A DNA stretch of 64,000 nucleotides from Planctomycetota bacterium (GTDB taxonomy: Bacteria > Planctomycetota > UBA1135 > GCA-002686595). Within the stretch, counting starts at the first letter, position 1. Each line of letters opens with the position of its first letter. The position numbers and the translations under genes were made by a program. The DNA is taken from the NCBI GenBank assembly GCA_026692665.1, contig JAPLOF010000063.1:62001-126000 (forward strand). Direction: 5' to 3'. Shown here piece after piece: positions 1-64,000 of the stretch. The notes below the pieces were generated by a model. The model had not been told where the DNA came from and did no database searches. It saw nothing but the letters and a program-made list of their open reading frames with translations.

Positions 1-2
1 AC

Positions 3-413
3 CTCAGCTACACCGGGTTCTACGACGGCACGCAGTTCCACCGCGTTTCGCCGACGTTCATGATCCAGGGCGGCGACCCGAACACGAAGAGCGGCAACCC
101 GGCCACGTGGGGCACGGGCAACGGACCGCGCACGCTGAAGCGCGAGTTCAGCTCGAAGACGCACGCCCGCGGCGTCCTCTCCATGGCGCGCGGGCCCAGC
201 GAGGACTCGGCTTCGAGCCAGTTCTTCATCATCACGGCGCCGTCGCCGTTCCTCGACGGCAAGTACTCGGCCTTCGGCGAACTCGTCGAGGGCTTCCCCG
301 CGCTCGACACGATCGCGAAAGCCCAAGGCCAGGCCGGCCCGGACGGCACGGTCAAGCCGTCCCAACCCCAGAAGATCGAAGCCGCCGTCGTCCTCGTGAA
401 GGGCGGAAAGTAG
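3..413 (+). CDS. peptidylprolyl isomerase, cyclophilin type (5' partial)
   Basis: The reading frame is open from the window edge to a TAG stop and lacks its N-terminus. The 136 visible residues carry cyclophilin signatures: the substrate-site FHRV motif near the start, then MIQGGDP, GVLSMAR and SSQFFI. Proteins of this family catalyse cis-trans isomerisation of prolyl bonds and act as folding helpers. Whether this copy is exported cannot be told because the N-terminus is missing. A second, distinct cyclophilin follows after 8 bases, so the two are probably co-transcribed. Family assignment is secure; client proteins are unknown. Confidence 0.95.
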   Translation, partial: LSYTGFYDGTQFHRVSPTFMIQGGDPNTKSGNPATWGTGNGPRTLKREFSSKTHARGVLSMARGPSEDSASSQFFIITAPSPFLDGKYSAFGELVEGFPALDTIAKAQGQAGPDGTVKPSQPQKIEAAVVLVKGGK

Positions 414-421
414 GAACGCAC

Positions 422-952
422 ATGACGCAAGCAGTCGAAAAGGGTCTGAACTTCCTCAAGATGGACGCCAAGGATCTCGCGAACTATCGCGTGGTCCTCC
501 AGACGAACCAGGGCGACATCGAGTGCGAGATGTGGCCGGACGTCGCGCCGAACCACGTGCGCAACTTCCTCGATCTGGCCTACACCGGCTTCTACGACGG
601 CAAGGGTTTCCACCGTGTGATCAAGGGCTTCATGATCCAGGGCGGTTGCCCGCAAGGGACCGGCACCGGCAGCGGCCCGCGTCGCCTGAAGGCCGAGTTC
701 AACGCGCGGAAGCACGAGAAGGGCGTCCTCTCCATGGCGCGTTCCTCGGATCCGGATTCGGCGTCGTGCCAGTTCTTCGTGATGCACGAGCGCTCGCCGC
801 ACCTGGACAACCAGTACTCGGCGTTCGGCAAGGCCGTGAGCGGACTCGACGTCGTCGACAAGATCGCGACGACGAAGGTCGCGCCCGGTGACAAGCCGCT
901 CACGCCGCAGACCATCACCAAGGCCGTCGTCGTGCGCGCGAAGCCGGCATGA
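422..952 (+). CDS. peptidylprolyl isomerase, cyclophilin type
   Basis: A complete 176-residue single-domain cyclophilin. FHRV lies at residues 63-66 (Arg65 matches the catalytic arginine of cyclophilins), followed by MIQGG at 71-75, GVLSMAR at 101-107 and CQFFV at 116-120. No signal peptide is visible, so a cytoplasmic location is likely. The ATG was chosen because it follows the upstream stop by 8 bases and gives the normal family length; longer upstream reading is the shadow of the first cyclophilin. The TGA stop overlaps the ATG of the enoyl-CoA hydratase as ATGA, implying translational coupling between otherwise unrelated genes. Confidence 0.95.
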   Translation: MTQAVEKGLNFLKMDAKDLANYRVVLQTNQGDIECEMWPDVAPNHVRNFLDLAYTGFYDGKGFHRVIKGFMIQGGCPQGTGTGSGPRRLKAEFNARKHEKGVLSMARSSDPDSASCQFFVMHERSPHLDNQYSAFGKAVSGLDVVDKIATTKVAPGDKPLTPQTITKAVVVRAKPA

Positions 953-1770
953 GCCTCGTGATGAACTACGAGAACCTGCTCGTCGAGGTCGGCGCGGACG
1001 GTATCGCTTTCGTGACGGTCAACCGTCCGAAGGCGATGAACGCGCTCAACCACAAGACGCTGACCGAGCTGGCCGCCGCGTTCGACGCGCTCGAGGCCGA
1101 CGCCTCCGTTCGCGCGCTGGTGATCACGGGCGCGCCCGTCGAAGGCAAGCCGCCCGAGAAGCAGGCCTTCGTCGCCGGCGCCGACATCGGCGAGCTGAAG
1201 GCGATGGAGACCGCGCTGGACGCGAAGCGTCTGGCCTTCTTCGGCCAGACGGTGTTCGAGCGCCTCGAGTGGATGACGAAGCCGTCGGTCGCGATGATCA
1301 ACGGGTTCGCATTGGGCGGCGGCTGCGAGCTGGCGCTCGCGTGCACCCTGCGCACGGCGTCCAAGGCGGCGCGCATGGGCCTGCCCGAGGTCTCCCTGGG
1401 CATCATCCCCGGCTACGGCGGCACACAGCGCCTGGCGCGCATCGCGGGCCCCGGGGTCGCGCGCGAGTGGGTCCTGACCGCGGACATGTACTCGGCCGAA
1501 GAGGCCCACCGTGTCGGCGTGGTGAACCGGGTGTTCGAGCCCGCTGAACTGCGCGAGGGCACGCTCAAGATGGTCCACACGATCCTGTCGCGCGCGCCCC
1601 TCGCGGTTCGCATGGCCATGGAGACCATCCGCCGCGGCCAGAACATGTCCCAGCAGGAAGGCGCCCAGATCGAGGTCGACATGTTCGGCCTTGCATCCAC
1701 GACCGCGGACATGCGCGAAGGCATGGCGGCGTTCCTCGAGAAGCGGCCGGCCAAGTTCACGGGGCGCTGA
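949..1770 (+). CDS. enoyl-CoA hydratase/isomerase (crotonase family)
   Basis: A 273-residue crotonase-fold protein. The oxyanion-hole segment FVAGADIGEL lies at about 74-83 and the second CoA-binding segment GFALGGGCELAL at 119-130. Both catalytic glutamates of hydratases are present: Glu127 (GGGCE) and Glu147 (GLPEVSLGIIPG), 20 residues apart as in enoyl-CoA hydratases. It would hydrate trans-2-enoyl-CoA to 3-hydroxyacyl-CoA, in fatty-acid beta-oxidation or a related acyl-CoA route. The ATG at 949 overlaps the upstream stop; an in-frame ATG at 961 is an alternative start. A thiolase follows, supporting acyl-CoA degradation, but no acyl-CoA dehydrogenase or hydroxyacyl-CoA dehydrogenase is nearby. 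Confidence 0.95.
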   Translation: MSLVMNYENLLVEVGADGIAFVTVNRPKAMNALNHKTLTELAAAFDALEADASVRALVITGAPVEGKPPEKQAFVAGADIGELKAMETALDAKRLAFFGQTVFERLEWMTKPSVAMINGFALGGGCELALACTLRTASKAARMGLPEVSLGIIPGYGGTQRLARIAGPGVAREWVLTADMYSAEEAHRVGVVNRVFEPAELREGTLKMVHTILSRAPLAVRMAMETIRRGQNMSQQEGAQIEVDMFGLASTTADMREGMAAFLEKRPAKFTGR

Positions 1771-1881
1771 AGCCTCCTCGACCCGGGTCGGGCGCGTCAC
1801 ACCGCGACCGACTGTTCCCCCCAAGACCCGCTGAGTTCCCGACCGTTCTGGTCCACAGACTGCCATCAGGAGATTGCATCG

Positions 1882-3087
1882 ATGACCCATGAGATCGTGA
1901 TCGTCGGCGGGGCGCGCACCCCGATGGCCGAGTACGTCGGGACGCCGGGCTACGGGAAGCTCAAGGACGTGTCCGCGATCGACCTCGCGGTCCACGCCTC
2001 GAAGGCGGCGATGACGCGCGCCAAGGTCGCGCCGGACTCGGTCGACCACGTCGTGATGGGCAACGCGCTCCAGACCTCGGTCGACGCGCTGTACGGCGCG
2101 CGCCACGTGGGCCTGAAGGCCGGCGTGCGCCGCGAGTCGGGCGGGCTGACCGTGAACCGCCTGTGCGGCTCCGGCATCCAGTCCATCGTGAACGCCGCGC
2201 AGATGATCCGCCTGCAGGAGTGCACCACGGTGCTCGCCGGGGGCATGGAGAGCATGTCGCAAGCGCCGTTCTCCGTGTACGGCACGCGCGCCGGGATCCC
2301 GTTCGGCGTGCAGCCGGTGATGCAGGACAGCCTGTTCGCGGCGCTCATGGACCCCGTCGCTGGGCTGTACATGGCGCAGACGGCCGAGAAGGTCGCGAAG
2401 CGTCTCGGCATCACGCGCGAGCAACAGGACGAGTTCGCCCTGCGCAGCCACCAGCTCGGTGCGAAGGCCGTGCAGGAAGGCCGTTTCGCGGCCGAGATCG
2501 AGCCGATCACGATCAAGGGACGCAAGGGCGAGGAGCTCTTCGCGACCGACGACCACATCAAGCCCGACACGACGCTCGAAGGCCTCGCCAAGCTGCGCGC
2601 GGCGTTCGGGAAGGAGGGCACCGTGACGGCTGGCAACGCCAGCGGCATCGTCGACGGCGCGGCCGCGGTCGTGCTGACGACGGACGCACGCGCGAAGGCC
2701 GACGGCCTCGACGTCTGGGCCGTGATCCGCGGCTGGGCGTACGTCGGCGTCGATCCGACCGAGATGGGCATCGGCCCGGTCCCGGCGATCCGCGCCTGCG
2801 TCCAGAAGGCCGGTCTCTCCGTGCAGCAGATCGACCGCATCGAGATCAACGAGGCCTTCGCGGGCCAGTACCTGGGCTGCGAGAAGGAACTCGAGCTCGA
2901 CCGCTCCAAGGTCAACGTGAACGGCGGCGCGATCGCGCTGGGCCACCCGCTCGGTGCGACGGGCACCCGGCTGGTGTTGACGCTCATGCACGAGCTGCGC
3001 CGCTCGAAGAAGCGCTACGGGGTCGCCTCCGCCTGCATCGGCGGCGGACAAGGCATCGCCATCCTGGTCGAGAACACGCGCCTCTGA
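1882..3087 (+). CDS. acetyl-CoA acyltransferase (thiolase)
   Basis: A 401-residue thiolase. The nucleophilic cysteine is Cys95 in NRLCGSGIQS, the histidine of the GHPLGATG motif is His355, and the second catalytic cysteine is Cys385 in ACIGGGQG. NEAFA precedes the C-terminal catalytic segment as expected. Thiolases either cleave 3-ketoacyl-CoA with CoA or condense two acetyl-CoA; sequence alone does not separate the degradative from the biosynthetic type. The start is supported by CAGGAGA about 10 bases upstream of the ATG. The 111-base gap after the hydratase gene could hold a promoter. Ends 13 bases before the fused dehydratase frame. Confidence 0.95.
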   Translation: MTHEIVIVGGARTPMAEYVGTPGYGKLKDVSAIDLAVHASKAAMTRAKVAPDSVDHVVMGNALQTSVDALYGARHVGLKAGVRRESGGLTVNRLCGSGIQSIVNAAQMIRLQECTTVLAGGMESMSQAPFSVYGTRAGIPFGVQPVMQDSLFAALMDPVAGLYMAQTAEKVAKRLGITREQQDEFALRSHQLGAKAVQEGRFAAEIEPITIKGRKGEELFATDDHIKPDTTLEGLAKLRAAFGKEGTVTAGNASGIVDGAAAVVLTTDARAKADGLDVWAVIRGWAYVGVDPTEMGIGPVPAIRACVQKAGLSVQQIDRIEINEAFAGQYLGCEKELELDRSKVNVNGGAIALGHPLGATGTRLVLTLMHELRRSKKRYGVASACIGGGQGIAILVENTRL

Positions 3088-3100
3088 GCGCCCCATCCAC

Positions 3101-5134
3101 TTGAACCCCTTGATCCATGCGCGGCCCGACGGCCGGCGCGTCGTCCGGCTGACGCCCGGCCGGCGCGTGCTCTTCCTGTTCAAGGACCACGAGCGCACCG
3201 AGAATCAGCTGCGCCGCGAAGGCGACCTGCACATGCGCGACGTGGCGTCGGCGGACCTGCTCGACGACGTGAACACGGACGCCATGACGCCCGCGTGGGT
3301 GTGCTTCCGTCACCGTCCCGAGGACATCGCGCTCGACGCCTACGCCGGCATCGTCCACAAGGGCGGCGCGAAGGACGGCCAGCGCGTGTTCCCCACGCGC
3401 GCGCTCATCGACGGCGGCTTCGAGGTCATCGTGTCCGGTGCGCGCAAGGGCACCGGCAGCTCGCGCGAGACGGCGCCGCAGTGCGAGAAGTGGTCGGGCA
3501 TCCACCTCGTCATCGCGCACTCCTTCGCGCCGATCCACGAGCGCAACAACATCAACCTCGGGCAGCTCATGGGCACGTACGCCCAGTTGGAACGCCTGCA
3601 GAACGGCGAGGAGATCCCCCTGGAGGAGTTCACCGGGCGCTACGACCCGGTGACGCGCGCGATCCTCGAAGCGGGCGGCCTGTTCCCGTTCTCGAGCCTC
3701 TACGAGGCCGGCAAGGTCTCGGTGCCCGCGCCGCAGACGAAGGGCCGTCCGATGACGATGGCCGAGAAGATCATCGCCTCGCACCTCGTCGGTGGCGAGG
3801 GGCGTGTCCCGTGCGTGAAGCCCGGCGACCTGTGCCTCGCGCGCGTGGATGGCGGCTACAGCCACGAGTTCACGACGGCGCAGGTCCACTACTTCCTGCA
3901 GCAGGAGTACGGGGCGCAATACAAGCTCCCGAATCCCGGGAAGTTCGCGGTGTTCGAGGACCACCTGCTCTACGCCGACGGCGTGGCGAAGATGGCGCCG
4001 TTCTCAGCGTCGATCCAGACGCTGCGCGACCTGCAGCGCGAGTTCCAGCGCCACACCGGCGTGCGCGACTTCTCGGCGAAGAACGGCATCTCGCCCGGCA
4101 TCTGCCACCAGGTCGCGCGCGAGCAGTTCGTCGATCCCGGCGATTTCATCCAGGCGACCGACAGCCACACCTGCATGGGCGGCGGGAACAACGCGCTCAC
4201 GTGGGGCGTGGGCGCCACCGAGTACGCGGGCCTGGTCCACGCCGGGTTCACGTTCGTGTCCGTCCCCGAATCGATCCGATTCGAGCTGCACGGCCGCCTG
4301 AAGCCGGAGGTCACGGCGAAGGACCTGATCCTGCACATCCTCGCCACCTTCGCGGTCCGCGAGGACACGCTCGACCGCGTCATGGAGTTCGGGGGTCCCG
4401 GCCTGTCGTCCCTGTCCATGGACGAGCGCGCGACCCTGTGCAACATGGCCACCGAGTGCAGCGCGAAGTCGGGCATCTGCGAGGCGGACGACGTCGCCCT
4501 CGAGTGGCTCGCGGCCCGTCGCCCGGGTGTCGACCGCGCCGCGATCCGGGCCCGTTTCGTCGCGCCCGACGCGGGCGCGCACTACGACGGGGGAGTGCAC
4601 GCGATCGACCTCGCCACGATCGAGCCCATGGTCGCCGAACCGGGCGACCCGACGTACGGCAAGAACGTCGCGGCGCTGCCCGACATCGCGATCGACATCG
4701 CCTACGCCGGCTCCTGCACGGCCGGCAAGGAACACGACCTCGACTTCTACGCGCAGGTCCTGTCCGAGGCCGTCGAAGCCGGCCGCCGCGTCGCGCCCAA
4801 GGTTCGGATGTACATCCAGTTCGGCAGCGAGTCCGTGCGCGAGTACGCCCGCGGCAAGGGCTACCTGGACGTCTTCCAGAAGGCCGGCGTCACGGTCATC
4901 GAGCCCGGCTGCGGCGCGTGCATCGGTTGCGGTCCCGGCGTCTCCGACGCGAAGGACCAGGTCACCGTGAGCGCGATCAACCGCAACTTCGCGGGACGCA
5001 GCGGCCCCGGCCGCCTGTATCTCGCTTCACCCCTGACGGTCGCCGCGAGCGCCGTCGAGGGCCGCATCGTCCGCTACGCGCCCGGGATGTTCCTGCGCGC
5101 CACAGCCACCGTCTCGCCCAGCAGGAAGTCATGA
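3101..5134 (+). CDS. fused 3-isopropylmalate dehydratase-like protein (small-subunit domain then large-subunit domain)
   Basis: Up to 677 residues joining two aconitase-superfamily parts that are usually separate proteins. Residues about 50-210 form the LeuD-like swivel domain (GSSRE at 119-123, FAPIHERNNINLGQL at 142-156). Residues about 215-665 form the LeuC-like catalytic domain with TDSHT at 353-357 and iron-sulfur ligands Cys539 (GSCTAG), Cys604 and Cys607 (GCGAC). The order is swivel first, as in a permuted aconitase. The enzyme would isomerise a 2-substituted malate such as isopropylmalate; the substrate is not fixed by what I can see. The frame begins at TTG 3101; ATG 3233 is an alternative that would shorten the N-terminus by 44 residues. 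Its stop overlaps the next start (ATGA). Confidence 0.85.
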   Translation: MNPLIHARPDGRRVVRLTPGRRVLFLFKDHERTENQLRREGDLHMRDVASADLLDDVNTDAMTPAWVCFRHRPEDIALDAYAGIVHKGGAKDGQRVFPTRALIDGGFEVIVSGARKGTGSSRETAPQCEKWSGIHLVIAHSFAPIHERNNINLGQLMGTYAQLERLQNGEEIPLEEFTGRYDPVTRAILEAGGLFPFSSLYEAGKVSVPAPQTKGRPMTMAEKIIASHLVGGEGRVPCVKPGDLCLARVDGGYSHEFTTAQVHYFLQQEYGAQYKLPNPGKFAVFEDHLLYADGVAKMAPFSASIQTLRDLQREFQRHTGVRDFSAKNGISPGICHQVAREQFVDPGDFIQATDSHTCMGGGNNALTWGVGATEYAGLVHAGFTFVSVPESIRFELHGRLKPEVTAKDLILHILATFAVREDTLDRVMEFGGPGLSSLSMDERATLCNMATECSAKSGICEADDVALEWLAARRPGVDRAAIRARFVAPDAGAHYDGGVHAIDLATIEPMVAEPGDPTYGKNVAALPDIAIDIAYAGSCTAGKEHDLDFYAQVLSEAVEAGRRVAPKVRMYIQFGSESVREYARGKGYLDVFQKAGVTVIEPGCGACIGCGPGVSDAKDQVTVSAINRNFAGRSGPGRLYLASPLTVAASAVEGRIVRYAPGMFLRATATVSPSRKS

Positions 5135-6201
5135 CCGAGTACGACATCGCAGTGATCGCCGGCGACGGCATCGGACCGGAAGTCACGCGCGAGGCACTGA
5201 AGGTGCTCGACACGGCGGCCTCGATCTTCGGCTTCAAGACGCGGCGAACCGCGTATCCATTCGGCACCGAGCACTGGCTCAAGACGCAGGAGATCTTCCC
5301 CGAGTCGGCGTTCTCGGAGATCCGGGGCAAGCAGGCGATCTACCTGGGCGCCATCGGGGATCCGCGCGCGCCGGTCGGCCTGATCGAGTACGGCGTCATC
5401 GCGAAGATGCGCTTCGAGCTCGACCTGTACGTGAACCTGCGGCCCGTGCGCTGCTACGACGACCGCATGTCGCCGCTCAAGGGCAAGGGCCCGAACGAGA
5501 TCGACATGGTCTTCGTGCGCGAGAACACGGAGGGCGCCTACACCGGGTCCTACGGGTTCGCGCACAAGAACCTGCCGATCGAGGTCGCCACGCAGGTCAT
5601 GGTCTACACGCGCGTCGGCACCGAGCGCGTGATCCGCTACGCCTTCGAGCTCGCGCGCAGCCGCAACAAGCGCAAGAAGGTCACGATGATCGACAAGGCG
5701 AACGCGCTGCGCGCGCAGGACCTCTGGACGCGCACGTTTGCCGAGGTGTCGAAGGAGTACCCGGACATCGAGACCGACCACGCCTACATCGACGCGGCTT
5801 GCATGTGGATGATCAAGAATCCCGAGTGGTTCGACGTCGCGGTCACGTCGAACCTGTTCGGCGACATCATCACGGACCTCGGCGCGATGATCCAAGGCGG
5901 CATGGGCATCGCCGCGTCGGCCAACATCCACCCGGGGAAGCTCTCGCTCTTCGAGCCGATCCACGGCTCTGCGCCCAAGTACGCGAACCAGAACAAGGCC
6001 TGTCCCGTCGCGGCGATCCTGGCCGCGGGCATGATGTGCGACTACCTGGGCGAGAAGGCCGCCGGTTCGGCGATCGAGAACGCGGTCGTCGACCTGGTTC
6101 GTTCGGGTCGCATCAAGGGCGTCAACACGGGGGATCACCCGACCGATCAGGTCGGTGACATGGTCGTCGCCGAACTGAAGAAGGTCCTGGCGAAGGTCTG
6201 A
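5131..6201 (+). CDS. isocitrate/3-isopropylmalate dehydrogenase family protein
   Basis: A 356-residue beta-decarboxylating dehydrogenase. It has the N-terminal AGDGIGPEV motif, substrate-binding arginines in KMRFELDLYVNLRP (Arg94, Arg104) and RENTEG (Arg130), the metal-binding NLFGDIITD segment and the cofactor loop EPIHGSAP. Family members oxidise and decarboxylate 3-isopropylmalate, isocitrate, homoisocitrate or tartrate. The direct coupling to a dehydratase of the isopropylmalate type favours leucine biosynthesis, but RENTEG is more usual in isocitrate, homoisocitrate and tartrate enzymes than in classical LeuB, so substrate assignment stays open. Start ATG overlaps the upstream TGA; length is normal for the family. 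Confidence 0.9.
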   Translation: MTEYDIAVIAGDGIGPEVTREALKVLDTAASIFGFKTRRTAYPFGTEHWLKTQEIFPESAFSEIRGKQAIYLGAIGDPRAPVGLIEYGVIAKMRFELDLYVNLRPVRCYDDRMSPLKGKGPNEIDMVFVRENTEGAYTGSYGFAHKNLPIEVATQVMVYTRVGTERVIRYAFELARSRNKRKKVTMIDKANALRAQDLWTRTFAEVSKEYPDIETDHAYIDAACMWMIKNPEWFDVAVTSNLFGDIITDLGAMIQGGMGIAASANIHPGKLSLFEPIHGSAPKYANQNKACPVAAILAAGMMCDYLGEKAAGSAIENAVVDLVRSGRIKGVNTGDHPTDQVGDMVVAELKKVLAKV

Positions 6202-6263
6202 GGCGCGGGCGGCGCGCGCCGCTCGGGCCTGCGGCCCCGCCGGCCCGCCGCGCCCTGCGTCGT

Positions 6264-6290
6264 CCGATCCGCGGAAGTTCCGCGGATCGG
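6264..6290. terminator. 27-base perfect palindrome, possible transcription terminator
   Basis: A perfect inverted repeat with 13-base arms (CCGATCCGCGGAA and its complement) around a single central G, 62 bases after the stop of the dehydrogenase gene. RNA would need to open the inner pairs to leave a loop such as AAGTT. There is no T-tract, so this is either a GC-type terminator, a transcript-end stabiliser or a palindromic protein site. Its place at the end of a six-gene run favours termination. Confidence 0.45.
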
Positions 6291-6456
6291 CTGCCAATCG
6301 CCAAGCCCGGGTCCATGATTGGCGGGACTTCGGGTGCTCGGGGCCTGCATTTCGGCTGGGCCGCCTTGCCGGAATTCAGGATCGCGGACAGGATCGGTCG
6401 AAGAAGAAGGCCAGACGCCGTCCCTGGCAGGGGCGTCGTGCGTCGCGAGGAGACCC

Positions 6457-9117
6457 ATGATTCATCGTTTCTTGGCGGCCGCCGCGGCGGTCGTCTTCGG
6501 CAGCGTCGTATTCGCGCAGACGAATGATCGTCTGGCGCACCTGGGCGAATCGGCCCCAGGGACCGTGAGCGTCACGAAGACGGGTTCCGTCTACGAACTG
6601 CGCTTCACCGGCGACGAGGTGATCCGCTACACGCTCGACGTCGGTGAGACGACGGTCGCCCGCGGAGGCCTGCGTGTCTACGAGGCCTCGAGCGACTCGT
6701 GGCCGCTCTGGGACGGCGGCGTCGGCTACCGCGACGGGCTGGGCAACGCGCTGGCTCCGCCGTGGATCGCGCAGTACTCGGTGCTGACCGGCCAGTCGAT
6801 GACCACGGACTCGGTCGTGCTCGACTACACGGACACCATTCCGGCGCCGGATTCCAAGATCCTCCACCGACGGCACACGTTCAAGCTCAAGGGCAAGACC
6901 CTGCGCATCCAGATCGAGGACCTCGACGCGCGCCGGACCTGGGCACGCAACTACTGCGGGGTCTACGTCGGGCGCACGAATGCCACCGAAACGCCGAAGT
7001 ACGTGCTGATGCAGGGCTCGCTGCTGGCTCCATCGACCCAGTTCCGCGACGGAGCCGAGCGCTGGTTCCTCGGTTCCTCGCTCGACCTCTTCCAGAGCAA
7101 CGCTTCGGACTGGACGTTCTTCGTGCAGGGCCACCTGAGCGACGCGTCGACGTCGTTCCGCTACACGGTCGACACGTTCAACCAGTACGACCGGCAGAGC
7201 AACGGGATGATCAGCGGGCCGCTCAGGGACGCCATCGTCCTGACCGTTTCGAGCCACCTGAGCGACACGCTGGCGATCCCGACCACGCCGATCTCGCCGT
7301 ACCGGCCGCTGCTCGAAGGCCGCACGATGGCGATCCTGCCCGGCACGAACTGGGCGGACTACACCTCGCTCTGGAACCTGTTCGACCAGTGGGGGCTGCA
7401 CGACCTCGCCGGCTACTTCTTCATCGACTGGGTGGACCCGTCGCGGAAGGACCCGCCGCTCGCGCCGGGGGTGATCTTCGACCAGAACGCGGGACCCGAC
7501 TGGTGGCCGGCGCGCAACCCGGTCGCTTTCGAGAGCAACGTGAACGCGGGCCGCGCGAAGGGCTTCCTGCTCGGCGCGTACATGGCCTTCAACGAGTTGC
7601 CGCCGACGTCGCCGCTCTACTCGGCGAGCCTCGCCCAACGGGCGCAGACCGACACGGGACAGATCAAGAAGGGCGAACAGACAGGCTTCGATTCGCTGGC
7701 CATCTCCGCCTGCCTCGAGCACGCCGTGCGGGAAGCGACCCTGGTGGAGGACGACTACGGCCTCAACATGGCGTACCTCGACATCCAGAGCTACGCCAGC
7801 CCTTCGCACGGGGCCGATGGCGACCACGTCGACCAGCGGCACACGTCGCGCTGGGCTCGGACGCTGAGCCGCGGGATCGCGGACCAGAAGAGCTGGATGC
7901 GCCGCATGACGGACATCTACGAGGGTCCGCTGGTGGGCGAGGGGTCGATCTCCTCGGGATCCTCCAGCCACGAGTGGCTCTGGGCCGGCTACTGCGACAG
8001 CGTCCAGCGCTGCATCAACTCGAGCAGCGGCAAGAATGCCTCGGAGATCCCCGCCGGGGATCCGCTCGCGCCGACGAACTGGCCCGTGATCCCCGAGTTC
8101 GAGCTGCGGGTCATGTCGCGCATCCAGACCAACCACGGCAACGGCTTCCCGGACCGCTTCTTCGGTCCCAGCGACGGGTCCGGGATCGTGAACACGTCGA
8201 CGGGCCACGCCATCCTGCCGCTGACGGAGCGCGCTCTCGACCGCTATCGCGCCTACGAGATCACGTACGGGAAGGCCTCGTACCTGTTCGTGAACGGGCC
8301 GTACAACGGCATCGGCAACTACACGTGGTTCGCCGACCTGATCAAGGAGTACTACCTGGTCAACGCGCTGCAGACGCTCGCGTACGAGAGCCCGGTCAGC
8401 ACGATCGACTACCTGTACAACGGCACGTTGCAGAGCTTCGACGCCGTCTTCGGCGCGACGTCCTCGCTCGACACGTTCCGCAACCCGCGCATCCGGATCG
8501 TCTACCAGAACGGGCTGTCCGTCTGGGTGAATCACAGCACCACGAGCTGGTCGGTCACGGCGGGCGGCGTGACCTACTCGATCCCCGAGGACGGCTACGT
8601 GGCCTGGAAGGCCGCGACCGGCGGCGGTCAGGCTTTCCGCAGCTTCTCGGCGATCCCGAGCGGGGTGAGCGCGCGCATCGACTACTGCTACGCGCCCGGC
8701 CGGTGGGAGTACTTCGACGGCCGCGGCGTGGTGAACAACTACGCGGGCATCGACACGCAGGGGATCCGCCGGTCGCGGTTCGTCAACTTCGTGACGGGAT
8801 CGACCGCGTTCGAGACCGCGACGGACGCGATCCAGGTCGTGCCGGGAGCGGCGCCTTCCGTGGTGCGGGTCGACGTCCTGCCCGCGACGTTGAATCTCTC
8901 CGCGGGTTCGCGTCAGGGCGTGCGCGCGATGGCGACCTACTCGAACGGCGCCGTCCGCAACGTGACGACGCTCGTGAACTGGTCGACGTCGAATCCGAAC
9001 GTCGGCCGGATCAACCGCGGCGCGGCGCTGAGCGCGTCGGGCACCGGGACCACGACCGTGCAGTGCACGTCCTACGCCGGCGTCGCCTGCACGCCGTCGA
9101 CGCTGACCGTGCCCTGA
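6457..9117 (+). CDS. large secreted protein, glycosidase-like barrel with C-terminal Big_2-type domain
   Basis: An 886-residue protein with a clear signal peptide (MIHRFLAAAAAVVFGSVVFA, cut before QTND). The N-terminal third looks like a beta-sandwich; the middle has alternating strands and conserved-looking acidic segments such as YFFIDWVD and MAYLDIQSY, reminiscent of TIM-barrel glycosidases that act on host or environmental glycans (GH101/DUF5696-like is my best guess). The last 85 residues (PSVVRVDVLPATLNLSAG onward) match a bacterial Ig-like group 2 domain. The ATG at 6457 is chosen over upstream frame because it has GAGGAGA at good spacing and starts the signal peptide. A strong hairpin follows its stop. 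No catalytic pair can be proven by eye. Confidence 0.75.
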   Translation: MIHRFLAAAAAVVFGSVVFAQTNDRLAHLGESAPGTVSVTKTGSVYELRFTGDEVIRYTLDVGETTVARGGLRVYEASSDSWPLWDGGVGYRDGLGNALAPPWIAQYSVLTGQSMTTDSVVLDYTDTIPAPDSKILHRRHTFKLKGKTLRIQIEDLDARRTWARNYCGVYVGRTNATETPKYVLMQGSLLAPSTQFRDGAERWFLGSSLDLFQSNASDWTFFVQGHLSDASTSFRYTVDTFNQYDRQSNGMISGPLRDAIVLTVSSHLSDTLAIPTTPISPYRPLLEGRTMAILPGTNWADYTSLWNLFDQWGLHDLAGYFFIDWVDPSRKDPPLAPGVIFDQNAGPDWWPARNPVAFESNVNAGRAKGFLLGAYMAFNELPPTSPLYSASLAQRAQTDTGQIKKGEQTGFDSLAISACLEHAVREATLVEDDYGLNMAYLDIQSYASPSHGADGDHVDQRHTSRWARTLSRGIADQKSWMRRMTDIYEGPLVGEGSISSGSSSHEWLWAGYCDSVQRCINSSSGKNASEIPAGDPLAPTNWPVIPEFELRVMSRIQTNHGNGFPDRFFGPSDGSGIVNTSTGHAILPLTERALDRYRAYEITYGKASYLFVNGPYNGIGNYTWFADLIKEYYLVNALQTLAYESPVSTIDYLYNGTLQSFDAVFGATSSLDTFRNPRIRIVYQNGLSVWVNHSTTSWSVTAGGVTYSIPEDGYVAWKAATGGGQAFRSFSAIPSGVSARIDYCYAPGRWEYFDGRGVVNNYAGIDTQGIRRSRFVNFVTGSTAFETATDAIQVVPGAAPSVVRVDVLPATLNLSAGSRQGVRAMATYSNGAVRNVTTLVNWSTSNPNVGRINRGAALSASGTGTTTVQCTSYAGVACTPSTLTVP

Positions 9118-9135
9118 ATCCGCGGGCTGGAAACA

Positions 9136-9171
9136 CCGGAGGCCGGGCCCCGATCGGGACCCGGCCTCCGG
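9136..9171. terminator. bidirectional terminator hairpin between convergent genes
   Basis: A perfect 12-base stem (CCGGAGGCCGGG with its complement CCCGGCCTCCGG) encloses a 12-base loop in which CCC and GGG can pair further. It lies 18 bases after the stop of the secreted protein on + and 19 bases after the stop of the cysteine-repeat gene on -, so it can serve both convergent genes. No long T-tract follows on either strand. Confidence 0.65.
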
Positions 9172-9190
9172 TCGTTCGCAGCCGCCGCGA

Positions 9191-9877
9191 CTAGTTCTTC
9201 CGCGCGGCTTCGATCTTGGCGACGATCGCCGGGCCGTCCTTCTCCAGGGTCTTCTTGCAGCCCGAGCAGCACAGGCGCACGAGCTTCGTGCCGTAGAGCA
9301 CGTTGACCGGCTCGCCCATCCCGCCCAGCTTCTCGTCGCTGACGGGGCAGACCTCGAGCGGGTACTTCGGCAACTGGGCCTCGATCCAGGCCTTGTCGAC
9401 CTTCGCCATGCTGGCGGCGACGTCCTTGTCGAACGCCGGCTTGCAGCCCTTGCAGCACAGGCGCACGAGCTTGGTGCCCTGCACGACTTCGAAGGGCTCG
9501 CCCTTGGCGCCGAGCTTCTCGCCCGAGATCGGGCAGGTCTGGAGCGGGTACGTCGGCTTCTGCGCCGCGATGACCGCGGCATCGACCTTCGCGATCCAGG
9601 CGGCCTTGTCCTTCTCCGCGCCCGACTTGCAGTCGGCGCAGCACAGGCGGACGAGGCGTCCGTCGACCACGAAGTCGATCGCCTTGTCGTCGAGCTTGTG
9701 TCCGCTCACGATGCAGGTCTCGAGCGGGTAGGCGGGCTTCTGCGCGCGGATCACCTCGGCGTCCGCCGGTGTCGCCGTGGGCGCGGGTTGGGGCTTCGCG
9801 GCATCCTTTTGCGACGCCACCGAAGCGGCTCCGAGCGCGAGCAGGGCGACGAGGGTCAGTCCGAACAGGGTCTTCAT
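9191..9877 (-). CDS. exported protein with three tandem cysteine-rich (metal-binding-like) repeats
   Basis: A 228-residue protein with an N-terminal signal (MKTLFGLTLVALLALGAASV) and a short Pro/Ala linker. Residues 40-99, 100-160 and 161-222 are three copies of one unit: YPL-x2-C-x2-S-x2-KL, about 20 residues, then LVRLCC-x2-C and a charged helix ending AKVD or AKIE. The twelve cysteines (55, 79, 80, 83; 115, 141, 142, 145; 177, 203, 204, 207) are all in the repeats, four per unit. The spacing recalls TRASH/YHS-type metal-binding modules, so periplasmic metal capture or sensing is plausible but unproven. The ATG is preceded by GGAGACATC. It is transcribed divergently from the acyltransferase gene. 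Confidence 0.85.
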   Translation of the reverse strand: MKTLFGLTLVALLALGAASVASQKDAAKPQPAPTATPADAEVIRAQKPAYPLETCIVSGHKLDDKAIDFVVDGRLVRLCCADCKSGAEKDKAAWIAKVDAAVIAAQKPTYPLQTCPISGEKLGAKGEPFEVVQGTKLVRLCCKGCKPAFDKDVAASMAKVDKAWIEAQLPKYPLEVCPVSDEKLGGMGEPVNVLYGTKLVRLCCSGCKKTLEKDGPAIVAKIEAARKN

Positions 9878-10030
9878 GGGGATGTCTCCAGGGTCTGGGT
9901 CTCGCCGACAGGATACGCATTCCGACGTCCGGGAGGATGCACGCCCATCGGGTTGGGAAGGCCGGTTGCCCTCCGCCCGGCCCGGCCGCGTCTTGCGGGC
10001 AGGGAGCCCAGTCCAGAGGATCGGACCGCC

Positions 10031-10834
10031 ATGCCCGCCCCGCCCCCGCCCACGGACACCTACCGGTCCGGACCGTTCCGCCGGCCGTTCCGCCGCGCGG
10101 GGCGGCTGCTGGGCGGGGTCGGGGCCACGCTCGGCCATTCCGTCGTCTGGGCCGTCGGCCTGCCCTTCCATCGCGGTCCCGAGCGCTCCCTGGCCTGGCG
10201 CGTGCGCTGCTTCCGGGGCTGGGGCCGAGCCCTGTGCCGCATCGGCGCGCTGCACATCGAAGTCGTGGGCGAGCCGCCGCGCGAGCCGTGCGTCCTCGTG
10301 ACGAATCACGTCGGGTACGCCGACATCCTGGTGCTCGCGGCGGTCCTGGAGGGTCCGGCGTTCGTCTCGATGCACGAGATCCGCACTTGGCCGCTCATCG
10401 GCTTCATGGCGGCGCGCATGGGCACGATCTTCATCGACCGGCGCGACAAGCGCGCGATCCCGGTCGTGAACGCCGCGATCGGGGCCGCGCTCGAGCGCGG
10501 GCAGGTCGTCGTGCTGTTCGCCGAGGGCGGCAACTCCGACGGCCGCGCCGTGCGCCCGTTCCGCCCGCCGCTGCTCGATCCGGCCGCGCGGCTCGGTGCG
10601 CCGTGCACGTGGGGGACGCTCCACTACCGCGTGCTTCCCGGCGATCCGCCGGCCTCGCGCTCGGTCTGCTGGCACGAGGAGACGATCTGGCGGCAGGCCG
10701 TGCGCTTCCTCGCGCTCGAGCGGATCCACGCGCGCGTCGCGTTCGGCGGCGATTCGTTGCGCTGCGCGGACCGCAAGCAGCTCGCCGCGGACCTGCACGC
10801 GCGCGTCCTCTCGCGATTCCAGCCCATAGAATGA
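10031..10834 (+). CDS. 1-acylglycerol-3-phosphate O-acyltransferase family protein (PlsC-like)
   Basis: A 267-residue acyltransferase. The catalytic NHxxxD motif appears as NHVGYAD near residue 97, followed by a region ending GTIFIDRRD and the glycerol-phosphate motif as FAEGGNSDG in place of the common FPEGTRS. These enzymes move an acyl chain to lysophosphatidate or related acceptors at the membrane during phospholipid or lipid A-like synthesis. The N-terminus is Pro/Arg-rich with a hydrophobic stretch at about 37-47. The ATG at 10031 gives normal family length. The modified second motif leaves the acceptor uncertain. A 7-base-stem hairpin at 10883-10901 lies between this gene and the convergent redoxin gene. 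Confidence 0.88.
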   Translation: MPAPPPPTDTYRSGPFRRPFRRAGRLLGGVGATLGHSVVWAVGLPFHRGPERSLAWRVRCFRGWGRALCRIGALHIEVVGEPPREPCVLVTNHVGYADILVLAAVLEGPAFVSMHEIRTWPLIGFMAARMGTIFIDRRDKRAIPVVNAAIGAALERGQVVVLFAEGGNSDGRAVRPFRPPLLDPAARLGAPCTWGTLHYRVLPGDPPASRSVCWHEETIWRQAVRFLALERIHARVAFGGDSLRCADRKQLAADLHARVLSRFQPIE

Positions 10835-10882
10835 GGACAGCGCGTGCGGGACCGAGGGTGCCGCGCGCGCTGTCGCCTGGGG

Positions 10883-10901
10883 AAGCCGTGAACTACGGCT
10901 T
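10883..10901. terminator. weak hairpin between convergent genes
   Basis: A 7-base stem (AAGCCGT with ACGGCTT) and a 5-base loop sit between the stop of the acyltransferase gene and the stop of the convergent redoxin gene. No T-tract longer than two is present. This may help terminate either transcript; support is positional only. Confidence 0.3.
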
Positions 10902-10916
10902 CGCGTACGACACGGG

Positions 10917-11609
10917 TCAACCATAGGCCCGTGTCGAGTTCGTGGTCACCGCGCGTCCCGCGCGGAGGTCGGCGATGGCTGCGTCGACGTAGTTCACCGC
11001 CTGCGCCCCTGCGTCGACCTGCCCGTTCGGCGCGTTGTCGAGTCCGCCGGCGTAGACCAGGACGCCCTTCGCGTCGATCACGAAGCAGTGCGGCGTGGTC
11101 TTCGCGCCGTAGGCTCGACCGACGGTCCCGGCCGGGTCCATGAGCATCGGCGCCTTCAAGCCGTGCTTCGCGACGAAGTCCTTGTTCAGCTCGGGCTTGG
11201 CACCCTTGTGCTCCGCCTTCTGCGAGTTCACGGTCAGCCACACGACGCCTTCCTTCGCCAGGCGCTCCGGCTGTTCGGCCAGCGGCCCTTCCGAGTAGGC
11301 GTACACGCAGTACGGGCAGGTCGGGCTGAACCACTCGAGAACCACGGTCTTGCCGCGGTAGTCGGACAGCCTGTGCGACTTGCCGTCCAGGTCGGTCAGC
11401 GCGAACTCCTGCGCGGGCTTGCCGATCTCGGCCTTCGCGACGGCGGCGGCTGCCGACTTCGTCGCCTCCGCGGCCTGCGCTGCACTTGCCGGCTTCGCGG
11501 ACTCGGCTGCGACGGGCGCGGTCGTCTCGGTCTTGGGCGAACTGCTGCCGCAGGCCGCGAGCCCGAGGAGCGTCAGTCCGGCGGCGAACCGCCACGTTGC
11601 GAACATCAT
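10917..11609 (-). CDS. redoxin/thioredoxin-fold lipoprotein
   Basis: A 230-residue lipoprotein: the signal peptide ends in the lipobox LGLAAC with Cys20 as the acylation site. An Ala/Lys-rich spacer (21-60) leads to an AhpC/TSA-Redoxin domain with the active-site motif CPYC at 98-101 (FSPTCPYC) and the cis-proline region as TTPHCFVID. Proteins of this kind act as thiol oxidoreductases or peroxidases at the membrane surface. The doublet MM at the start is followed by the signal. The upstream gene on the same strand, 29 bases away, encodes a DsbD N-terminal-type domain, suggesting a periplasmic electron-transfer pair. Substrates are unknown. Confidence 0.88.
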   Translation of the reverse strand: MMFATWRFAAGLTLLGLAACGSSSPKTETTAPVAAESAKPASAAQAAEATKSAAAAVAKAEIGKPAQEFALTDLDGKSHRLSDYRGKTVVLEWFSPTCPYCVYAYSEGPLAEQPERLAKEGVVWLTVNSQKAEHKGAKPELNKDFVAKHGLKAPMLMDPAGTVGRAYGAKTTPHCFVIDAKGVLVYAGGLDNAPNGQVDAGAQAVNYVDAAIADLRAGRAVTTNSTRAYG

Positions 11610-11638
11610 GCTGGAATCCTCGATCGGGGGTTCACTTC

Positions 11639-12490
11639 TCACTGCCCCGCCGGCGGCGGGGTGTACGTGTGGTCGAGCAGGTACGAGGCGTCGCCCGACT
11701 CGGTGTGCACGCGCAGGACGCCGCGGATGCGCGGCTTGTCCTCGGGCGCCTTGCGCTCGAACGCGAAAGTCGCGCGCAGCGTGGCGCCGTTCTTGCCCGC
11801 GTCGACCGTGCGGCTCGCGAGCTTCACGGGCTCGACGTCGAGCGGGAAGTACTCGAGCGACTTGGCTCCCGGAACCACCAGCGTGAGCCGGGGCTCGGCC
11901 TCGGTGCCCGACCAGTTCGCGCGCGCCTTCGCCAGTTCGCTCCAGGCCTTCGGCAGATTGGCGCGCGCCGCCCGGAACACGGCCTCGTTGGCCGGCTTCT
12001 CCGCGTCCGCGACCGTGAGCTCGACCGTGGCCTTCCCGCTGCCGGGCACGCAGATCTCCGTGCAGACGAGCCAGCCCGCCTCGACCTCGATCGCGATCTT
12101 CGAGCCCGGCTTGGCATCGGCGGGCACGGTGACCTCCGCGAGCAGGACCAACTCCTTCTCGAAGATGAACGTCGTGATGTCGCCCGGGTCCTCGTGCCGC
12201 TCCGGGCTCGGGAAGCGCGGCTCGGCGACCTTCCAGCCGGCGGGCGCCGTGAACTTCGCGCGGGTGGGCAGGCCGGAATCGCCAGGGTTCTCCCAGTAGA
12301 TGTGCCACTTGGGCTCGATCGCGTAACGGACCGCGAGCGTCGCGGTCCCGCCCGGCTTGACCGCCTCGTGGTCGGCGAGCATCGAGACCTGGACGAGCTT
12401 GTTGCCGTCGGGGAGCTCGTCGTCGTCCTGCGGCGCAACGGCGGGGGCGGAGAGCAGGAGGAGCGCGTGGAGCAGAGGGAGGAGGGTCAT
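11639..12490 (-). CDS. exported DsbD N-terminal-type domain protein
   Basis: A 283-residue protein with a signal peptide ending near SAPAVAP and one domain like the periplasmic alpha part of the thiol:disulfide interchange protein DsbD/ScsB. Diagnostic segments are PKWHIYWENPGDSGLPT (60-76) and the redox pair in LVCTEICVPG (Cys143, Cys147). The usual eight-helix membrane domain and C-terminal thioredoxin domain are absent here and in the neighbours, so this is a free-standing module that must receive electrons from elsewhere. The redoxin lipoprotein follows 29 bases downstream and is the natural partner. The 184-base region before its start is shared with the divergent TfoX gene and should hold promoters for both. 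Confidence 0.85.
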   Translation of the reverse strand: MTLLPLLHALLLLSAPAVAPQDDDELPDGNKLVQVSMLADHEAVKPGGTATLAVRYAIEPKWHIYWENPGDSGLPTRAKFTAPAGWKVAEPRFPSPERHEDPGDITTFIFEKELVLLAEVTVPADAKPGSKIAIEVEAGWLVCTEICVPGSGKATVELTVADAEKPANEAVFRAARANLPKAWSELAKARANWSGTEAEPRLTLVVPGAKSLEYFPLDVEPVKLASRTVDAGKNGATLRATFAFERKAPEDKPRIRGVLRVHTESGDASYLLDHTYTPPPAGQ

Positions 12491-12674
12491 GGCGGGATCC
12501 GGGTGGGGACGTGCGAGGCGACAAATCGTAACCGTGACTTCGTCCGCTTCCCGCCGCGGATGCGCTGGGCCGACGCGATCGAACACGGACCGAACCCGGC
12601 CCCGGGCCGGAAACCCGTCCGTGCTTCCGCCGGCGGGGCCCGCGCGCGATCCTCCAGGGCTGGAAGCGCCGCCG

Positions 12675-13304
12675 ATGACCGACCCGCACCTCGACGAACT
12701 CCGGGAAGCGCTCGCGCCCGCCGGCGCGGTCCGCGCGCGCGCCATGTTCGGCGGCGCGGGCCTCTACCTGGAGGACGTGTTCTTCGGCCTCGTCGCGGAC
12801 GGCGAACTCTACTTCCGCGTCGACGACGCGAGCCGGCCCGAGTACGAGGCCGCGGGCAGCGCGCCGTTCCAGCCGTTCCAGGGCAAGGCGCCGATGGGGA
12901 CGTACTGGCGCGTGCCGGACCGCGTGCAGTCCGAGCCGCGCGAGCTGCGCGCGTGGACGCGGCGCGCGCTCGAGGCCGCACGCGCGGCCCGCAAGTCGAA
13001 GCCGCCGCGGGCGACGTCGAGGCGCGCCCCGAAGGACGCGACGGATCCGACGATGTCGATCCTGCGCATGCGGATCCCGAACGTCGGCCCCGCCGCGCGG
13101 CGCTGGATGCGCGAGGTCGGCGTCGCGACCCGCGGCGACCTCGAGCGCAGGGGCTCCGTGGCGACGTTCCGCGCCGTGCGCGCAAACGGCCGGCGCGCGA
13201 GCGTGAACCTGCTCTACGCGCTCGAGGGCGCGCTCCTCGGCCTGCGCGGGGACCTGCTCCCCGAGGTCGTCCGCGCGAACTTGCGCGAGCGCGCCGGGCT
13301 CTGA
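12675..13304 (+). CDS. TfoX family protein (N- and C-terminal TfoX domains)
   Basis: A 209-residue protein with both TfoX modules. Residues about 5-100 match the N-terminal domain (ARAMFGGAGLYLEDVFFGLVADGELYFR pattern, shown by RAMFGG and FQGKAPMGTYW). After a basic linker rich in Arg/Lys, residues about 130-205 match the helix-hairpin-like C-terminal domain (RIPNVGPAARRWMREVGV). TfoX/Sxy proteins promote competence gene expression in gamma-proteobacteria; in other phyla the role is not established. The start ATG follows a purine-rich GGAAGCG. Thirty bases separate it from the HD-domain gene downstream, so they may be co-transcribed. Confidence 0.88.
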   Translation: MTDPHLDELREALAPAGAVRARAMFGGAGLYLEDVFFGLVADGELYFRVDDASRPEYEAAGSAPFQPFQGKAPMGTYWRVPDRVQSEPRELRAWTRRALEAARAARKSKPPRATSRRAPKDATDPTMSILRMRIPNVGPAARRWMREVGVATRGDLERRGSVATFRAVRANGRRASVNLLYALEGALLGLRGDLLPEVVRANLRERAGL

Positions 13305-13334
13305 CCCGTCCGCGCGCTATCCTCCTCGCCTCGC

Positions 13335-14708
13335 ATGTCCGCCCGCCGCCGTTTCAGCGTCATCCGCGACCCCGTGCACGGCGACGTGCACCTCAGCCAC
13401 GAGGAGATGCGCGTCCTCGACACGCCCGAGATGCAGCGCCTGCGCGGCGTGAAGCAGCTCGGCACGGCGTACCTGGTGTTTCCGGGCGCGCTGCACACGC
13501 GCTTCGACCACTCGATCGGATCGCTCCACATGGCGCAGGCCGTGATCGACGCGGTGAACCGCAACTTCGAGCTCGATCCCGCCGGCAGCGTCGCGATCGG
13601 CGACGAGGAGGCGCGCGTCATCCGCATCGCGGCGCTCGTGCACGACGTGACGCACGTTCCGTTCGGGCACAGCATCGAGGACCAGGACGGGATCTTCGGC
13701 CGCCACGACCTGCCGCACCGCTTCCAGGGGATGCTCGGCGCGCGCACCGCGCTCGGGAAGGTGTTGCGCGAGCTGGGCGTCGTCGAGGACGTGCTCGCGA
13801 TCCTCGAGGCGTCGGATCGCACCGCGCAGGTCCCGCCGTACTGGCGCCAGATCGTGGGCGGGACGCTGGCGTCCGACATCCTCGACTACCTGGCGCGCGA
13901 CGCCTACTTCACCGGCCTGCGGCTCGCGATCGACCCGCGCGTGACGGGCTACCTGAAGGTCGACCGCGCGACGCAGAACCTGTACGTCGACCTGGCCAAG
14001 CACGACTTGCTGCGCGAGGACATCCTGTCCGAGGTCGTGCGCCTGCTCGAGGCGCGCTACCACTTCTCCGAGCGCGTCTACTACCACCACGCCAAGGTCG
14101 CGGCCGGCGCGCTGATCGCGCGCGCCGTCGAGACGGCGCTGGCGTGCGGCGCGGCGAAGGAGGAGGACTTCTACGCGCAGACCGACGCCTCCGTGCTCGA
14201 CCTGCTCGAGCGCTCCGTCGAGAAGTCGCCGCGCGAGCCGCGGGACCGCGTGCGCGACCTCGTGACGCGCTTCCGCGAGCGCCGCCTGCCGAAGCGCGCG
14301 TGCGTGTTCCCGCGCTACGAGAACGTCGCGCACCAGGAGCAGCTCGTGGCGCGCTACTTCGCGCCGGGCGGGGCCAAGGCGCGCGTCGAGCTCGAGGCGC
14401 GCATCGCCGACCTCGCCCGATTCGCGACGGGCCGCGCGGTGGACGTGATCGTGTACTGCCCCGCGCGCTCGATGCAGCTCAAGGAGGCCGGCATGCACGT
14501 GCGCTGGCCCGGAGTCCCCGGCGTCGCGCCGCTGTCGCAGCACGCGTCGCGCGTGCCGCGCCTCGGCGACCTCGAGGCGAGCTACCGGAACCTGTGGAAG
14601 TTCTACGTGTTCGCCGAGGCGCCCGCGGACGCGCTGCCGAAGATCGCCGAGATCGCGGCTCTGGAGCTCGCGCCGGCGGTCAACGCCTACAAGCCGCGCG
14701 CGGAGTGA
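13335..14708 (+). CDS. HD-domain phosphohydrolase (dGTPase/SAMHD1-like)
   Basis: A 457-residue HD-superfamily protein. Metal ligands are visible in RFDHSIGSLHMA (His59), LVHDVTHVPFGH (His103, Asp104) and SDILDYLARDAYFTG (Asp181). The N-terminal RDPVHGDVHLS and the tyrosine/aspartate-rich DYLARDAYFTG block are typical of the dNTP triphosphohydrolase-like group that includes SAMHD1 and many bacterial proteins annotated HD domain-containing. It may hydrolyse nucleotides and control dNTP pools or defence; the actual substrate cannot be read. The second half is basic and helical. Its stop lies 7 bases from the stop of the convergent secreted-protein gene. Confidence 0.9.
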   Translation: MSARRRFSVIRDPVHGDVHLSHEEMRVLDTPEMQRLRGVKQLGTAYLVFPGALHTRFDHSIGSLHMAQAVIDAVNRNFELDPAGSVAIGDEEARVIRIAALVHDVTHVPFGHSIEDQDGIFGRHDLPHRFQGMLGARTALGKVLRELGVVEDVLAILEASDRTAQVPPYWRQIVGGTLASDILDYLARDAYFTGLRLAIDPRVTGYLKVDRATQNLYVDLAKHDLLREDILSEVVRLLEARYHFSERVYYHHAKVAAGALIARAVETALACGAAKEEDFYAQTDASVLDLLERSVEKSPREPRDRVRDLVTRFRERRLPKRACVFPRYENVAHQEQLVARYFAPGGAKARVELEARIADLARFATGRAVDVIVYCPARSMQLKEAGMHVRWPGVPGVAPLSQHASRVPRLGDLEASYRNLWKFYVFAEAPADALPKIAEIAALELAPAVNAYKPRAE

Positions 14709-14715
14709 CGGGTCG

Positions 14716-15972
14716 TCACGAGAACCACTGGACGACCAGCGAGTTCGACAGGTTGAACGTGCTCGCCGTGCAGAACGTCGCCGAGTTGCGGTACCAGACC
14801 TGGTAGATGCGCGTGACGCCGGCCGAGATCGCGCCGCGTACCGAGAGGGCCGGATCGCCCGGCGCCGGCCAGGCGGCGACACCCGCGCTGCTCGCCACGA
14901 CGCCCAGGCGGATCACCGTTCCCGCGGCGCAGCGCAGGCCGTCGCCGAACACCTGGATGCCGCCCGTCGGCAGCGCCGTTCCCTGGAAGAGCAGGCACGA
15001 AGTCGTCGGCGGCAGACGCGTGCCCTCGAAGCGGAACGTGTCAGCCGAAACGCGCGGCACGCCACGGCTGTCGAGCGTCGCGCCGCCCGTGTCGAACGAG
15101 TTGTTGCAGCCGCCGATGCCGATGCTCGGGTTGTTGCACGGACAGATCGAGGGCGGGCCCGAGCATCCGAGTGCGTCGAAATCGCGGCGCAGCACGGTGA
15201 TCGTGGTCGACTGCGCGGCGTTCGCGCCCATCGCAACGTAGAGGAACTCGCCGGTGCGATCGAAGTCGAAGCCGCCCACCGCGAGCTGCGGCACGAGCGC
15301 CGTCAGCGTCGTGTTGTTCTGCACGACGCCCGTGGCCAGGCTGATCTCGCTGATGACGCCCGACTCCTCGAACAGGACGAACGGGTGATTCGTGATCGGA
15401 TCGATCGCGACGTCGACGGCGCGAGACGTCGAGCCGACGATCGGCAGCGAGAACAGCACCTGTCCGGTGTTCGGATCGATCCGGCGCAGCGTCGAGCCCG
15501 CGCCGAGCGCCGTCCCGGTCACGATCCACAGGTCACCCTGGGCGTCGTAGTCCGCGCCCATGGCGCCCACGCCCGTCCCGTAGTCGGCGAGCAGCGTCCC
15601 GGCCTGTGACACGCGGCCGCCCTCGTTCTCGTTGATCGAGCTCAGGACGACGAGCGCCGGGTTGATCGGTCCGTTCGCGACGGCGAGGCCCTCGGGACCC
15701 TGGTCGAGGCCCGGGATGCTGGCCGGATCGAAGCTCGAGAGCACGCTGCCGGTCGTCGCCGAGATCTCGAATACTCGTCCGTGCGTCGAACCGTCCGAGA
15801 CCCACAGCCGGTCGAAGAGGCCCTCGACCGAGAGGTCGCCGAAGGACTGGAACTGCGCTGCGGACACGTCGATCGTCGCGTGCGGCTGCAGCCGCAGCTG
15901 CTGGGCCTCGGCCCGGCCGGCGACGAGGATCGTGAAGAGGGGGAGGAGGGCGAGATTTCGGAGGTGGCGCAT
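14716..15972 (-). CDS. secreted beta-propeller-like protein with lineage-type C-terminal domain
   Basis: A 418-residue protein with a signal peptide (MRHLRNLALLPLFTILVAGR, then AEAQQ). Residues about 25-275 contain repeated strands of the kind found in propeller proteins (SDGSTHGRVFEISATTG, AIDPITNHPFVLF). The last 145 residues have paired cysteines (CPCNNP, GGCNNSFD), FGDGLRCAAGTVIRLG, SVRGAI, then YQVWYRNSATFC and a terminal hydrophobic FNLSNSLVVQW. The same end domain occurs in the divergent neighbour, so the two are paralogous at that end. A cell-surface or secreted binding role is likely; no enzyme motif is seen. Confidence 0.85.
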   Translation of the reverse strand: MRHLRNLALLPLFTILVAGRAEAQQLRLQPHATIDVSAAQFQSFGDLSVEGLFDRLWVSDGSTHGRVFEISATTGSVLSSFDPASIPGLDQGPEGLAVANGPINPALVVLSSINENEGGRVSQAGTLLADYGTGVGAMGADYDAQGDLWIVTGTALGAGSTLRRIDPNTGQVLFSLPIVGSTSRAVDVAIDPITNHPFVLFEESGVISEISLATGVVQNNTTLTALVPQLAVGGFDFDRTGEFLYVAMGANAAQSTTITVLRRDFDALGCSGPPSICPCNNPSIGIGGCNNSFDTGGATLDSRGVPRVSADTFRFEGTRLPPTTSCLLFQGTALPTGGIQVFGDGLRCAAGTVIRLGVVASSAGVAAWPAPGDPALSVRGAISAGVTRIYQVWYRNSATFCTASTFNLSNSLVVQWFS

Positions 15973-16280
15973 GGTCGTGTGCGGCCTGGGGGGTGGTCCC
16001 GAGGCCTGTCCCTGTGTCTGTCCGCCGAGGCTCCGCGTCTTTCTCGTGCTCTTGGATTCCTCGGCGACGGCGTCGAACGCCCCGCGCCCCGCGACGTCCT
16101 GAGGGGCGGCCGCAGATCGCGCGGATCCGTCGCCCGTCGCCTCGGGCCGCCCTCGGATCCGTCGATCGGCCCGATCTCCGGCTGCGCGAGCGCGAGGCTA
16201 TTCCAGGAATGAGTGCAGCGATCCGCGCGCCGGGGACAATGCCGGGCCAGGAAAGCACCCTGCACGGAGAGCCGACTCGC
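15973..16280. other. 308-base divergent intergenic region
   Basis: This stretch separates two divergently transcribed secreted-protein genes that share a C-terminal domain. It should contain promoters for both, but I cannot point to a convincing -35/-10 pair in such GC-rich DNA. CACGGAGAG at about 16263-16271 is a ribosome-binding candidate for the + strand gene. No RNA gene or repeat was recognised. Confidence 0.5.
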
Positions 16281-18071
16281 ATGCACACCCGACCTTCGTC
16301 CATCCTCGTTCTGGTGATCCCCGCGCTGGCGCTGTCGGTGGTCGCTCGATCCGCGGCCGCCCAGGGAAGCACCACGGTTCGCGCCAGCGTGGACTCCAAC
16401 GGAGCGCAGGGGAACGGCGGCGTCGGCCAACTCGACCTGTCCGCCAACGGCCGGTACGTCGTCTTCACGACCTCCGCGCCGAACCTGGTCCCGGCCGGGA
16501 GCGCCGGCCAGGTGCTGCGCCACGACCTCCAGACGGGAGAGACGATCCTCGTGAGCGCGGGTCCGGGCGGCGTCCCGGCCTCCACCGGGTGCGAGCTGCC
16601 GAGCATTTCGGCCGACGGTCGCTGGGTCGCGTTCACGTGCGGCGCGGCGAACCTGGGCCCCGTCGACACGAACAACCTGCGCGACGTGTACCTGCACGAC
16701 TGCGAGACGGGCGCGAACTGGATCGCCAGCGGCAATCCCGGCCTCGGTCCGATCAACAGCCTGAGCACGAACGCTTCCATCTCGGCCGACGGGCGTTTCG
16801 TGGCGTTCCAGAGTCCGTTCACGAACCTCGACCCGCTCGACACGAACGGCATGACCGACGTCTACGTGTACGACCGCGTGGCGGGCACGACGCAACTCGT
16901 CAGCATCACGCCGTCGGGCGTGCTCGGCGACCTGGGCGCCTACGGGCCTTCGATCTCGGCCGACGGGCGCTACGTGGCGTTTTCCACCTTCTCGACCACG
17001 TTCCATCCGGCCGACGTGAACGGGCTCTCCGACGTCTACGTGAAGGACCGCCTGACGGGAACGCTGACGCTCGTGAGCGCGCGACCCGACGGAATCCCGG
17101 GGAACGGATTCAGTTCGCGGCCCTCGGTCTCGGGCAACGGGCGCTTCGTGGCGTTCGAGTCGAATTCGACCGACCTCGGGCCGCCGGACAACCCCGTCTA
17201 CACCACGATCGACGTGTTCGTGCGCGACGTGTTGGCCGGCACGACCACACTGATCGATCGCACGATCTTCAACGGACCGACGACCAGCCAGAGCGAGCGG
17301 CCGCGCATCAGCTCCGATGGGCGCTTCGTCGCCTTCGACAGCGAGAACCAGAACCTCGTGATCGGCGACGCGAACGCTGCACGCGACGTCTTCCTCCACG
17401 ACCGCGCGCGCGGGGTGACGCTGCGGGTCAGCCTGTCGAACTCCGACCAGGAAGCGGCCGGTTCCCTCCTCTTCTCCGGCAACCCGGCCGTGTCTAGCGA
17501 CGGCACGCGCGTCGCATTCCTGAGCTCGGCTTCGAACCTCGTCGCCGGTGACACGAACGGGTTCATCGACGCCTACGTGCGCACGTCGCCGACGACGGTC
17601 GGCACGACGTTCTGCGCCGGCGACGGAACCGCGACCACGTGTCCGTGCGGGAACTTCGGCGCGCTGGGCAGCGGTTGCGGCAACCCGGTCCAGACGCAAG
17701 GCGGGCACCTCTTCGCGATCGGATCCGCAAGTGTCTCCAACGACACGCTCGTCCTGCGCGGCGAGGGGATGTCCACGGCGTACGCGACCTACTTCCAGGG
17801 CACCACGCAGACGAACGGAGGATCCGGGCTCGTCTTCGGCGATGGCCTCGTGTGCGCCGGCGGCAGCGTGATCCGCCTGGGCGCGAAGCTCTCGCCGGGT
17901 GGAGTCTCGGGCTATCCCGCCGCCGGCGACCAGCCGATCTCGGTGCGCGGCCAGATCCCGGGCGGCGGTGTCACGCGCACGTACCAGGGCTGGTACCGCA
18001 GCTCCGCGCCGTACTGCACGCCGTCGACGTTCAACTTCACGAACGGGTTGCTCGTGTCCTGGCAGTTCTGA
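16281..18071 (+). CDS. secreted WD40-like (PD40/TolB-type) propeller protein with shared C-terminal domain
   Basis: A 596-residue protein with a signal peptide ending VVARSAAAQG. Residues about 45-430 are tandem propeller blades marked by the recurring SADGRYVAF or SADGRFVAF core (at least seven copies) and VYVYDRVAGTTQLVS-type strands, typical of TolB/PD40 repeats. The last 155 residues form the cysteine-bearing C-terminal domain shared with the divergent neighbour: FCAGDGTATTCPCGNFG, FGDGLVCAGGSVIRLG, SVRGQI, YQGWYRSSAPYCTPSTFN and a terminal LLVSW. The start ATG carries a good upstream GGAGAG and begins the signal; upstream reading has no protein-like character. Likely cell-surface or extracellular; function unknown. 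Confidence 0.88.
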   Translation: MHTRPSSILVLVIPALALSVVARSAAAQGSTTVRASVDSNGAQGNGGVGQLDLSANGRYVVFTTSAPNLVPAGSAGQVLRHDLQTGETILVSAGPGGVPASTGCELPSISADGRWVAFTCGAANLGPVDTNNLRDVYLHDCETGANWIASGNPGLGPINSLSTNASISADGRFVAFQSPFTNLDPLDTNGMTDVYVYDRVAGTTQLVSITPSGVLGDLGAYGPSISADGRYVAFSTFSTTFHPADVNGLSDVYVKDRLTGTLTLVSARPDGIPGNGFSSRPSVSGNGRFVAFESNSTDLGPPDNPVYTTIDVFVRDVLAGTTTLIDRTIFNGPTTSQSERPRISSDGRFVAFDSENQNLVIGDANAARDVFLHDRARGVTLRVSLSNSDQEAAGSLLFSGNPAVSSDGTRVAFLSSASNLVAGDTNGFIDAYVRTSPTTVGTTFCAGDGTATTCPCGNFGALGSGCGNPVQTQGGHLFAIGSASVSNDTLVLRGEGMSTAYATYFQGTTQTNGGSGLVFGDGLVCAGGSVIRLGAKLSPGGVSGYPAAGDQPISVRGQIPGGGVTRTYQGWYRSSAPYCTPSTFNFTNGLLVSWQF

Positions 18072-18129
18072 AGCGGGCGAGGCTCTGGTTAGACTCCCGG
18101 TGTTCCGACCCGCACCGGAGAACGACAGC

Positions 18130-19008
18130 ATGTTGGCCCTCTTCCTCACATTTGCCCTCGCGGTTCCGCCCGGTTCGCGGATCCAGGACTCCGCGCCCGA
18201 GACGGCCAGCCCCGCCGGCGAAGACCCCATCGACTGGATCCTCGGACCGGGCGAAGGCCAGCTCGGCGAGCGCGCGGCCGTCGCGATTCCCGAGGGGTTT
18301 CGCTTCACGGGCGCGAAGGGGACTCAGCTCCTCCTCGAGGCGATGGAGAACCCGACCTCGGGCAGCGAGCTCGGGCTCCTGGCCAACGACGCGGCGGACG
18401 CGAAGCAGAGCTGGTTCGTCGTCTTCGAGTTCTCGGAGTCCGGCTACGTGAAGGACGAAGACCGCGACCAGCTCGACGCCAACGCCCTCATGGAGACCAT
18501 GAAGGCGGGCAACGAGCGCGGCAACGAGCTGCGCAAGCAGCGCGGCTGGGAGACGATCGAGCTCGTCGGCTGGAAGCGCGAGCCCTTCTACGACCCGCGC
18601 ACGAACAACCTGACGTGGGCGACCCTCGCGCGGACGAAGAGCGGCTCGGAGAGCGTCAACTGGTCCGTACGCGTGCTCGGCCGCGAAGGCGTCATGAACG
18701 TCGACCTCGTGCTCGCACCCGAGACGCTCGACGCGGCCCTGCCCGCGTTCGAGAAGGTCATCGACTCGTTCCAGTACGCGGACGGCCAGCGCTACGCGCA
18801 GTTCACCGCCGGGGACAAGGTCGCCGAGTACGGCCTCGCGGCGCTCGTCGTGGGCGGCGGCGCGGCCATCGCGGCGAAGACCGGGCTCCTGGCGAAGTTC
18901 TGGAAGTTCATCGTGGCCGGCCTCGTCGCCTTGGCGGCGGCCGGCAAGCGGTTCTGGTCCTGGTTGAGCGGACGGCGCCAAGAACCTCGCGAAGGCGAGA
19001 CGAACTGA
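18130..19008 (+). CDS. DUF2167-family membrane-anchored protein
   Basis: A 292-residue protein with an N-terminal signal (MLALFLTFALAVPPGS) and a DUF2167 body: IDWILGPGEGQLGERAAVAIPEGF, SWFVVFEFSESGYVKDEDRD and VGWKREPFYDPRTNNLTWA are typical of that family. Near the C-terminus a hydrophobic helix (about 238-275) anchors it, followed by a short basic tail, so most of the chain lies outside the cytoplasm. The family has no established function. Start: GGAGAACGACAGCATG gives a well-spaced ribosome site. The next gene begins 9 bases after the stop, suggesting one operon. Confidence 0.88.
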   Translation: MLALFLTFALAVPPGSRIQDSAPETASPAGEDPIDWILGPGEGQLGERAAVAIPEGFRFTGAKGTQLLLEAMENPTSGSELGLLANDAADAKQSWFVVFEFSESGYVKDEDRDQLDANALMETMKAGNERGNELRKQRGWETIELVGWKREPFYDPRTNNLTWATLARTKSGSESVNWSVRVLGREGVMNVDLVLAPETLDAALPAFEKVIDSFQYADGQRYAQFTAGDKVAEYGLAALVVGGGAAIAAKTGLLAKFWKFIVAGLVALAAAGKRFWSWLSGRRQEPREGETN

Positions 19009-19017
19009 CGCAGCCGG

Positions 19018-20187
19018 ATGGAGGAACTCGGCGAGCTCGTCGCGGTCCTCCTCGGGCTGCACGCCGCGCTCGGACTCCACTGGTTTCCGCGCGGAGCCTA
19101 CGTGTTCCGCGCGTTCTTCGGCGCGGGATCGCGTGTGATCCCGGCGTCCGCGGCGTGGGGGAGCGACCGCATGGCGCTCTTCTTCGGAGCACCGCTGCCT
19201 GGCGCGGGGCGCTTCCACCTCGTCGAGCTGTTCCCGCTGTCGCTCGGACGTGAGGCCATTCTCGCCCACGTCGCGCAGGACCCGAACCCAGGCGGCCGGA
19301 CGCCGAAGAGCGGACGGCTCGCGACATGGGACGACGCACGCGGCGCGCGCGCGGAGACCCGCGACGTGTACCTCGGCCGGGCGCCGCTCGTCACGGTCGG
19401 CTCCGAGGCGCTGGCGGCCCACGTCGTTCGAATGCTGCGGCGGCTGTCGCCGCTGGAACCCGCGGAGCGCGCGCGGGAGCTCGAGTCGATCCAGTTGCGG
19501 GCGCTCGACGAAGCGCTCGTGAGGGAGCGCGCGGACGCCTGGGTGCGCGAGGCGCGGCGGCTGCGCTGGCCCGCGATCGCGACGTTCGCGTTCCTCTTCC
19601 TCGTGCTCCCCCTGGTCGGGGTGACGCTCGGGCTTTCACTCGCCTGGCCGTGGCTCCTGGCCGTCGCGATCGCGCTGCAAGCGTGGAGCGCGGTCGCGTT
19701 CTTCCGGGCGCACCGGCGACTGGAGCCGGCCGAACGTGGCGAGCGCGCGCGACGCACGTTCACCGTCGCACTCTCCCCGCTCGAAGCGCTGCGCGGCGCG
19801 GAGATCCTCGGCCGAGACCTGCTCGCCGGGTTCCATCCGCTGGCCGTCGGCGCCGTGCTCCTGTCGCGGGCCGATTTCGAACGGTTCGCGGAGCGAGTCC
19901 TGCGCGATGCGCTCCACCCGATCCCGCCGACCTGCCCGAGCGACGACCCGCGCTCGATCGCGACCGAGCGCGAAGCTCGCGAGCGCCTCGTGCGCGCGCT
20001 CGAACTCGCCGCGCGGCGCGCCGGGCTGCCCGCCGACCTCGCGACGCGCGCGCCGGCCGGCGACTCCGACGAGCGCTCGTACTGCCCGCGCTGCCTGCGC
20101 ACGTACCTGCTCGAGGCCGGCACGTGCCCGGAGTGCTGGGACCTGCCGCTCGCGCCGCTCGAGCGCGCGCGCGCCGTCGTCGCCTGA
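19018..20187 (+). CDS. membrane protein of unknown function with C-terminal zinc-ribbon-like motif
   Basis: A 389-residue protein I do not recognise. Residues 1-35 include a short hydrophobic segment; a two-helix membrane unit (AIATFAFLFLVLPLVGVTLG and following WPWLLAVAIALQAW) spans about 183-225. The C-terminus carries CPRC-x11-CPEC (in YCPRCLRTY and GTCPECWDLP), a four-cysteine zinc-ribbon pattern. The soluble parts are Arg/Ala/Glu-rich. Its start lies 9 bases after the DUF2167 gene, and third codon positions are strongly GC-biased, so it is a genuine gene. The zinc ribbon suggests protein or nucleic-acid contact on the cytoplasmic side. Confidence 0.75.
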   Translation: MEELGELVAVLLGLHAALGLHWFPRGAYVFRAFFGAGSRVIPASAAWGSDRMALFFGAPLPGAGRFHLVELFPLSLGREAILAHVAQDPNPGGRTPKSGRLATWDDARGARAETRDVYLGRAPLVTVGSEALAAHVVRMLRRLSPLEPAERARELESIQLRALDEALVRERADAWVREARRLRWPAIATFAFLFLVLPLVGVTLGLSLAWPWLLAVAIALQAWSAVAFFRAHRRLEPAERGERARRTFTVALSPLEALRGAEILGRDLLAGFHPLAVGAVLLSRADFERFAERVLRDALHPIPPTCPSDDPRSIATEREARERLVRALELAARRAGLPADLATRAPAGDSDERSYCPRCLRTYLLEAGTCPECWDLPLAPLERARAVVA

Positions 20188-20308
20188 CCCTTTTGCGCGG
20201 CGCGTACCGTTTCGCCGCCCACGCTTCGACGCCGCGCCGGTATCTTCGCGCGCCGAGTTCGCGACCGGCCCACATGGCGCGCGGAGCGGACCGACCGGAG
20301 CACCCACC

Positions 20309-20782
20309 ATGCAGCGTCTGCGTTCCAAGTCCGTCCTCATCCCCTCGATCGCGCTCGCCGCCGTCGCCGCGACGAGCTGGCTGTCGCTGCACGCCGGCGC
20401 AAGCCCGGCCGCGGCCGTCGATCCCGCTGAAGCCGCGATCAAGGCTGCGATGAGCCAGATGAACGACGCGCTCAAGGTGCTGGGCAAGGGCGTGACGGCC
20501 GAGACCAAGGTGGCGGCTCTCGACGAGCTGACGAAGTTCGAGACCGCCCTGATCGCCGCCAAGGCGCAGGTGCCCGCGTCGGCCGAGAAGGTCGACGAGA
20601 AGAAGCGCGCGGCGTTCGTCGCCGACTACCGCAAGACCTTGCTCGAGACGCTCAAGATCGCCTGCGACGCCGAGGCCGCGATCGCCGACGGGAAGTACAA
20701 GGACGCGGAGAAGCTGATCAACAACAAGCTCTCGGCCCAGAAGTCGGCCGGGCACGGGAAGTTCAAGCCCGAGGGGATGTAG
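20309..20782 (+). CDS. cytochrome b562-like exported four-helix protein
   Basis: A 157-residue protein with a signal segment (PSIALAAVAATSWLSLHAGA) followed by a mostly helical domain. The helix order, the methionines near the first helix start (Met48, Met51) and the C-terminal His149 in SAGHGKF fit the Met/His haem ligands of soluble cytochrome b562. Planctomycete proteins of this type end in a similar GHxKxK segment. It would be a periplasmic electron carrier or a haem-free relative; no CxxCH is present, so haem would be non-covalent. The 121-base region before the gene can contain its own promoter. No redox partner is adjacent. Confidence 0.65.
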   Translation: MQRLRSKSVLIPSIALAAVAATSWLSLHAGASPAAAVDPAEAAIKAAMSQMNDALKVLGKGVTAETKVAALDELTKFETALIAAKAQVPASAEKVDEKKRAAFVADYRKTLLETLKIACDAEAAIADGKYKDAEKLINNKLSAQKSAGHGKFKPEGM

Positions 20783-20848
20783 CTCCCCGGCCGTCGATCT
20801 GGAGCACGAAGGAGCGCGGATCGCGGCCTCGAGATGCCCGCCGCCCGG

Positions 20849-21490
20849 TCAGCGCGTCCCGCGACCGCGCGCCGCGGCGGCGCGCGCCTTGGACTGGCCG
20901 GAGATCGTGCGGGTCAGCGCGCGCTTCTGGAGGCCGACTCCGGAGCGCATGCCATCCGGGCTGCCGCGCGTCGATCGGCGCGAGGGGCGCTTCGGGCCGC
21001 TCGCCTCCGTCTCCGTCTCCGGCTCCGCGCTCTCGGCATGCTCCGCGGGCTTTTTCGCGGCGGCCTTCACGCTGCCGCGCTCCGAGAACCCGGCGCGCTC
21101 GAGGTCGCGGCCGACCGCGCGCGTCAGGCTGCCGAGCACCGCGTCGAACGCGCGCCGTGCGTCGCGGCCGCGCGCGCTCACCTGGATCGTCGGACGCGAC
21201 TCCAGGACGACCTTGATGCGGCACTCCGTGTCGATGCCGCCGCGCGGGCCGTTGAAGTCCTCGAAGCGCGCGGTCACGCGCTCGATGTGGATCGCGTACT
21301 TGCCGAGCCGCGCGCCGAGCTTCGCGTGGAGGTACTTCTCGAGCGGGGGGTGGATCGCGACGCCTTGCGTGTGGATCGCGAGCGGCGTCGCGGCCGCGTC
21401 CGTGCGGCCGCGGCCGGCCCGAGTCGCGCGCGGGGAACCGGAACCAAGGGGCGCTTTGCGGGATCCGATGACTTTCGACTTCGCTGCCAT
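20849..21490 (-). CDS. hpf: ribosome hibernation-promoting factor (HPF/RaiA family) with basic tails
   Basis: A 213-residue protein with an HPF/RaiA core at about 37-132: LAIHTQGVAIHPPLEKYLHAKL starts the fold, shown by HPPLEKYLHAKLGARLGKY, and ends with the DAVLGSLTRAVGRDLER helix. Such proteins bind the 30S decoding region and inactivate ribosomes during stress. Unusual here are a 36-residue Ser/Arg/Lys-rich N-terminal extension and a roughly 80-residue basic C-terminal tail (RRSTRGSPDGM, KRALTRTISGQSKARAA), which replaces the dimerisation domain of long HPFs. The ATG at 21490 gives the extension; an internal start would remove it. No sigma-54 gene is near. Confidence 0.8.
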   Translation of the reverse strand: MAAKSKVIGSRKAPLGSGSPRATRAGRGRTDAAATPLAIHTQGVAIHPPLEKYLHAKLGARLGKYAIHIERVTARFEDFNGPRGGIDTECRIKVVLESRPTIQVSARGRDARRAFDAVLGSLTRAVGRDLERAGFSERGSVKAAAKKPAEHAESAEPETETEASGPKRPSRRSTRGSPDGMRSGVGLQKRALTRTISGQSKARAAAARGRGTR

Positions 21491-21825
21491 GTGCCTGCTT
21501 CGGTTGCGACGGGGACCGTTTCGAGGGGGAGGACGAGACTGAGCGCGCAGTATCGCACTCCGGACGCTCCGATCGGCGCGGATCGAGACGGGAATCCGCG
21601 GCCCTACCGCGCTGTCGGCCAAGGACTTCGCGCGCGGGCCCCGAAAAATCCGCCTCCAGCCGCGACCTGCGCGATCGCCGCGCGGTCTGTGGATCGGACG
21701 GCCCGCGTTGGAGAGCACAGTGCGGCGCGCGGGAACGCCGCCCTGGACGTGGGGATCGGCGCGGGCCGTCCGACTCCCGCCCGCATAGAGCGCTCGTTCT
21801 CGACTCGGAGGATTCGCCCCGCGGA
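21491..21825. other. 335-base intergenic region between two minus-strand genes
   Basis: No open frame here has convincing protein character. The region lies downstream of the aminotransferase gene and upstream of hpf, so it should carry the hpf promoter and an aminotransferase transcript end. I see no clear terminator hairpin with T-tract and no tRNA or riboswitch fold. Confidence 0.5.
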
Positions 21826-23016
21826 TCAGCGCGCGGTGCGCGACGCCGCGCTCGGCCGGCGCTTCGCCAGGAACCGGCCCATCCGCTCCAGCGCCTGTTC
21901 GATGATCGGCAGCGACGTCGCGTACGAGAGGCGGACGTGCGCGTCGACGCCGAAGGCCGAGCCGGGCACGAGGGCCAGTTCGACCTCTTCGAGCAGGTCC
22001 TCGCAGAGCCCGCTCGAACCGCGCGTGTCCAGGAACGCCGACACGTCGGGGAAGGCGTAGAACGCGCCGCGCGGCATCTCGCACGGCAACCCCAGCGACC
22101 GCAGACCGGCGACCAGGACGTCGCGGCGGCGCTGGAACTCGTCGCACATGCGCTGGACCTCGGGCGGTTCGCTCTTCAGGCAGGCCTCGAACGCGCTCTG
22201 CGACACGGCGTTCGGGCAGCCGGTCAGCTGGCTGTGCAGCCGTCCCACCGCCGCGGCGATGTCGACGGGCGCGGCAACGTAGCCGATGCGGTAGCCCGTC
22301 ATCGCGAAGGCCTTGCTGGCGCCGTCGACGATCACGGTGCGCGCGCGCATCGCGGGCGAGATCGAGGCCGGGCTGAAGTTGGGCGCTCCGCTGTAGACGA
22401 GGCGGCGGTAGATCTCGTCGGTCACGATCCACAGGTCGTGCTTCTCAGCAACGGCGCCGATCGCGCGCACCTCGGCCTCGCTCATCACGTAGCCGGACGG
22501 GTTGTTGGGCGAGTTGAGCAGGATCCCGCGCGTCTTGGGCGTGATCGCGCGCTCGATCGCGGCGAGATCGGGGCCCAGGTCCTTGCGCGAGGGGATCTCG
22601 AGCGGCTTCGCGCCGGCGTAGCGCAGGATCTCGACGTAGCTGACCCAGGCGGGGAGGAGGCACAGAACCTCGTCGCCCTGCTCGATCAGGGCCAGCAGCG
22701 CGCCGGACAGCGCGTGCTTCGCGCTGTGGCAGACCGTGATCTCGGCCGGCGTGTAGGCGACGCCGCGGGTCGCGCTGACGTGCTCGGCGATCGCCTTGCG
22801 CAGGGACCCGGTGCCCTCGGCCGGCGTGTAGCGCACCTTGCCGCCGCGCACCGTCGCGACGGCCGCGTCCTGGGCCGCCATGGGGGCCGGGAAGTCGGGC
22901 TCGCCGACCGACATGTTGACCACGTCGCGGCCGGTGGCGATCAGGTCCTTGGCGCGCGTGTCGAGCGCGATCGTGGTCGAGAGCGCGATGGAGCGGACGC
23001 GGGCGTTGGGGCGCAT
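21826..23016 (-). CDS. class I/II aminotransferase (aspartate aminotransferase-like)
   Basis: A 396-residue fold-type I PLP enzyme. Lys235 in VDGASKAFAMTGYRIGY is the Schiff-base lysine. NSPNNPSGYVMS (168-179) holds the conserved NNPSG asparagine, TDEIYRRLVYSG (199-210) the PLP-binding aspartate and tyrosine, and the C-terminal HVRLSYATS holds the substrate-carboxylate arginine. MSVGEPDFPAP is typical of group I-gamma aspartate aminotransferases. It moves an amino group between aspartate (or aromatic amino acids) and 2-oxoglutarate; exact specificity cannot be read. The gene stands alone on the minus strand, divergent from the next gene over 198 bases. Confidence 0.92.
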   Translation of the reverse strand: MRPNARVRSIALSTTIALDTRAKDLIATGRDVVNMSVGEPDFPAPMAAQDAAVATVRGGKVRYTPAEGTGSLRKAIAEHVSATRGVAYTPAEITVCHSAKHALSGALLALIEQGDEVLCLLPAWVSYVEILRYAGAKPLEIPSRKDLGPDLAAIERAITPKTRGILLNSPNNPSGYVMSEAEVRAIGAVAEKHDLWIVTDEIYRRLVYSGAPNFSPASISPAMRARTVIVDGASKAFAMTGYRIGYVAAPVDIAAAVGRLHSQLTGCPNAVSQSAFEACLKSEPPEVQRMCDEFQRRRDVLVAGLRSLGLPCEMPRGAFYAFPDVSAFLDTRGSSGLCEDLLEEVELALVPGSAFGVDAHVRLSYATSLPIIEQALERMGRFLAKRRPSAASRTAR

Positions 23017-23214
23017 CCCGAGATTCTCCGGCCCCCCCGCGTCAGATCAAGAGAGGGCGGAAGAACGGGCTCGCCCGGGCGTCTCCGGGCGGCTCGGGGC
23101 GCCGATCGCCTTGGACCACGCCACCCGCGCGAACGTAGGGTATCGGGCCCGCACGCCGCCGGCGCCCGCCTCCACGGCCCGCCCCACCGACCTGGACCGA
23201 CCTTTCGCCCCACG

Positions 23215-25224
23215 ATGAGCCTGAAGTCCCGCCTCCTGCGCATCACCCTCATCGGGCTCGCCGTGATCCTCTTCGCGGGCTACTTCGCGTTCTCGACCCT
23301 GTTCTTCAACCCGCTGGAGAGCGACCTCGACGTGGACGTGGCGGCGCTGGCGCCGCGCGATGTCGACTTCTATGCCTCGCGCGGCAAGCTCGAGGACGCC
23401 TTCTCCAAGTTCCCGCGGCTCGAGATCCAGGATCGCCTCGACAAGAGCCCGGGTTGGAAGGCCTGGATCGGAAGCCCCGAGTACGCCGCGCTCGACCAGG
23501 AGCTGGGCATCGAGAAGACGCTCGCGTCCCTGCGCGAAGCCGTGGGGCAGATCCCGCTCGGCAAGGAACCGCAGGACATCTACGGCGGGCGCGACCTGGC
23601 GGTCGCAGGCTACTTCCGCGGACGCGGGCTCGAGAACGCCGACTGGGCGGTGTATGGGCGCGCGTCGTGGATGGGCAAGCTCGGGGCCTCGGCACTCTTC
23701 CGCTCCACCTGGTTCGGGCTCGCGGATCGCGGCCTCAAGGTCGCGATCGACGGCAACGTGGCGTCGGTCGAGGGCGCCGGGCTCGCGCGCAAGCTGTACG
23801 TCACGCGGATCCAGGATGTCGTCATCGTCGCGACGAAGCCGGAACTCGCGAAGGCCGCGCACGAGCTGAAGGCGCGCGCCTACACGGATTCCGTCTACCA
23901 GAGCGCCGTGTACTTCGACCACGTCGAGCGCGCGTCCGGCCGCGCGCCCGAGCGCGACGAACTCGAGGTCGTCATCGACGTGCCGAAGCTCCTGTCCGCG
24001 CTGGCGCTGCCCGAGCCGTGGCCGGACACCCGATCCCAGGACTTCCTGCCGGCATTCCTCGGGCGCCTGTTCCAGGTCAGCTCGCTGAAGACCGCCGCCG
24101 GCGTGTTCCAGGCCGGCGAGGGCGCGTCGCTCGACCTCTACAGCGACCTGAACTCGGAGCGCCTGACGACGGACATGCAGAGGCTCTACCGCGCGCGGGG
24201 CTTCTCGCGCGAGGACCTCCTGAACTCCGCGGCGGCGATGGCGCCGGCGGACAGCGGCCTCTTCGTCTACCTGCACGCGGGATTGGGCGACCTGCTCAAG
24301 CTGGCGAAGGACGCCGCGGAGCCGGCGCTGCGCGCGAACCTCGAGGACACCTTCCGCAACACGGGCAAGTTCCCGACGCTCGACGCGCTGATCGCGCACC
24401 TCGACGCCTCGTTCAAGGATCGCGCGGCGATCATCGTGCGCCCGAACGACTACCCCGTGGACCCCGACGGGCCGCAGAACGACGGCACGCCCGTCCCCGC
24501 GTGGGCGGTGGTCCTGTGGTCGAAGGACGTGGCGAAGATCGTCGATCTGCGCGACACGATCGGGACCAAAGGGGCGCTGTTCGGGCTGCAGGGCCGCAAG
24601 CCCGGCGAGCCCGGCTACTTCAACAACACGGAATCCGGCTTCGAGATCCGCGAGTTCTGGTCGCCGCTCGTGCCCGGCACCGGGATGATCGCGACCTGCA
24701 ACGCGAACGAGCTCACGATCGTCACGAATAGCTTCCGGATGCTCGGGCACATCCTGAAGACCAGCACGCAGGGCGGCGACCGCTATCCGCGCCTTTCGGA
24801 CGAGCCCACGTTCCAGGCGCTCGTGCGCAGCTCGCTCTCGAACGGGAACGCGTTCCTGTGGGCGAACCCGCGGTCGATCGCGCCCATCCTGCGAGCGACG
24901 GCGCGGCGCCGTGCCGAGGACAAGATCGTGGTCGACTGGAAGGCCGAGCGGGAGCGCGTGGAGACGAAGGTCTTGCGCGAGAAGTTCCCCGGCAAACGGC
25001 GCCCGCTCTCGGCCGAGGACCAGGCCGCGCTCGACCTGGTCGTGGACCCCGAGATCGAGAGCATCGAGCGCCGCATCAAGAACGAGCAGGTGCCCGCGAT
25101 CGTCGCGCAGGAGGAGCGCGCCCTGACCTACGCCGAGCAGATCACGGCCGCGATGGCCGTGCTGGCGCTCAACCCGAAGAGCTTCGAGCTCTCGGTGCGG
25201 GTGCTGGCGCCCCTGCCGGAGTGA
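23215..25224 (+). CDS. large membrane-anchored protein of unknown function
   Basis: A 669-residue protein with an N-terminal anchor (LLRITLIGLAVILFAGYFAF, about 8-27) and a long exported body. Segments such as DVDFYASRGKLEDAFSKFP and VYLHAGLGDLLKLAKDA recall DUF3352-like proteins, but I am not certain. The C-terminal 150 residues are charged and helical. No catalytic motif is visible. The first ATG of the frame with a hydrophobic anchor was chosen; the upstream in-frame stretch is the shadow of the aminotransferase gene. Its TGA stop lies inside the left arm of a 148-base palindrome, so the transcript end is built into that structure. Confidence 0.75.
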   Translation: MSLKSRLLRITLIGLAVILFAGYFAFSTLFFNPLESDLDVDVAALAPRDVDFYASRGKLEDAFSKFPRLEIQDRLDKSPGWKAWIGSPEYAALDQELGIEKTLASLREAVGQIPLGKEPQDIYGGRDLAVAGYFRGRGLENADWAVYGRASWMGKLGASALFRSTWFGLADRGLKVAIDGNVASVEGAGLARKLYVTRIQDVVIVATKPELAKAAHELKARAYTDSVYQSAVYFDHVERASGRAPERDELEVVIDVPKLLSALALPEPWPDTRSQDFLPAFLGRLFQVSSLKTAAGVFQAGEGASLDLYSDLNSERLTTDMQRLYRARGFSREDLLNSAAAMAPADSGLFVYLHAGLGDLLKLAKDAAEPALRANLEDTFRNTGKFPTLDALIAHLDASFKDRAAIIVRPNDYPVDPDGPQNDGTPVPAWAVVLWSKDVAKIVDLRDTIGTKGALFGLQGRKPGEPGYFNNTESGFEIREFWSPLVPGTGMIATCNANELTIVTNSFRMLGHILKTSTQGGDRYPRLSDEPTFQALVRSSLSNGNAFLWANPRSIAPILRATARRRAEDKIVVDWKAERERVETKVLREKFPGKRRPLSAEDQAALDLVVDPEIESIERRIKNEQVPAIVAQEERALTYAEQITAAMAVLALNPKSFELSVRVLAPLPE

Positions 25225-25362
25225 GCAGAACGGCAGTACGGAGCCAGGCTCGACTCCGCCGTTTTCGTTCCTCTCGTTCCGCGCGCCGCGGCGCACGGAA
25301 CGAAAGGAACGAAAACGGCGGAGTCGAGCCTGGCTCCGTACTGCCGTTCTGCTCTCTCCGGC
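25215..25362. repeat. 148-bp near-perfect palindrome (74-base arms)
   Basis: Positions 25215-25288 and 25289-25362 are reverse complements with only three mismatches (25222/25355, 25273/25304, 25282/25295), so 71 of 74 pairs match and there is essentially no loop. The left arm begins in the last codons of the upstream gene and includes its TGA stop (25222-25224). The right arm ends 42 bases before tRNA-Leu. As RNA it would form a very long hairpin; as DNA it could extrude a cruciform. It has no transposase and no T-tract. It may be a mobile palindromic element, an extreme terminator or, less likely, an assembly fold-back. Confidence 0.95.
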
Positions 25363-25403
25363 CCTGCTACCGCGCGTGAGGGACGCGCCGCCGGAGAGAG
25401 AAG

Positions 25404-25491
25404 TGGTGCCCCGGACTGGGGTCGAACCAGCAAGGGTGATTAGCCCACAGGCACCTCAAGCCTGCGCGTCTGCCAATTCCGCCACCGGGGC
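25404..25491 (-). tRNA. tRNA-Leu (anticodon GAG)
   Basis: Read on the minus strand, a GCCCCGG/CCGGGGC acceptor stem closes an 85-base body with a long variable arm typical of class II tRNA. The anticodon stem CAGGC/GCCTG encloses the loop TTGAGGT, giving anticodon GAG (top strand CTC at 25455-25457), which decodes CUC and CUU leucine codons. The T loop GGTTCGACCCC is intact and CCA is encoded at the 3' end (25404-25406). It stands alone, with the 148-base palindrome on its 3' side. Confidence 0.97.
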
Positions 25492-25627
25492 ACCAAAGGG
25501 GCGGGGAGTGTAGGGGCCCGTCCACGGAGGCGCAATATGGCCGTCGCGGTCCGTTCGGTGGGCGGGCGCGGGGCTCTTCCCGGTCGAGGACGCTCGCCCC
25601 CCTCGCGCGGGGGGTATCCTCCCCGCC

Positions 25628-26365
25628 ATGACGCATCGAACCCTCGGAATCGTCGCCGCACTCCTCTTCTTGGCCCCTCGACCGGAGGCCGCGCCGCCGC
25701 GACCGGGCGATCCGGTCCCCGCCGTCACGGGCCGCGTCGTGTTCGAGGGCACCCCGCCCGTTCCGAAGGATCTGCCGTCGACACCCGAGCAGCAGAAGGG
25801 CTGCTGCCCCGACGGCAGCGCGGTCGCCCTGGGGGACCCGACGCTGCAGATCGACGCGAAGGGCGGCATCGCGAACGTCGTCGTCACGATCGAGGTCGAG
25901 GGCGTGAAGGCCGAGCCCGCGAAGGCTCCCCTCGTCATCGACCAGAAGCGCTGCGTGTTCGAGCCGCACGTCGCCGTCCTGCACGCGGGATCCAAGGTCC
26001 AGTTCGTGAACAGCGACAGCGTGACGCACAACGTGCGCGCCAGCTCGCTCAAGAACGACTCCTTCAACTGGGTCATGACGCCCGGCGGCAAGGAAGAGGT
26101 CGTCTTCGCCAAGGCCGACCGCGTCATGATCGGCTGCGACTACCACCCCTGGATGAGCATGATCGTGTTCGTGACCGAGACGCCCTACCACGCGGTGACC
26201 GCGAAGGACGGCACGTTCTCGATCCCGGGCCTGAAGGCCGGCACGTACAAGGCCAAGCTGTGGCACGAGAAGCTCGGGCGCCAGGAGATCGAAGTCGTCG
26301 TGAAGGACGACGGTTCCGCCGCGCCGGTCGAAGTCAAGATGGCCGAGAAGAAGAAGAAGACCTGA
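25628..26365 (+). CDS. exported cupredoxin-like (plastocyanin-type) protein
   Basis: A 245-residue protein with a short signal (GIVAALLFLAPRPEAA). The central domain has a type 1 copper site: His134 (SVTHNVR), Cys170, His173 and Met176 in GCDYHPWM, with the Cys-x2-His-x2-Met spacing of plastocyanins. A C-terminal module (DGTFSIPGLKAGTYKAKLWHEKLG) resembles carboxypeptidase-regulatory beta-sandwiches common behind such domains in methylamine-utilisation-like proteins. It probably carries electrons or binds copper in the periplasm. The protein ends in a Lys run. The next gene starts one base after this stop, so the two form an operon. Confidence 0.88.
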   Translation: MTHRTLGIVAALLFLAPRPEAAPPRPGDPVPAVTGRVVFEGTPPVPKDLPSTPEQQKGCCPDGSAVALGDPTLQIDAKGGIANVVVTIEVEGVKAEPAKAPLVIDQKRCVFEPHVAVLHAGSKVQFVNSDSVTHNVRASSLKNDSFNWVMTPGGKEEVVFAKADRVMIGCDYHPWMSMIVFVTETPYHAVTAKDGTFSIPGLKAGTYKAKLWHEKLGRQEIEVVVKDDGSAAPVEVKMAEKKKKT

Positions 26366-26366
26366 C

Positions 26367-27380
26367 GTGGCGATCCAACCGATCGCATCCGGCCTCCTCC
26401 TCGTCCTCGCCGGTGCCAGCGCCCTGGGCGACAGCACCCCGCGCTATGCGGTCGCGCCCGAGACGGCGCTGAAGCACGTGTACACGAGCTCGACTAAGCT
26501 CGAATCCGAGCCGGCGCAGATGTTCCTCGACGGCAAGGAGATCCCGAAGGAGGGGCACGGCGAACTGCGGCTCCGCGTCGACGATTCGCGCTCGATCTCG
26601 TTCACCGACACCGTCGCCGCCGTGGCGGACGGCCGCCCCACCCGGTTCTCGCGCGAGTTCGGCGAGCTCGAGAATTCCGCGACCGAGTCCGTCGTCGCCA
26701 TCCCCCCCGAGGGCGAGGAGGAGGTCAAGGCCTCCACACGCGAGCGCGCCTCCGCGCTGTCGGGCAAGACCGTCCGCTTCACGTGGGACGGAGCCAAGGA
26801 AGAGTACGCGCGGGCGTTCGAGGAGAAGGGTCCGGACGAGGATCTCCTCGCCGGATTGCAGGCGGACGCGCAGTGGCTGCCGTTGCTCGAGGACGGTCCG
26901 CGCGAGAAGGGCGCAGCGTTCGATCTCGAGCCGGCGCTCTTCGAGCGCGTCCAGTACCCGGCTGGCGAGCTCCACTGGAAGGTCGAGGGCAAGGAGAACG
27001 ATCCGGTCTCCAAGGCGATCACGGAGCAGCTCAGCGAGAACCTCGACGGCAAGGCCAAGGCCACGTGGCTCGGCGCGCGCGAGGTTGATGGCCGTGAGCT
27101 GGGGGTGTTCGCCGTCGAAGCGCAGCTCAAGTCGAACGCCGAGGCCGAGGCGGGCGAGGGCGGCGAGACGCGCAAGGTCGAGCTCGAGCTCGAGTACGAG
27201 GGCGAGATCTTGTGGGATCTCGCTGGGGCGCACCTGGCGGGCTACACGCTGACGGCGGATGTGCGCTCGGTGCTGTCCACGACGCGGACGGTGGAGTCAC
27301 CGAAGGGGAGTGTCGAGGTCCGGCAGGTGTTCGATCTGCGCGGCAAGGCGGCCCACAGGCTCACGGTCACGAAGGAGTGA
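26367..27380 (+). CDS. exported protein of unknown function
   Basis: A 337-residue protein beginning with GTG one base after the cupredoxin stop. Its N-terminus (IASGLLLVLAGASALG) is a likely signal peptide. The mature chain is acidic and mostly beta/alpha mixed, with repeated strands such as GELRLRVDDSRSISFTDTV and VELELEYEGEILWDLAGAHLAGYTL. I recognise no family or catalytic motif. Coupling to the cupredoxin gene suggests a shared periplasmic role. No upstream ATG exists in frame, so GTG is the best start. A G-rich stretch with two copies of GGGGGGCACCCAAG follows its stop. Confidence 0.75.
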   Translation: MAIQPIASGLLLVLAGASALGDSTPRYAVAPETALKHVYTSSTKLESEPAQMFLDGKEIPKEGHGELRLRVDDSRSISFTDTVAAVADGRPTRFSREFGELENSATESVVAIPPEGEEEVKASTRERASALSGKTVRFTWDGAKEEYARAFEEKGPDEDLLAGLQADAQWLPLLEDGPREKGAAFDLEPALFERVQYPAGELHWKVEGKENDPVSKAITEQLSENLDGKAKATWLGAREVDGRELGVFAVEAQLKSNAEAEAGEGGETRKVELELEYEGEILWDLAGAHLAGYTLTADVRSVLSTTRTVESPKGSVEVRQVFDLRGKAAHRLTVTKE

Positions 27381-27385
27381 GCGGA

Positions 27386-27469
27386 GGGGGGGGCACCCAA
27401 GCAGCGGGGGGCACCCAAGAACCACAGGCGGAAGATGCGTCGGTTGTGGGGGGGGCAGCAGGGGGGGGG
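27386..27469 (+). repeat. four long G-tracts with a short direct repeat
   Basis: Runs of eight, six, eight and nine guanines lie at 27386-27393, 27406-27411, 27448-27455 and 27461-27469. The first two belong to a direct repeat of GGGGGGCACCCAAG. Four such tracts can form a G-quadruplex on the plus strand or its RNA. They sit between the stops of convergent genes, where they could stall transcription. The effect is inference; the tract pattern is plain in the sequence. Confidence 0.8.
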
Positions 27470-27496
27470 CCGGAGACTCGGTCGCGTTACCACTTG

Positions 27497-27520
27497 GCGA
27501 GGGCGCTTACGCGCCCTCGC
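27497..27520 (-). terminator. hairpin whose loop holds the stop codon of the small minus-strand gene
   Basis: A perfect 10-base stem (GCGAGGGCGC with GCGCCCTCGC) surrounds the loop TTAC. The minus-strand TAA stop (27507-27509) is in that loop, so the hairpin spans the end of the small gene. No T-tract follows. It may end transcription or stabilise the message end. Confidence 0.5.
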
Positions 27521-27818
27521 TGTGGTGATTCCTGTCGAAGCTCGACCCCAAGTCGAGCATCCCCTCCGACGGCGTCCAGTGGTGCAGGACCCGCGCGACC
27601 GCCACCAGGACCTGGTCGTCCCCGGCCGGGTTCCGTGACCCGGTCGCGAGCGCTTCCCCGCGCTCGCCGAGAGCCTCGTCCACGAGGCGCAGGATCCGCT
27701 CCCGCGTCCCGTCCGTGGACTGGAGGGCCTTCCGCACGAGCGGCAAGAACGGGGTGCCGGCCTCTTCGGGCAGGCCATGGCGCGCACACAGCGCGCGCAC
27801 GAGATTTTCGGCGCTCAT
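27507..27818 (-). CDS. small protein of unknown function (103 aa)
   Basis: A 103-residue, mostly helical protein with strong GC bias at third codon positions, supporting a real gene. The chain starts MSAENLVRALCARHGLPEEAG and contains charged helices (RKALQSTDGTRERILRLVDEAL) and a His-rich end (HHWTPSEGM, NHHSEGA). No signal peptide and no membrane segment are present. I recognise no family. It lies convergent to the exported protein at 26367-27380 and divergent from the secreted gene at 28119, separated by 300 bases. Confidence 0.6.
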   Translation of the reverse strand: MSAENLVRALCARHGLPEEAGTPFLPLVRKALQSTDGTRERILRLVDEALGERGEALATGSRNPAGDDQVLVAVARVLHHWTPSEGMLDLGSSFDRNHHSEGA

Positions 27819-28118
27819 GGGGGAAGGCTGGGGGGGCTCGAGGACAGTCGAAGGCTATCCCGCGGCCTTCCGCCGAGCCGGCTGCCGGACCCTGGGAAGG
27901 CGTTTTTCACGTTCGTTTGGGTCGGAATCTGCCCGCCATGGACCGCGATCGGCCGACCGAGTGAGGGCCGGCTCACGGGAACGGGGGCCAGGCCGATCCC
28001 GGGCCCGCTCAAGAACGGGCTCGGCGTGGGTCGAACCCCACGGGATGACCGCCGTCCCCCGACGGCGTCGCGGCGTCCCATCCCCGGCCGCCGAGCCCGG
28101 TTCCCCCGCCGATCTCCC
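27819..28118. other. 300-base divergent intergenic region
   Basis: This region separates the small minus-strand gene from the secreted-protein/matrixin pair on plus. It must carry promoters for both, but no convincing consensus is visible in the GC-rich sequence. A G run near 27830-27837 and a TTTTT run near 27903 are the only striking compositional marks. No RNA gene was found. Confidence 0.5.
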
Positions 28119-28697
28119 ATGCGCCACCTCCCCCTGGCCGCGCTCGCCGCGACCGCCCTCGGACTCCTCGCCCTTCTCGGCACCACGGACGTGCGCGCCG
28201 GCACGGTCCAGCGCCTCGGGCTCGCCGACCTGGCCGAGCGCGCGGACCTGGTGTTCGAAGGCCGGGTGCTCGCGGCCCGGGTCCTCGAGCCGGCACCGGG
28301 CCGGATCGAGACCGAGTACACGCTGCGCGAGGATCGCGCGCTCGTCGGCGCGGCCTGCCCTCTGCGCGTCTTCCGCCTGCCGGGCGGGGTCCTGCCCGAC
28401 GGGCGCGGGCTCGCGATCGCGGGCCTGCCCGCACTCCCGGTGGGGGCGGACGTGCTCCTCTTCCTGTCGCGCGAGGGCTCGCGCGGGACGCGGATGCCCG
28501 TCGGGCTGGCGCAGGGGTCGCTCCGCATCGTGACGCTCCCAGACGGCGCGAAGCGCCTCGTCGGCAGCGCGGCCGGCCTCGACTTCGTCGGCGACGCTCC
28601 GACCGCGGTGCCCGCCGGGCCGGGCATCGACTACGTCTCCGGGCTCGCGGAGATCGCGTCCGGCATCGCGGCGCGCGGCGTGGAGGCGGGCCGATGA
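28119..28697 (+). CDS. conserved exported protein paired with matrixin protease
   Basis: A 192-residue protein with a signal peptide (LAALAATALGLLALLGTTDV). The mature part begins VQRLGLADLAERADLVFEGRVLAARV and continues with strands seen in exported proteins that sit directly upstream of matrixin-like proteases in myxobacteria and planctomycetes: FRLPGGVLPDGRGLAI, LLFLSREGSRG and PVGLAQGSLRIV. This recurring pairing suggests the protein helps, inhibits or secretes the protease. No enzyme motif is present. The ATG was chosen for the signal peptide. Its stop overlaps the protease start (ATGA), so translation is coupled. Confidence 0.75.
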   Translation: MRHLPLAALAATALGLLALLGTTDVRAGTVQRLGLADLAERADLVFEGRVLAARVLEPAPGRIETEYTLREDRALVGAACPLRVFRLPGGVLPDGRGLAIAGLPALPVGADVLLFLSREGSRGTRMPVGLAQGSLRIVTLPDGAKRLVGSAAGLDFVGDAPTAVPAGPGIDYVSGLAEIASGIAARGVEAGR

Positions 28698-30901
28698 GCC
28701 TGCGCCGGACCACGCTCGGCGTGCTCGTCGCCCTCGCGGTCGCGTCGACCGTCGCCGCGCACGTGCGCCTGACCCACCCATCCAACGGCAATCCGCTGCG
28801 CTGGGCCTCGCCGGGGGCGATCGCGATCACGGTGAACGCGACCGGTTCCGACGACATCCCCGACGGCTCGCACCTGCCCGCGATCCAACTCGCGATCCGC
28901 GCCTGGAACGACGCCACGGGCACCACGGCGACCCTCGTCGAGAACACGAGCCCGGGGAGCCGCGCGCGCTCCGACTGGGAGGCCGACGACCTGCACACGG
29001 TGATCTTCGACGAGGACGACTCGTCCGGCTACTTCCCGAACGGCACGGGAATCGTCGCGCTGACTCCGGTGTGGTTCAACACGTCGGGCGTCATCTCGGA
29101 CGCGGACGTGCTGTTCAACGGTTCGGACTTCACGTTCACGACCGAGGGCGTCGTGAACGCGTTCGACGTCCAGGACGTGGCCACGCACGAGATCGGACAC
29201 CTCCTGGGCCTCGACCACTCGGGCTGGGCGGGCGCCACGATGTACCCCTACGTCGATCCGACGGTGATCCTGCACCGGAGCCTCGCGGGCGACGACGAGC
29301 GCGGCCTGCGCGACGCGTATCCGACGGGCACGTACTCGACGATCGCGGGGCGCGTGACGCGCGCGTCCGACGGCGGCGCCGTGGCCGGCGCGAACGTCGC
29401 GGCGCTGGACGCGGACGGGCGCACGATCGCGGGCGCTCTGGCCGACAACAGCGGGAACTACGCGCTGAAGGGCCTCGAAGCCGGCACCTACACCGTTTGG
29501 GCCAGCCCGCTCGACCAGCCGGTGGCGGCCGGCAACCTCGGCGGGGGACACACGGTCGTCACGACGTTCCAGTCCACGGCGATCGCGAGCGCGACCGTCG
29601 GCGGATCGGGCACGACGAACGTGGGCAACGGCACCGCCGGCGTCGGCGCCGACGCCGCGTTCGCGCTGGGCCGCAACACCGACGAGCTCCCGTTGCGCAT
29701 CGAACCCGGCGGCAGCGGGATCTACTCGCTGCACGGGACGGGTCTCGCGGCCGGCTCGACGCTCGCGGCGAGCGATCCGGACTTCACCGTCGTCGTGATC
29801 GCTTGGAACAACACCGTCGTCACGTTCCAGGCCACGGCCGCACCCGGCGAACCGATGGGCCACGTCGACCTGCGGGCCACGAGCCCGAGCGGCGACCGGA
29901 GCGTGCTGCACGCCGCGCTCGAGGTCGCGGCCGTCGATCCGTTCGTGATCGGCGTCTCGCCCACGAGCGGCACCCTTTCGGGCGGGACGTTCGTGACCAT
30001 CACGGGCGCCGAATTCCGGGCCGGCGCACGGGTGATCCTCGCGAACCAGGTCTACGTCGATGGAGACATCGGCGGTTGCACGGTGGTCGACGACTCGACG
30101 ATCACGCTCACGACGCGCGCCAGCGCCGCCGGCGTGTGGGACGTCGTCGTGCAGGACCGGACTGGATCGGAAGCGCGCGCGGGGAGCGGCTTCACGTTCG
30201 CCGCGCTGCCGCAGATCGCGAGCGCGTTCCCGGTGTCGGGCTGGTCGGGCGGCGGCACGCTCGTCCGATTGCGCGGCACGGACTTCGTCGCCGGCACGAC
30301 CGTGCGCATCGACGGGAACCTGCAGAGCGGCGTGACGGTCGCGAGCGCGACCTCGCTCTCGTTCTCGACCTCGGCCGGGCTCCCCGGCGGTCCGTACGTG
30401 CTCGAGATCGAGACGCCCGGCGGTGCGACGGCGAGCACGGCGTTCAGCTACCAGGCGGATCCGGACCCGGCGGTGATCGCCCTCGATCCGCCGTCCGGCA
30501 CCACCTCCGGCGGCCAGATCGTCACGGTGACGGGCGCGAACTTCACGGCCGACGCCGAGGTCGTGTTCGGCGCCGACGCCGAGACGGGCCTCGGCGGCAC
30601 CGGCGCGGACGTCGTCTTCTTGGACGCGAACACGCTGCAAGTCACGACGCCGGCGATGTCGGCGGGCACGACCAACGTGCTCGTGCGGCTCGCGTTGACG
30701 GATCAGGCGACGGTCGCGACCGCCGCGTTCACCTTCCAGTCGCCCTCGACGGGCGGCGGTGGCGGATGCTCGATCGCGCCGATCGAGGGGCCGCGCGGAC
30801 CTTTCGACGGCTTCACAGCGTTCCTGCCGATCCTCCTGGCGCTCGTCTGGCTCGCGATCGGCGCACGCCGGCCGGTCCCGGTTCGCGTCCGCGTGCGCTG
30901 A
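28694..30901 (+). CDS. secreted matrixin-type metalloprotease with carboxypeptidase-regulatory and IPT/TIG domains
   Basis: A 735-residue protein with a signal peptide. Residues about 25-205 are a matrixin domain: zinc motif HEIGHLLGLDH (His165, Glu166, His169, His175) and a Met-turn with Met183 in GATMYPY. A carboxypeptidase-regulatory-like unit (about 215-270) follows, then at least three IPT/TIG repeats (SPTSGTLSGGTFVTITGAEF, FPVSGWSGGGTLVRLRGTDF, DPPSGTTSGGQIVTVTGANF). The end is GGGGGCSIAPIEG, a hydrophobic helix and an Arg-rich tail, resembling the MYXO-CTERM-type sorting tail. It would cut extracellular proteins while attached to, or released from, the surface. The short propeptide lacks an obvious cysteine switch. 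Confidence 0.88.
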   Translation: MSLRRTTLGVLVALAVASTVAAHVRLTHPSNGNPLRWASPGAIAITVNATGSDDIPDGSHLPAIQLAIRAWNDATGTTATLVENTSPGSRARSDWEADDLHTVIFDEDDSSGYFPNGTGIVALTPVWFNTSGVISDADVLFNGSDFTFTTEGVVNAFDVQDVATHEIGHLLGLDHSGWAGATMYPYVDPTVILHRSLAGDDERGLRDAYPTGTYSTIAGRVTRASDGGAVAGANVAALDADGRTIAGALADNSGNYALKGLEAGTYTVWASPLDQPVAAGNLGGGHTVVTTFQSTAIASATVGGSGTTNVGNGTAGVGADAAFALGRNTDELPLRIEPGGSGIYSLHGTGLAAGSTLAASDPDFTVVVIAWNNTVVTFQATAAPGEPMGHVDLRATSPSGDRSVLHAALEVAAVDPFVIGVSPTSGTLSGGTFVTITGAEFRAGARVILANQVYVDGDIGGCTVVDDSTITLTTRASAAGVWDVVVQDRTGSEARAGSGFTFAALPQIASAFPVSGWSGGGTLVRLRGTDFVAGTTVRIDGNLQSGVTVASATSLSFSTSAGLPGGPYVLEIETPGGATASTAFSYQADPDPAVIALDPPSGTTSGGQIVTVTGANFTADAEVVFGADAETGLGGTGADVVFLDANTLQVTTPAMSAGTTNVLVRLALTDQATVATAAFTFQSPSTGGGGGCSIAPIEGPRGPFDGFTAFLPILLALVWLAIGARRPVPVRVRVR

Positions 30902-30933
30902 GGGGACCTCGGGCCGGTACACTCCCGCCCAAC

Positions 30934-31641
30934 ATGGCGGGAACACCGACGTTCGCCTACGACATCGAAGTCGCGGGCTACCTGTGGGACGAGGTCGACG
31001 AGTCCACGCGCGGGTACCTCCTGAACCGCGCGAAGAGCGACAAGGACCGCGAAGCCGTGCCCGAGCGGACGGCGCTCTACCCGGGGCTCGGCCGCATCAT
31101 CGTGATCGGCCTGTGGAACGTGCACGAAGACCGCGGGCTCGCGCTCGTCGAGGGCGAGAACCACGAGATGCGCGACTGGGACAAGGTCCCGGGCTCGAAG
31201 ATCTTCCGCGGCGACGAGAAGGCGCTGCTCGAGAAGTTCTGGGAGACGGTCGGGCCGCGGAACGGACGGCTGCCGCGGCTCGTGAGCTTCAACGGTCGCG
31301 GTTACGACGGCCCGAACCTCGCGATCCGCTCGGCGCAGCGCGGCGTCCGGCCCTCGCGGCAGCTCGTCGGTCCGCGCTACACGATCGCGGACCACTGCGA
31401 CCTGCAGGAGATCTTCACGTTCCAGGGCGCCACGCGCGACCTGTACAGCCTCGAGTACTGGTGCCGCCGCTTCGACGTCGAAAGCCCCAAGGGCTCCATC
31501 GACGGATCGCAAGTCGGCCGCGTGTACCGCGAAGGCCGGGTCGACGAGATCGGCGAGTACTGCTTGCGCGACGTGCGCGCGACGGCGCAGATCTACAGGC
31601 GGCTCGAGGACACGATCCTGCCGCTGTTCCAGGGCTTCTGA
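30934..31641 (+). CDS. predicted 3'-5' exonuclease, DNA polymerase B exonuclease-like
   Basis: A 235-residue DEDDy-type nuclease of the PolB exonuclease-like family (PF10108 type). The acidic metal ligands appear in FAYDIEV (Asp10, Glu12), NGRGYDGPNLAIRS (second Asp) and YCLRDVRATAQIYRRL (tyrosine/aspartate of Exo III). FDVESPKGSIDGSQV is another hallmark of the group. It would remove nucleotides from 3' DNA ends, perhaps in repair; no polymerase domain is attached. The ATG at 30934 starts the family's usual short N-terminus. The gene stands alone between the protease and the exporter operon. Confidence 0.85.
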   Translation: MAGTPTFAYDIEVAGYLWDEVDESTRGYLLNRAKSDKDREAVPERTALYPGLGRIIVIGLWNVHEDRGLALVEGENHEMRDWDKVPGSKIFRGDEKALLEKFWETVGPRNGRLPRLVSFNGRGYDGPNLAIRSAQRGVRPSRQLVGPRYTIADHCDLQEIFTFQGATRDLYSLEYWCRRFDVESPKGSIDGSQVGRVYREGRVDEIGEYCLRDVRATAQIYRRLEDTILPLFQGF

Positions 31642-31956
31642 CCGGACTCGGGCCCGAGGCCGGGGAGGATGCCGGAGCCCCTCGCCCCAGCACCCTCCTC
31701 GAACTCTCTCTCTCGGGCCGGATGGCGTCCCCGCCGGGGTGGGCATCAGGAGGGTTGCCGTACCCGCGACTGGGCGCTTCCGATCCGCGTCCTCCGCTCC
31801 CGGTGCCAGCTCCGCGACTCAGGAACGCGGGGTCGGATGGGAGCAGATGCGCGGACATCCGAGGGGAGATCCGTCCTGACCATCTCCGAACGCGGAGAAC
31901 GCGGGACCACCCGGTAGACTCCTCGCCCTCGTACCGCGGCCCGGAGGGAGTGGATC
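31642..31956. other. 315-base intergenic region
   Basis: No credible gene is seen. A 12-base palindrome CTCGGGCCCGAG lies shortly after the exonuclease stop. CGGAGGGAGTG just upstream of 31957 is a strong ribosome-binding site for the exporter adaptor, deciding its GTG start. A promoter for the exporter operon should be here but cannot be placed. Confidence 0.5.
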
Positions 31957-33453
31957 GTGACCGAAACCCGATTGCAGGACCTGCGCATCGAACGCGGCCC
32001 GGCCGCCAAGACCAAGCGGCGCACGCGCCCCTGGTGGGTCAAGTGGGTGATCCTCCTCGGGATCGTCGGCGTCCTGGCGTTCCTCTTCCGCGGCAAGCTG
32101 GCCGAGATGGCGCTGCCCGTCGTGAAGGTCGAGCGGGTCACGGAACGCAGCGCGTCCGCCGTCGCCGCGGCGACCGGGGCCTCGGCGAACGGCTACATCG
32201 TGGCCCGCACGCGCGCCGCGCTGTCGGCGGACACGCCGGGACGCATCGTCGAGCTCAACGTGAGCGAAGGCTCGGTCGTGAAGAAGGGCGACGTCGTGGC
32301 GCGGCTCTTCGCCGACGAGTACGCGGCGGCCGTGCGCCGTGCTGCGGCCGACGTGTCCGTGGCGGAGCGCGGCGTCGAGGTCGCGGCCGCGAACGTCGCG
32401 TCGGCCCGCAGCGAGCTCGACACCCTGCGCGCGAACGTCAACGCCGCCCGCGCCGACATCGCGTCGGCCAAGGCCTCGTTGGATCTCGCGCAGTTGACGT
32501 TCGACCGCGCCGTGAAGCTGCTCGAGAACGGCGTGGACACGGCGGATCGCCGCGACCGCGCCCAGCGCGACCTGCTCGACGCGCAAGCGATGGCGCAGGG
32601 CGCCGCGGCGCGCTTCGAATCGGCCGAGAAGAGCCTGGCGCAGGGCGAGTCGCGTCTCGCCGCGTCCGAGACCGGCGTGCCCGAGGCTCGCGCGCGTGTC
32701 GTTGCGGCCCAGGCGTCGCGCGACCTGGCGCAGGCGACGCTCGACAAGACCGCCGTGCGCGCGCCGTTCGACGGCGTCGTCGTGCTCAAGGACGCGGAGG
32801 TCGGCGAGGTCGTCAGCCCGAACTCGCAAGGCGGCTCGAATGCGCGCGGGTCCGTCGTGACGATGGTCGACTTCGCGACGCTCGAAGTGCAGGCCGAGGT
32901 GCCCGAGACGTCGCTCGGCTCCGTGAGCGTCGGCGCCGAGGCGCGCATCTACCTCGACGCGTACCCGGAGAAGTTCTACCCCGGCCGCGTGGACCGCATC
33001 TGGCCGACGGCGAACCGCACGAAGGCGACCGTCGAAGTGCGCGTGACGTTCGCGGAGCGCGACGACCGGCTGCGGCCCGAGATGGGCGTGCGCGTCGTGT
33101 TCGCCTCGATGCCGAGCGACGCGATTCCGTCGGGGAAATCCGCCGATTCCGCGTCCGGGCAGTCCGGCGCCTCCGGCAGCTCTGGCTCGGCGGCGACCGC
33201 GCGCGAAGCGAGCCTCCCACCCGAGGCGCGCATCCTCGTCCCGCTCGACTGCATCGTGCGCACGGACGGCAGGCCGGCCGTGTTCCTCCACGAGTCGGGC
33301 ATCGTGCGCCGCCGCGAGGTGACGCTGGGCGTCGAGCGCGCGAACAAGGTCGTCGTCCTCTCCGGCCTCTCGGCCGGCGAGGAGGTGGTGCGAGAGCCCG
33401 CCCTCGAGTTGAAGGACGGCACGCGCGTCCGCGTCGAGAAGCCGGGGAGCTGA
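31957..33453 (+). CDS. periplasmic adaptor protein of an ABC exporter (HlyD/MacA family)
   Basis: A 498-residue membrane-fusion protein starting at GTG with GGAGGGAG upstream. A basic N-terminus precedes the membrane anchor (WVILLGIVGVLAFLF, about 30-45). GYIVARTRAALSADTPGRIVELNVSEGSVVKKGDVVA is the split lipoyl half-motif, followed by an Ala-rich coiled-coil hairpin (about 130-245) and the second lipoyl half (TAVRAPFDGVVVLKDAEVGEVV pattern), then beta-barrel and membrane-proximal domains. A Ser/Gly linker at about 385-410 interrupts the last domains. It links an inner-membrane transporter to the outer membrane. ATPase and two permease genes follow, forming a MacAB-like operon; no outer-membrane factor is present. 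Confidence 0.92.
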   Translation: MTETRLQDLRIERGPAAKTKRRTRPWWVKWVILLGIVGVLAFLFRGKLAEMALPVVKVERVTERSASAVAAATGASANGYIVARTRAALSADTPGRIVELNVSEGSVVKKGDVVARLFADEYAAAVRRAAADVSVAERGVEVAAANVASARSELDTLRANVNAARADIASAKASLDLAQLTFDRAVKLLENGVDTADRRDRAQRDLLDAQAMAQGAAARFESAEKSLAQGESRLAASETGVPEARARVVAAQASRDLAQATLDKTAVRAPFDGVVVLKDAEVGEVVSPNSQGGSNARGSVVTMVDFATLEVQAEVPETSLGSVSVGAEARIYLDAYPEKFYPGRVDRIWPTANRTKATVEVRVTFAERDDRLRPEMGVRVVFASMPSDAIPSGKSADSASGQSGASGSSGSAATAREASLPPEARILVPLDCIVRTDGRPAVFLHESGIVRRREVTLGVERANKVVVLSGLSAGEEVVREPALELKDGTRVRVEKPGS

Positions 33454-33465
33454 GCCGGACTCGCG

Positions 33466-34200
33466 ATGACCGCGAACTCGATGATCCGCCTGCGCGGCGT
33501 CACGAAGAGCTACTCGCGCGGCGGCGAGACGCTCACCGTGCTCGACCGTCTCGACCTCGACATGGACGAGGGCGGGTTCTACGCGCTGATGGGGCCGTCG
33601 GGATCGGGCAAGACGACGCTCCTGAACCTGATCGGCGGCCTCGACCGCTGCGACGAGGGCGAGATCGGGATCGAGGGTGAGGACATCGCGCGCATGGACG
33701 GGCCGGAGCTCGCCGCGTGGCGCGCGGAAAAGGTCGGTTTCGTGTTCCAGGGGTTCAACCTGATCCCGGTGCTGACGGCGCAGGAGAACGTGGAGCTGCC
33801 GCTGCTGCTCACGAACCTGTCGCGTCGCGAAAGGCGCGAGCATGCGACGCTCGCGCTCGAGATGGTCGGCCTGGCCGACCGCCGTGGCCACCGGCCTTCG
33901 CAGCTTTCCGGCGGGCAGGAACAGCGCGTCGCGATCGCGCGCGCTCTCGTGTCCGACCCGCACCTGATCCTGGCGGACGAGCCGACCGGCGACCTCGACC
34001 GCAAGTCGGCCGACGACGTGCTGGGGCTCCTCCAGCGCCTGAACCGCGAGTTCAAGAAGACCATCCTGATGGTGACGCACGACCACGAGGCCGCGCAGAG
34101 CGCGCGCGCGATCGTGCACATGGAGAAGGGCGGGACCCTCGGACGCATCGAAGTGCTCGCGGCGCCGACGGACCGCGGATCGGCGCGGAGCCCGACGTGA
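33466..34200 (+). CDS. ABC transporter ATP-binding protein (MacB/LolD type)
   Basis: A 244-residue ATPase. Walker A GPSGSGKTT at 43-51, Q-loop GFVFQGFNLIP, signature LSGGQEQRVAIARAL and Walker B LILADEPTGDLD, then the switch histidine in VTHDHEA. This pattern belongs to the MacB/LolD/FtsE group that powers mechanotransmission exporters rather than classical transport pores. Starts 12 bases after the adaptor gene and its stop overlaps the first permease start (GTGA), so the complex is made from one message. The cargo is unknown: lipoprotein, peptide or antibiotic export are all open. Confidence 0.95.
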   Translation: MTANSMIRLRGVTKSYSRGGETLTVLDRLDLDMDEGGFYALMGPSGSGKTTLLNLIGGLDRCDEGEIGIEGEDIARMDGPELAAWRAEKVGFVFQGFNLIPVLTAQENVELPLLLTNLSRRERREHATLALEMVGLADRRGHRPSQLSGGQEQRVAIARALVSDPHLILADEPTGDLDRKSADDVLGLLQRLNREFKKTILMVTHDHEAAQSARAIVHMEKGGTLGRIEVLAAPTDRGSARSPT

Positions 34201-35366
34201 TCCCGTTCACGCTCGTCACGAAGAACCTGGCGAAGCACAAGCTGCGCTTCGTGCTGACGGTGCTGTCGCTGGCGGTCGCGATCTTCCTCCTGTGCGTGCT
34301 GCGCTCGCTGGTCGTCGCGCTGAACGCCGGCGTCGCCGACGCGGCCGCGAACCGCGTGATCGTCCAATCGAAGGTCAGCCTGTTCGTCCAGATGCCGCAG
34401 TCCTACGGCCCGAAGCTGAAGCTCGTGGACGGGGTCTCGTCGCTCGTGCGCTGGAACTGGTTCGGCGGCTACTACCAGGATCCCTCGAACTTCTTCGCGC
34501 AGTTCGCGACGGATCCGAAGGAGCTCTTCGACGTCTACCCCGAGCTCTACCTCGTGGACGGGACGAAGGAGGCCTTCCTCGCCGACCGCAAGGCCTGCCT
34601 GGTCGGCGCGGAAACCGCGGCGAAGTACGGCATCCAGGTCGGGGACTCCTTCCCGATCATCGGCGCCCTGTATCCGACGACCGACGGATCGGCGTGGGAC
34701 TTCCAGGTCGCGGGCATCTACCGCTCCAAGAAGAAGTCGCTGGACGAGAACACGCTGTTCTTCCACTACGACTTCCTGGAGAAGTCGCTCGAGTCCGGCG
34801 CCGCCTCCGGCCCGGACGGCGTTGGCATCTTCGTGCTCAAGGTCGCGCCCGGCTACCAGCCCGTCGAGGTCATGTCCGAGGTCGACGCCTTGTTCGAGAA
34901 CGGCCCGCAGGTCGTGCAGGCCACGTCCGAGTCGGAATTCCAGGCACAGTTCGTCTCGATGGTCGGCAACGTGCCCCTCCTCGTGTCGTCGATCGGCGGC
35001 GGCGTGATGATCGCGATCCTGCTCGCGGTGCTGAACACGATGCTGATGTCGGCGCGCGAGCAGACGCGCGACATCGGCGTCCTGAAGGCGCTCGGGTTCA
35101 CCGACGGATCCGTGTTCGGGATCCTGATCCTGCAGGCGTTCGTGCTGTGCGGCCTGGGCGGAGCGCTCGGGATCTTGCTCGCCAAGATGTCCGAGCCGGG
35201 GATGGCGCGCGCGATCGGTTCGATGTTCCCCGGCTACCAGGTGACGATGCCGACGCTCCTGGAGGCCGGCGGCGCGACGCTCGCCATCGGCTTCCTGGCC
35301 GGGATCACGCCCGCGCTGCGCGCGCGGGCCCTGTCCGTCATCGACGCCCTGCGGGCCGTGAGGTGA
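34197..35366 (+). CDS. ABC transporter permease, MacB/FtsX family (first)
   Basis: A 389-residue permease beginning at GTG that overlaps the ATPase stop by four bases. One N-terminal membrane helix (LRFVLTVLSLAVAIFLLCVL) is followed by a large periplasmic domain (about 40-265) and three C-terminal helices, including VSSIGGGVMIAILLAVLNTMLMSAREQTRDIGVLKALG, seen as REQTRDIGVLKALGFT, the conserved cytoplasmic coupling segment of FtsX-like permeases. ALRAVR at the end fits the family. It would form a heterodimer with the permease encoded 4 bases downstream, since each carries one FtsX unit. Confidence 0.92.
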   Translation: MIPFTLVTKNLAKHKLRFVLTVLSLAVAIFLLCVLRSLVVALNAGVADAAANRVIVQSKVSLFVQMPQSYGPKLKLVDGVSSLVRWNWFGGYYQDPSNFFAQFATDPKELFDVYPELYLVDGTKEAFLADRKACLVGAETAAKYGIQVGDSFPIIGALYPTTDGSAWDFQVAGIYRSKKKSLDENTLFFHYDFLEKSLESGAASGPDGVGIFVLKVAPGYQPVEVMSEVDALFENGPQVVQATSESEFQAQFVSMVGNVPLLVSSIGGGVMIAILLAVLNTMLMSAREQTRDIGVLKALGFTDGSVFGILILQAFVLCGLGGALGILLAKMSEPGMARAIGSMFPGYQVTMPTLLEAGGATLAIGFLAGITPALRARALSVIDALRAVR

Positions 35367-35370
35367 CCGG

Positions 35371-36540
35371 ATGGCGCTCGTCCCCCTGAGCTACAACCTG
35401 CGCAGCCTGGCCGTCCGCTGGTCGGCGACGCTCCTGACGGTGTTCGGCATCGGCGCGACGGTCGCGGTGCTGGCCGGCGTGCTCGCGCTGCAGCAGGGCT
35501 TCGAGACCCTGTTCACGGAGAGCGGCCGCGACGACGTGATCGTGTTCCTGCGACAGGGCGCGACGAACGAGGGCGACAGCGTGTTCTCGCTGGAGCGCGC
35601 CCAGATCTTGATGAAGTCCCTCCCCGAGGTCGAGACGCCCGAGGACGGCCAGCCGCTGATCGGCGCCGAGATGTACCTGGCCGTGCGCCGCACGAAGACC
35701 GACGGGGGCGAGACGAACGTGCCGATCCGCGGCGTCTCGCAGCGCAGCTTCGACATCTACGGCGACGGCGTGCGGATCGTGGAGGGCCGGCGGTTGGCCA
35801 GCGGCGCCGACGAGGTCGTCGTCGGGAAGAAGCTCGTCGAGCGCATCCGCGACTGCCAGGTCGGCCGCACGCTGACCCTGAACACGACGCCGTTCCAGGT
35901 CGTCGGCGTCTTCGACAGCGACGGCCCGTTCGCCTCGGAAATCTGGGGCGATCGGGACCGGATCGGCGAGGCGCTGGAGCGCCCGGTGCTGAACCGCGTG
36001 GTGGCGATCCTGAAGCCCGGGACGGACCTCGCCGACCTTGCCGCGCGCATGGACGCCGACCCGCAGGTGCCGTGCAAGGTGCTGACGGAGAAGGAGTACC
36101 TGACGTCGCAGACGTCCGCGCTCTCGTTCGTGCTGCGCGGCCTCGGCTTCTTCCTGGCGCTCGTGATGGGCACGGCGGCGGTGTTCACCGCGACGAACAC
36201 GATGCTGGCCGCGCTGGCGTCGCGAACGTACGAGATCGGGATCCTGCTGGCGCTCGGGTACCGCCCGTACGCGATCTTCCTGTCGTTCCTGTTCGAGGCG
36301 CTGGTGCTGGGCCTCGCGGGCGGAGCGGTGGGCTGCGTGCTGGCGCTGCCCCTGAACGGCGTGGACACGGGCGCGATGAACTTCCAGACGTTCACGGAGG
36401 TCGCGTTCGCGTTCCGCGTCACGCCGCAGGTGATGGTGACGGCGGTGGTGTTCGCGCTGATCCTGGGGCTCGTCGGCGGGACGTGGCCCGCGCTGCGCGC
36501 GGCGTCGATGAGGCCGACGGAGGCGATGCGGCGGGTGTGA
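35371..36540 (+). CDS. ABC transporter permease, MacB/FtsX family (second)
   Basis: A second 389-residue FtsX-type permease. N-terminal helix SATLLTVFGIGATVAVLAGV, a periplasmic domain (about 45-260) and three C-terminal helices with the coupling motif RTYEIGILLALGYRPYAI. The periplasmic part includes a MacB-like core (FQVVGVFDSDGPFASEIWGD). Though equal in length to the first permease, the two are clearly different in sequence, so a heterodimer is likely. The stop lies 10 bases from the stop of the convergent membrane protein gene. Confidence 0.92.
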   Translation: MALVPLSYNLRSLAVRWSATLLTVFGIGATVAVLAGVLALQQGFETLFTESGRDDVIVFLRQGATNEGDSVFSLERAQILMKSLPEVETPEDGQPLIGAEMYLAVRRTKTDGGETNVPIRGVSQRSFDIYGDGVRIVEGRRLASGADEVVVGKKLVERIRDCQVGRTLTLNTTPFQVVGVFDSDGPFASEIWGDRDRIGEALERPVLNRVVAILKPGTDLADLAARMDADPQVPCKVLTEKEYLTSQTSALSFVLRGLGFFLALVMGTAAVFTATNTMLAALASRTYEIGILLALGYRPYAIFLSFLFEALVLGLAGGAVGCVLALPLNGVDTGAMNFQTFTEVAFAFRVTPQVMVTAVVFALILGLVGGTWPALRAASMRPTEAMRRV

Positions 36541-36550
36541 CCGGTCCGGA

Positions 36551-38209
36551 TCAGGGCAACCACCAGATCCGCCAGCCGCCGGCCGTCGAGCGCCAGGTCG
36601 CGTCGGCGGGGAGCCCGCGCTCGAAAGCGGCGGAGGACTCCACGGCGTCCGATTCGGGTGTCATCGGCACCAACGCGCATGCGCGTTGTGCTCGCGACGA
36701 GGGGTGCCCGGCCCGAATCTCGGCCAGCGCGCTCGGCGCAGCCGCGACCACTACGTTGCGCCATGCGTAGTAGCCCGCGGCGAGGTTCAGGCCCGTCGCC
36801 GGCGGGATCAGGGCGATCCAGCCCTTCGGCGTCGCGCGCGCGATGCCGGCGCCGGCCGTCGTCGGCAGCGGGACGCGGATCGACGCGTCGCCGCCCGGGC
36901 CGTCGAAGGCGCCGGGCGCGTGCATCGCGCGCTGGATCGACCTCGTCCGCGCCACCGACTCGCCCGCGACGACGAGGACCAGCGCGGCGGCCAGCGCGGT
37001 GCGCAGCGCCGATCGCCGGCCGCGCAGAGCCTCGACGCCTGCGGCCGCGCAGACTGCGACTCCCGGCAGCAGCGCGAGCTGGAACATCCGTTGCGGCTCG
37101 ATCGTGTGCCGGTGGAACGCCAGCAGGTACACGAGAGCGCCCAGCACGAGCGGCGCGGCCTCGAACGCCGGCTCGGCGCGCGGCAGGCCGGCGAGGTGGG
37201 CTCGCGCTCGTTCGCGCCAGCTTTGCGCCGTCCACACGAGGAGCGCCAGCGCCGCCAGCGCGAGCTGTACTGCGCCGATCGACTCCACGGCGTAGCCGAG
37301 CTGCAGCCGCAGCCACGCCAGCGCGAGCAGCGGATTCTCGGCCACGGGCCCGAACACGACGGGCACGCGGTCCAACACGTTCTCGCGCACGGCGCCGCTC
37401 GCGCGCGCCAGGAGCACGTGGGCGGCGAGCGGGATCGCGGCGGCGCCGCCGATGACGAGCGCGGCGCGCAGGCTGAGCCTCCAGCGCCGGCGGAACGCGG
37501 CGTCGACCGCGATCGCGGCCGCGAACGCCAGCGGCGCCCAGGTGATGCAGCCGCCGAAGAAGGACGCGCACGCGGCGACGAGCAGCATCCGCAGCGAGCC
37601 ATCGCGCGCGTGGCGGATCCACGCGCCGAGTGTCACGAGCACGAACGGCATCGCGGCGTTCTCGTAGTTGACGAGCGGACCGTACGTCACGCCCACCGGC
37701 GCGAGGCCGGCGAACGCGACGGCGACCAGGGCTGCGCGGCCTCCGAGCGCTGGACGTGTTGCCCACCACAGGGCGACGAGTCCGAGCACGTGCAACGCGA
37801 GGAACGGCATGCGCAGCGCGCTCTCGATGCCGATCGGAGGCAAGCCGTCGCGCCAGCGCTCGCTCCAGCCTGCGGGCCCGAACGCGTGCGCCGAAGCCCA
37901 GGCGAGCAGCGCGACGGTGGGGGGATGGTTCACGTAGACGGACGCCGCGTCGTCGTCCGCCGTTCCGACGACGTCGTCGGAGACGATCGCGGGTCCGTCG
38001 ATGCGCACCGACGGGTAGCCGGCGTGCTTCCAGGCGCCCTCGCGCTCGTAGTTCACGGCGGCGATCGCGAAGAACGCGTTCGCGTGGCCGCCGAACTCGC
38101 GGTCGAACGGCTTGGACAGGCCCGGGATCCGGATCCACAGCGCCGCGATGCAGAGCAGCGCGAGCGCGAACCGCTCGCGCCACGTTACCGGCGCAGTGTC
38201 AGTTGCCAC
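36551..38209 (-). CDS. polytopic membrane protein, GT-C glycosyltransferase-like
   Basis: A 552-residue protein with about ten hydrophobic segments. The first helix (FALALLCIAALWIRIPGL) leads to an exported loop with DREFGGHANAF, where acidic residues after helix 1 recall the catalytic loop of GT-C enzymes such as ArnT and protein mannosyltransferases. Later helices are Ala/Leu-rich, and the C-terminal 130 residues are a soluble domain. Such enzymes move sugars from polyprenyl phosphate donors to lipid or protein acceptors outside the cytoplasm. Donor and acceptor cannot be inferred. Its start lies inside the end of the upstream DUF255 gene (11-base overlap), so the two are coupled. Confidence 0.75.
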   Translation of the reverse strand: MATDTAPVTWRERFALALLCIAALWIRIPGLSKPFDREFGGHANAFFAIAAVNYEREGAWKHAGYPSVRIDGPAIVSDDVVGTADDDAASVYVNHPPTVALLAWASAHAFGPAGWSERWRDGLPPIGIESALRMPFLALHVLGLVALWWATRPALGGRAALVAVAFAGLAPVGVTYGPLVNYENAAMPFVLVTLGAWIRHARDGSLRMLLVAACASFFGGCITWAPLAFAAAIAVDAAFRRRWRLSLRAALVIGGAAAIPLAAHVLLARASGAVRENVLDRVPVVFGPVAENPLLALAWLRLQLGYAVESIGAVQLALAALALLVWTAQSWRERARAHLAGLPRAEPAFEAAPLVLGALVYLLAFHRHTIEPQRMFQLALLPGVAVCAAAGVEALRGRRSALRTALAAALVLVVAGESVARTRSIQRAMHAPGAFDGPGGDASIRVPLPTTAGAGIARATPKGWIALIPPATGLNLAAGYYAWRNVVVAAAPSALAEIRAGHPSSRAQRACALVPMTPESDAVESSAAFERGLPADATWRSTAGGWRIWWLP

Positions 38210-39950
38210 GCTCGACGCGCGCCATCAGCGCCGCCAGGCGGCTCGACTCGGCCGTCTCGGCGTAGCTCTCGCGGCCGCGCTCGACGTAGGCGCGCGCCTT
38301 TTCGCCAGCGCGCGGCGCGGGCAGGCCGGAGCGCGCGAGCAGCTCGGCGTCGTCCGCCGGGTCGATCACCTGCACGATGCGGCTCGCCACGTAGGGTTTC
38401 CACGCGGCGCGCACGAGGTCCTGTACGTCGGGGGCGTTCGGGCTGCCGACCACGGTCACGCGGATCGGCTCGTGGAAGAGCAGGTCCACGGCGCGCGCGT
38501 AGCCGGCCGTGAAGTGGCCGTGTCGCTTGTAGTCGCTCGCGAAGCTCGCGAGCGCCTCGCGCGCCGTGTCGGCGTAGTCGGGATCGCGCGACAGCGCGGC
38601 GAGGCGCAGCAGCGATTCCGCCATCACCGAGTTCTCGAGGATCGAGCGGTCGCGGCGCCGCAATCCGCCGCGCGCGGACGGGTCGTAGGCCGTGTCGAAG
38701 AAGCCGCCCCCGGGGCTCGCGAGCTGCTCGATCGCGGCGTCGGCGATCTGGCGCGCGGGCTTCAGGTACGCGTTGCGCCCCGAGTGCTGCACCGCGTCGC
38801 ACAGCGCGCGCAGCACGTAGGCCTGGTCGCCCAGGAGCCCCGGCAGGTGGTAGCCGCCGTCGTAGTAGTGGTACATCCCGCGCGCGGGGTCGTGCAGCTC
38901 GCGCAGGAGGAAGTCGAGCACGCCGTGCGCGCGCTCGGCGTGGCGCGGCTCGCCCAGCACCGACGCGGCCTTGAGCAGCGCGCTGGCCGCGATCGCGTTC
39001 TGGTTCGCGAAGATCGTGCCGTCGCAGCGCGGCGCGCCGCGCGCACGCCGTTCATCGAGCGTGCGCAGGTTCGCGTAGACGGGGTCGGCGTCCTGGCTGC
39101 CCTGGAACGCGCGCGCCTCGGGGTCGTAGAGCACGTTCTCGAGGAACGCGATCGTCCCGCGCGCCGTGCGCAGGAACGTCTCGTCGCCCAGCACCTGCCA
39201 GGCCTCGAGGTACACGTGCAGGCGCTGCGCGTTGCCGTCGAGGACCTTCTCGTGGTGCGGGGCGCTCCAGTCGGCGCGCGTCGCGTAGCGGTAGAAGCCG
39301 CCTTCGACCGTGTCGTGGATCTGGCCCTCCTGCATGCCGCGCAGGGTCTTCACGACGAGCTGCAACATCTCGCCGTCGCCCGTCTGCGACCAGCGGATCA
39401 GCGCGAAATCGAGCGCTTCCGCGTGGGGGAACTTGTGCTCGCGGCCCCAGCCGCCGTGCACGGGGTCGGCGGTCTCGATGACGGTGCGCGCGACGTGGTC
39501 GACGATCGCGAGCGAGAGCTCGCCGCCGCGGCCGGCGCCGGCCGTCGCGTCCTCGAGCGCGCGCTCGCGCTCGAACGCGGCGATGCGGGCGCGGATCGTG
39601 TCCTTGTGGCGCGCGTAGTAGTCGGAGACGACCTCGGCGCGGCGGACGAGCTCGGGCACCTCCAGGTAGGTGTCGGCGACGAGCATCTCGCCCGAGTCGT
39701 CGAGCCAGGCCAGGGTCGGCCAGCCGCCTTTCGAGTAGCGCGCGTCGATGTCGGGGCGCCGATCCTTGTCCACCGCGATGCACACGAAGCGTTCCCGCAG
39801 GAGCCGCTCGACGCGCGGGTCGGCGAGGACCCTGCGCTCGAGATCCTCGCACCAGCGGCACCAGTGCGCGCGCACCAGGAGGAGGACCGGCACGTTGCGC
39901 TGCCGCGCGGACGCGAAGGCCTCGTCGCTCCAGTCGAGCCAGGTCACCAT
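38199..39950 (-). CDS. thioredoxin-domain protein, DUF255/YyaL family
   Basis: A 583-residue protein related to the YyaL/SSP411 family. Residues about 5-110 form a thioredoxin-like DUF255 domain with CRWC at 31-34 (RAHWCRWCEDLERR). The rest is an alpha/alpha-barrel-like region resembling N-acylglucosamine 2-epimerase folds (GGWGREHKFPHAEALDF, EGGFYRYATRADWSAPHHEKVL, FFDTAYDPSARGGL). It is shorter than the usual 650-700 residues, with little before the CRWC motif, but both parts are recognisable. The biochemical role of the family is unsettled; sugar-related redox or stress functions are suggested for relatives. No signal peptide. Confidence 0.88.
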   Translation of the reverse strand: MVTWLDWSDEAFASARQRNVPVLLLVRAHWCRWCEDLERRVLADPRVERLLRERFVCIAVDKDRRPDIDARYSKGGWPTLAWLDDSGEMLVADTYLEVPELVRRAEVVSDYYARHKDTIRARIAAFERERALEDATAGAGRGGELSLAIVDHVARTVIETADPVHGGWGREHKFPHAEALDFALIRWSQTGDGEMLQLVVKTLRGMQEGQIHDTVEGGFYRYATRADWSAPHHEKVLDGNAQRLHVYLEAWQVLGDETFLRTARGTIAFLENVLYDPEARAFQGSQDADPVYANLRTLDERRARGAPRCDGTIFANQNAIAASALLKAASVLGEPRHAERAHGVLDFLLRELHDPARGMYHYYDGGYHLPGLLGDQAYVLRALCDAVQHSGRNAYLKPARQIADAAIEQLASPGGGFFDTAYDPSARGGLRRRDRSILENSVMAESLLRLAALSRDPDYADTAREALASFASDYKRHGHFTAGYARAVDLLFHEPIRVTVVGSPNAPDVQDLVRAAWKPYVASRIVQVIDPADDAELLARSGLPAPRAGEKARAYVERGRESYAETAESSRLAALMARVERGN

Positions 39951-40016
39951 GGCCGGCAGCGTAGGATCCGGAAGGGCCGGATCGAAGTGCCGAGCTGTGC
40001 CTGGCTACGAACCCCG

Positions 40017-40406
40017 TCAGCCCGCCTGGCTGGTCGCGCGCTCCACGAGCGCCGGCACCGCCACGTTCTTCCAGTCGACCTCGGGGCACTCCCCGTACAG
40101 CTGATCGAGCGCGTAGTACTCGCGCGCCTCCGGCTGCAAGACGTGCACGACCACGTCGGAGTAATCGAGCAGGACCCACCAGCCGAGCTCCGACCCCTCG
40201 GCCCGCGAGTGCTTCTCGCCCAACGCCTTCAGGCGCACGTGGATCTCGTCGTGGATCGCCTTCACGTGGGGCCGGGAGAGCCCGCTGACGAGCACGAAGT
40301 AGTCGGCGACCCGGATGTGCTCGGAAACGTCGTAGACGTGGATGTCGACGCCCTTCTTGGCGTCGGCGAGTTGGGCGGCGAACGCCGCGAGGACCTTGGA
40401 TTCGAT
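40017..40406 (-). CDS. rsfS: ribosomal silencing factor RsfS, apparent ATC start
   Basis: The 129-residue frame has the RsfS core: DVSEHIRVADYFVLVSGLSRPH, shown by ADYFVLVSGLSR and VLLDYSDVVVHVLQPEAREYYALDQLYG. RsfS binds ribosomal protein uL14 and blocks subunit joining in starvation. No ATG, GTG or TTG exists in frame upstream of GTG 40295, and starting there would delete the first 37 residues including conserved sequence. The codon ATC at 40406-40404 is preceded, 9 bases upstream, by GGAG (40416-40419, complement CTCC), and begins IESKVLAAF as expected for RsfS. An AUC start, as for infC-type AUU, is therefore proposed; a sequencing error making ATG into ATC is the alternative. Confidence 0.8.
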   Translation of the reverse strand: MESKVLAAFAAQLADAKKGVDIHVYDVSEHIRVADYFVLVSGLSRPHVKAIHDEIHVRLKALGEKHSRAEGSELGWWVLLDYSDVVVHVLQPEAREYYALDQLYGECPEVDWKNVAVPALVERATSQAG

Positions 40407-40415
40407 GGTGCTGTT

Positions 40416-40419
40416 CTCC
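40416..40419 (-). promoter_or_regulatory. ribosome-binding site supporting the ATC start of rsfS
   Basis: GGAG on the minus strand ends 9 bases before the proposed ATC start at 40406. No other ATG, GTG or TTG in this frame has a comparable site, so this Shine-Dalgarno-like sequence decides the start. Confidence 0.55.
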
Positions 40420-40503
40420 GGTCGAGGCGCTGGTGCGGGGACCCTGCCGGCCCCGTCAAGGAGGAGTCTAGCCCGACTCCCGCGCCACGGGGAGCCGTTC
40501 CGT

Positions 40504-41214
40504 TCAGGCGTCGGCCGGCGGCTCGACGGGTTGCGCAGCCGGGGCCCCCGCGGACGGGGCGACCGGAGCGGCGGCCAGCGCGCGGCGCTTCCGGATCCGC
40601 TTCCACACGAAGATGCCGAGAACGACGGCCGCGACGCCGATCAAGACGATGTGGTTGAACTCGGAAACGGCCTTCGCCGCGCCCTCGAGGTGATGCCCGA
40701 ACTTCTCGAAGAACACGTGGGCGACCCAGATCGAGGTCGGCACCGACACGAGGACCCCGATGCTGTCCAGCACGAGGAACCGCACGTAGCTCATCCCGAG
40801 GGTGCCGGCCGTGAAGTACCCGGGGATGCGCAACCCGGGCAGGAATCGACAGGTGAAGATGGCCCAGTTGCCGTTGTCGCTGAACTTGCGCTCGAGCTGC
40901 GCGAAGCGCTCGGGATGCAGGACGCGCGCGACGAGCTTCGACTTCAACGCGGCGAGTCCGTAGCGCCGCCCGAGCCAGAAGGGGATCGAGTCCCCGAGCA
41001 GGATCGCGAACGAGCAGACGGCCGTGATCTCCCAGAATCCGACGTTCTTCTGCGCGACCAGCAGGCCGCAACCGATCAGCGTGATCTCCTCGGGCAGCGG
41101 GAGTCCGAGCCCGCACAGCATCAGCACGGTGAACGGTGCGAGGTAGTGGAACCTCGTGAACCACTCCGTCAGGTACTCGAGGGAGTCCGCGAAGAATCCG
41201 ACCAATAGGAACAC
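40504..41214 (-). CDS. DedA family membrane protein
   Basis: A 236-residue DedA/SNARE-associated (VTT-domain) protein. Family markers are LCGLGLPLPEEITLIGCGLL, the GDSIPFWLGRRYG segment with the membrane-embedded acid, and FTCRFLPGLRIPGYFTAGTLGM, shown here by CRFLPGLRIPGYFTAG. Five hydrophobic segments are seen. DedA proteins are thought to flip phospholipids or undecaprenyl phosphate and keep membrane charge balance. The C-terminal 35 residues are Ala/Pro-rich and cytoplasmic. The gene is alone on the minus strand, 97 bases before the rsfS start. Confidence 0.92.
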   Translation of the reverse strand: MFLLVGFFADSLEYLTEWFTRFHYLAPFTVLMLCGLGLPLPEEITLIGCGLLVAQKNVGFWEITAVCSFAILLGDSIPFWLGRRYGLAALKSKLVARVLHPERFAQLERKFSDNGNWAIFTCRFLPGLRIPGYFTAGTLGMSYVRFLVLDSIGVLVSVPTSIWVAHVFFEKFGHHLEGAAKAVSEFNHIVLIGVAAVVLGIFVWKRIRKRRALAAAPVAPSAGAPAAQPVEPPADA

Positions 41215-41271
41215 GGCGGAAGATCGTACCGAGGGCTCGCCCGCGGCGTACGGCCCGATCCCGAGGTGCTG

Positions 41272-41856
41272 CTATCCGCCCTCCAGGGCCTCCACGCGCG
41301 CGAGCCGCGCGGCCTCGGCCGCCACCGGCTCTCCGGCCGCGGCCGCGCGCTCGAAAGCGTCCGCCGCGCGCGACCAGGCCTCCCGGCGCGAGATCGGGAG
41401 CGCGCGCTCGCTTTCCGCCTGGTTGGCGAGCGAGATGTAGACGACGCCCATCTTGAACGCCACCGGGCCGGGGTTGCGCGCTTCGCGCTCGCCGCGCTCC
41501 AGGACCGCGAGGCCGATCTCCACCCAACGCCGGCGCTCGGCCGGGTCGCCCGTGCGCCGCGGAGATCCGCGGTCGTAGACGGCGTGGTGGGCCAGGAAGG
41601 TCCAGCCGTCGGCCTCCTCGGGCGCCAGGAGGAGCGCCCGGTCCGCGTGCTTCCAGGCCCGGACGTCGTCGCCGACCCCCGCCGCCGCGTCGAACCGTCC
41701 CCACTCGATCGCCGCCGCGAGCGGGGCGAAGGGGCCGAGCAGACGGCTCGCGAACGTGCCGCGGGACCGCGTCGGTTCCGCGGGCGCCGACGCGACCGTC
41801 GCCCAGGCGAGGCCGCCGGCGAGGACGAGCAGAGCCGCGCGCGCGACGGGCTTCAC
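41272..41856 (-). CDS. exported TPR-like protein of an ABC operon
   Basis: A 194-residue protein from a GTG start that overlaps the upstream permease stop (GTGA). A signal-like N-terminus (ARAALLVLAGGLAWATVAS) precedes helical repeats that resemble TPR units: WKHADRALLLAPEEADGWTFLAHHA and EIGLAVLERGEREARNPGPVAFKMGVVY. No lipobox is seen. The gene is last in a three-gene set with ATPase and permease, so it may assist the transporter or its cargo. No specific family recognised. Confidence 0.7.
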   Translation of the reverse strand: MKPVARAALLVLAGGLAWATVASAPAEPTRSRGTFASRLLGPFAPLAAAIEWGRFDAAAGVGDDVRAWKHADRALLLAPEEADGWTFLAHHAVYDRGSPRRTGDPAERRRWVEIGLAVLERGEREARNPGPVAFKMGVVYISLANQAESERALPISRREAWSRAADAFERAAAAGEPVAAEAARLARVEALEGG

Positions 41857-42926
41857 GGCCGACCCTCCGGACCGCGCCGGCACAGGAGGAGGCCCACGAG
41901 GACGCACGCGATCGCGGTCGCGAACTCGCCCGCGGCGAGGCTCGACGGCGCGCGCCCCTCCGCCACGATCGCGAGGTCCCGCGCGAGTCCCGCGCCCGGG
42001 ATTCCGATCGCCGCGCCGAGTCTCCACGCTTCGGTCCACCACAGCGCGCACCACGCGCTGGCCAGGAGACCCAGCGCGAGGAGCGGCGTCAGCCAGGCAC
42101 CGAGCCCGAACGCGAGGACCGCCCAGGCAGCGACCGCCAGCACGGCGCGCGCAGCGATGCGGAGCTTCGGCGCGGCAGCCGGTTCGGCGCGCCACAGCGT
42201 CACGTCGTCGGATGCGACGTAACCGCGGGCCCCCGGTTCGGGCAGCGACAGCTCGAACTCGACCTCGCCTTCCCCGCCGGGCACGTCGACGTCGACGCCT
42301 CCGCGAGGGAGGACGAGCGCGCGTCCGGTCGCGGCGTGCACGTCGACCGAGCTGTCGGACCGCGCACGCCGCGCCGTGAACTGCACTTCGCCACCGCCGC
42401 CGGGCGTGATCGAGAGCGAGACCTCGATGCGTGCGCGGAGCCCCGGTTCCGCAGGCATCGAGACCCGCCAGGCCAACGGCCGTTCGTGGTCGACGAGGGG
42501 TTTCGCCGGGCCCGCGACCCGGCCCGCGAAGCCCGGGACGCGCTCCGGAGCTCCCGGGCCGAGGGCGACGAACGCGCTCCAGACGGCCGTCAGCCCGAGC
42601 ACGGCGACCAGCGCGCCGGTCGCCAGAGACGCTTCGCCGCGCGCCCCGCCCGAGCGCGAAACGGAGGTCCACGCGACCTCTCCGCGCGAGCGCAGCGATG
42701 CCGCGCGCAGGGCGATGCAGGGCGCGACGAGCGCGAGGAACGTCGTCCAGCAGGCCTCGGTCCAGGCGCCCGCTCGAGCCGCTGCGTCGCGCGCGCCGCC
42801 GTTCGAGGCGAGGTCGCTGGCGGTCCCCGAGCCGACCGCGATCCACACGCAGAGCGCCAGCGCGGCGAGGACGAGTCCCGAGGCCGAGAGTCGCCGCGCG
42901 GCGAGGAATGCGAGCCGCGCGTTCAC
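41853..42926 (-). CDS. putative ABC transporter membrane component
   Basis: A 357-residue protein from GTG, overlapping the ATPase stop by four bases. Hydrophobic helices at the N-terminus (LSASGLVLAALALCVWIAVG; TFLALVAPCIALRAASLRS; LATGALVAVLGLTAVWSAFV) surround cytoplasmic loops, followed by a large beta-rich extracytoplasmic domain (about 130-240, e.g. IEVSLSITPGGGGEVQF) and more helices. The order and coupling to an ABC-2-type ATPase make it the likely membrane partner. It matches no well-known permease family that I can name. Confidence 0.75.
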   Translation of the reverse strand: MNARLAFLAARRLSASGLVLAALALCVWIAVGSGTASDLASNGGARDAAARAGAWTEACWTTFLALVAPCIALRAASLRSRGEVAWTSVSRSGGARGEASLATGALVAVLGLTAVWSAFVALGPGAPERVPGFAGRVAGPAKPLVDHERPLAWRVSMPAEPGLRARIEVSLSITPGGGGEVQFTARRARSDSSVDVHAATGRALVLPRGGVDVDVPGGEGEVEFELSLPEPGARGYVASDDVTLWRAEPAAAPKLRIAARAVLAVAAWAVLAFGLGAWLTPLLALGLLASAWCALWWTEAWRLGAAIGIPGAGLARDLAIVAEGRAPSSLAAGEFATAIACVLVGLLLCRRGPEGRP

Positions 42927-43669
42927 GGCGCGGCGCGCGCGTGGCGCCGGTAGATCTCGAGCAGGCCGCCGCGCGCGAAGACGTCCGCGGGCAACCCGTG
43001 TTCCGCGATGCGGCCGTCGAGCAGGACCGCGACCTGGTCGCAGCGCTCGGCGAGATCGCTCGCGGCGTGCGACGCGATCACGACCGTGGTCCCCGCGGCG
43101 CGCGCCTCGTCCAGGATCTCGTGCAGGACCACGAAGCCCTCGGCGTCGAGACCGGCCGTCGGCTCGTCGAGCAGGACGAGGTCTGGGTCGTGGATCCAGG
43201 CTTGCGCGATGCCGAAGCGCCGCAGCATCCCGCGCGACGACCGTCCGAGCGTCTGCCGCGCGTGCGCGCGGAGGCCGACGCGCTCGAGCCGCTCGTCCGC
43301 GCGCCGGGAGAGCTCGCGGCCGCGCAGTCCGTGGATCGAGCCGGCGAGCTTCAACGCCGCTCGAATCGACATGTCGGCCGGGAACAGGGCGTCGTCGGAG
43401 AGCCAGCCCACGCGGTCGGCCGCGGCGGCCGCGCGCGGCGCGCATCCGAGCACGCGGATCGTGCCCGCATCCGGCGCCTCGACGCCCGCGACGAGGCGTA
43501 GCAGCGTGGACTTGCCCGAGCCGTTCGGGCCCGCGAGTCCGAGTCGGGCACCGCGCGCGACCCCGAGGTCGACGCCACGCAAGACGTCGGTGCGTGCGAG
43601 CCCGAACCAGCGCGCGTAGCACTTTGCGACGCCCGCGAGCTCGAGCGCCATGCCTTGGGAAGTGGACAT
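42923..43669 (-). CDS. ABC transporter ATP-binding protein (ABC-2 type)
   Basis: A 248-residue ATPase. Walker A is GPNGSGKST at about 47-55, Walker B LVLLDEPTAGLD and the switch histidine follows in VIASHAAS. The signature is altered to SSRGMLRRFGIAQAW in place of LSGGQ, a form common in ABC-2 exporters such as CcmA and NodI relatives. The annotated ATG (43669) lies in the 3' end of a strong hairpin; Met7 (43651, MALELAGVAK) may be the true start. Membrane and TPR-like genes follow with four-base overlaps, defining one operon. Confidence 0.9.
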   Translation of the reverse strand: MSTSQGMALELAGVAKCYARWFGLARTDVLRGVDLGVARGARLGLAGPNGSGKSTLLRLVAGVEAPDAGTIRVLGCAPRAAAAADRVGWLSDDALFPADMSIRAALKLAGSIHGLRGRELSRRADERLERVGLRAHARQTLGRSSRGMLRRFGIAQAWIHDPDLVLLDEPTAGLDAEGFVVLHEILDEARAAGTTVVIASHAASDLAERCDQVAVLLDGRIAEHGLPADVFARGGLLEIYRRHARAAP

Positions 43670-43702
43670 TCCGCCGCGCGAGGACCGGCTCGCGCGGCGG
43701 AA
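43669..43702 (-). terminator. 14-bp perfect hairpin touching the start codon of the ABC ATPase gene
   Basis: A perfect 14-base stem (TTCCGCCGCGCGAG with its complement) around the six-base loop GACCGG ends at the A of the ATG at 43669. It lies 25 bases after the stop of the upstream minus-strand gene, so it probably ends that transcript. It also hides the ribosome-binding area of ATG 43669, which supports the later Met7 start or a structural control of translation. No T-tract is present. Confidence 0.6.
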
Positions 43703-43727
43703 TGCTAGTGGAAACCGGAGCTCGGCG

Positions 43728-45665
43728 TCAGGGAGCGAACGTGATGGAAAGCCCGTCCGAGCTGTTCACGCCGAATCCGGGCGAGTTCTGGTCGAGGAAC
43801 AGGAACTGGTAGTTCCAAGTCGCGCCCGGCAGCACGATCCCGGCCGGGATCGTCTGGCTGGCGTAGTTGACGGCGAGGAACGCCGAGCCGCCGACGTTCG
43901 TCTCCAGGAAGCGCAGGCCGAACACGGGGCCGCCGACGCACTGCACGCCGTCGCCGAAGGGGATCTGCGCCTGAGTCGGGCCGTACACGAATCGTCCGCG
44001 CGCGTTCCGCGGGGCGCCGTCCACGGCCAGCTTGAGCGAGTTGTTCGACACGCTGGCGTTGCCGAGCGCCAGGATCGACGCGCGCCGGCCGCTCGAGTTC
44101 GGGTTGGCCGTGCAGTAGCGCGTCGAGATCGGAGCCGTGTTCACCAGGCTGATCCAGCCGTTCTGCGGTCCGTACTGACCGAATCCCACGGCGTGATCGG
44201 CGCTCGCCACCGCGCCGTCGCACCACGGGTAGTACGCGTTCGCGCCGACCGGACGGTGCTCGAACGCGCGCCCGCCCGTGCCCAGGTGGAAGATGCTGAC
44301 CGTCGCGTTGCCGGTGACGACCACGCTGCGCGCATCGGGCGTGATCACCACGTCCGTCGGGCGCGTGTTCGGGATCAGCGTCGAGGAGATCGGCTCGAGC
44401 TGGCCGCGCGCGATGCTCCAGAACCAGACGCGCGTGTCGGCCAGGTTGGGCGCCTGCGTCAGCGTCACGGCCGAGTCGTTCGAGGCCGCGACCGAGTCGA
44501 GGCCCGACTGGTACCCGTTCGTCGCCGAAGGCGCGGCGATCCAGTCGACGGGGTTCAGCGGGCCCGCGATCGGCAGGCTCGTCAGTTGGTAGAGCGCGAC
44601 CCCTGCGCCCGTGCGCACCAGCGCGCGCGTTCCGTCGGGAGAGATCGCCAGATCGTGCGGGCGTCCGGGGATGCGGCCCGAGACGCGCGCGCCCGTCCAG
44701 CCGAAGACCTCCACTTGGGTTTGCGGGACGGGACCCGTGACGTTCGCCAGCGTCACCACGAGGTCGTTCGTGACCTCGACCGAGTCCATCGCCGTGTCGA
44801 GGAAGGGGCCCGGGTCGTTCGTGAGCGCTCCGGCGAAGATGCGCGTCGCGGTCCCGCCCGTGAGCGTCCAGATGCCCAGCGCGCCCTCGGAACGCACGAC
44901 GGCGTGCAGGCCGTCGGGCGTGATCGCGACGTCGTGTGGAGCGCCGGCCAGGTCGCTCCGCGACGGAGTTCCCGTCTCCAGGATCACAACCGGAGGGCCC
45001 GAGATCGGATGCAGGTCCCAGATCGTCACGCGGGTAGCCGCGGGAGTCGTGATGACGTCGGCCGCGAGGGAGAGGCAGACCGCGTAGCGGTTCGTGACCG
45101 CGACGCTGTCCGTGTCGAACGAGTAGGAGGGGCCGCCGCCGTAGTCGTAGCGCGGCGCGACGCCGGCCGAGAAGCCGATCTGCGCCCCGCTCGCGAGGTC
45201 GAACAGGTACGTGCCGCCCACGGCCATGCCGTCCGAATTCCCGCCGCGCACGACCGCGATCGTGCCGTCGGGGGTGATGGCGACGTCGTTCGGCCGGAAG
45301 CCGACCCACGGTTCCGCGAGGACCGGGTTCGTGATGTTCGTGAGGTCGAGGATCGCGCAGCGGCGGCCGCCCAGGACCACCGCGCGCGTGTTCGTCACGG
45401 CCACGGCGTCGAGCACCTCGCCGCACGTGTCGTTGAACGAGCCGACCGCGGGGCTCGCAACGAGCTGGCCGGTGGAGAGGTCGTAGACGCGCACGTAGCC
45501 GTCCGAACGGTTCTGGCGCACCACGGCGTAGCGCTGGTCGGGCGTGATCTCGACGTCGTCGATGGCCAGGAGGTTCGTGAACGACGACTGCAGGGACTGG
45601 GCGCTGGCGCCGGCGGCGAGCGCCGCGAGGAGCGCCAGCGCGGTGGGGGTGCGCGGGACGGACAT
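43728..45665 (-). CDS. large secreted propeller-type protein with divergent C-terminal domain
   Basis: A 645-residue protein with a signal peptide (TALALLAALAAGASAQS). Residues about 30-500 form repeated strands with the sequence pattern of WD40/NHL-like propellers: DVEITPDQRYAVVRQNRSDG, DVAITPDGTIAVVRGG, DVAITPDGLHAVVRSEG, DLAISPDGTRALVRTG. The C-terminal 135 residues begin YCTANPNSSGRRASILALG and continue SVSNNSLKL, FGDGVQCVGG and end with SDGLSITFAP, a divergent version of the end domain seen in the proteins at 14716 and 16281. Likely surface-exposed or secreted; function unknown. Confidence 0.85.
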   Translation of the reverse strand: MSVPRTPTALALLAALAAGASAQSLQSSFTNLLAIDDVEITPDQRYAVVRQNRSDGYVRVYDLSTGQLVASPAVGSFNDTCGEVLDAVAVTNTRAVVLGGRRCAILDLTNITNPVLAEPWVGFRPNDVAITPDGTIAVVRGGNSDGMAVGGTYLFDLASGAQIGFSAGVAPRYDYGGGPSYSFDTDSVAVTNRYAVCLSLAADVITTPAATRVTIWDLHPISGPPVVILETGTPSRSDLAGAPHDVAITPDGLHAVVRSEGALGIWTLTGGTATRIFAGALTNDPGPFLDTAMDSVEVTNDLVVTLANVTGPVPQTQVEVFGWTGARVSGRIPGRPHDLAISPDGTRALVRTGAGVALYQLTSLPIAGPLNPVDWIAAPSATNGYQSGLDSVAASNDSAVTLTQAPNLADTRVWFWSIARGQLEPISSTLIPNTRPTDVVITPDARSVVVTGNATVSIFHLGTGGRAFEHRPVGANAYYPWCDGAVASADHAVGFGQYGPQNGWISLVNTAPISTRYCTANPNSSGRRASILALGNASVSNNSLKLAVDGAPRNARGRFVYGPTQAQIPFGDGVQCVGGPVFGLRFLETNVGGSAFLAVNYASQTIPAGIVLPGATWNYQFLFLDQNSPGFGVNSSDGLSITFAP

Positions 45666-45749
45666 GTTCGGACTCCGAGGGGGTGGCGGCCGTGGCGGCG
45701 CGTCGGGGAAGGCCAGTTCCGGCTCACCTAGGCCGGTTGGCGTGGAGGG

Positions 45750-46571
45750 TCACGGCGCGGGCAGATGTTCTCGCAGGAAACCGCCGACGCGCTCGACCCA
45801 TTCGGCGCGCTGGAGGAACCCGCCGCCATTGTGCCCGCCGCGGGTCTCCAGGAACTCCTTGGGACCGGAATGGGCCGCGTACAGCCGCTCTCCGTGCCGG
45901 AAGGGGACCAGCTGGTCCTCCGGGCTGTGCGCCACGAGGAAGGGCACCCGCAGCGCGCCGATCTTCGCCAGCGAGTCGTACTTCGTCCGCGTGATCCAGC
46001 GCACGGGCAGCCAGGGGTAGACCTCGGCACCCACGTCGGCCAGCGCGGTGAACGTGTCCTCGACGAACAGCACCGCGCACGGACGGCGCCGCGCCAGCTC
46101 GACGGCGACCGCGCCACCCATCGACTCGCCGTAGATCACGGTCCGCCGCGGCTCGAACCCGCGCGCCGCGAGGTGGTCCAGGGCGGCCTCGCCGTCCAGG
46201 TAGGTGCCCTCCTCGGACAGGATGCCGCGGCTCTTGCCGTACTGGCGGTAGTCGAAGAGCAGGACGTCGTAGCCGAGCAGGCGAAAGGTCTGCGCGAGCG
46301 GCAGGCGGCCCTCGATGTTGCCGGCGTTGCCGTGGCAGACGAGGACCGCGCCGCGCGCGTTCTCGGCCTTCACGTGCCAGGCGTGCACGGTCGCGCCGTC
46401 GCGGGTGGTGAGCTCGAGGTCCTCGAACGGCGCCGCGATCGCCGCCGGCGTGAGGGTCGGCGGCGGGCCCGGGTACCACACGAGCCGGTCCTGGAAGAAC
46501 CAGGCGACGAAGCACAGCAGCGCGTAGAGCGCGATGGGGATCCCGAAGAGCCAGAAAAGCACGCGCCGCAT
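45750..46571 (-). CDS. alpha/beta hydrolase (BEM46/ABHD13-like), membrane anchored
   Basis: A 273-residue protein with an N-terminal membrane segment (RVLFWLFGIPIALYALLCFV) and an alpha/beta hydrolase domain. The oxyanion segment is LVCHGNAGNIEGR, the nucleophile Ser150 in YGESMGGAVAV, the acid in AHSPEDQLVPFRHG and the histidine in RGGHNGGGF. The catalytic Ser-Asp-His triad is therefore complete. Members of this group are poorly characterised esterases or thioesterases. The start was moved from an upstream in-frame ATG to MRRVLF, where the membrane anchor begins. Confidence 0.88.
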   Translation of the reverse strand: MRRVLFWLFGIPIALYALLCFVAWFFQDRLVWYPGPPPTLTPAAIAAPFEDLELTTRDGATVHAWHVKAENARGAVLVCHGNAGNIEGRLPLAQTFRLLGYDVLLFDYRQYGKSRGILSEEGTYLDGEAALDHLAARGFEPRRTVIYGESMGGAVAVELARRRPCAVLFVEDTFTALADVGAEVYPWLPVRWITRTKYDSLAKIGALRVPFLVAHSPEDQLVPFRHGERLYAAHSGPKEFLETRGGHNGGGFLQRAEWVERVGGFLREHLPAP

Positions 46572-46908
46572 CTTGGGTTCCCGCTCAGCGCGCCGCGAGG
46601 TTCTTCCGGGCCGGTGCCGCCGGGCGGAGGGCCCGGGCGTCGACGGCCCCAGCATGGGACGTGCGCGGCAGAGTGGGCCGACGGCTTCGGGTGCGTGTGC
46701 GCTTCTCGATCGCGGCGAAGATCTCCAGTCCGTCCGTTCCGGCCCCGAATCGGTGGGTGTCCGCGCGGAACTCCATCACGGCCCGGCGCTGCGGCCGACC
46801 GGGATGCTGCGGGTGGAGCAGGGGCGGGTCGCGACGGCAGACCATGGGTCGCTCATTGTCCCAGGGACGCGGGACGTCCGCCAAGTGCCCGCGCTACGCT
46901 ACGCCGCC
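46572..46908. other. 337-base divergent region before hydrolase and FHA genes
   Basis: Apart from the doubtful 99-residue minus-strand frame, this region holds no gene I can support. It must contain a promoter for the FHA gene on plus. No tRNA, riboswitch or terminator-like hairpin is obvious. Confidence 0.4.
46585..46884 (-). CDS. possible small basic protein (99 aa)
   Basis: A 99-residue open frame ending 13 bases before the alpha/beta hydrolase start on the same strand. Third codon positions are mostly G or C, and its middle (RAVMEFRADTHRFGAGTDGLEIF) looks protein-like. The C-terminal half is basic and low-complexity. No family recognised. It could be the first gene of the hydrolase operon or a chance frame in GC-rich DNA; I consider it doubtful. 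Confidence 0.3.
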   Translation of the reverse strand: MADVPRPWDNERPMVCRRDPPLLHPQHPGRPQRRAVMEFRADTHRFGAGTDGLEIFAAIEKRTRTRSRRPTLPRTSHAGAVDARALRPAAPARKNLAAR

Positions 46909-47712
46909 ATGCCGCGGATCTACGTGTTGTCCGGCCCCGACCTCGGGCGCAACTTCGACGTGCGGGCGGGCGCGACGTTCGGGCGCACGGCCGAGTGTCA
47001 GGTGACGCTGCGCGATCCTTCGGTCAGCCGGGTTCACGCGCGGCTCGAGGAGGCTGCGACCGGCTGGCGCGTCGTCGACACCGGGTCGCGGAACGGACTC
47101 TTCGTGCGCGACGAGCGCGTGCCCGCGGCGGAGATCGAGGACGGGGACGAGTTCCGCCTGGGCGAGGTGCTCCTGCGCTTCCGTGCCGATGCGCCGAGCG
47201 CGAAGCCGGCAGGATCCGCGCCGGAGCCCGCGCCGGTGGCGGCACCCGAGATCCAGTTCCACGCGCGCGGAGCCTCGCGTGCCGCTCCCGCGGAGGAACC
47301 GGCGGACATCGAGTTGGAAGGGGACTGGTCCGAGCCCGTCGCCGCGCCCCAACCGGCGGCACGTCCGCGCGCGCCGGAGGGGATCGGGCACGTCGCGGCT
47401 GGCGCTCCCACCGCGACCCCGCGCTCCGTCGCGAACGACCAGCGGGCGAGGAAGCTCGCCGCGGCCGGCGTCGCGCCGACCGGGCGCACGGGCGCGGCCG
47501 ATGCGCGCGGAATCTTGCAGTTCAACCGGGTCGCGCAGCAGGAGGGCCTGCTGCGGCAGGAACTCGACCAGCAGCCGACGTGGCTGCGCTTCGCCGTCGT
47601 CGGGATCGTGCTGGCCGTCGTCGCGGCTCTGGCGTGGCTCGGCTACCAGGCCGCGACCGCGACGAAGGCGCGGCTCGCGCCGTCGGAGTCCGTCGAGGAC
47701 GAGGGGCGCTGA
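46909..47712 (+). CDS. FHA-domain protein with C-terminal membrane anchor
   Basis: A 267-residue protein. Residues 1-95 are an FHA phosphothreonine-binding domain: FGRTAECQVTLRDPSVSRVHARL (seen as GRTAECQVTL and SVSRVHARL) and the SRNGLFVRDERV loop. A Pro/Ala-rich linker (about 100-180) leads to a charged region and a single membrane helix (FAVVGIVLAVVAALAWLGYQ, about 232-251), giving a cytosolic FHA tethered to the membrane. It would dock to threonine-phosphorylated partners, but no kinase gene is adjacent. The ATG chosen gives the FHA domain its first strand. Its stop is 27 bases from the stop of the convergent selenoprotein gene. Confidence 0.9.
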   Translation: MPRIYVLSGPDLGRNFDVRAGATFGRTAECQVTLRDPSVSRVHARLEEAATGWRVVDTGSRNGLFVRDERVPAAEIEDGDEFRLGEVLLRFRADAPSAKPAGSAPEPAPVAAPEIQFHARGASRAAPAEEPADIELEGDWSEPVAAPQPAARPRAPEGIGHVAAGAPTATPRSVANDQRARKLAAAGVAPTGRTGAADARGILQFNRVAQQEGLLRQELDQQPTWLRFAVVGIVLAVVAALAWLGYQAATATKARLAPSESVEDEGR

Positions 47713-47738
47713 CGCCTGGATCGCGGACGCGCGTCGGG

Positions 47739-47999
47739 CTAACCGCCGCCGGAGAGCGAGCGCTTGTGCAGCGAGTTCACGACGTCCGCCGGATCGGGCC
47801 AGCCGCCGCCGAAGAGCGACGACAGGAGTCCCTTGCTCTTCGAGGCGACGAGCTCGCCGTCGGCGAGGACGTCGAACTGACCGGTCGAACCCTTCCGGAT
47901 CTCGACGTCGAGGCCGAGATCTTCACGGATCTTCGCGGCGAGACCCGCCGCGCGACGTTCGTACCCTCAAGCCGTGCAGTAGAGGATCTGGATCTTCAT
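47739..47999 (-). CDS. selW: SelW-type (Rdx family) selenoprotein, in-frame UGA read as selenocysteine
   Basis: An 86-residue protein if TGA at 47967-47969 is read as selenocysteine at position 11. The motif is YCTAUGY, C-x2-U, the redox site of SelW/SelT/SelH (Rdx) proteins; Cys8 and Sec11 follow the first beta strand MKIQILY. The following 75 residues keep the Rdx pattern: ...GLAAKIREDLGLDVEIRKGSTGQFDVLADGELVASKS..., seen as DVEIRKGSTGQFDVLADGEL. Without recoding the gene would end after ten residues. A SECIS-like hairpin lies directly after the UGA. The frame ends at TAG 47739, convergent to the FHA gene. Function: thiol/selenol redox protein, probably cytosolic. Confidence 0.88.
47934..47952 (-). 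promoter_or_regulatory. bacterial SECIS-like hairpin after the selenocysteine UGA
   Basis: On the minus strand, 14 bases after the UGA, a perfect 7-base stem (CGCGGCG with CGCCGCG) encloses the loop GGUCU. The apical GGUCU is the same as in the E. coli fdhF SECIS element that SelB binds, where it lies at nearly the same distance from UGA (about 19-23 bases against 22-26 here). No bulged U is obvious, so it is a SECIS-like element; SelB recognition in this organism is inferred. Confidence 0.75.
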
Positions 48000-48013
48000 G
48001 GTTGCGCACCACT

Positions 48014-49102
48014 CTACCCGAGCGCGCACCAGCCCTCGCACCAGACTTGCGCGGAACGGTCCCAGGTGAAGCTCGCCGCGTGCGCCGCCGCGCGGTCGAG
48101 ATCCGCGGGCCGGGATTCCAGCGCGCGCCGGATCGCCGCCGCGCACGCGCCCGCGTCGTCGGGGTCGAAGCGCGGCGTGTCCGGGCCGGCGACCTCCGGC
48201 AGTGCGCCGGCATCGGCGATCGCGAGCGGCGCGCGCGCGCGCTGGGCCTCCAGGACCGCGATGCCGAAGCCCTCGAGTCGCGAGGGCAGGACGACGGCCG
48301 CGCAGCCGGCGAGGATCGTCGCGAGCTCTGCGTCGGCGTAGGGTCCGCGAAAACGCACGCGCGCGGACACGCCCTGTTTCGCCGCGATCCCGGCCAACCG
48401 GTCCGCTTCGTCGGCCTTGGCTGCGCCCCACAGTTCGAGCGCGGGCAAGGACGCGTCGCGCGCCAGCGCAGCGACGAGCACGTCGAGGTTCTTGCGCGGT
48501 TCGAGGTGTCCGAGGTGCACGAGCGGCGCGCCGGCGCCCGCGGCGCGCGGTCGTGGCGCGAAGTGGTCGCCGCCGTTCCCGATCACGATCGCGTCCTCGA
48601 CCCGGAGGCGCGCCGCGATCTCGCGCGCGGTCGTGTGGCTCACCGTGAAGACCCGCGCCGCGCGCCGCGCCGCGCCGCCGATCACGGAACCCGCGACGAG
48701 CCGGCGCGTCAGCGGCGCGCTCGCGAGGGACAAGGCGCGCAGATCGTGGATCGTCAGCGTGAACGGCAGGGCCAGCGAGCGCGGAACGGGGAAGTGCGCC
48801 GTGTGCACGAGGTCGAACGGCCGGCCCGCCGCGCGCGCGGACGCGATGGCGGAGCGCAGCGCATGGCCCTCCGCCGCGGCGCGCGCGATCGGCGGCCCGC
48901 CGGGCACCGTGCTCGCGAGGCGTTCGATCTCGCGCGGCAGTTCGAACTCGATCCGTTCGCGGCCCTCGAGCACCGCGAGGGAACCGCCGCGTGCCACGAG
49001 GAGGCGCGCGATGCGCGGCAGGAGCTCCGCGTTGTGTCGGCGGACTCCGCCGGCCGGTTGTCCCAGCACGACGCCGCTCACGAGCACCCGCGGCGCGCTC
49101 AC
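48014..49102 (-). CDS. glycosyltransferase, GT4-like (second of pair)
   Basis: A 362-residue GT-B glycosyltransferase. The N-terminal domain contains GGVRRHNAELL; the C-terminal domain has the family-typical segments LVHLGHLEPRKNLDVLVAAL and VLPSRLEGFGIAVLEAQRARAP, where SRLEGFG-x-VLE is the nucleotide-sugar binding E-x7-E motif. It transfers a sugar to a growing glycan or lipid in the cytosol. The GTG start overlaps the stop of the upstream glycosyltransferase (GTGA), so both are coupled. Donor and acceptor are unknown. Confidence 0.9.
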   Translation of the reverse strand: MSAPRVLVSGVVLGQPAGGVRRHNAELLPRIARLLVARGGSLAVLEGRERIEFELPREIERLASTVPGGPPIARAAAEGHALRSAIASARAAGRPFDLVHTAHFPVPRSLALPFTLTIHDLRALSLASAPLTRRLVAGSVIGGAARRAARVFTVSHTTAREIAARLRVEDAIVIGNGGDHFAPRPRAAGAGAPLVHLGHLEPRKNLDVLVAALARDASLPALELWGAAKADEADRLAGIAAKQGVSARVRFRGPYADAELATILAGCAAVVLPSRLEGFGIAVLEAQRARAPLAIADAGALPEVAGPDTPRFDPDDAGACAAAIRRALESRPADLDRAAAHAASFTWDRSAQVWCEGWCALG

Positions 49103-50109
49103 GCGAGGAGCTCCGACCACGCGGCCTCGACCAGCGCCGCGCTGCGATCCCAGGTGAACTCCGCCGCGCGCGCGACGCGTGACTCGCGATCGCGGTCCGT
49201 GCTCGCGAGAGCGCGCGCGAGGCCGTGGGCCACGGAGTCGGCATGGTCGGGATCGACGGGAATTCCCGCCGTTCCCGTCACTTCGGCCTGCGCGCTGCCG
49301 CGCGTCACGAGGACGGAGACGCCCGCCGCGCAGGCTTCGAGCGCGGGCAGTCCGAAGCCCTCGGATCGAGAAAGGACAGCGACGGCGGTCGCGTGCCGGT
49401 AGAGCACCGCGAGCTCGGCGTCGGACACCTCGCCCGTGAAGGAAACGCCGCCCGCGCTCACCACGGACGGATCCAGCGGGCCAGTGACGACGACGGCCAG
49501 GCTTGGACCGCCGCAGCGCGCGAGCTCGATCGCGCCGTGCAAGGCCGCGTCGGAGCGCTTCTTGGCGCGCCCTCCGCCCGGGCACAGGACGTACGCGCCC
49601 CTTCGGAGCCCGCGTCGCGCGAGCACATCCTGGTCCTCCGCCTCCGCCGACGCGCTGAATGCGGAGTCGAGTCCCCACGGCACCACGCGCACGCGCCGGG
49701 CGTCGACGCCGGAGTAGGCGCGGACGTCGCGCGCGGTGGACTCCGTCGCCGTCAGCACGAGGTCCGCGCGCCGCGGACCGAGGCGCGCCCACAATCTGTG
49801 CCGCCAACCCGCGTTCTCGACGACCCCGTGCAACCAGGGCAGCTCGTGGATCGTCTGCACGCGCTTTCCGGCGCCGCGCAGCGGGAACGCGGACAGGCAG
49901 GAGTGGATGCCGGCGAGACCGAGGCGCGACTCCGCGCGCGGCAGCTCGACCTGGCGCCAGTGCGCGGAGTGCGCGCCGGGTTCCGGCGCGAGGCGCGCGA
50001 CCTCGAGCTTCCCGCGCCGCTCGAGCGCCTCGACGAGCCCCGCGACGACGCGCACGACGCCGCGCGGGTGCGGGCGGTGGAGCGGAGAGACGTCGAAGCC
50101 CACGCGCAT
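49099..50109 (-). CDS. glycosyltransferase, GT4-like (first of pair)
   Basis: A 336-residue GT-B enzyme. MRVGFDVSPLHRPHPRGVVRVVAGL forms the N-terminal acceptor fold start, shown by GVVRVVAGLVEAL. The C-terminal half holds YVLCPGGGRAKKRSDAAL (donor phosphate loop) and SRSEGFGLPALEACAAG (E-x7-E motif). It works in the cytosol on a glycan intermediate. Start at MRVGFDV matches the family's first strand and not the upstream in-frame shadow. The gene is divergent from the GT-C-like membrane protein gene, separated by 49 bases, suggesting a shared glycan pathway. Specificity unknown. Confidence 0.9.
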   Translation of the reverse strand: MRVGFDVSPLHRPHPRGVVRVVAGLVEALERRGKLEVARLAPEPGAHSAHWRQVELPRAESRLGLAGIHSCLSAFPLRGAGKRVQTIHELPWLHGVVENAGWRHRLWARLGPRRADLVLTATESTARDVRAYSGVDARRVRVVPWGLDSAFSASAEAEDQDVLARRGLRRGAYVLCPGGGRAKKRSDAALHGAIELARCGGPSLAVVVTGPLDPSVVSAGGVSFTGEVSDAELAVLYRHATAVAVLSRSEGFGLPALEACAAGVSVLVTRGSAQAEVTGTAGIPVDPDHADSVAHGLARALASTDRDRESRVARAAEFTWDRSAALVEAAWSELLA

Positions 50110-50158
50110 CGTCCGCGCTACGCTACCGCCGGCGTGGGCGGCCTTCCCTCCCCATCCG

Positions 50159-51610
50159 ATGCAGCGCGACGAACTCTCTCCGGATCCAGGCCTGCCGCGC
50201 GGTGTCTCGATCGCCGTCGCGGGGTTCCTGGCGATCCTGTGGGGGATCCTGGCGCCCGTGCCGTTCCTCTCCGAGGACTGGACGCAGATGGAACAGCTCG
50301 GGCGGGTGCCCACGTTCCTCGGCGCCCTGGACCCGGCGCGCGAGCCGCTGCGTCCGCTGCAGCACGCGTTCCTGTGGGCCCTGGCTCACTGCGGCGTCGA
50401 CCCCGCGACGTGGTTGCCGACCGCGGCGCGCGCGTTCGCGTTCGTGCTGCAAGGGCTCGCCTGCTGGGCCGTCGTCGGTCTCGCGCGGCGCGCCGGCCTC
50501 GGGGTCCGCGGCGTGGCGATCGCGCTCCTCCTGTTCGCCGTCTTCCCGAACGTGAAGATGCTCTCGTGGCCAGCCGCGATCGGGAGTCCCGGGCGCGTCG
50601 CGTTCGAGCTCCTGGCGCTCCTCTACCTGGCGCGCCGCGCCGGCGGCGGATCGGCACGGGACGGGTGGATCGGACTCGCGGCGCTCGCCGTCGCGCTCGG
50701 GTTCCACGAGAGCGCGTTCCTCCTGCCGGCGATCCTCCTCGCGTGGATCGCGTGCATCGGCACGGAGAGCCTCGCGAGCGGGATGCGGCGCGCGCTCGCC
50801 GGCCTGCGGGATCCATTCGTGCTCGGGGCCTGCGCGCTGGGCGCGTTCCACCTCGTGCACCTGCTCTTCTTCCGGCCGGGGCGCGTGCATGGCGCGAAGG
50901 ACCTCGCCGCGCTGCCCGCGAACTTCGTGAAGGCGGCGCTGGCACTGGCGCCCGAGGCGCTGCGCGAGATCGGAGTGGAGGGACTGCGCGGGAATCGCGG
51001 GACCGTCGGCATCGCGGCGGCGTGCATCGTGCTGGTCGTCGTGGCGATCGTCGCGCTGCTGGCTCTGCGTCGCGGAGGACTCGCCCGGTTCGCCGTCGCC
51101 GCCGTCGCGATCGACCTCGGACTCGCCGTCGCGGGCGCGGGTTTCGTGCAGCGCTACGCCTGCCTCGCCTCGGCGTTCGCGGCGCTCGCGCTGGCGCGTC
51201 TCGCGAACACGGGCCGCCGCGCCGCGGTCGCCACCGTGGCACTCCTGGGGCTGCTCTGGGCTGGAGATTCGGTCCAGGACGCGCTCGAGATCCGCGCCGC
51301 CGGCCGGTCCGCCCTCGCGCTGGCCGCCGAGGCGCGCCGCGTTCACGACGGCGGACCGCTCGGGATCGTCGGCGTGCCGGACATGGTCGGAGCCGAAGAG
51401 GACGTGCCGTACTTCAACTGGGGCGGGGCGTCGTTCCTGCGCGCTCACGGAGTCCCTGCTCCGGTGGAGCTCCTGCGGGAGCGACGCTTCCGGACGAACA
51501 GCGACCAGGAACTCGTCGATGCGGCGCGCCTCCGCGAACTCGAGGCCGCGGGCGTCGATCTCTGGCGCTGGCCCGCGCTCGACTCACCGCTCGTCTCTTA
51601 CCCGCCCTGA
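50159..51610 (+). CDS. polytopic membrane protein, GT-C-like
   Basis: A 483-residue protein with about nine hydrophobic segments. The first exported loop, FLSEDWTQMEQLGRVP, has the acidic residues after helix 1 typical of GT-C glycosyltransferase relatives. A helix with FHESAFLLPAILLAW and a hydrophobic C-terminal half follow, then a soluble tail with VPYFNWGGASFLRAH. It is divergent from the two GT4 genes, suggesting glycan assembly or export in the same pathway. The ATG at 50159 was preferred for its position before the first helix. The lipoprotein frame starts immediately after the stop. Confidence 0.72.
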   Translation: MQRDELSPDPGLPRGVSIAVAGFLAILWGILAPVPFLSEDWTQMEQLGRVPTFLGALDPAREPLRPLQHAFLWALAHCGVDPATWLPTAARAFAFVLQGLACWAVVGLARRAGLGVRGVAIALLLFAVFPNVKMLSWPAAIGSPGRVAFELLALLYLARRAGGGSARDGWIGLAALAVALGFHESAFLLPAILLAWIACIGTESLASGMRRALAGLRDPFVLGACALGAFHLVHLLFFRPGRVHGAKDLAALPANFVKAALALAPEALREIGVEGLRGNRGTVGIAAACIVLVVVAIVALLALRRGGLARFAVAAVAIDLGLAVAGAGFVQRYACLASAFAALALARLANTGRRAAVATVALLGLLWAGDSVQDALEIRAAGRSALALAAEARRVHDGGPLGIVGVPDMVGAEEDVPYFNWGGASFLRAHGVPAPVELLRERRFRTNSDQELVDAARLRELEAAGVDLWRWPALDSPLVSYPP

Positions 51611-51646
51611 ATGGCCATCCGGTCGCGGATCGGATACGAAGCTGTC

Positions 51647-52027
51647 ATGCGCCACCTCCTCGTCGCCCTCTTCGCGGCCGTCTTCCTGTCCGGCTGCTTC
51701 ATCTCGCGGGAACGAGCGAACGAGCCGCTCCAGAAGGCCCAGATCGACTCGCTCGTGCCGGGGACCAGCACGGCGACCGACGTGGTCACCGCGCTGGGCG
51801 CGCCGACCGAGGTCGTGCAGCTCGGGAAGCGCAGCGCCTGGCGCTACGACTTCACCGCCAAGAAGACCTCCGGCTTCACGCTGATCATCGTGACGTTCGT
51901 GAATACGGACGCGCGCTCGGACCGTTGCTGGCTCTTCTTCGACGAGTCGGATGTCCTGCGCCACGTCGGCACGACGCTCGACGCCGAGGACACGCAGTAC
52001 GCCATGCCCTGGCAGGAAGTCGATTGA
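51647..52027 (+). CDS. small BamE/SmpA-like lipoprotein (first)
   Basis: A 126-residue lipoprotein. The signal (HLLVALFAAVFLSGC) ends in the lipobox LSGC. The rest has the BamE/SmpA-like hairpin, QKAQIDSLVPGTSTATDVVTALGAPTEV, recognised by SLVPGTSTATDVVTALGAPT, then WRYDFTAKKTSGF strands. BamE-type proteins assist the outer-membrane assembly machinery, but many relatives have no assigned role. The ATG at 51647 is favoured over in-frame ATG 51611, which would add a non-signal N-terminus. The stop overlaps the TTG start of the next gene (TTGA). Confidence 0.75.
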   Translation: MRHLLVALFAAVFLSGCFISRERANEPLQKAQIDSLVPGTSTATDVVTALGAPTEVVQLGKRSAWRYDFTAKKTSGFTLIIVTFVNTDARSDRCWLFFDESDVLRHVGTTLDAEDTQYAMPWQEVD

Positions 52028-52518
52028 GCACGCGCTCCGTCATCGGCCTGGTCGCGATCACGGCGGCTGCTGGTCTGCTCACGGGCTGCGTGATGTTCCA
52101 GTTCGAGCGCGACATCATCGAGCGCCGGCCGGAGGCCGAAATCGTGTCGAGCTTCACCATCGGCAGCACGCATCTCGGCGACGTCCTGGACGTCATGGGC
52201 GCGCCGACCGAAGTGTGGGAGGGCGCGGACGGCGGCGCCGCGCTGGCCTACGGCGGCCTGCGTTCCCGCGGCTGGAACGTGGACGTGAGCGTGCCGGTCG
52301 CCGACGCCGGGTCCGCCAACCTCTCCTACACGGACACCACGGCGCGCACGGAGGGATTCATGCTGCTCTTCGGCCCCGAAGGTCACCTCGAGATCGTGCG
52401 CGCGGGCAACCTCGCGGACCTGCGTCGGACGTACGCGCGCCGCCGACCGGCGTCGCTCCAGGACGAGCCTGCGGCCGGTGAGAAGGCGCCGGGCGGAAAA
52501 CCGGCCGGAGCGCCATGA
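52024..52518 (+). CDS. small BamE/SmpA-like lipoprotein (second)
   Basis: A 164-residue lipoprotein starting at TTG, overlapping the previous stop. The signal ends AAAGLLTGC (lipobox). The core SFTIGSTHLGDVLDVMGAPTEVWEG repeats the G-x-(S/T)-x4-DV-x3-(L/M)GAPTEV pattern of the first lipoprotein, so the two are tandem paralogues. Beta strands (GGLRSRGWNVDVSVPVADAG) follow, and the C-terminus is Pro/Ala/Lys-rich. Its stop overlaps the ATG of the molybdopterin oxidoreductase. Function unknown; an outer-membrane assembly or lipid role is only inference. Confidence 0.7.
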   Translation: MSTRSVIGLVAITAAAGLLTGCVMFQFERDIIERRPEAEIVSSFTIGSTHLGDVLDVMGAPTEVWEGADGGAALAYGGLRSRGWNVDVSVPVADAGSANLSYTDTTARTEGFMLLFGPEGHLEIVRAGNLADLRRTYARRRPASLQDEPAAGEKAPGGKPAGAP

Positions 52519-54524
52519 CCGGGGCGGGCGAGGGCGCGGTCCACCGCACGACTTGTCCGCTCGACTGCCCGGACGCCTGCGGCGTGCTCGTCGAGACGGA
52601 TGCGGCCGGCGCGTTCGCGAGCTTGCGCGGCGATCCCTCCCACCCGTGGTCGCGCGGCGTCCTGTGCGGCAAGACGGCCCTGTACGGCGAGGTCGTGCGC
52701 GCGCCGAATCGCCTGCTCCACCCGCTCGTGCGGCGGCACGGGGAGCTCGTGCGCGCGTCCTGGGACACGGCGCTCGACCTCGTCGCGGAAAAGGTCGGGC
52801 CGCTCGCCGGGCGCGACGTCCTGGCGCTCTCGTACGGCGGATCCATGGGGCTCGTGCAGCGCAAGTTCCCGAACCGCGTGATGAACGCGCTGGGCGCGAC
52901 GCACCACGACGGCGGCATCTGCGACGCGACGGCGGACGCCGGCTACCAGAGCGTGCTCGGCCGCTGTCTCGGCCCCGACATGGACGACGTCGATGGCTGC
53001 GACCTCCTGTGTCTTTGGGGCTGCGACATGGCGCGCACCGTGCAGCACCTGCAGCCGCGCGCCAAGCGCCTGCAGGAGCGCGGCGTGCCCGTCGTCGTGA
53101 TCGACGTCTGGCGCACGGACACGGCGCGCGACGTCGAGCGCCGCGGCGGACGTGCGTTCGTGATCCGGCCCGGGACGGACGCGGCGCTGGCGCTGTGTCT
53201 CGCCCGGCTGGCGTTCGAGCGCGGCGCCGTGGATCGCGCCTACCTCGCCGCCCAATGCGTGGGCGCGGACGAGTTCGAACGCCACGTGCGCGGCGCGCAC
53301 GACGTGGCGTGGGCCGCGCGGATCACGGGTCTCGCGGTGGACGAGATCGAACAATTGGCTGCCCTCCTCTTCCGCTCGCGGAAGCCGTTCGTGAAGACCG
53401 GCGTGGGTTGGACGCGTCGGCGGAACGGCGGGAACTCGATGCGTGCGGTCTGCGCACTCGCCGCGATCCTCGGCCACGGCGACCGTGTGCACTTCGAGAG
53501 CTACGCGCATTTCGGCCTGGCCGAGGAAGTCGTGCACCGTCCGGACCTGCGGCCGATGGGGGCGCCGACGGAGGAGGTGAGCCAGGTCGGGCTCGGGAAG
53601 ATCCTCGAAGAGGGCCGGTTCCGCGCCGTGTTCGTGTGGTGCCACGACCCGGCGGTCACGATCCCCGACAGCGCGCGTTTTCGCCGTGGATTCGCGCGCG
53701 ACGATCTCTTCACGGTCGTCCACGACCATTTCCTGACCGAGACGGCGGCGCTGGCGGACGTGGTGCTGCCCGCGACGACGTTCGTCGAGCACGCCGACGT
53801 CTACCGCAGCTACGGTCACCGCTGCGTGCAGCGCGCACGGGCCATCGCGAAGGCGCCGGGCGAGGCGCGCTCGAACGTGGACACCTTCGCTGGCCTCGCG
53901 AAGCGTCTCGGGCTGCCGCGCGCGACGTGGGACGTCAGCGCCGATTCGCTGTGCGACGAGTTGCTCGCCGCCTCGCGTTCACGCTTCACCGACGACGAGT
54001 TCGCGCGCATCGCGTGCGGCGAGCCGGTGAAGCTCGCGCCCCGCGCTTTCGGCGGGTGGGGCACCCCGAGCGGCCGCATCGAACTCGCGAGCAGTGCTCT
54101 CGAGCGCGCCGGCTCGATGCGCCTGCCGACGTACGTGCCCGAGGATCTGCGCGGCGAGCCCGGCGAGTTCGAGCTGATCTGCTCGCCGTCCGTGCACACG
54201 CACAATGCGACGTTCTCGCACAGCGGCCGCCACGCGCAGAAAGCCGGCGCGCCGCGCGCATTCCTCCACCCGCGAGACCTGGCGCGCCTGGGCCTTGCGG
54301 CCGGGGGCCGAGTTCGGCTCGCGAACCGCCGTGCCACGGTCACGCTGGCCGTCGCCCCGGACGACGGCGTGCCGCAGGGCCGGGTGCGCGTCGACGGCCT
54401 GCCGCGGGGCGCGGACGTGCCGGAAGGGCACGGCGTCAACGCGCTCGTCGCCGGGGACGTCAGCGACATCGGCGGGGGAAACGTCCTGTACAGCACGCGC
54501 TGCGACCTGTCCGCGGCCGATTGA
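52515..54524 (+). CDS. molybdopterin oxidoreductase (DMSO reductase family)
   Basis: A 669-residue enzyme of the DMSO reductase superfamily. The N-terminal [4Fe-4S] motif is CPLDCPDAC (Cys14, 18, 22) with the last ligand in VLCGK (Cys51). The molybdopterin-binding fold is visible in ALSYGGSMGLVQRKFPNRVM, DGGICDATADAGYQ (region that carries the Mo ligand) and WGCDMARTVQHLQPRAK. The C-terminal cofactor domain includes SVHTHNATFSHSGRHAQ. No Tat signal or membrane partner gene is nearby, so a soluble formate- or thiosulfate-type oxidoreductase in the cytosol is possible; substrate unknown. Coupled by ATGA to the lipoprotein before it. Confidence 0.9.
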   Translation: MTGAGEGAVHRTTCPLDCPDACGVLVETDAAGAFASLRGDPSHPWSRGVLCGKTALYGEVVRAPNRLLHPLVRRHGELVRASWDTALDLVAEKVGPLAGRDVLALSYGGSMGLVQRKFPNRVMNALGATHHDGGICDATADAGYQSVLGRCLGPDMDDVDGCDLLCLWGCDMARTVQHLQPRAKRLQERGVPVVVIDVWRTDTARDVERRGGRAFVIRPGTDAALALCLARLAFERGAVDRAYLAAQCVGADEFERHVRGAHDVAWAARITGLAVDEIEQLAALLFRSRKPFVKTGVGWTRRRNGGNSMRAVCALAAILGHGDRVHFESYAHFGLAEEVVHRPDLRPMGAPTEEVSQVGLGKILEEGRFRAVFVWCHDPAVTIPDSARFRRGFARDDLFTVVHDHFLTETAALADVVLPATTFVEHADVYRSYGHRCVQRARAIAKAPGEARSNVDTFAGLAKRLGLPRATWDVSADSLCDELLAASRSRFTDDEFARIACGEPVKLAPRAFGGWGTPSGRIELASSALERAGSMRLPTYVPEDLRGEPGEFELICSPSVHTHNATFSHSGRHAQKAGAPRAFLHPRDLARLGLAAGGRVRLANRRATVTLAVAPDDGVPQGRVRVDGLPRGADVPEGHGVNALVAGDVSDIGGGNVLYSTRCDLSAAD

Positions 54525-54622
54525 CGAGCCCCGGTGGCCGGGGCCCGCGCAGCCCGTATACTCCCGCCGTTCGCGAGCGGCGCCCAGTCCCCATCCAATC
54601 CAGCGCCGCTCCGACGCGACCC

Positions 54623-55999
54623 ATGCTCCTCCCGCGCATCGCGCCGCTCGGCGCCTTCCTTTTCCTGCTTCCCGCCTGCCAGACCGAGGTGTTCGGCGGC
54701 AAGGACACCTACTCCCCCCGCGTGGAGACGAAGGACTACGCGCAGGAGAAGATCGACGCCGGCCCGCGGAAGGGCGACGTCTACGGTCCCGGCCAGCGCG
54801 ATCCGGGCGCGAGTTCCGTCGCGTCGTTCGCGGACGCCCTGCTCGCGTTCCAGCCGAGGCCCGCGAGCGTCGCGTGCCTGCCGCTCGTCACCTACGACCT
54901 CAAGACGGGCAAGCCGTGGGTCTCGGAGCTCGGCCTCGGCACCGCCGACGCCGTCGCGCACAGCCTGCGCGAGAAGGGCTACGCCGGTCAGACCTTCGGC
55001 ACCGAAGAGGTGGGGCTGCGCCTCGCGCAGACGAACGTGTCGCGCGCGACGTTCACCACGATCGAGTCCGTCGCGGGCAGCGCCGGACGCATCGGCGCCG
55101 ACGTCGTCGTCTTCGGCACGATCAAGCGCCGCGACCGCGCGGGCGCGCTCGACCGCGACGTGTTGACGTGCGAGCTGCAGGCCTACGACGTCGCTGGGCG
55201 TCGCATCGCCACGTCGACGCGCTGGGAAGTGCCCAGCGACGACCCCTCACTGCGCCGGACCTGGGACCTGGCGCAGGCCGAGAGCACGTGGATGCCGGAC
55301 TCGCGCTACGGCCTGCCGTCCGCCACGCCGGGCCTCGCGGGCGAGTTGCGTCGCGTCTGGGACGACCTCGCCGCGGCGCTCGGGCGCACGATCGATCCCG
55401 CGCAGATCACGGGCGCGATCTACGTCGCCCCGCTCGACGTGGCCGCGTTCGCGCCGCAGCTCGCGACGCTGCGCTCGGCGCAAGGCGCCTACCTGTCCGA
55501 ACTGTCCCTGCGCCTCGAGTCCGCCCGAGCCGCGAACACGAGCCCGAATCTCTCGGGCTCGATCGTGCTGAACGGCACGGAGTACCCGAGTTTTCAGGCC
55601 GCCGAGGCCTACCTGGTCCAGCTCGCGGAGAGCTTCCAGGCGACGCCCGCGGCGCACTTCGCGCAGAGCTTCTCGTCGGGGTTCGGTGACGCGATCCGTG
55701 CGCGCGTCAACCCCACGGGCAAGCCCGTGAACGATCTCGCGGCGATCCGCCCGGTGGACCGCGTGCTCATCGAGGGCGAGCTCGCGCAAGGCGGTCTCGC
55801 GCGCAGTTCGGCCTCGCGCGACGCGCTGAAGAACGCCGGCGTCGGCCTCGTGGTCGCGCCGCGTCTCGAGCGGATCGGCGACGCGCTGCAGATCCGCGCG
55901 GACGCGTACGACACCGCCAAGGGCGCCGTCGCGGGCGACGGGACGGCCTCGATCCCCGCGAACTTCACCCCCGAACTGAGTCGCGCGCTGGGCCAGTGA
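54623..55999 (+). CDS. lipoprotein with FlgO-like domains
   Basis: A 458-residue lipoprotein with a signal ending in the lipobox LLPAC. The segment SFADALLAFQPRPASVACLPLVTYDL and following repeat (ADAVAHSLREKGYAG, GADVVVFGTIKRRDRAG) resemble FlgO/COG3018-type flagellar and outer-membrane proteins. A second similar unit begins at about 335 (YPSFQAAEAYLVQLAESF). No peptidoglycan-binding motif seen. It is followed by an LpoB-like and a COG3014-like lipoprotein, a grouping seen in other phyla for envelope-associated systems. The ATG was chosen for its signal; 98 bases precede it after the oxidoreductase gene. Confidence 0.72.
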   Translation: MLLPRIAPLGAFLFLLPACQTEVFGGKDTYSPRVETKDYAQEKIDAGPRKGDVYGPGQRDPGASSVASFADALLAFQPRPASVACLPLVTYDLKTGKPWVSELGLGTADAVAHSLREKGYAGQTFGTEEVGLRLAQTNVSRATFTTIESVAGSAGRIGADVVVFGTIKRRDRAGALDRDVLTCELQAYDVAGRRIATSTRWEVPSDDPSLRRTWDLAQAESTWMPDSRYGLPSATPGLAGELRRVWDDLAAALGRTIDPAQITGAIYVAPLDVAAFAPQLATLRSAQGAYLSELSLRLESARAANTSPNLSGSIVLNGTEYPSFQAAEAYLVQLAESFQATPAAHFAQSFSSGFGDAIRARVNPTGKPVNDLAAIRPVDRVLIEGELAQGGLARSSASRDALKNAGVGLVVAPRLERIGDALQIRADAYDTAKGAVAGDGTASIPANFTPELSRALGQ

Positions 56000-56037
56000 G
56001 CCCCGTGCGACCCGACGAGAACCCCATTCGAGAATCC

Positions 56038-56667
56038 ATGATCAACATGAAGAAGACCCTTTCGCTCCTCCTCCCGCTCGCCCTAGCCACCACCTTTGCC
56101 GCTTGCGGCTCCACCGGCCGCGTGAAGGCCGAGGGCGAGGACCAACTCGTCGGCGACAAGCGCGCCGGCACCATCACGTACGACGAGCTCGTGAAGCAGT
56201 CGATGACCAAGCTCGTCGCGCAGGCTGGCATGCAGGCGCGCGCGCAGGGTCCGTATCGCGTCGCGTTCTTCGGCCTCGAGACGAAGGGCGCGGAGGAGCT
56301 GCGCGACCAACTGCCGGCGATCTACGAGCAGATCGAGGAGATCCTGGTGAACTCCGGCCCGTTCGTCGTGCAATCGCGCAAGGCCGTCGACCGCGCGCGC
56401 CAGGAAGTGGGCCTGCGCGACTTCGACGACCTGTTCATCCAGAAGAACCGCGACGCGTTCCTGGGCGTCATGGGCCGCGACTCGTCGGCGCCGGACATCC
56501 TCGTGTACGGCTCGACGACCACGCAGACCACGGAGAGCTCGGGCGGCATCTTCAGCCGCGACACGAAAGAGCGCCGCTACACGCTGTCGCTCGAGATGAT
56601 CGACGCCGCGACCGGCACGATCCTCTCGAAGGTCAGCGGCAAGCAGGAGATCGAGTACAAGAAGTAA
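56038..56667 (+). CDS. LpoB-like lipoprotein (penicillin-binding protein activator family)
   Basis: A 209-residue lipoprotein. The signal MKKTLSLLLPLALATTFAAC ends in the lipobox FAAC. The mature domain (GPYRVAFFGLETKGAEELRDQL, VNSGPFVVQSRKAVDRARQEV, APDILVYGSTTTQTTESSGG) is similar to LpoB, which in enterobacteria activates PBP1b from the outer membrane. Two closely spaced ATGs (56038, 56047) can start it; both give the same lipoprotein. It lies 38 bases after the FlgO-like gene and 15 bases before the COG3014-like one. A role in cell-wall synthesis control is inferred by similarity only. Confidence 0.78.
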   Translation: MINMKKTLSLLLPLALATTFAACGSTGRVKAEGEDQLVGDKRAGTITYDELVKQSMTKLVAQAGMQARAQGPYRVAFFGLETKGAEELRDQLPAIYEQIEEILVNSGPFVVQSRKAVDRARQEVGLRDFDDLFIQKNRDAFLGVMGRDSSAPDILVYGSTTTQTTESSGGIFSRDTKERRYTLSLEMIDAATGTILSKVSGKQEIEYKK

Positions 56668-56682
56668 GGGCAGCCTCTTCCC

Positions 56683-58101
56683 ATGGCTTCCGTGAAACTC
56701 CTGCTCGCAGCGTGCGCCGTGGCCGTCTCGGTCACGGCGTGCAAGGCTCCCGACCAGCGCATCGCGCCCTTCGCGAATGCCTGGGGCGCGGGAGATTTCA
56801 CGGAGGCCGAGAAGCAGATCGACGCGCTCGTGGCCGACGAGGCCGGGGTCGATCCTAAGCTCGTGACGGATTCGCGCGGCCTCGATCCCGCGATCGAGCC
56901 CGCGAAGGGCGACACGTTCCTGTTCCTGCAGGAGAAGTCGATGGCGCGGCTCGCCGCGGGCGACACGGACGGCTCGATCGAGCTCCTGCGTCGTTCGCGC
57001 GACGTGCTCGCGAGCCGCTACCAGGGATCCGACATCGCCGGCTGGCTCGCGGCGGGCCTCACGGACGACACTGTCCTCCAGTACAACGGTGCCGACTACG
57101 AGCACGTGCTGACGCCGGCCTTCCTCGCGTTGTTCGACCTTCTCGAGGGCGGGCAGGACGCCTACGCGTACGCCCTGCAGGTCGGCGAGGTCCAGGAGAC
57201 CATCCTCGGCAGCACCTTCGGCGACGACGTCGACGGCAAGGGGAACGGCTACAACCCACGCAAGACGTACCAGCGCGTCCCGGTCGGCGCGTACGTCGAG
57301 GGGCTCGTGCGCGAGCGCGAGGGCTACTCCAGCGAGGCGTTCAAGGCCTACGAACGCGCTCGAGACTGGGGCGGGGCGTCGCCCATCTGCGTGGAGGCCT
57401 GCGAGCGCACTTCGAACGGCGTCTACGCTCCGGCCGGTCACGGCGTCGTGCACGTGTTCCGCTTCGCGGGGCGCGGGCCGCGCCTGGTCCAGGGCACCTC
57501 GCCGATCACGGACAGCGCGCTGTTCCTGGCGAACATCGGCAGCATCGTGATCGGCGAGAACGTCGGCACCCTGGGCCAGATGAACGTGCCGGTGCCGGTC
57601 GTCATGGCCGACACCGGGTCGATCCCCGAGCTCGAGATCCGCGAGGGTGGCGAGGTCGTGGGTCGGACTTCGACTCTGCTCGACGTCGCGGGCGTCGCTG
57701 CCCAGCAGGTCGAGGCGAACATGCCCTGGATCCTGGCGCGCGCCGCCATCCGCCGAGGCGCCAAGGCGGTCGCTGCCAAGGTGGTCCAGGACGCGGTGGA
57801 CAAGAACAACCCGAACGACTCCGGCTTCGGGCTCCTCGCGGGCATCTTCACGAACCTCGCCCTGACCGTCGGAGAGAAGGCGGATACGCGCAACTGGACG
57901 TCGTTGCCGGCGCGGTTCCAGGTCGCGCGCTTCGCGCTGTCCGAGGGCACGCACGACCTGGACCTCTCCGGCGGGATGCGCGCCAGCGTGCGCGTCGCCT
58001 CGGGCAAGGACTCGTACGTGGTCATCGTGCAGCCCGACATCGCGCGCCCCGGTGCCGTCCTGACCGACGTCTACTCGCGTCCCGCGGGTTCCGCTCCGTA
58101 G
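56683..58101 (+). CDS. COG3014-like lipoprotein with TPR-type repeats
   Basis: A 472-residue lipoprotein with a signal ending in VSVTAC. Helical repeat units (GDFTEAEKQIDALVADEAG, GDTDGSIELLRRSRDVLASRYQG, AYVEGLVREREGYSSEAFKAYERARD) recall TPR proteins. The second half has beta-rich parts around GHGVVHVFRFAGRGPRLVQG. The overall arrangement matches COG3014, a family of lipoproteins that often sits next to LpoB-like genes. Function unknown. The start ATG lies 15 bases after the LpoB-like gene, so three lipoproteins form one operon. Confidence 0.75.
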   Translation: MASVKLLLAACAVAVSVTACKAPDQRIAPFANAWGAGDFTEAEKQIDALVADEAGVDPKLVTDSRGLDPAIEPAKGDTFLFLQEKSMARLAAGDTDGSIELLRRSRDVLASRYQGSDIAGWLAAGLTDDTVLQYNGADYEHVLTPAFLALFDLLEGGQDAYAYALQVGEVQETILGSTFGDDVDGKGNGYNPRKTYQRVPVGAYVEGLVREREGYSSEAFKAYERARDWGGASPICVEACERTSNGVYAPAGHGVVHVFRFAGRGPRLVQGTSPITDSALFLANIGSIVIGENVGTLGQMNVPVPVVMADTGSIPELEIREGGEVVGRTSTLLDVAGVAAQQVEANMPWILARAAIRRGAKAVAAKVVQDAVDKNNPNDSGFGLLAGIFTNLALTVGEKADTRNWTSLPARFQVARFALSEGTHDLDLSGGMRASVRVASGKDSYVVIVQPDIARPGAVLTDVYSRPAGSAP

Positions 58102-58106
58102 TCGGC

Positions 58107-58952
58107 ATGGACCTCCAACTCGCGGGCAAGGTCGTCCTCGTCACCGGAGCCTCGGGAGGCATCGGCCGCGCGCTCGCCGAAGCGTTCGCGGCCGAGGGCG
58201 CGAAGCTGGCGCTCACCGGTCACGGGCAGTTCGCCGAGCTCGAGGCGTGGGTCGCCCGCGCGCATCCTTCCGACGCGATCGCCTTGCGCGCCGACACGAC
58301 GGACCCGGCCTCGATCGACGCCGCGTTCGACGCGGCGCGCGCGCGTTTCGGCCGCGTCGACGTCGCGATCGCCAACGCTGGGCGCTGGACGCCCGAGTTC
58401 GCGCTGCTGCACCAGGCTTCCGTGGAGCGCATCCGCGACAACCTGTCCACGAACCTGCTGGGCACGATCTGGACCGCGCGCGCGTTCTTCCGCACGTTGG
58501 CCGCCACCGGTCCGCGCGGCGACGGTCACGGCGCGAGCCTGGCGATGATCGGTTCGACGGCCGGCAGGTTCGGCGAGAAGGGGCACGCCGAGTACGCCGC
58601 GGGCAAGGCCGGGATGTACGGACTCCTCCGCTCGCTGAAGAACGAGATCGTCGAGCTCGACCCGTTCGCACGCGTGAACCTGATCGAGCCCGGTTGGACG
58701 GTGACGCACATGGCGCGGCCCGCGCTGCAACAGCCCGGCGTGATCGAGCGCGTGGTGAAGACGATGCCTCTGCGCCAGCTCGGCCGGGCGCAGGACGTCG
58801 CGCGCGCGGCCCTCTTCCTGGCCTCGCCGGCGATGTCGCGGCACGTCAGCGGCGAAACCGTCACGGTCGCGGGCGGCATGGAGGGCCGCACCTTGTGGGA
58901 CGCGCCGCAGATCGACGAGGACGCCATCCGTCGCCGGACTCTCGATCCCTGA
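58107..58952 (+). CDS. short-chain dehydrogenase/reductase (SDR)
   Basis: A 281-residue SDR. The cofactor motif is TGASGGIGR (13-21), NAG at 90-92, and the catalytic set is Ser150, Tyr163 and Lys167 (YAAGK, the YxxxK motif). IEPGWTVTHMARP is the usual C-terminal turn of classical SDRs. The residue after the second beta strand (TGHGQF) does not show a clear Asp, so NAD or NADP use is not certain. Substrate cannot be inferred. The gene starts 5 bases after the lipoprotein stop and ends 4 bases before the SGNH-like gene. Confidence 0.93.
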   Translation: MDLQLAGKVVLVTGASGGIGRALAEAFAAEGAKLALTGHGQFAELEAWVARAHPSDAIALRADTTDPASIDAAFDAARARFGRVDVAIANAGRWTPEFALLHQASVERIRDNLSTNLLGTIWTARAFFRTLAATGPRGDGHGASLAMIGSTAGRFGEKGHAEYAAGKAGMYGLLRSLKNEIVELDPFARVNLIEPGWTVTHMARPALQQPGVIERVVKTMPLRQLGRAQDVARAALFLASPAMSRHVSGETVTVAGGMEGRTLWDAPQIDEDAIRRRTLDP

Positions 58953-58956
58953 GGCC

Positions 58957-60252
58957 ATGGGGGTCCAGCCCGATCCCACGCGTGTGCGACGCATCCTCGT
59001 GAAGGTCGGGATCGCGGTGATCGCGCTCGTGGTCGGAATCCTCCTGGCCGAAGGCGGGCTGCGCCTGTGGATGCGAGCGCAAGGCCATCCTTTCGACACG
59101 CAGGCCGCACGGTTCCGGATACGGTCCATCCTCTCGCCGATCGCGCGCTTCGTGCCCGCCACGGTGGGCATCGACCTCCCGGACGGCGCACGGCGGCCGG
59201 TCCTCAATCCCTACTACGGAAGCGAGGAAGAGGCCGACATGGGCGGTGTCTTCAAGCACTTCCGCGAGGACGCGCGGCCGGATGACTTCGAGGTCCTGCT
59301 CCTCGGCGGTTCCGTCGCGGCCTATCTCGGCGTCAGCGACGGCGACGCGTTTCGCGCGGCGTTCCAAGACCGGCCGGAGCTGCGCGGTCGGCGCGTGGTC
59401 TTCCTGAACGGCGCGCACGCGGCGCACAAGCAGCCCCAGCAAGTGACGCGGGTCGCGGTGCTCCTGGCGTTCGGCTACCGGCCCGACCTCGTCCTCGCGC
59501 TGGACGGATTCAACGAGTCGGCGCTGGCGGTGGACAACGCGTTGGGCGGCCTGAACCCGTTGTGGCCCTCGGCCCCGGTGTGGGGCGCCGTCGTCACGAA
59601 CTCCGCGCTCGTGTCGCCCGAGCGCATGGAAGTCCTGGTCGGGATCTGGGATCTGCGCGAGAGAACGCAGAGCCTCGTGAACCAGTGCCTGCGCTTCGGG
59701 CTCGACTCCTCGGCCCTGGGCTCGAAGTACGTCTTTTCCCGCCTGGAGACGTTGAGTCGCCAGCGCAACGACCTCCAGGGCCAGCTCCAGGCGCTGGGCG
59801 CGGTGGACCCGGACGCTCGTGCGCGCCGACAGGCTGGCGGGCCGGACTTCGAGCCCGAGACGGGGGCCGTGCTCCAGTTCTCGGTGCAGGGCTGGCGCGA
59901 GAGTTCCCGGTCCCTGCGTGCGCTGTGCGACAGTCGCGGCATCCCGTACGTGCACTTCATGCAGCCCGCGCTCTTCGACACCGGCTCGAAGCCCATGAGC
60001 CCGGAGGAGAGCCAGATCCAGAACCCGCGCGAGAGCTGGCTCGTGGGCGCGCGCGACGGCTACCCGATGCTGCGCGCGGCGGCCGCCGAGCTCGCGGCCG
60101 GTGGCGAGCACTTCGTCGACGCTTCGCGCGTTTTCGCCGAGGTCCACGAGACTCTGTACGTCGATCCCTGCCACGTGAATCTGCACGGCAACCAGCTGCT
60201 GCGCGAGTTCATGCTGGCGCACTTCCCGAAGGACGTTCTGGCGACCCGCTGA
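58957..60252 (+). CDS. membrane-anchored SGNH-hydrolase-like protein
   Basis: A 431-residue protein with an N-terminal anchor (KVGIAVIALVVGILLAEGGL). The SGNH/GDSL-like blocks are LLLGGSVAAYLGV (nucleophile-like Ser), FLNGAHAAHKQP, LALDGFNESAL (N of block III) and a C-terminal DPCHVNLHGNQLL with the Asp/His pair. Such proteins in polysaccharide regions often modify sugars with acyl groups. The convergent glycosyltransferase gene overlaps the last 44 bases. The ATG follows the SDR gene by 4 bases. Function as an O-acetyl- or acyl-transferase/esterase is inferred. Confidence 0.78.
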   Translation: MGVQPDPTRVRRILVKVGIAVIALVVGILLAEGGLRLWMRAQGHPFDTQAARFRIRSILSPIARFVPATVGIDLPDGARRPVLNPYYGSEEEADMGGVFKHFREDARPDDFEVLLLGGSVAAYLGVSDGDAFRAAFQDRPELRGRRVVFLNGAHAAHKQPQQVTRVAVLLAFGYRPDLVLALDGFNESALAVDNALGGLNPLWPSAPVWGAVVTNSALVSPERMEVLVGIWDLRERTQSLVNQCLRFGLDSSALGSKYVFSRLETLSRQRNDLQGQLQALGAVDPDARARRQAGGPDFEPETGAVLQFSVQGWRESSRSLRALCDSRGIPYVHFMQPALFDTGSKPMSPEESQIQNPRESWLVGARDGYPMLRAAAAELAAGGEHFVDASRVFAEVHETLYVDPCHVNLHGNQLLREFMLAHFPKDVLATR

Positions 60253-61354
60253 GCGCGCGTCGCCAGCAGGCCAGCGTGTCGCGCGCGCAGGCCGCCCAAG
60301 ACAGCTCCGCGGCGCGCGCTCGTCCGCGCCGCGCCATGTCGCGCGCGAGTTCGGTGTCGCGCAGGACGGCGAGGAGATCGGCGGCGATGGCCTCCGCGTC
60401 GAGCGGATCCGGCAACAACGCGCCCTGCGCCAGGACTTCCGGCAAGGAACCGCCCGACGAGGCGATCACCGGGACCCCGAGTGCCGCCGCCTCGAGCGGT
60501 GGGAGGCCGAAGCCCTCGTCCAGGCTCGCGAAGAGGAACGCGCTCGCGCCCGCATAGAGGCTCTGAAGCTCCGAATCCGGCACGAAATCCAGCCTCAGGA
60601 CGCGGTCGCGCGCGCTCGAGGCGGCGAGTGCGGCCTCGAAATCCTCCGCGCCGAATCCGCGCGGGCCGGCCACGACCCAGCGCTGCGGCAGGCCGTCCCG
60701 GACGAGAGCCTCGAACGCGCGCAGCATTCGAACGTGGTTCTTCCGCGCGTCGACGCGCGAGACCGTCAGCACGTAGGGGCCCTGGATCTTCGAAGGGCCG
60801 ATCGCGCCGCCGCGCAGCACGTGGTCGCACCCCAGGAGCGCCACGTCGATCCGATCCCGTTCGATCCCGAGCGTCCGTGCGAGATCGTCGGCCACGAACG
60901 CGCTCGGTACCAGGACGCGCCGCGCACGCGCGCATTGCGCTCGAACACCGTCGGCCATGCGCGCGGCGGCCTCCTCCGACAGCCCCGAGCCGGTGCGCGC
61001 CCAGATGCAGTCGAAAACGATCGCCGTCTCGACGGCCGCGCGCACGGGCAAGACGTGCGTCTGCGTGTGGTGGAACACCTCGCAGCCTCCGACCAGGTCG
61101 TCGACACCTCGCCCCAGCACGCGGCACAGACGCGGGATCCAACGGGAGGGGAAGCGCAAGCGATCCAGCTGCGTTCCCTGCGCGGAGAGTCCGAGCTCCG
61201 AGCGCGCGACCTCGCTCTTCGCGAGCGTCCAGCCGAAGAGACGCAGGTCCGGCGCACCATCCACCGTCTGCAGCGCGCGGACCAGCTCGCGCGTCGCGCG
61301 ACCGATGCCCTCGCGATTCACCAGGGCCGTTCGATAGTCGACGCCGACCTTCAC
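60209..61354 (-). CDS. glycosyltransferase, GT4-like
   Basis: A 381-residue GT-B enzyme starting at GTG, which overlaps the flippase stop by four bases. The N-terminal VGVDYRTALVNREGIGRATREL shows the conserved Gly-Ile-Gly acceptor loop (REGIGRATRELV). The C-terminal domain has VLTVSRVDARKNHVRMLRAF and FASLDEGFGLPPLEAAALGVP with the E-x7-E motif, then SGGSLPEV. It probably assembles a repeating glycan. Its end overlaps the SGNH-like gene on the other strand by 44 bases. Sugar donor unknown. Confidence 0.92.
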   Translation of the reverse strand: MKVGVDYRTALVNREGIGRATRELVRALQTVDGAPDLRLFGWTLAKSEVARSELGLSAQGTQLDRLRFPSRWIPRLCRVLGRGVDDLVGGCEVFHHTQTHVLPVRAAVETAIVFDCIWARTGSGLSEEAAARMADGVRAQCARARRVLVPSAFVADDLARTLGIERDRIDVALLGCDHVLRGGAIGPSKIQGPYVLTVSRVDARKNHVRMLRAFEALVRDGLPQRWVVAGPRGFGAEDFEAALAASSARDRVLRLDFVPDSELQSLYAGASAFLFASLDEGFGLPPLEAAALGVPVIASSGGSLPEVLAQGALLPDPLDAEAIAADLLAVLRDTELARDMARRGRARAAELSWAACARDTLACWRRALSGSPERPSGSAPA

Positions 61355-62685
61355 GGGCCGCTCCCCGCGAGGATCGCGGCGGAGGCCGCGAAACCGGCGG
61401 CGAACCCGACCGGTCCGCCGATCCAGCCCCAGGCGCGCCAGGCGGCGCGTGCGCCGGTCCGCGCGAGGACCCACGCCGCGCCCACAGCCACGGAAATCTC
61501 CGTGATGAGCGTCGCCATCCCCGCGCCTTCGATCCCGAAGCGCGGGATCAGGATCGAGTTTGCAGCGAGGTTGAGCGCGAGTCCGATCGCGGCGATCCCC
61601 AGCATGGACCGCCCGCGTCCGGCCGCCACGAGGGACGTGGTCAACACCGCGCCGGCATGGATCACCGCCACCGCCCCGAAGAGCCAGCGAAGGCTCGGCC
61701 CGGCGATGGCGACGTGGGCACCGAAGAGCCCCAGGATCTGTGCCGCCCACGGCGCGGCGAGCCCCGCCACGAGTCCAGCCGCCGCGAAGAGCGGTTGACC
61801 GAGTCGCGCCGCGGATTCCCCGAGCCTCCCGGCCGAGTGCTGGCGCGCGAGCCAGGGCAGGGCGGCCTGCGACGCATACAGGGCGACCATGATCGTCATG
61901 GAGAGGATGCGCACGCCCACGTTGTACGCGCCGAGCTCGGCCTCGCCGCGCATCGCGCGCACGAACAGGTTGTCCGCGTAGAAGTACGCCTGCTGGCACA
62001 GGCTCGCGAATCCGAGCGGCGCCGCCGCGGCGAGCACGGATGCCCAAGGGACCTCGGTCGCCGCTCGCGCCGGCAGGTGACGTCGGCAGGCCAGGTACAG
62101 GAGTCCGTTCGCGATGGCGCTGCCGGCCGCGACGGCGCACAGGTAGTGAGCCGGCTCGTGGTCGCCGGTCGCGCGCAGCGCGAGGACGAACAGGAACGAC
62201 GTCGTCGCCGCAACGGCGCGCAGCCCGACGGGGATGCCCCACGCGATCCGGTTCCGCAGGACGACCGTCGACAGCTCGGCCACGTGAGTGACCGGGTACA
62301 GGCTCGCGACGAGGATCCAGCCCGCGGCGGGTTCGTGCATCCACAGGGCGCCGCCGCCGACGAGCAGGACGCCCAGGTTCCCGGTCGCGAGGCGCACGCG
62401 CCGCGCCCCGGCGAGCACCTCGGGCATCCGCGACTCGTCCGCCGCCGTGCGCTGCACCGCCACCTGCCCCGTCCCGAAGTCGACGAGCGCGTCCAGGAAC
62501 ACGAAGACGGCGAGGTAGAACGTGTAGCGCCCGAATGCGTCCGGGGCGAGGTGATGCGCGAGCAGCCACAGCTGCGCGAAGGTGCAGGCCGAGCCGTAGA
62601 CGCGCCCCAGCACGAGGAACGAGGTTCCGCGCCAGACGCGTCGGGGTACGGAGGCCTGGGTCGGCGTTTGGGGCGGGCTCGGCAC
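61351..62685 (-). CDS. polysaccharide flippase (MATE/Wzx-like oligosaccharide transporter)
   Basis: A 444-residue polytopic protein with about 12-14 hydrophobic segments. GRVYGSACTFAQLWLLAHHLAPDAFGRYTFYLAVFVFLDALVDFG, seen as APDAFGRYTFYLAVFVFLDALVDFG pattern, is typical of Wzx/RfbX-type flippases of the MOP superfamily. It would move lipid-linked oligosaccharide across the inner membrane. No ATG is available near the start; GTG 62685 or TTG 62697 are the candidates and GTG is taken. The glycosyltransferase start overlaps its stop, while the aminotransferase gene is divergent 108 bases away. Confidence 0.85.
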   Translation of the reverse strand: MPSPPQTPTQASVPRRVWRGTSFLVLGRVYGSACTFAQLWLLAHHLAPDAFGRYTFYLAVFVFLDALVDFGTGQVAVQRTAADESRMPEVLAGARRVRLATGNLGVLLVGGGALWMHEPAAGWILVASLYPVTHVAELSTVVLRNRIAWGIPVGLRAVAATTSFLFVLALRATGDHEPAHYLCAVAAGSAIANGLLYLACRRHLPARAATEVPWASVLAAAAPLGFASLCQQAYFYADNLFVRAMRGEAELGAYNVGVRILSMTIMVALYASQAALPWLARQHSAGRLGESAARLGQPLFAAAGLVAGLAAPWAAQILGLFGAHVAIAGPSLRWLFGAVAVIHAGAVLTTSLVAAGRGRSMLGIAAIGLALNLAANSILIPRFGIEGAGMATLITEISVAVGAAWVLARTGARAAWRAWGWIGGPVGFAAGFAASAAILAGSGP

Positions 62686-62793
62686 GGTTCGCGGCAACTC
62701 TACGACCCGGCGGGCGGGAGTCGCGCGCTTCTCGAAGGTAGGATCAGGCGTGCGTGGCCGCGGGATCAAGACCACCCGCCCCGCAACGAATCC

Positions 62794-64000
62794 ATGTACT
62801 CGCGCAAGCGCTTCGACGTCGGGTGGACCGACCTCCTGGCCGGACTCGCCGCATGCACCTCGCGCGCCGATGGCGCGCAGGCCGCTGAGCGGGTCGAGCG
62901 CTGGTTCGACGGCGGAGCGGGCGACGCGTTCGCCTGCCTGTCCGTCCGCACCGGCCTGGACCTGTACCTGGAACAGCTCGCGTTGCCGCACGGCAGCGAG
63001 GTGCTCATGTCGGCCCTCACGATCCCCGACATGGCGCGGGTCGTGGCGCGGCACGGGCTCGTCGTCGTGCCCGTCGACGTCGACCCCGCAACCCTCGCGC
63101 CGCGACCCGACGCCTGGCGTCGCGCGGCGGGACCCAAGACGCGCCTGGCGATCCTGGCGCACCTCTTCGGCACGCGCGTTTCGCTCGACCCGCTGGTCGA
63201 GCTGCGCCGCGAGCGCGGGATCCTGGTGCTCGAGGACGATGCGCAGGCTTTCACCGGGCCCGATTGGCGCGGGGACCCGGCCGCGGACGTGTCCATGTTC
63301 AGCTTCGGCCCGATCAAGACCGCGACGGCGCTGCAGGGCGCCGTGCTCCGCGTCCGCGACCGGGCGGTGCTCGAGCGGATGCGCGCCGTGCACGCGACGC
63401 TGCCGCGCTCGACGCAGCTCGCGTTCGCGAAGCGCACGTTCAAGTACGGAGGACTCAAGGCGCTTTCCTGGCGACCGGTCTACGCCGCGTTCTTCGCGCT
63501 CTGCCGGGCGCGCGGCCGCTCGGTCGACGACGTGATCCAGAAGACGGTGCGCGGCTTCCCCGGTGGCGACCTGTTCGTGAAGATCCGCCACCAGCCCTGC
63601 GCCGCGATGTACTCCTTGCTCGCCCGCCGCATGGAGCGCAGCGACGGCTCGCGCGTGGCCGAGCGCGCCGAACTCGGCGACGGCCTGGCCCGCGCCATCG
63701 GCGACCTGGTCGCTGTCCCCGGCATGCGCGCGCCGGTGCACACGCACTGGGTCTTCACGGTCCTCGCCGACCGCCCCGACGAACTCGTCGAGCGACTGCG
63801 AGCCGCGGGCTTCGACGCAACGCGCATCGCAACGATGACGGCCCTGCCAGCCCCCGAAAGCCGACCCGAGCTCGAGCCCCGCGAGGCCCGAGCGCTCCTG
63901 TCGCGGCTCGTCTACCTGCCGCTCTACCCCGAGCTCGGGCGCGCACGCCTGTCCCACCTCGCCGAGCTCGTGCGGCAACACGCGGGAAGCGTCGCGGCCT
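62794..64000 (+). CDS. DegT/DnrJ/EryC1/StrS-like aminotransferase (3' partial)
   Basis: An open frame from ATG 62794 that runs out of the window; 402 residues are visible. It has the fold-type I pattern of sugar aminotransferases: LAHLFGTRVSLDPLVELRRERGILVLEDDAQAF, read as ILVLEDDAQAF, with the PLP-binding acids, and FSFGPIKTATALQGAV with the Schiff-base lysine at residue 175. Enzymes of this family aminate keto sugars (for example NDP-4-keto-6-deoxyhexoses). It lies divergent from the flippase gene, completing a polysaccharide region. The GGG-like motif before the lysine is shifted from the usual GGKSLT pattern, so the assignment to a subfamily is open. Confidence 0.82.
   Translation, partial: MYSRKRFDVGWTDLLAGLAACTSRADGAQAAERVERWFDGGAGDAFACLSVRTGLDLYLEQLALPHGSEVLMSALTIPDMARVVARHGLVVVPVDVDPATLAPRPDAWRRAAGPKTRLAILAHLFGTRVSLDPLVELRRERGILVLEDDAQAFTGPDWRGDPAADVSMFSFGPIKTATALQGAVLRVRDRAVLERMRAVHATLPRSTQLAFAKRTFKYGGLKALSWRPVYAAFFALCRARGRSVDDVIQKTVRGFPGGDLFVKIRHQPCAAMYSLLARRMERSDGSRVAERAELGDGLARAIGDLVAVPGMRAPVHTHWVFTVLADRPDELVERLRAAGFDATRIATMTALPAPESRPELEPREARALLSRLVYLPLYPELGRARLSHLAELVRQHAGSVAA

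Follow-up and report, generated by a model that had tools for sequence, protein, structure and literature searches.

An apparently mobile, REPIN-like palindrome with host gene ends recorded in its arms in a planctomycete genome

REPs and REPINs are common bacterial repeats. As described by Bertels and Rainey (2011, PMC3116915), a REPIN consists of two inverted REPs and a spacer that together form one long hairpin with compensatory changes in the spacer, and these elements are extragenic, present in multiple copies and mobilised by RAYTs. The account of Di Nocera (2013, PMC3733652) places REP dimers within larger palindromes, with one consensus per genome. Furthermore, template switching, in which replication proceeds along the nascent strand, has been described as making or perfecting inverted repeats in a single event (Monttinen and Loytynoja 2022, PMC8794818). 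How REPIN copies are made and why their arms stay matched are unsettled, and the copies described here would record both the side that served as template and the extent of copying.

Like the REPINs described in PMC3116915, the palindrome analysed here is an inverted pair with a spacer, forms a hairpin as a whole unit and has many dispersed extragenic copies; in a closed relative, two counterpart units flank a RAYT gene. Unlike the REPINs of that description, it has a foot of GTACGG instead of GT[AG]G, its arms go on pairing past the element itself, where host DNA and the ends of genes begin to be included, and no RAYT was found to flank it in the source genome, as judged from the fetched flanks of six Y1_Tnp loci. 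It shares with the REP dimers of PMC3733652 a position inside a larger palindrome, whereas its outer arms, unlike the palindromes reported there, are locus specific and at some loci equal the end of the neighboring gene. The copying along its own strand that we propose would make inverted repeats as in the template switching of PMC8794818, which concerned RNA genes, whereas mobile palindromes and copied gene ends with stop codons are at issue here. The best explanation, which we hold to be fairly probable, is a REPIN-type nonautonomous mobile palindrome, that is, an inverted REP pair, that came to lie near a stop codon and whose arms were extended by fold-back copying.

The source genome (G000), that of an uncultured planctomycete, is a Planctomycetota MAG of 4.58 Mb in 64 contigs, 90% complete. 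In the window, by which we mean the whole stretch of 64,000 nucleotides analysed, a repeat search placed a 148-bp palindrome at 25215-25362, with arms of 74 nt each (25215-25288 and 25289-25362) that are 96% complementary and have 0 nt between them. A base-by-base check gave 71 of 74 pairs, with the arms differing at 3 positions, and thus reproduced the near-perfect loopless palindrome of a preliminary description made from the same DNA. The chance of at least 71 of 74 pairs at one centre is 6e-34 given the base composition of the window, and 4e-29 such palindromes would be expected in 64 kb. Its RNA fold reaches -152.9 kcal/mol, compared to -59.3 +/- 3.8 for 200 shuffles. The next best palindromes of the window, at 9135-9172 and 43667-43704, are ordinary hairpins with arms of just 19 and 16 nt.

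Two genes converge on the palindrome. The upstream gene (23215-25224, forward strand) encodes 669 amino acids without a Pfam match and is conserved in the family to which the genome belongs; its nearest named relative, at 77% identity, is found in a Planctomycetota MAG. Its 3' end lies within the left arm, and the TGA stop at 25222-25224 is where the preliminary description had seen it. On the other side, a tRNA-Leu (gag) located by ARAGORN at 25404-25491 on the reverse strand is transcribed towards the palindrome. This tRNA position leaves a distance of 41 bases to the right arm, which had been said to reach to within 42.

From outside to inside, copies consist of a locus-specific outer arm (0 to about 27 nt), a family core and a copy-specific tip, which measure 22, 25 and 27 nt per arm in the window copy. 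The left outer arm (25215-25236, forward strand) comprises the final codons of the upstream gene, its stop and a further 12 nt, pairs at 21 of 22 positions with 25341-25362, and on its coding side resembles the gene end in a genome of the same genus (G001). It is followed by the left core, TACGGAGCCAGGCTCGACTCCGCCG (25237-25261, forward strand), and by the left half of the tip (25262-25288, forward strand), whose sequence varies among copies and which pairs at 25 of 27 positions, base by base, with the right half (25289-25315, reverse strand). The right core (25316-25340, reverse strand) is an inverted copy identical to the left one. The right outer arm (25341-25362, reverse strand), a near-copy of the gene end in inverted orientation, is probably a copy of 25215-25236, as suggested by the arm pairing and by the 47-nt gap of G001, which holds no counterpart of it. 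Part of this arm, 25349-25362, also pairs with 25390-25403 (14 nt, 93%), a stretch adjoining the 3' end of the tRNA-Leu that constitutes a third copy of GCCGGAGAGAG; this stretch could be the real template for the outermost bases of the right outer arm.

The preliminary description had proposed a genome-wide search for other copies of the arms, and this search revealed a multicopy family. The whole palindrome gave 74 matches at 37 places, strands counted apart, and the 25-base core, with the foot GTACGGAGCCAGGC, gave 42 matches at up to 3 mismatches, compared to 0 for a reversed control. Multiple copies rule out a unique sequence or a plain terminator. The exact core pattern had 0 matches in genome_contigs, from which G000 itself is possibly left out, and 0 in viral_contigs, and a phage or broadly shared origin was rejected on these counts. 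Among relatives, 5 of 61 genomes match the core (G000, G001 and G007, and weakly G031 and G047); a stricter core pattern matched neither G031 nor G047.

Copies in G000 are also where contigs end: 29 of 128 contig ends lie inside copies, a count made up of 26 of the 36 places read plus the ends of contigs C17, C37 and C30. Assembly evidently fails at these sites, as would be expected if the palindrome were a fold-back artefact of assembly or library preparation, yet short-read assembly breaks at real palindromes too. We consider such an artefact highly improbable, because the genes on either side differ, the arms carry three mismatches, the neighbors are conserved in G001 and G007, and the same build occurs inside the single contig of a closed relative (G030) as well as in the separately assembled G001 and G007. 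The family would explain where short-read assemblies of these planctomycetes break. The end of L009 and the start of L019 (contigs C59 and C35) both continue one gene end with sequence that is nearly the same but has mismatches, which suggests strain variants within the MAG.

In several cases, two contig ends have an outer arm in common: the C15 start and C41 end (23 nt), the C11 start and C37 start (23 nt), the C17 end and C37 end (27 nt), the C61 start and C16 start (20 nt), and the C1 start and C57 end (18 nt); the C25 end and C19 start were also paired, by eye. Each pair probably represents both sides of a single palindrome. Since choosing these pairs by their common arms would make counting circular, they were excluded from the pairing statistics, which in G000 concern seven full units. 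For tip positions 6-16 of these units, pairing amounts to 0.88 within copies but to 0.39 between copies, so that the compensatory changes between arms that are characteristic of REPINs are present in the tips. The outer 20 nt pair at 0.63 within versus 0.34 between copies. Since single values span 0.30-0.95, with scant outer pairing (0.30-0.40) in three of the seven, outer arms are long in some copies and almost absent from others.

Most copies lie just past gene ends. With a crude codon-composition gene finder, gene ends in G000 mostly lay at distances of 3-30 nt to the palindrome. Both sides could be read in 10 units, and none of these lay between two gene starts, a count that includes the tRNA-Leu and assigns the gene on C35 to the far side of C59 and the ORF on the reverse strand at L020:2196-3830 to that of C26a. 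This distribution, together with the convergence of gene and tRNA-Leu and the very stable RNA fold, would fit a selected, nonmobile host hairpin, either a bidirectional terminator or an RNA-stability element, in which selection at the RNA level keeps the arms paired. However, a 25-base core at tens of unrelated loci, missing from most orthologous sites, is unlike terminators; moreover, no T-run intrinsic terminator was found in 25100-25650 and no Rfam family matched at gathering score in 24900-25700. We therefore regard a host hairpin of this kind as improbable. The layout would suit the bidirectional transcript end mentioned in the preliminary description, as gene and tRNA both run into the palindrome, but the search for a T-run terminator gave no match. 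One G000 copy, at L007:2013-2119 on contig C56, lies between genes that by eye resemble rpsO (S15) and pnp; in E. coli, an RNase III hairpin lies between rpsO and pnp. On contig C26, the units at L020:1996-2188 and 5384-5576 consist of inverted cores around nonpalindromic centres of about 140 nt that resemble each other, perhaps an ancestral or MITE-like form.

Comparison of the site in related genomes, another check proposed at the outset, showed that the upstream gene and tRNA-Leu of G001 are separated by 47 nt without a palindrome. This site is one of 17 among 19 orthologous gene ends in G001 that lack the core; C56b is counted here from a core search of the matched locus. The other two (C17b and C20s) have the core, although C20s, where the G001 contig stops 13 nt past the stop of the gene with TACGGAGCCAGAC, was counted as such while unscored by the comparison. 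The matches for C26a and C26b are distant paralogues (37-42% identity) and were dropped from the 19 loci. Such presence versus absence at orthologous sites is indirect evidence of past mobility of the family. The palindrome is real and appears to have been mobile in the past. The suggestion of a mobile palindromic element at a gene end accordingly gains from the dispersed family, the G001 site without a palindrome and the position of most copies just past a stop, though it had overlooked both the family and the locus-specific outer 22 bases of each arm, which were probably copied from a gene end. In G007, the upstream gene and tRNA-Leu are adjacent as well, and their gap holds a palindrome of its own, built from the feet A and B described below.

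The arms hold an unusual record of host gene ends, of which the window copy is one example. At the C15/C41 junction, itself reconstructed from two contig ends and synteny, the upstream gene ends in GCTGAAGAAGCTGAAGTAG within a 23-nt arm, and the exact inverse opens the far side, before the next gene. The same genes are adjacent in G001 and G007, where the coding end is recognisable and no inverse copy is present. At C17/C37 and at C17b, both converging genes end inside the common arm. Inverted gene ends of this kind are what fold-back synthesis along a nascent strand would leave behind. Among open-licence papers, we found none that deals with host gene ends copied by REPINs or with REPINs nested concentrically.

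A different origin for the outer arms would be that the same mobile element inserted into the centre of an older small palindrome, a terminator hairpin or another REP, the outer arms being the two halves of the target. The account of PMC3733652 describes REP dimers inside palindromes in T. roseum, A. variabilis and H. neapolitanus, and two empty sites of G001, those of C61/C16 and C11, already form a short hairpin that holds both stops. The nesting of elements in G007 points in the same direction. On the other hand, relatives have no such hairpin at the window and C15/C41 sites, a 23-nt target palindrome is unlikely to arise from the coding end of a gene, and the length of the outer arm differs from copy to copy. 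On balance, insertion into a preexisting palindrome seems to us a rather unlikely source of the outer arms, although both processes, fold-back copying and insertion into an existing palindrome, may occur.

The nesting concerns a repeated element of G007 with two feet, A and B, B lying 56-64 nt further in. A further element, C, lies outside A in L122 and L124 and inside B in L126. As C was defined from these same three loci, its identification is looser, with 4 of 30 mismatches in L126 and, for one of the L122 arms, 6 of 30. The elements of G007 sit concentrically, one within another. It is possible, and we put this forward tentatively, that fold-back copying is part of insertion or growth, capturing inverted gene ends, transplanting stops between converging genes, offering new palindrome centres as insertion sites for further elements and building Russian-doll palindromes of about 230-300 bp in G007.

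Returning to the REPIN-type element that we favour, we propose the following course of events. A RAYT acting on single-stranded DNA would have spread the family, and hairpins would have landed or survived just past stop codons, within a few bases. During replication or insertion itself, a hairpin might then be elongated from its 3' end with its own strand as template. A stretch of up to about 25 bases of the adjacent gene end, with the stop codon among them in the present case, would in this way be placed as an inverted copy on the other side before the normal template was resumed. Repeated fold-back copying would keep the arms matched, while tips and flanks of different copies drift apart. 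Hairpins between converging genes would be tolerated and may serve as transcript ends. We infer the copying mechanism, as well as a dependence on RAYT and a role in termination in G000. If this scenario is true, the end of a gene, stop codon included, can be overwritten with that of a neighbor. The fold-back idea is testable locus by locus.

The closed relative G030, a single contig from the same family as G000, contains 42 distinct units, nearly all of them 97-98 nt long, that have the common foot GTACGGCGTCAGGCAC. Compared by eye, 14 of 16 bases are alike between this foot and that of G000, GTACGGAGCCAGGCAC. The flanks of G030 units pair over a mean of 11.0 nt, compared to 4.9 nt for shuffled partners, with a maximum of 6.4 in 2000 shuffles. 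In an ungapped comparison, the halves of the 98-nt unit differ at 14.3 of 49 positions within copies versus 10.1 between copies, which speaks against matched arms within this unit. The centre of the unit looks asymmetric, so that the halves may be out of register. The claim that arms are kept matched is based on the tips in G000 and the outer flanks in G030. Two units of G030 flank a RAYT-type gene whose stop codon lies inside the arm of one of them, and the encoded protein matches Y1_Tnp above and REP_Tyr_transpos below the cut-off.

With respect to classification, the 5' GT[AG]G tetranucleotide does not occur beside the REP stem, where the foot reads GTAC, and we therefore speak of a REPIN-like element instead of filing it as a REPIN. 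In 17 of 39 outer flanks, GTAG is present but without a fixed position (shuffle mean 5.9), and the account of PMC6006769 reports that GT[AG]G is missing from some RAYT subclasses.

SbcCD cuts hairpins such as these. SbcD had no match in G000, G001 or G007; as 22 of the 37 family genomes likewise gave no match, the association does not reach significance, and loss of SbcCD is rejected as the reason that the palindromes survive. A RAYT of G000 as driver is not supported either, as 0 of the six Y1_Tnp loci have a core or palindrome alongside in the fetched flanks, some loci being cut by contig ends. These six RAYT-like genes (L068-L073), mutually 72-96% alike in DNA, have more in common with a multiplying insertion sequence than with a single-copy RAYT. 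In G007, a 228-bp palindrome (L163:1057-1284) adjoins a RAYT-like ORF; this ORF is of the G000 type and has a stop codon in it.

Follow-up and report, generated by a model that had tools for sequence, protein, structure and literature searches.

A small minus-strand gene in a planctomycete genome, here called rdx, almost certainly encodes a thioredoxin-fold selenoprotein of the Rdx family, with an in-frame UGA predicted to be read as selenocysteine (Sec) through SelB and a hairpin with a GGUCU loop. It lies in a 64,000-nucleotide stretch of contig JAPLOF010000063.1, the whole of which we refer to as the window. The source genome is a 4.58 Mb draft in 64 contigs, about 90% complete. We established the gene, its homology, the decoding machinery, and the hairpin computationally, and from the last two and from conservation we infer that Sec is incorporated.

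A reading frame interrupted by one UGA

Translation agreed exactly with the coordinates and description in the earlier note: an ATG on the minus strand, 10 codons, TGA, 75 further codons, and a TAG at 47739. This TGA is the only one in the frame. With TGA read as U, the product is MKIQILYCTAUGYERRAAGLAAKIREDLGLDVEIRKGSTGQFDVLADGELVASKSKGLLSSLFGGGWPDPADVVNSLHKRSLSGGG. See Table 1 for the coordinates of all features. A glycosyltransferase gene (48014 onward, minus strand) ends 14 nt before the start of rdx, and an FHA-domain gene (46534–47712, plus strand) converges on rdx from the opposite side. A genome of the same genus (locus L026, the same sequence as L033 of genome G001) keeps the order glycosyltransferase, rdx, FHA protein, alpha/beta hydrolase. 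Farther along the window, 52515–54524 on the plus strand encodes a 669-aa molybdopterin oxidoreductase (PF00384) that carries an Fe4S4 domain at its N terminus; no UGA read-through is needed to keep this frame open.

Table 1. Features of the rdx gene in window coordinates
Feature	Position	Strand	Details	Evidence
Rdx-family selenoprotein CDS (predicted)	47739..47999	minus	86 residues; ATG at 47999, stop TAG 47741-47739	Translation, family matches, homologues
In-frame UGA, predicted selenocysteine codon	47967..47969	minus	Residue 11, the U of C-T-A-U	UGA shared by nearly all homologues found
Cys8 codon	47976..47978	minus	Partner Cys of the CxxU motif	Translation; C8 invariant in 19 aligned sequences
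Bacterial SECIS upper hairpin	47934..47952	minus	7-bp stem CGCGGCG/CGCCGCG, apical loop GGUCU 47945-47941	Fold, synonymous-shuffle test, covariation

The frame downstream of the UGA had been described as protein-like. Homology does continue past the UGA, as shown below, but openness is worthless at the 71% GC of the window, because 269 of its 872 TGA triplets (31%) are likewise followed by at least 75 open codons. We therefore rejected the open frame as evidence, and the case for a selenoprotein gene is carried by homology and the SECIS element without it. The same abundance of long frames speaks for the simplest alternative, in which translation truly ends at the UGA and what follows is a pseudogene or a chance frame in GC-rich DNA.

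Rdx-family membership and predicted fold

For the family searches, U was read as Cys. The product matches Pfam PF10262 (Rdx) at E = 6.7e-12 and 45.9 bits, against a gathering cut-off of 22.6, over positions 1–72 of the 74 in the profile, and NCBIfam TIGR02174 (CXXU_selWTH) at 41.1 bits against a cut-off of 34.2. Both matches span the UGA, which argues against a true stop, and both bear out the original reading of a C-x2-U motif of the Rdx family. The AlphaFold model (pLDDT 86) has a strand-helix-strand-strand-strand-helix order, with the redox motif C8-T-A-U11 between the first strand (residues 3–7) and the first helix (14–28), just ahead of the latter; residues 51–70, which hold an insertion discussed below, are less certain (67–68). 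The best Foldseek matches are solved SelW-related bacterial Rdx structures, with TM-scores of 0.71–0.81. We assigned the protein to the Rdx family on its score above the PF10262 cut-off, the placement of the CxxC/CxxU motif between strand 1 and helix 1, and the SelW-like thioredoxin fold. Bacterial SelW-like selenoproteins (PF10262; TIGR02174) share this thioredoxin-like fold, an N-terminal CxxU, and a SECIS element directly 3' of the UGA.

The narrower label of a SelW-type protein holds at the level of the Rdx family but not for SelW proper. The protein belongs to a clade of its own, and its best sequence match among solved structures is MIEN1/C17orf37 (Rdx12; PDB 2ljk, E = 5.4e-8), whose CEPCGFE aligns with CTAUGYE. 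Human MIEN1 differs in having Cys in place of Sec and in lacking the GGGWP insertion. Mouse SelW matches at only E = 0.041 and ranks behind both MIEN1 and the bacterial Rdx structures by fold as well. We therefore rejected orthology to mammalian SELENOW and consider "Rdx-family selenoprotein" a better label than "SelW." The model for the Campylobacter SelT/SelW/SelH protein (NF041051) matches over nearly the full length at E = 8.5e-13, but its 48.4 bits fall short of the curated cut-off of 88, and we rejected membership in that equivalog.

Conservation across the UGA

Next to the source genome, 60 relatives were searched, and 43 of the 61 genomes have an Rdx match, almost all with exactly one internal TGA. 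Public genome records supplied ten further loci: three from Planctomycetota, three from Actinomycetota, two from Myxococcota, and one each from an uncultured bacterium and an entry labelled Proteobacteria. Identity to the window protein runs from 76% in the same genus down to 32%, and I5, C8, the Sec/Cys position 11, A17, L20, S53, and P68 are invariant in an alignment of 19 sequences. UGA-bearing homologues from the same genus, family, and order and from other phyla align both across and beyond the UGA. Cys occupies the Sec position in a CGGC-type Rdx protein of genome G032 (L062:501-719, contig G032:C13) and in the solved CxxC relatives in the PDB. The alignment proposed in the earlier note as a check thus yields Sec and Cys forms alike. 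Of the findings it had named as refuting, none appeared: sel genes are present, homologues align across the UGA, and no orthologues ending before it were found.

Past the UGA, dN/dS is about 0.45 against the same-genus orthologue and 0.68 for a more distant pair, although these are short genes. Values below 1, together with a protein conserved beyond a UGA that is retained in nearly all homologues from other genera and phyla, make a true stop very improbable, and the SECIS hairpin, which is conserved and covarying, weighs against it further.

A conserved SECIS hairpin downstream of the UGA

The earlier note had not looked for a SECIS element. The loop of the rdx hairpin begins 21 nt past the UGA, and the hairpin folds at -18.1 kcal/mol. 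A published model of bacterial SECIS elements calls for a loop of 3–9 nt, an upper stem of 4–16 bp, G in the first two loop positions, a distance of 16–37 nt from the UGA, and an MFE of -7.5 kcal/mol or lower (PMC13188914); the rdx hairpin, with its 5-nt loop and 7-bp stem, falls within all of these limits. The fdhF gene of E. coli has the same five loop letters, GGTCT, 18 nt past its UGA. Folding energy relative to shuffled sequences is unexceptional for so GC-rich a stretch (z = -0.24). Since this is not significant, it was dropped as evidence, and we judged the element by its position, loop letters, and conservation. No Rfam model matched within the window at the gathering threshold, a result from which we draw no conclusion.

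By position and loop letters, the rdx UGA stands alone: among all 872 TGA triplets in the window, no other is followed at the same offset by a GGT/AGT loop flanked by six or more of seven stem pairs. The loop codon in the 36 UGA-bearing homologues is GGT (19) or AGT (17) and nothing else. At the other codons of these genes, GGT makes up 11% of Gly and AGT 4% of Ser, giving a naive probability of ~1e-42 that ignores the kinship of the sequences. The U of this codon falls within a hairpin loop in 36 of 36 UGA homologues, against 17.8 expected under synonymous recoding. Across 20 sequences, 96.4% of stem cells are paired and both sides have changed at five of the seven pairs; none of 500 shuffles reached this covariation score, and slid controls scored far lower. 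The sole Cys homologue among the relatives (L062) has GCG at the loop codon, so that UGA and signal are absent together in this single case. In three Actinomycetota genes (Thermoleophilia, Gaiellaceae; L029, L030, and L031), U is followed by one additional residue (CPVUSGY), and the AGU loop codon sits exactly one codon farther downstream, 24 nt past the UGA rather than 21 nt.

Selenocysteine machinery and UGA usage

The earlier note had taken the gene to imply SelA, SelB, SelC, and SelD, and selA, selB, selD, and tRNA-Sec are indeed all in the genome. On contig 48, selA scores 470.9 bits and selD 318.3 bits. On contig 51, selB scores 309.6 bits, or 335.4 with a second piece, against a cut-off of 242.25; the match covers model positions 1–359 and 536–581, with the middle of SelB outside it. 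The tRNA-Sec is on contig 7 (73.9 bits, anticodon TCA). The selD gene (L063:650-1660, minus strand) has an in-frame UGA within its N-terminal motif, YANCAGUAAKMPIG, and SelD is thus itself a predicted selenoprotein; Sec-containing SelD is common to many bacteria.

A UGA that is in frame and read through could also mean that the codon is generally reassigned in this genome, for example to Trp or Gly. We rejected this reading as having a negligible probability: TGA is the stop in eight of nine window genes checked, the full Sec machinery is present, and residue 11 aligns with the Cys of CxxC homologues. The same-genus rdx orthologue itself terminates in UGA. The rdx UGA, being an ordinary stop codon elsewhere, is therefore read in context rather than reassigned. 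That a sequencing or assembly error turned TGC or TGT into TGA in a Cys-type gene is conceivable for a 64-contig draft but hardly credible here, as the TGA is shared by the same-genus genome and dozens more and recurs in the source genome's second Rdx gene, always accompanied by the GGU/AGU loop codon.

In our preferred reading of rdx as a selenoprotein gene, SelB would deliver Sec-tRNA(UCA) to codon 11, with the GGUCU-loop hairpin a short way into the coding sequence beyond the UGA as its guide, and translation would continue to the TAG. The C-x-x-U redox center of the finished protein would sit in the loop that joins strand 1 to helix 1. Given what is established about the Rdx family, the product probably acts as a thiol/selenol oxidoreductase, in disulfide or glutathione-linked exchange.

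Relation to known selenoproteins

Bacterial SelW-like selenoproteins were described by 2005–2006 and are abundant (PMC1088965; PMC1794560); the family was the most abundant in a Sargasso Sea selenoprotein survey (PMC1088965) and its Cys homologues are scarce in organisms that use Sec (PMC1794560). A complete Sec machinery and selenoproteins were reported from Planctomycetes in 2016 (PMC4807772). Among the open PMC literature we found no paper on SelW-like proteins in Planctomycetota, which is not proof of novelty. Strong computational evidence places rdx as a fairly ordinary addition to a well-known bacterial selenoprotein family, and it leaves the understanding of Sec decoding and of Rdx proteins unchanged. 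It is the kind of gene that gene callers and standard annotation drop, and SelW genes of Epsilonproteobacteria were missed entirely by annotation (PMC4607533). The homologue set provides a clean, covariation-supported SECIS element. Furthermore, selA is above the cut-off in 59 of the 61 genomes (genus, family, and order); with the Rdx matches reported above, nearly all containing UGA, this indicates that the use of Sec, with one or two Rdx proteins encoded through UGA, is widespread across this order of planctomycetes.

Two Rdx clades

Our tree separates the window clade (11 rows, support 98/95), all CxxU-G and mostly with GGGWP, from a SelW-like clade (22 rows, support 90/92). Relative to the SelW-like paralogues, the window clade has an insertion of ~7 residues, with GGGWPD where the paralogues have RFPAYQEI. 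Placement of MIEN1 in the tree was abandoned, as its branch was too long (3.16). Two Rdx genes occur together in the source genome (G000), G002, G032, G041, and G052. It is possible, though we consider it doubtful, that the GGGWPD clade represents an undescribed Sec-Rdx subfamily with a distinct function, centered on Planctomycetota, existing beside a separate SelW-like selenoprotein of the same genomes and under stronger pressure to keep Sec; the last point is suggested because G032 keeps Sec in its GGGWPD-clade protein and has Cys in its other Rdx.

The second Rdx gene of the source genome, also UGA-bearing, is on contig 22 (L002:1498-1719, match at 54718). Its product is SelW-like and includes VKVSIQYCVQUNYLPQ, and the gene has the same GGUCU hairpin loop past its UGA.

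Follow-up and report, generated by a model that had tools for sequence, protein, structure and literature searches.

A hairpin with a GGUCU loop as a probable SECIS element in a SelW-like gene of a planctomycete

A compact hairpin within the coding sequence of a SelW-like (Rdx) gene is, on comparative sequence evidence, very probably a bacterial SECIS element, and the UGA at codon 11 of this gene would then be read as selenocysteine. The gene is encoded on the minus strand of the window, the stretch of 64,000 nucleotides of a Planctomycetota MAG (4.58-Mb draft genome) that was analysed here. The initial annotation had already taken the hairpin as support for selenocysteine recoding, a reading now sustained by the loops of all 148 UGA-bearing loci compared, by covariation of the stem, by loss of the hairpin in natural Cys forms and by the selenocysteine machinery of the host. 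Both the type of signal and the protein family are already known, SelW-like proteins being an established family of bacterial selenoproteins (PMC1088965, PMC1794560, PMC13188914), and the element adds one member. As far as sequence can settle the matter, both Rdx genes of the host are selenoprotein genes, which ordinary annotation would truncate or miss.

A divergent SelW-like protein with a predicted CTAU active site

The Rdx gene (positions 47739–47999, minus strand, ATG at 47999, stop codon included) encodes 86 residues with a thioredoxin-like fold and matches Pfam PF10262 (Rdx) with 45.9 bits, above the cut-off of 22.6. The match contains a single internal TGA (47967–47969), which is codon 11. 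Translated with UGA as U, the product is MKIQILYCTAUGYERRAAGLAAKIREDLGLDVEIRKGSTGQFDVLADGELVASKSKGLLSSLFGGGWPDPADVVNSLHKRSLSGGG, with the active site CTAU, and thus combines an Rdx domain with a CxxU motif. In alignments the UGA takes the position of the second Cys in CxxC relatives and of the Cys in solved SelW/MIEN1 relatives. The AlphaFold model of the protein (25 orthologues, pLDDT 87.3) displays the β-α-β-β-β-α arrangement of the thioredoxin-like SelW fold; its best matches in the PDB are SelW-related proteins (TM about 0.70–0.76), with MIEN1 and mouse SelW next. By sequence the nearest solved relative is MIEN1/C17orf37 (2ljk), and by fold the bacterial SelW-related proteins. Fold and CxxU motif together suggest a redox function.

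Bacterial SelW-like selenoproteins with a CxxU motif were described in a survey of the Sargasso Sea (PMC1088965), and few or no Cys homologues are reported for SelW-like proteins in Sec-using organisms (PMC1794560). The window protein shares with these PF10262 selenoproteins the fold, the CxxU motif, a similar size and a bacterial SECIS, but is a divergent paralogue (38 bits, where the second Rdx gene of the host scores 74) that carries the insertion GLLSSLFGGGWP. Its fold is also common to the Cys-containing bacterial Rdx proteins 2fa8, 2ojl, 3dex, 2oka, 2obk and 2p0g. These have a catalytic Cys where the window protein would have Sec, 3dex showing CxxC at the position aligned to CTAU.

Upstream of the Rdx gene lies a glycosyltransferase gene (48014–49080, minus strand, 5′ end approximate), whose stop codon precedes the Rdx ATG by 14 nt, a gap from which the two genes are probably co-transcribed. 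The order glycosyltransferase, Rdx selenoprotein and convergent FHA-domain gene (47739–49807 and 46909–47712) is also found at loci L062 and L067, in two other genomes. Elsewhere in the window, a molybdopterin oxidoreductase-like ORF of 669 residues (52515–54524, plus strand) with TTCPLDCPDACG near its start belongs, judged by eye, to the formate-dehydrogenase superfamily; it is open throughout, with no internal UGA.

Geometry of the hairpin and likeness to known SECIS elements

Read on the minus strand, the RNA proceeds from the UGA through a 14-nt spacer, GGGUACGAACGUCG (47953–47966), to the 5′ arm CGCGGCG (47946–47952), the apical loop GGUCU (47941–47945) and the 3′ arm CGCCGCG (47934–47940), so that the perfect 7-bp stem and the GGUCU loop 14 nt past the UGA, as first annotated, are exact. 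The 23-nt element on its own is predicted to fold into this hairpin (−14.4 kcal/mol, z −2.8). The folding energy of a 45-nt context is ordinary (z −0.06) because the DNA is 71% GC; at this composition the z-score is uninformative, and it was excluded from the evidence. An Rfam scan of the hairpin region gave no match at E values up to 1.

The element agrees with the bSECIS model (PMC13188914) in each of its terms of position, structure and energy. The model has a loop of 3–9 nt, an upper stem of 4–16 bp, a minimum free energy of −7.5 kcal/mol or lower, a G within the first two loop positions (mostly G[G/U]) and a distance of 16–37 nt from UGA to loop; the window hairpin has a 5-nt loop, a stem of 7 bp, the predicted energy given above, the loop GGUCU and, within the coding sequence, a distance of 21 nt made up of the spacer and the 7-nt arm. 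Its likeness to the SECIS element of Escherichia coli fdhF is closest in the loop. Both elements follow the Sec UGA closely on its 3′ side, within the coding sequence, and both have the loop GGUCU, an identity noted at the outset and confirmed for fdhF in E. coli genomes. The essential fdhF loop bases G23 and U24, singled out in a review (PMC8659212), correspond to positions 2–3 of the Rdx loop. The two differ in that fdhF has an 11-nt spacer, 3 nt shorter than that of the window element, and a required bulged U17, whereas the window stem of 7 bp is uninterrupted; the window element also shows no evidence of a longer lower stem and belongs to a different protein family. A strict fdhF-type definition, with an 11-nt spacer and a bulged U17, therefore does not describe it, and the proposed fdhF-like distance holds as to placement just 3′ of the UGA but not as to spacer length.

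How unusual such a hairpin is depends on how strictly it is defined. The 7-bp Watson–Crick stem with a GGTCT loop occurs once in the window when both strands are scanned, and Markov-simulated windows contain a mean of 0 to 0.05 such hairpins, none of them near a TGA. However, a generic bSECIS-like hairpin with G in the loop lies 3′ of 26% of all TGA triplets in the window, which leaves the exact loop and the comparative data as the only evidence of weight. A hairpin after UGA, taken generically, was accordingly dropped as evidence, and the early statement that the agreement is unlikely by chance is valid for the exact hairpin but not for looser ones. An argument from the single sequence would be weak; the comparative evidence decides.

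Conservation, covariation and natural Cys forms

Of the 154 genomes searched in the class, 122 have Rdx genes, almost all of which contain a single internal TGA. These genes are of two paralogous kinds, a short one to which the host locus L001 belongs and the kind found in the window, for which the class has about 22 orthologues. In all, 148 UGA-bearing loci with one UGA each were extracted, ten of them from a search of named genomes that reached Myxococcales and Thermoleophilia; some are duplicate contigs, leaving 138 distinct sequences. The hairpin is present at every one of the 148 loci, and 147 keep at least five of the six inner pairs. Orthologues that keep the UGA while losing the stem or the loop, which had been named as the finding that would speak against recoding, were thus not encountered within the class. 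The loop is GGUCU at 88 loci, AGUCU at 30, AGUUU at 22, AGUUA at five and CGUGC or CGUGU at three; it is always NGU, with GU fixed at positions 2–3 in 148/148. The spacer measures 14 nt at 143 loci, and 17 nt, with one extra codon, at the other five.

These counts bear on the reading in which the UGA is a true stop, or arose by sequencing or assembly error within a pseudogene, with the hairpin a product of chance in GC-rich coding sequence. The frequency of generic G-loop hairpins after TGA triplets and the near-zero folding z of the 45-nt context are what such a reading could call upon, and it is nonetheless extremely improbable. UGA, spacing and loop recur at more than 140 loci from independent assemblies, conservation of the reading frame extends to where the Rdx domain normally ends, the two arms of the stem covary, the hairpin is gone from Cys forms and the Sec machinery is complete; conservation of UGA and hairpin across the class already refutes it.

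Stem covariation was measured on 133 distinct sequences, with shuffled alignments and slid positions as controls. Pairing is found in 93.4% of stem cells (78.0% shuffled) and double changes number 112 (27.0 shuffled). Compensatory change is strong in these relatives, with a covariation score of 0.395 against 0.122 for shuffles and 0.014–0.089 for slid controls. Relatedness is not preserved by the shuffles but is preserved by the slid controls, which fail clearly. Window-type sequences taken alone (n = 24) are 97.6% paired and score 0.272 versus 0.086. Since the stem pairing falls within coding sequence, the residues around the loop are coupled, as in A-GL-A, T-GL-V, V-GL-T, S-SL-E and S-GL-G.

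The element is wholly coding and overlaps a well conserved helix (helix 1), and it could be asked whether conservation of the protein (A-G/S-L-A) alone keeps loop and stem in place, with no function of the RNA. This explanation is very unlikely. At all 148 loci the codon in the loop is GGT, AGT or CGT, so that its third base is T whether it encodes Gly, Ser or Arg, whereas T is rare elsewhere: GGT makes up 118 of 984 glycine codons (12%) in the remainder of these genes. Compensatory changes in the stem swap amino acids in pairs, and in Cys homologues of this fold the place is taken by other residues (ANAL, AAWL) and the loop is absent.

None of six natural Cys-bearing Rdx homologues has an NGU loop, and their broken stems retain at most four of six inner pairs. 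The short paralogue of genus g17 carries Cys (TGC) where Sec would be; its loop region encodes N-A-L with no GU loop, and at most two of six inner pairs are left. Three Cys forms sit in genomes of this genus whose window-type paralogue retains both UGA and hairpin, and three more Cys homologues elsewhere in the phylum are likewise devoid of the hairpin.

Among 29 further UGA-bearing loci of the phylum, 25 have [A/G]GU loops and 27 keep five to six inner pairs. A few UGA-bearing Rdx genes outside the class have the loops AGCCU, AGGAU or AGGUU (L213, L219, L214, L227); in these genes the stem may be shifted, or the SelB may have different preferences. Two further Rdx paralogues (L199, L200) have Gly at the Sec/Cys position (CEVGNY and CELGNY) and apparently lack a second redox residue.

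Selenocysteine machinery and wider distribution

The host genome contains selA, selB, selC and selD, that is, the full apparatus: SelA (471 bits), a full-length SelB (335 bits, parts joined), a tRNA-Sec with anticodon TCA (73.9 bits) and SelD (318 bits), which has a UGA of its own in NCAGUAAK. On the other objection named at the outset, a host SelB that recognises a different motif, sequence goes as far as an alignment of the last winged-helix domains of this SelB with the RNA-binding domains in the Moorella and E. coli proteins (1wsu, 2pjp). Of the 154 genomes of the class, 139 have SelB and 138 have tRNA-Sec. In the proposed mechanism, SelB carrying Sec-tRNA(Sec) and GTP would use its C-terminal winged-helix domains to bind the stem-loop in the mRNA, mainly by the GU of the loop; with the codon-11 UGA in the ribosomal A site, it would deliver selenocysteine where a release factor would otherwise terminate. 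The predicted product is an 86-residue redox protein of thioredoxin fold with a C-x-x-U active site.

In-frame UGA codons in two Rdx genes and in selD might alternatively reflect a genome-wide change of code, with UGA specifying another amino acid such as Trp and no need for a SECIS. The chance of this is minimal, given a dedicated tRNA-Sec with SelA, SelB and SelD, and ordinary nearby genes that end in TGA, for example the FHA gene (47710–47712). In the genes examined the UGA lies at the catalytic Cys position, and a non-systematic inspection saw no UGA at unrelated conserved Trp positions.

The second Rdx gene of the host (paralogue L001, G000:C22), which has a UGA and a GGUCU hairpin at identical spacing, also supports the SECIS reading. 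The loop-closing pair differs between the two paralogues, being C-G in L001 and G-C in the window gene. A covariance model of the element, run over the 4.58 Mb of the host genome, finds only these two Rdx genes. Among weaker hits (E 0.06 and above), a few have some open frame over a nearby TGA and none a recognisable Cys/Sec motif, and they were rejected as not selenoprotein-like. The host selD gene (L176, G000:C48:668–1612, minus strand) has a different hairpin after its UGA, without a GGUCU loop, suggesting that the GGUCU type is probably not the sole form of SECIS in this genome. Because of this selD hairpin and the loop variants found outside the class, GGUCU is probably not the only loop that the host SelB accepts.

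UGA-encoded SelW-like proteins are widespread in Planctomycetota, a phylum that the reviews consulted do not mention for this family, and a search of the literature on Planctomycetota selenoproteins returned, by title or abstract, no paper about the selenoprotein genes of the phylum. The alignment of roughly 150 members provides clean, natural data on SECIS covariation: the GU bases of the SelB loop stay fixed, and compensatory changes let the stem drift and alter the protein sequence with it. It makes the recognition rules of SelB outside E. coli directly testable.

Three Rdx genes (L082:3015; L084, minus strand, offset 315; L151:318) contain two in-frame TGAs nine bases apart, which converts CxxU to UxxU, with the usual hairpin placed 14 nt after the second TGA (loop GGUCA in L151). 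In the review catalogues consulted, UxxU is given for Prx-like proteins, and SelW-like proteins appear with CxxU only. We tentatively consider that, in part of the planctomycete lineage, one compact GU-loop SECIS might serve two UGAs and give rise to an Rdx protein with a U-x-x-U diselenide site, a possibility to which we give somewhat less than even weight.
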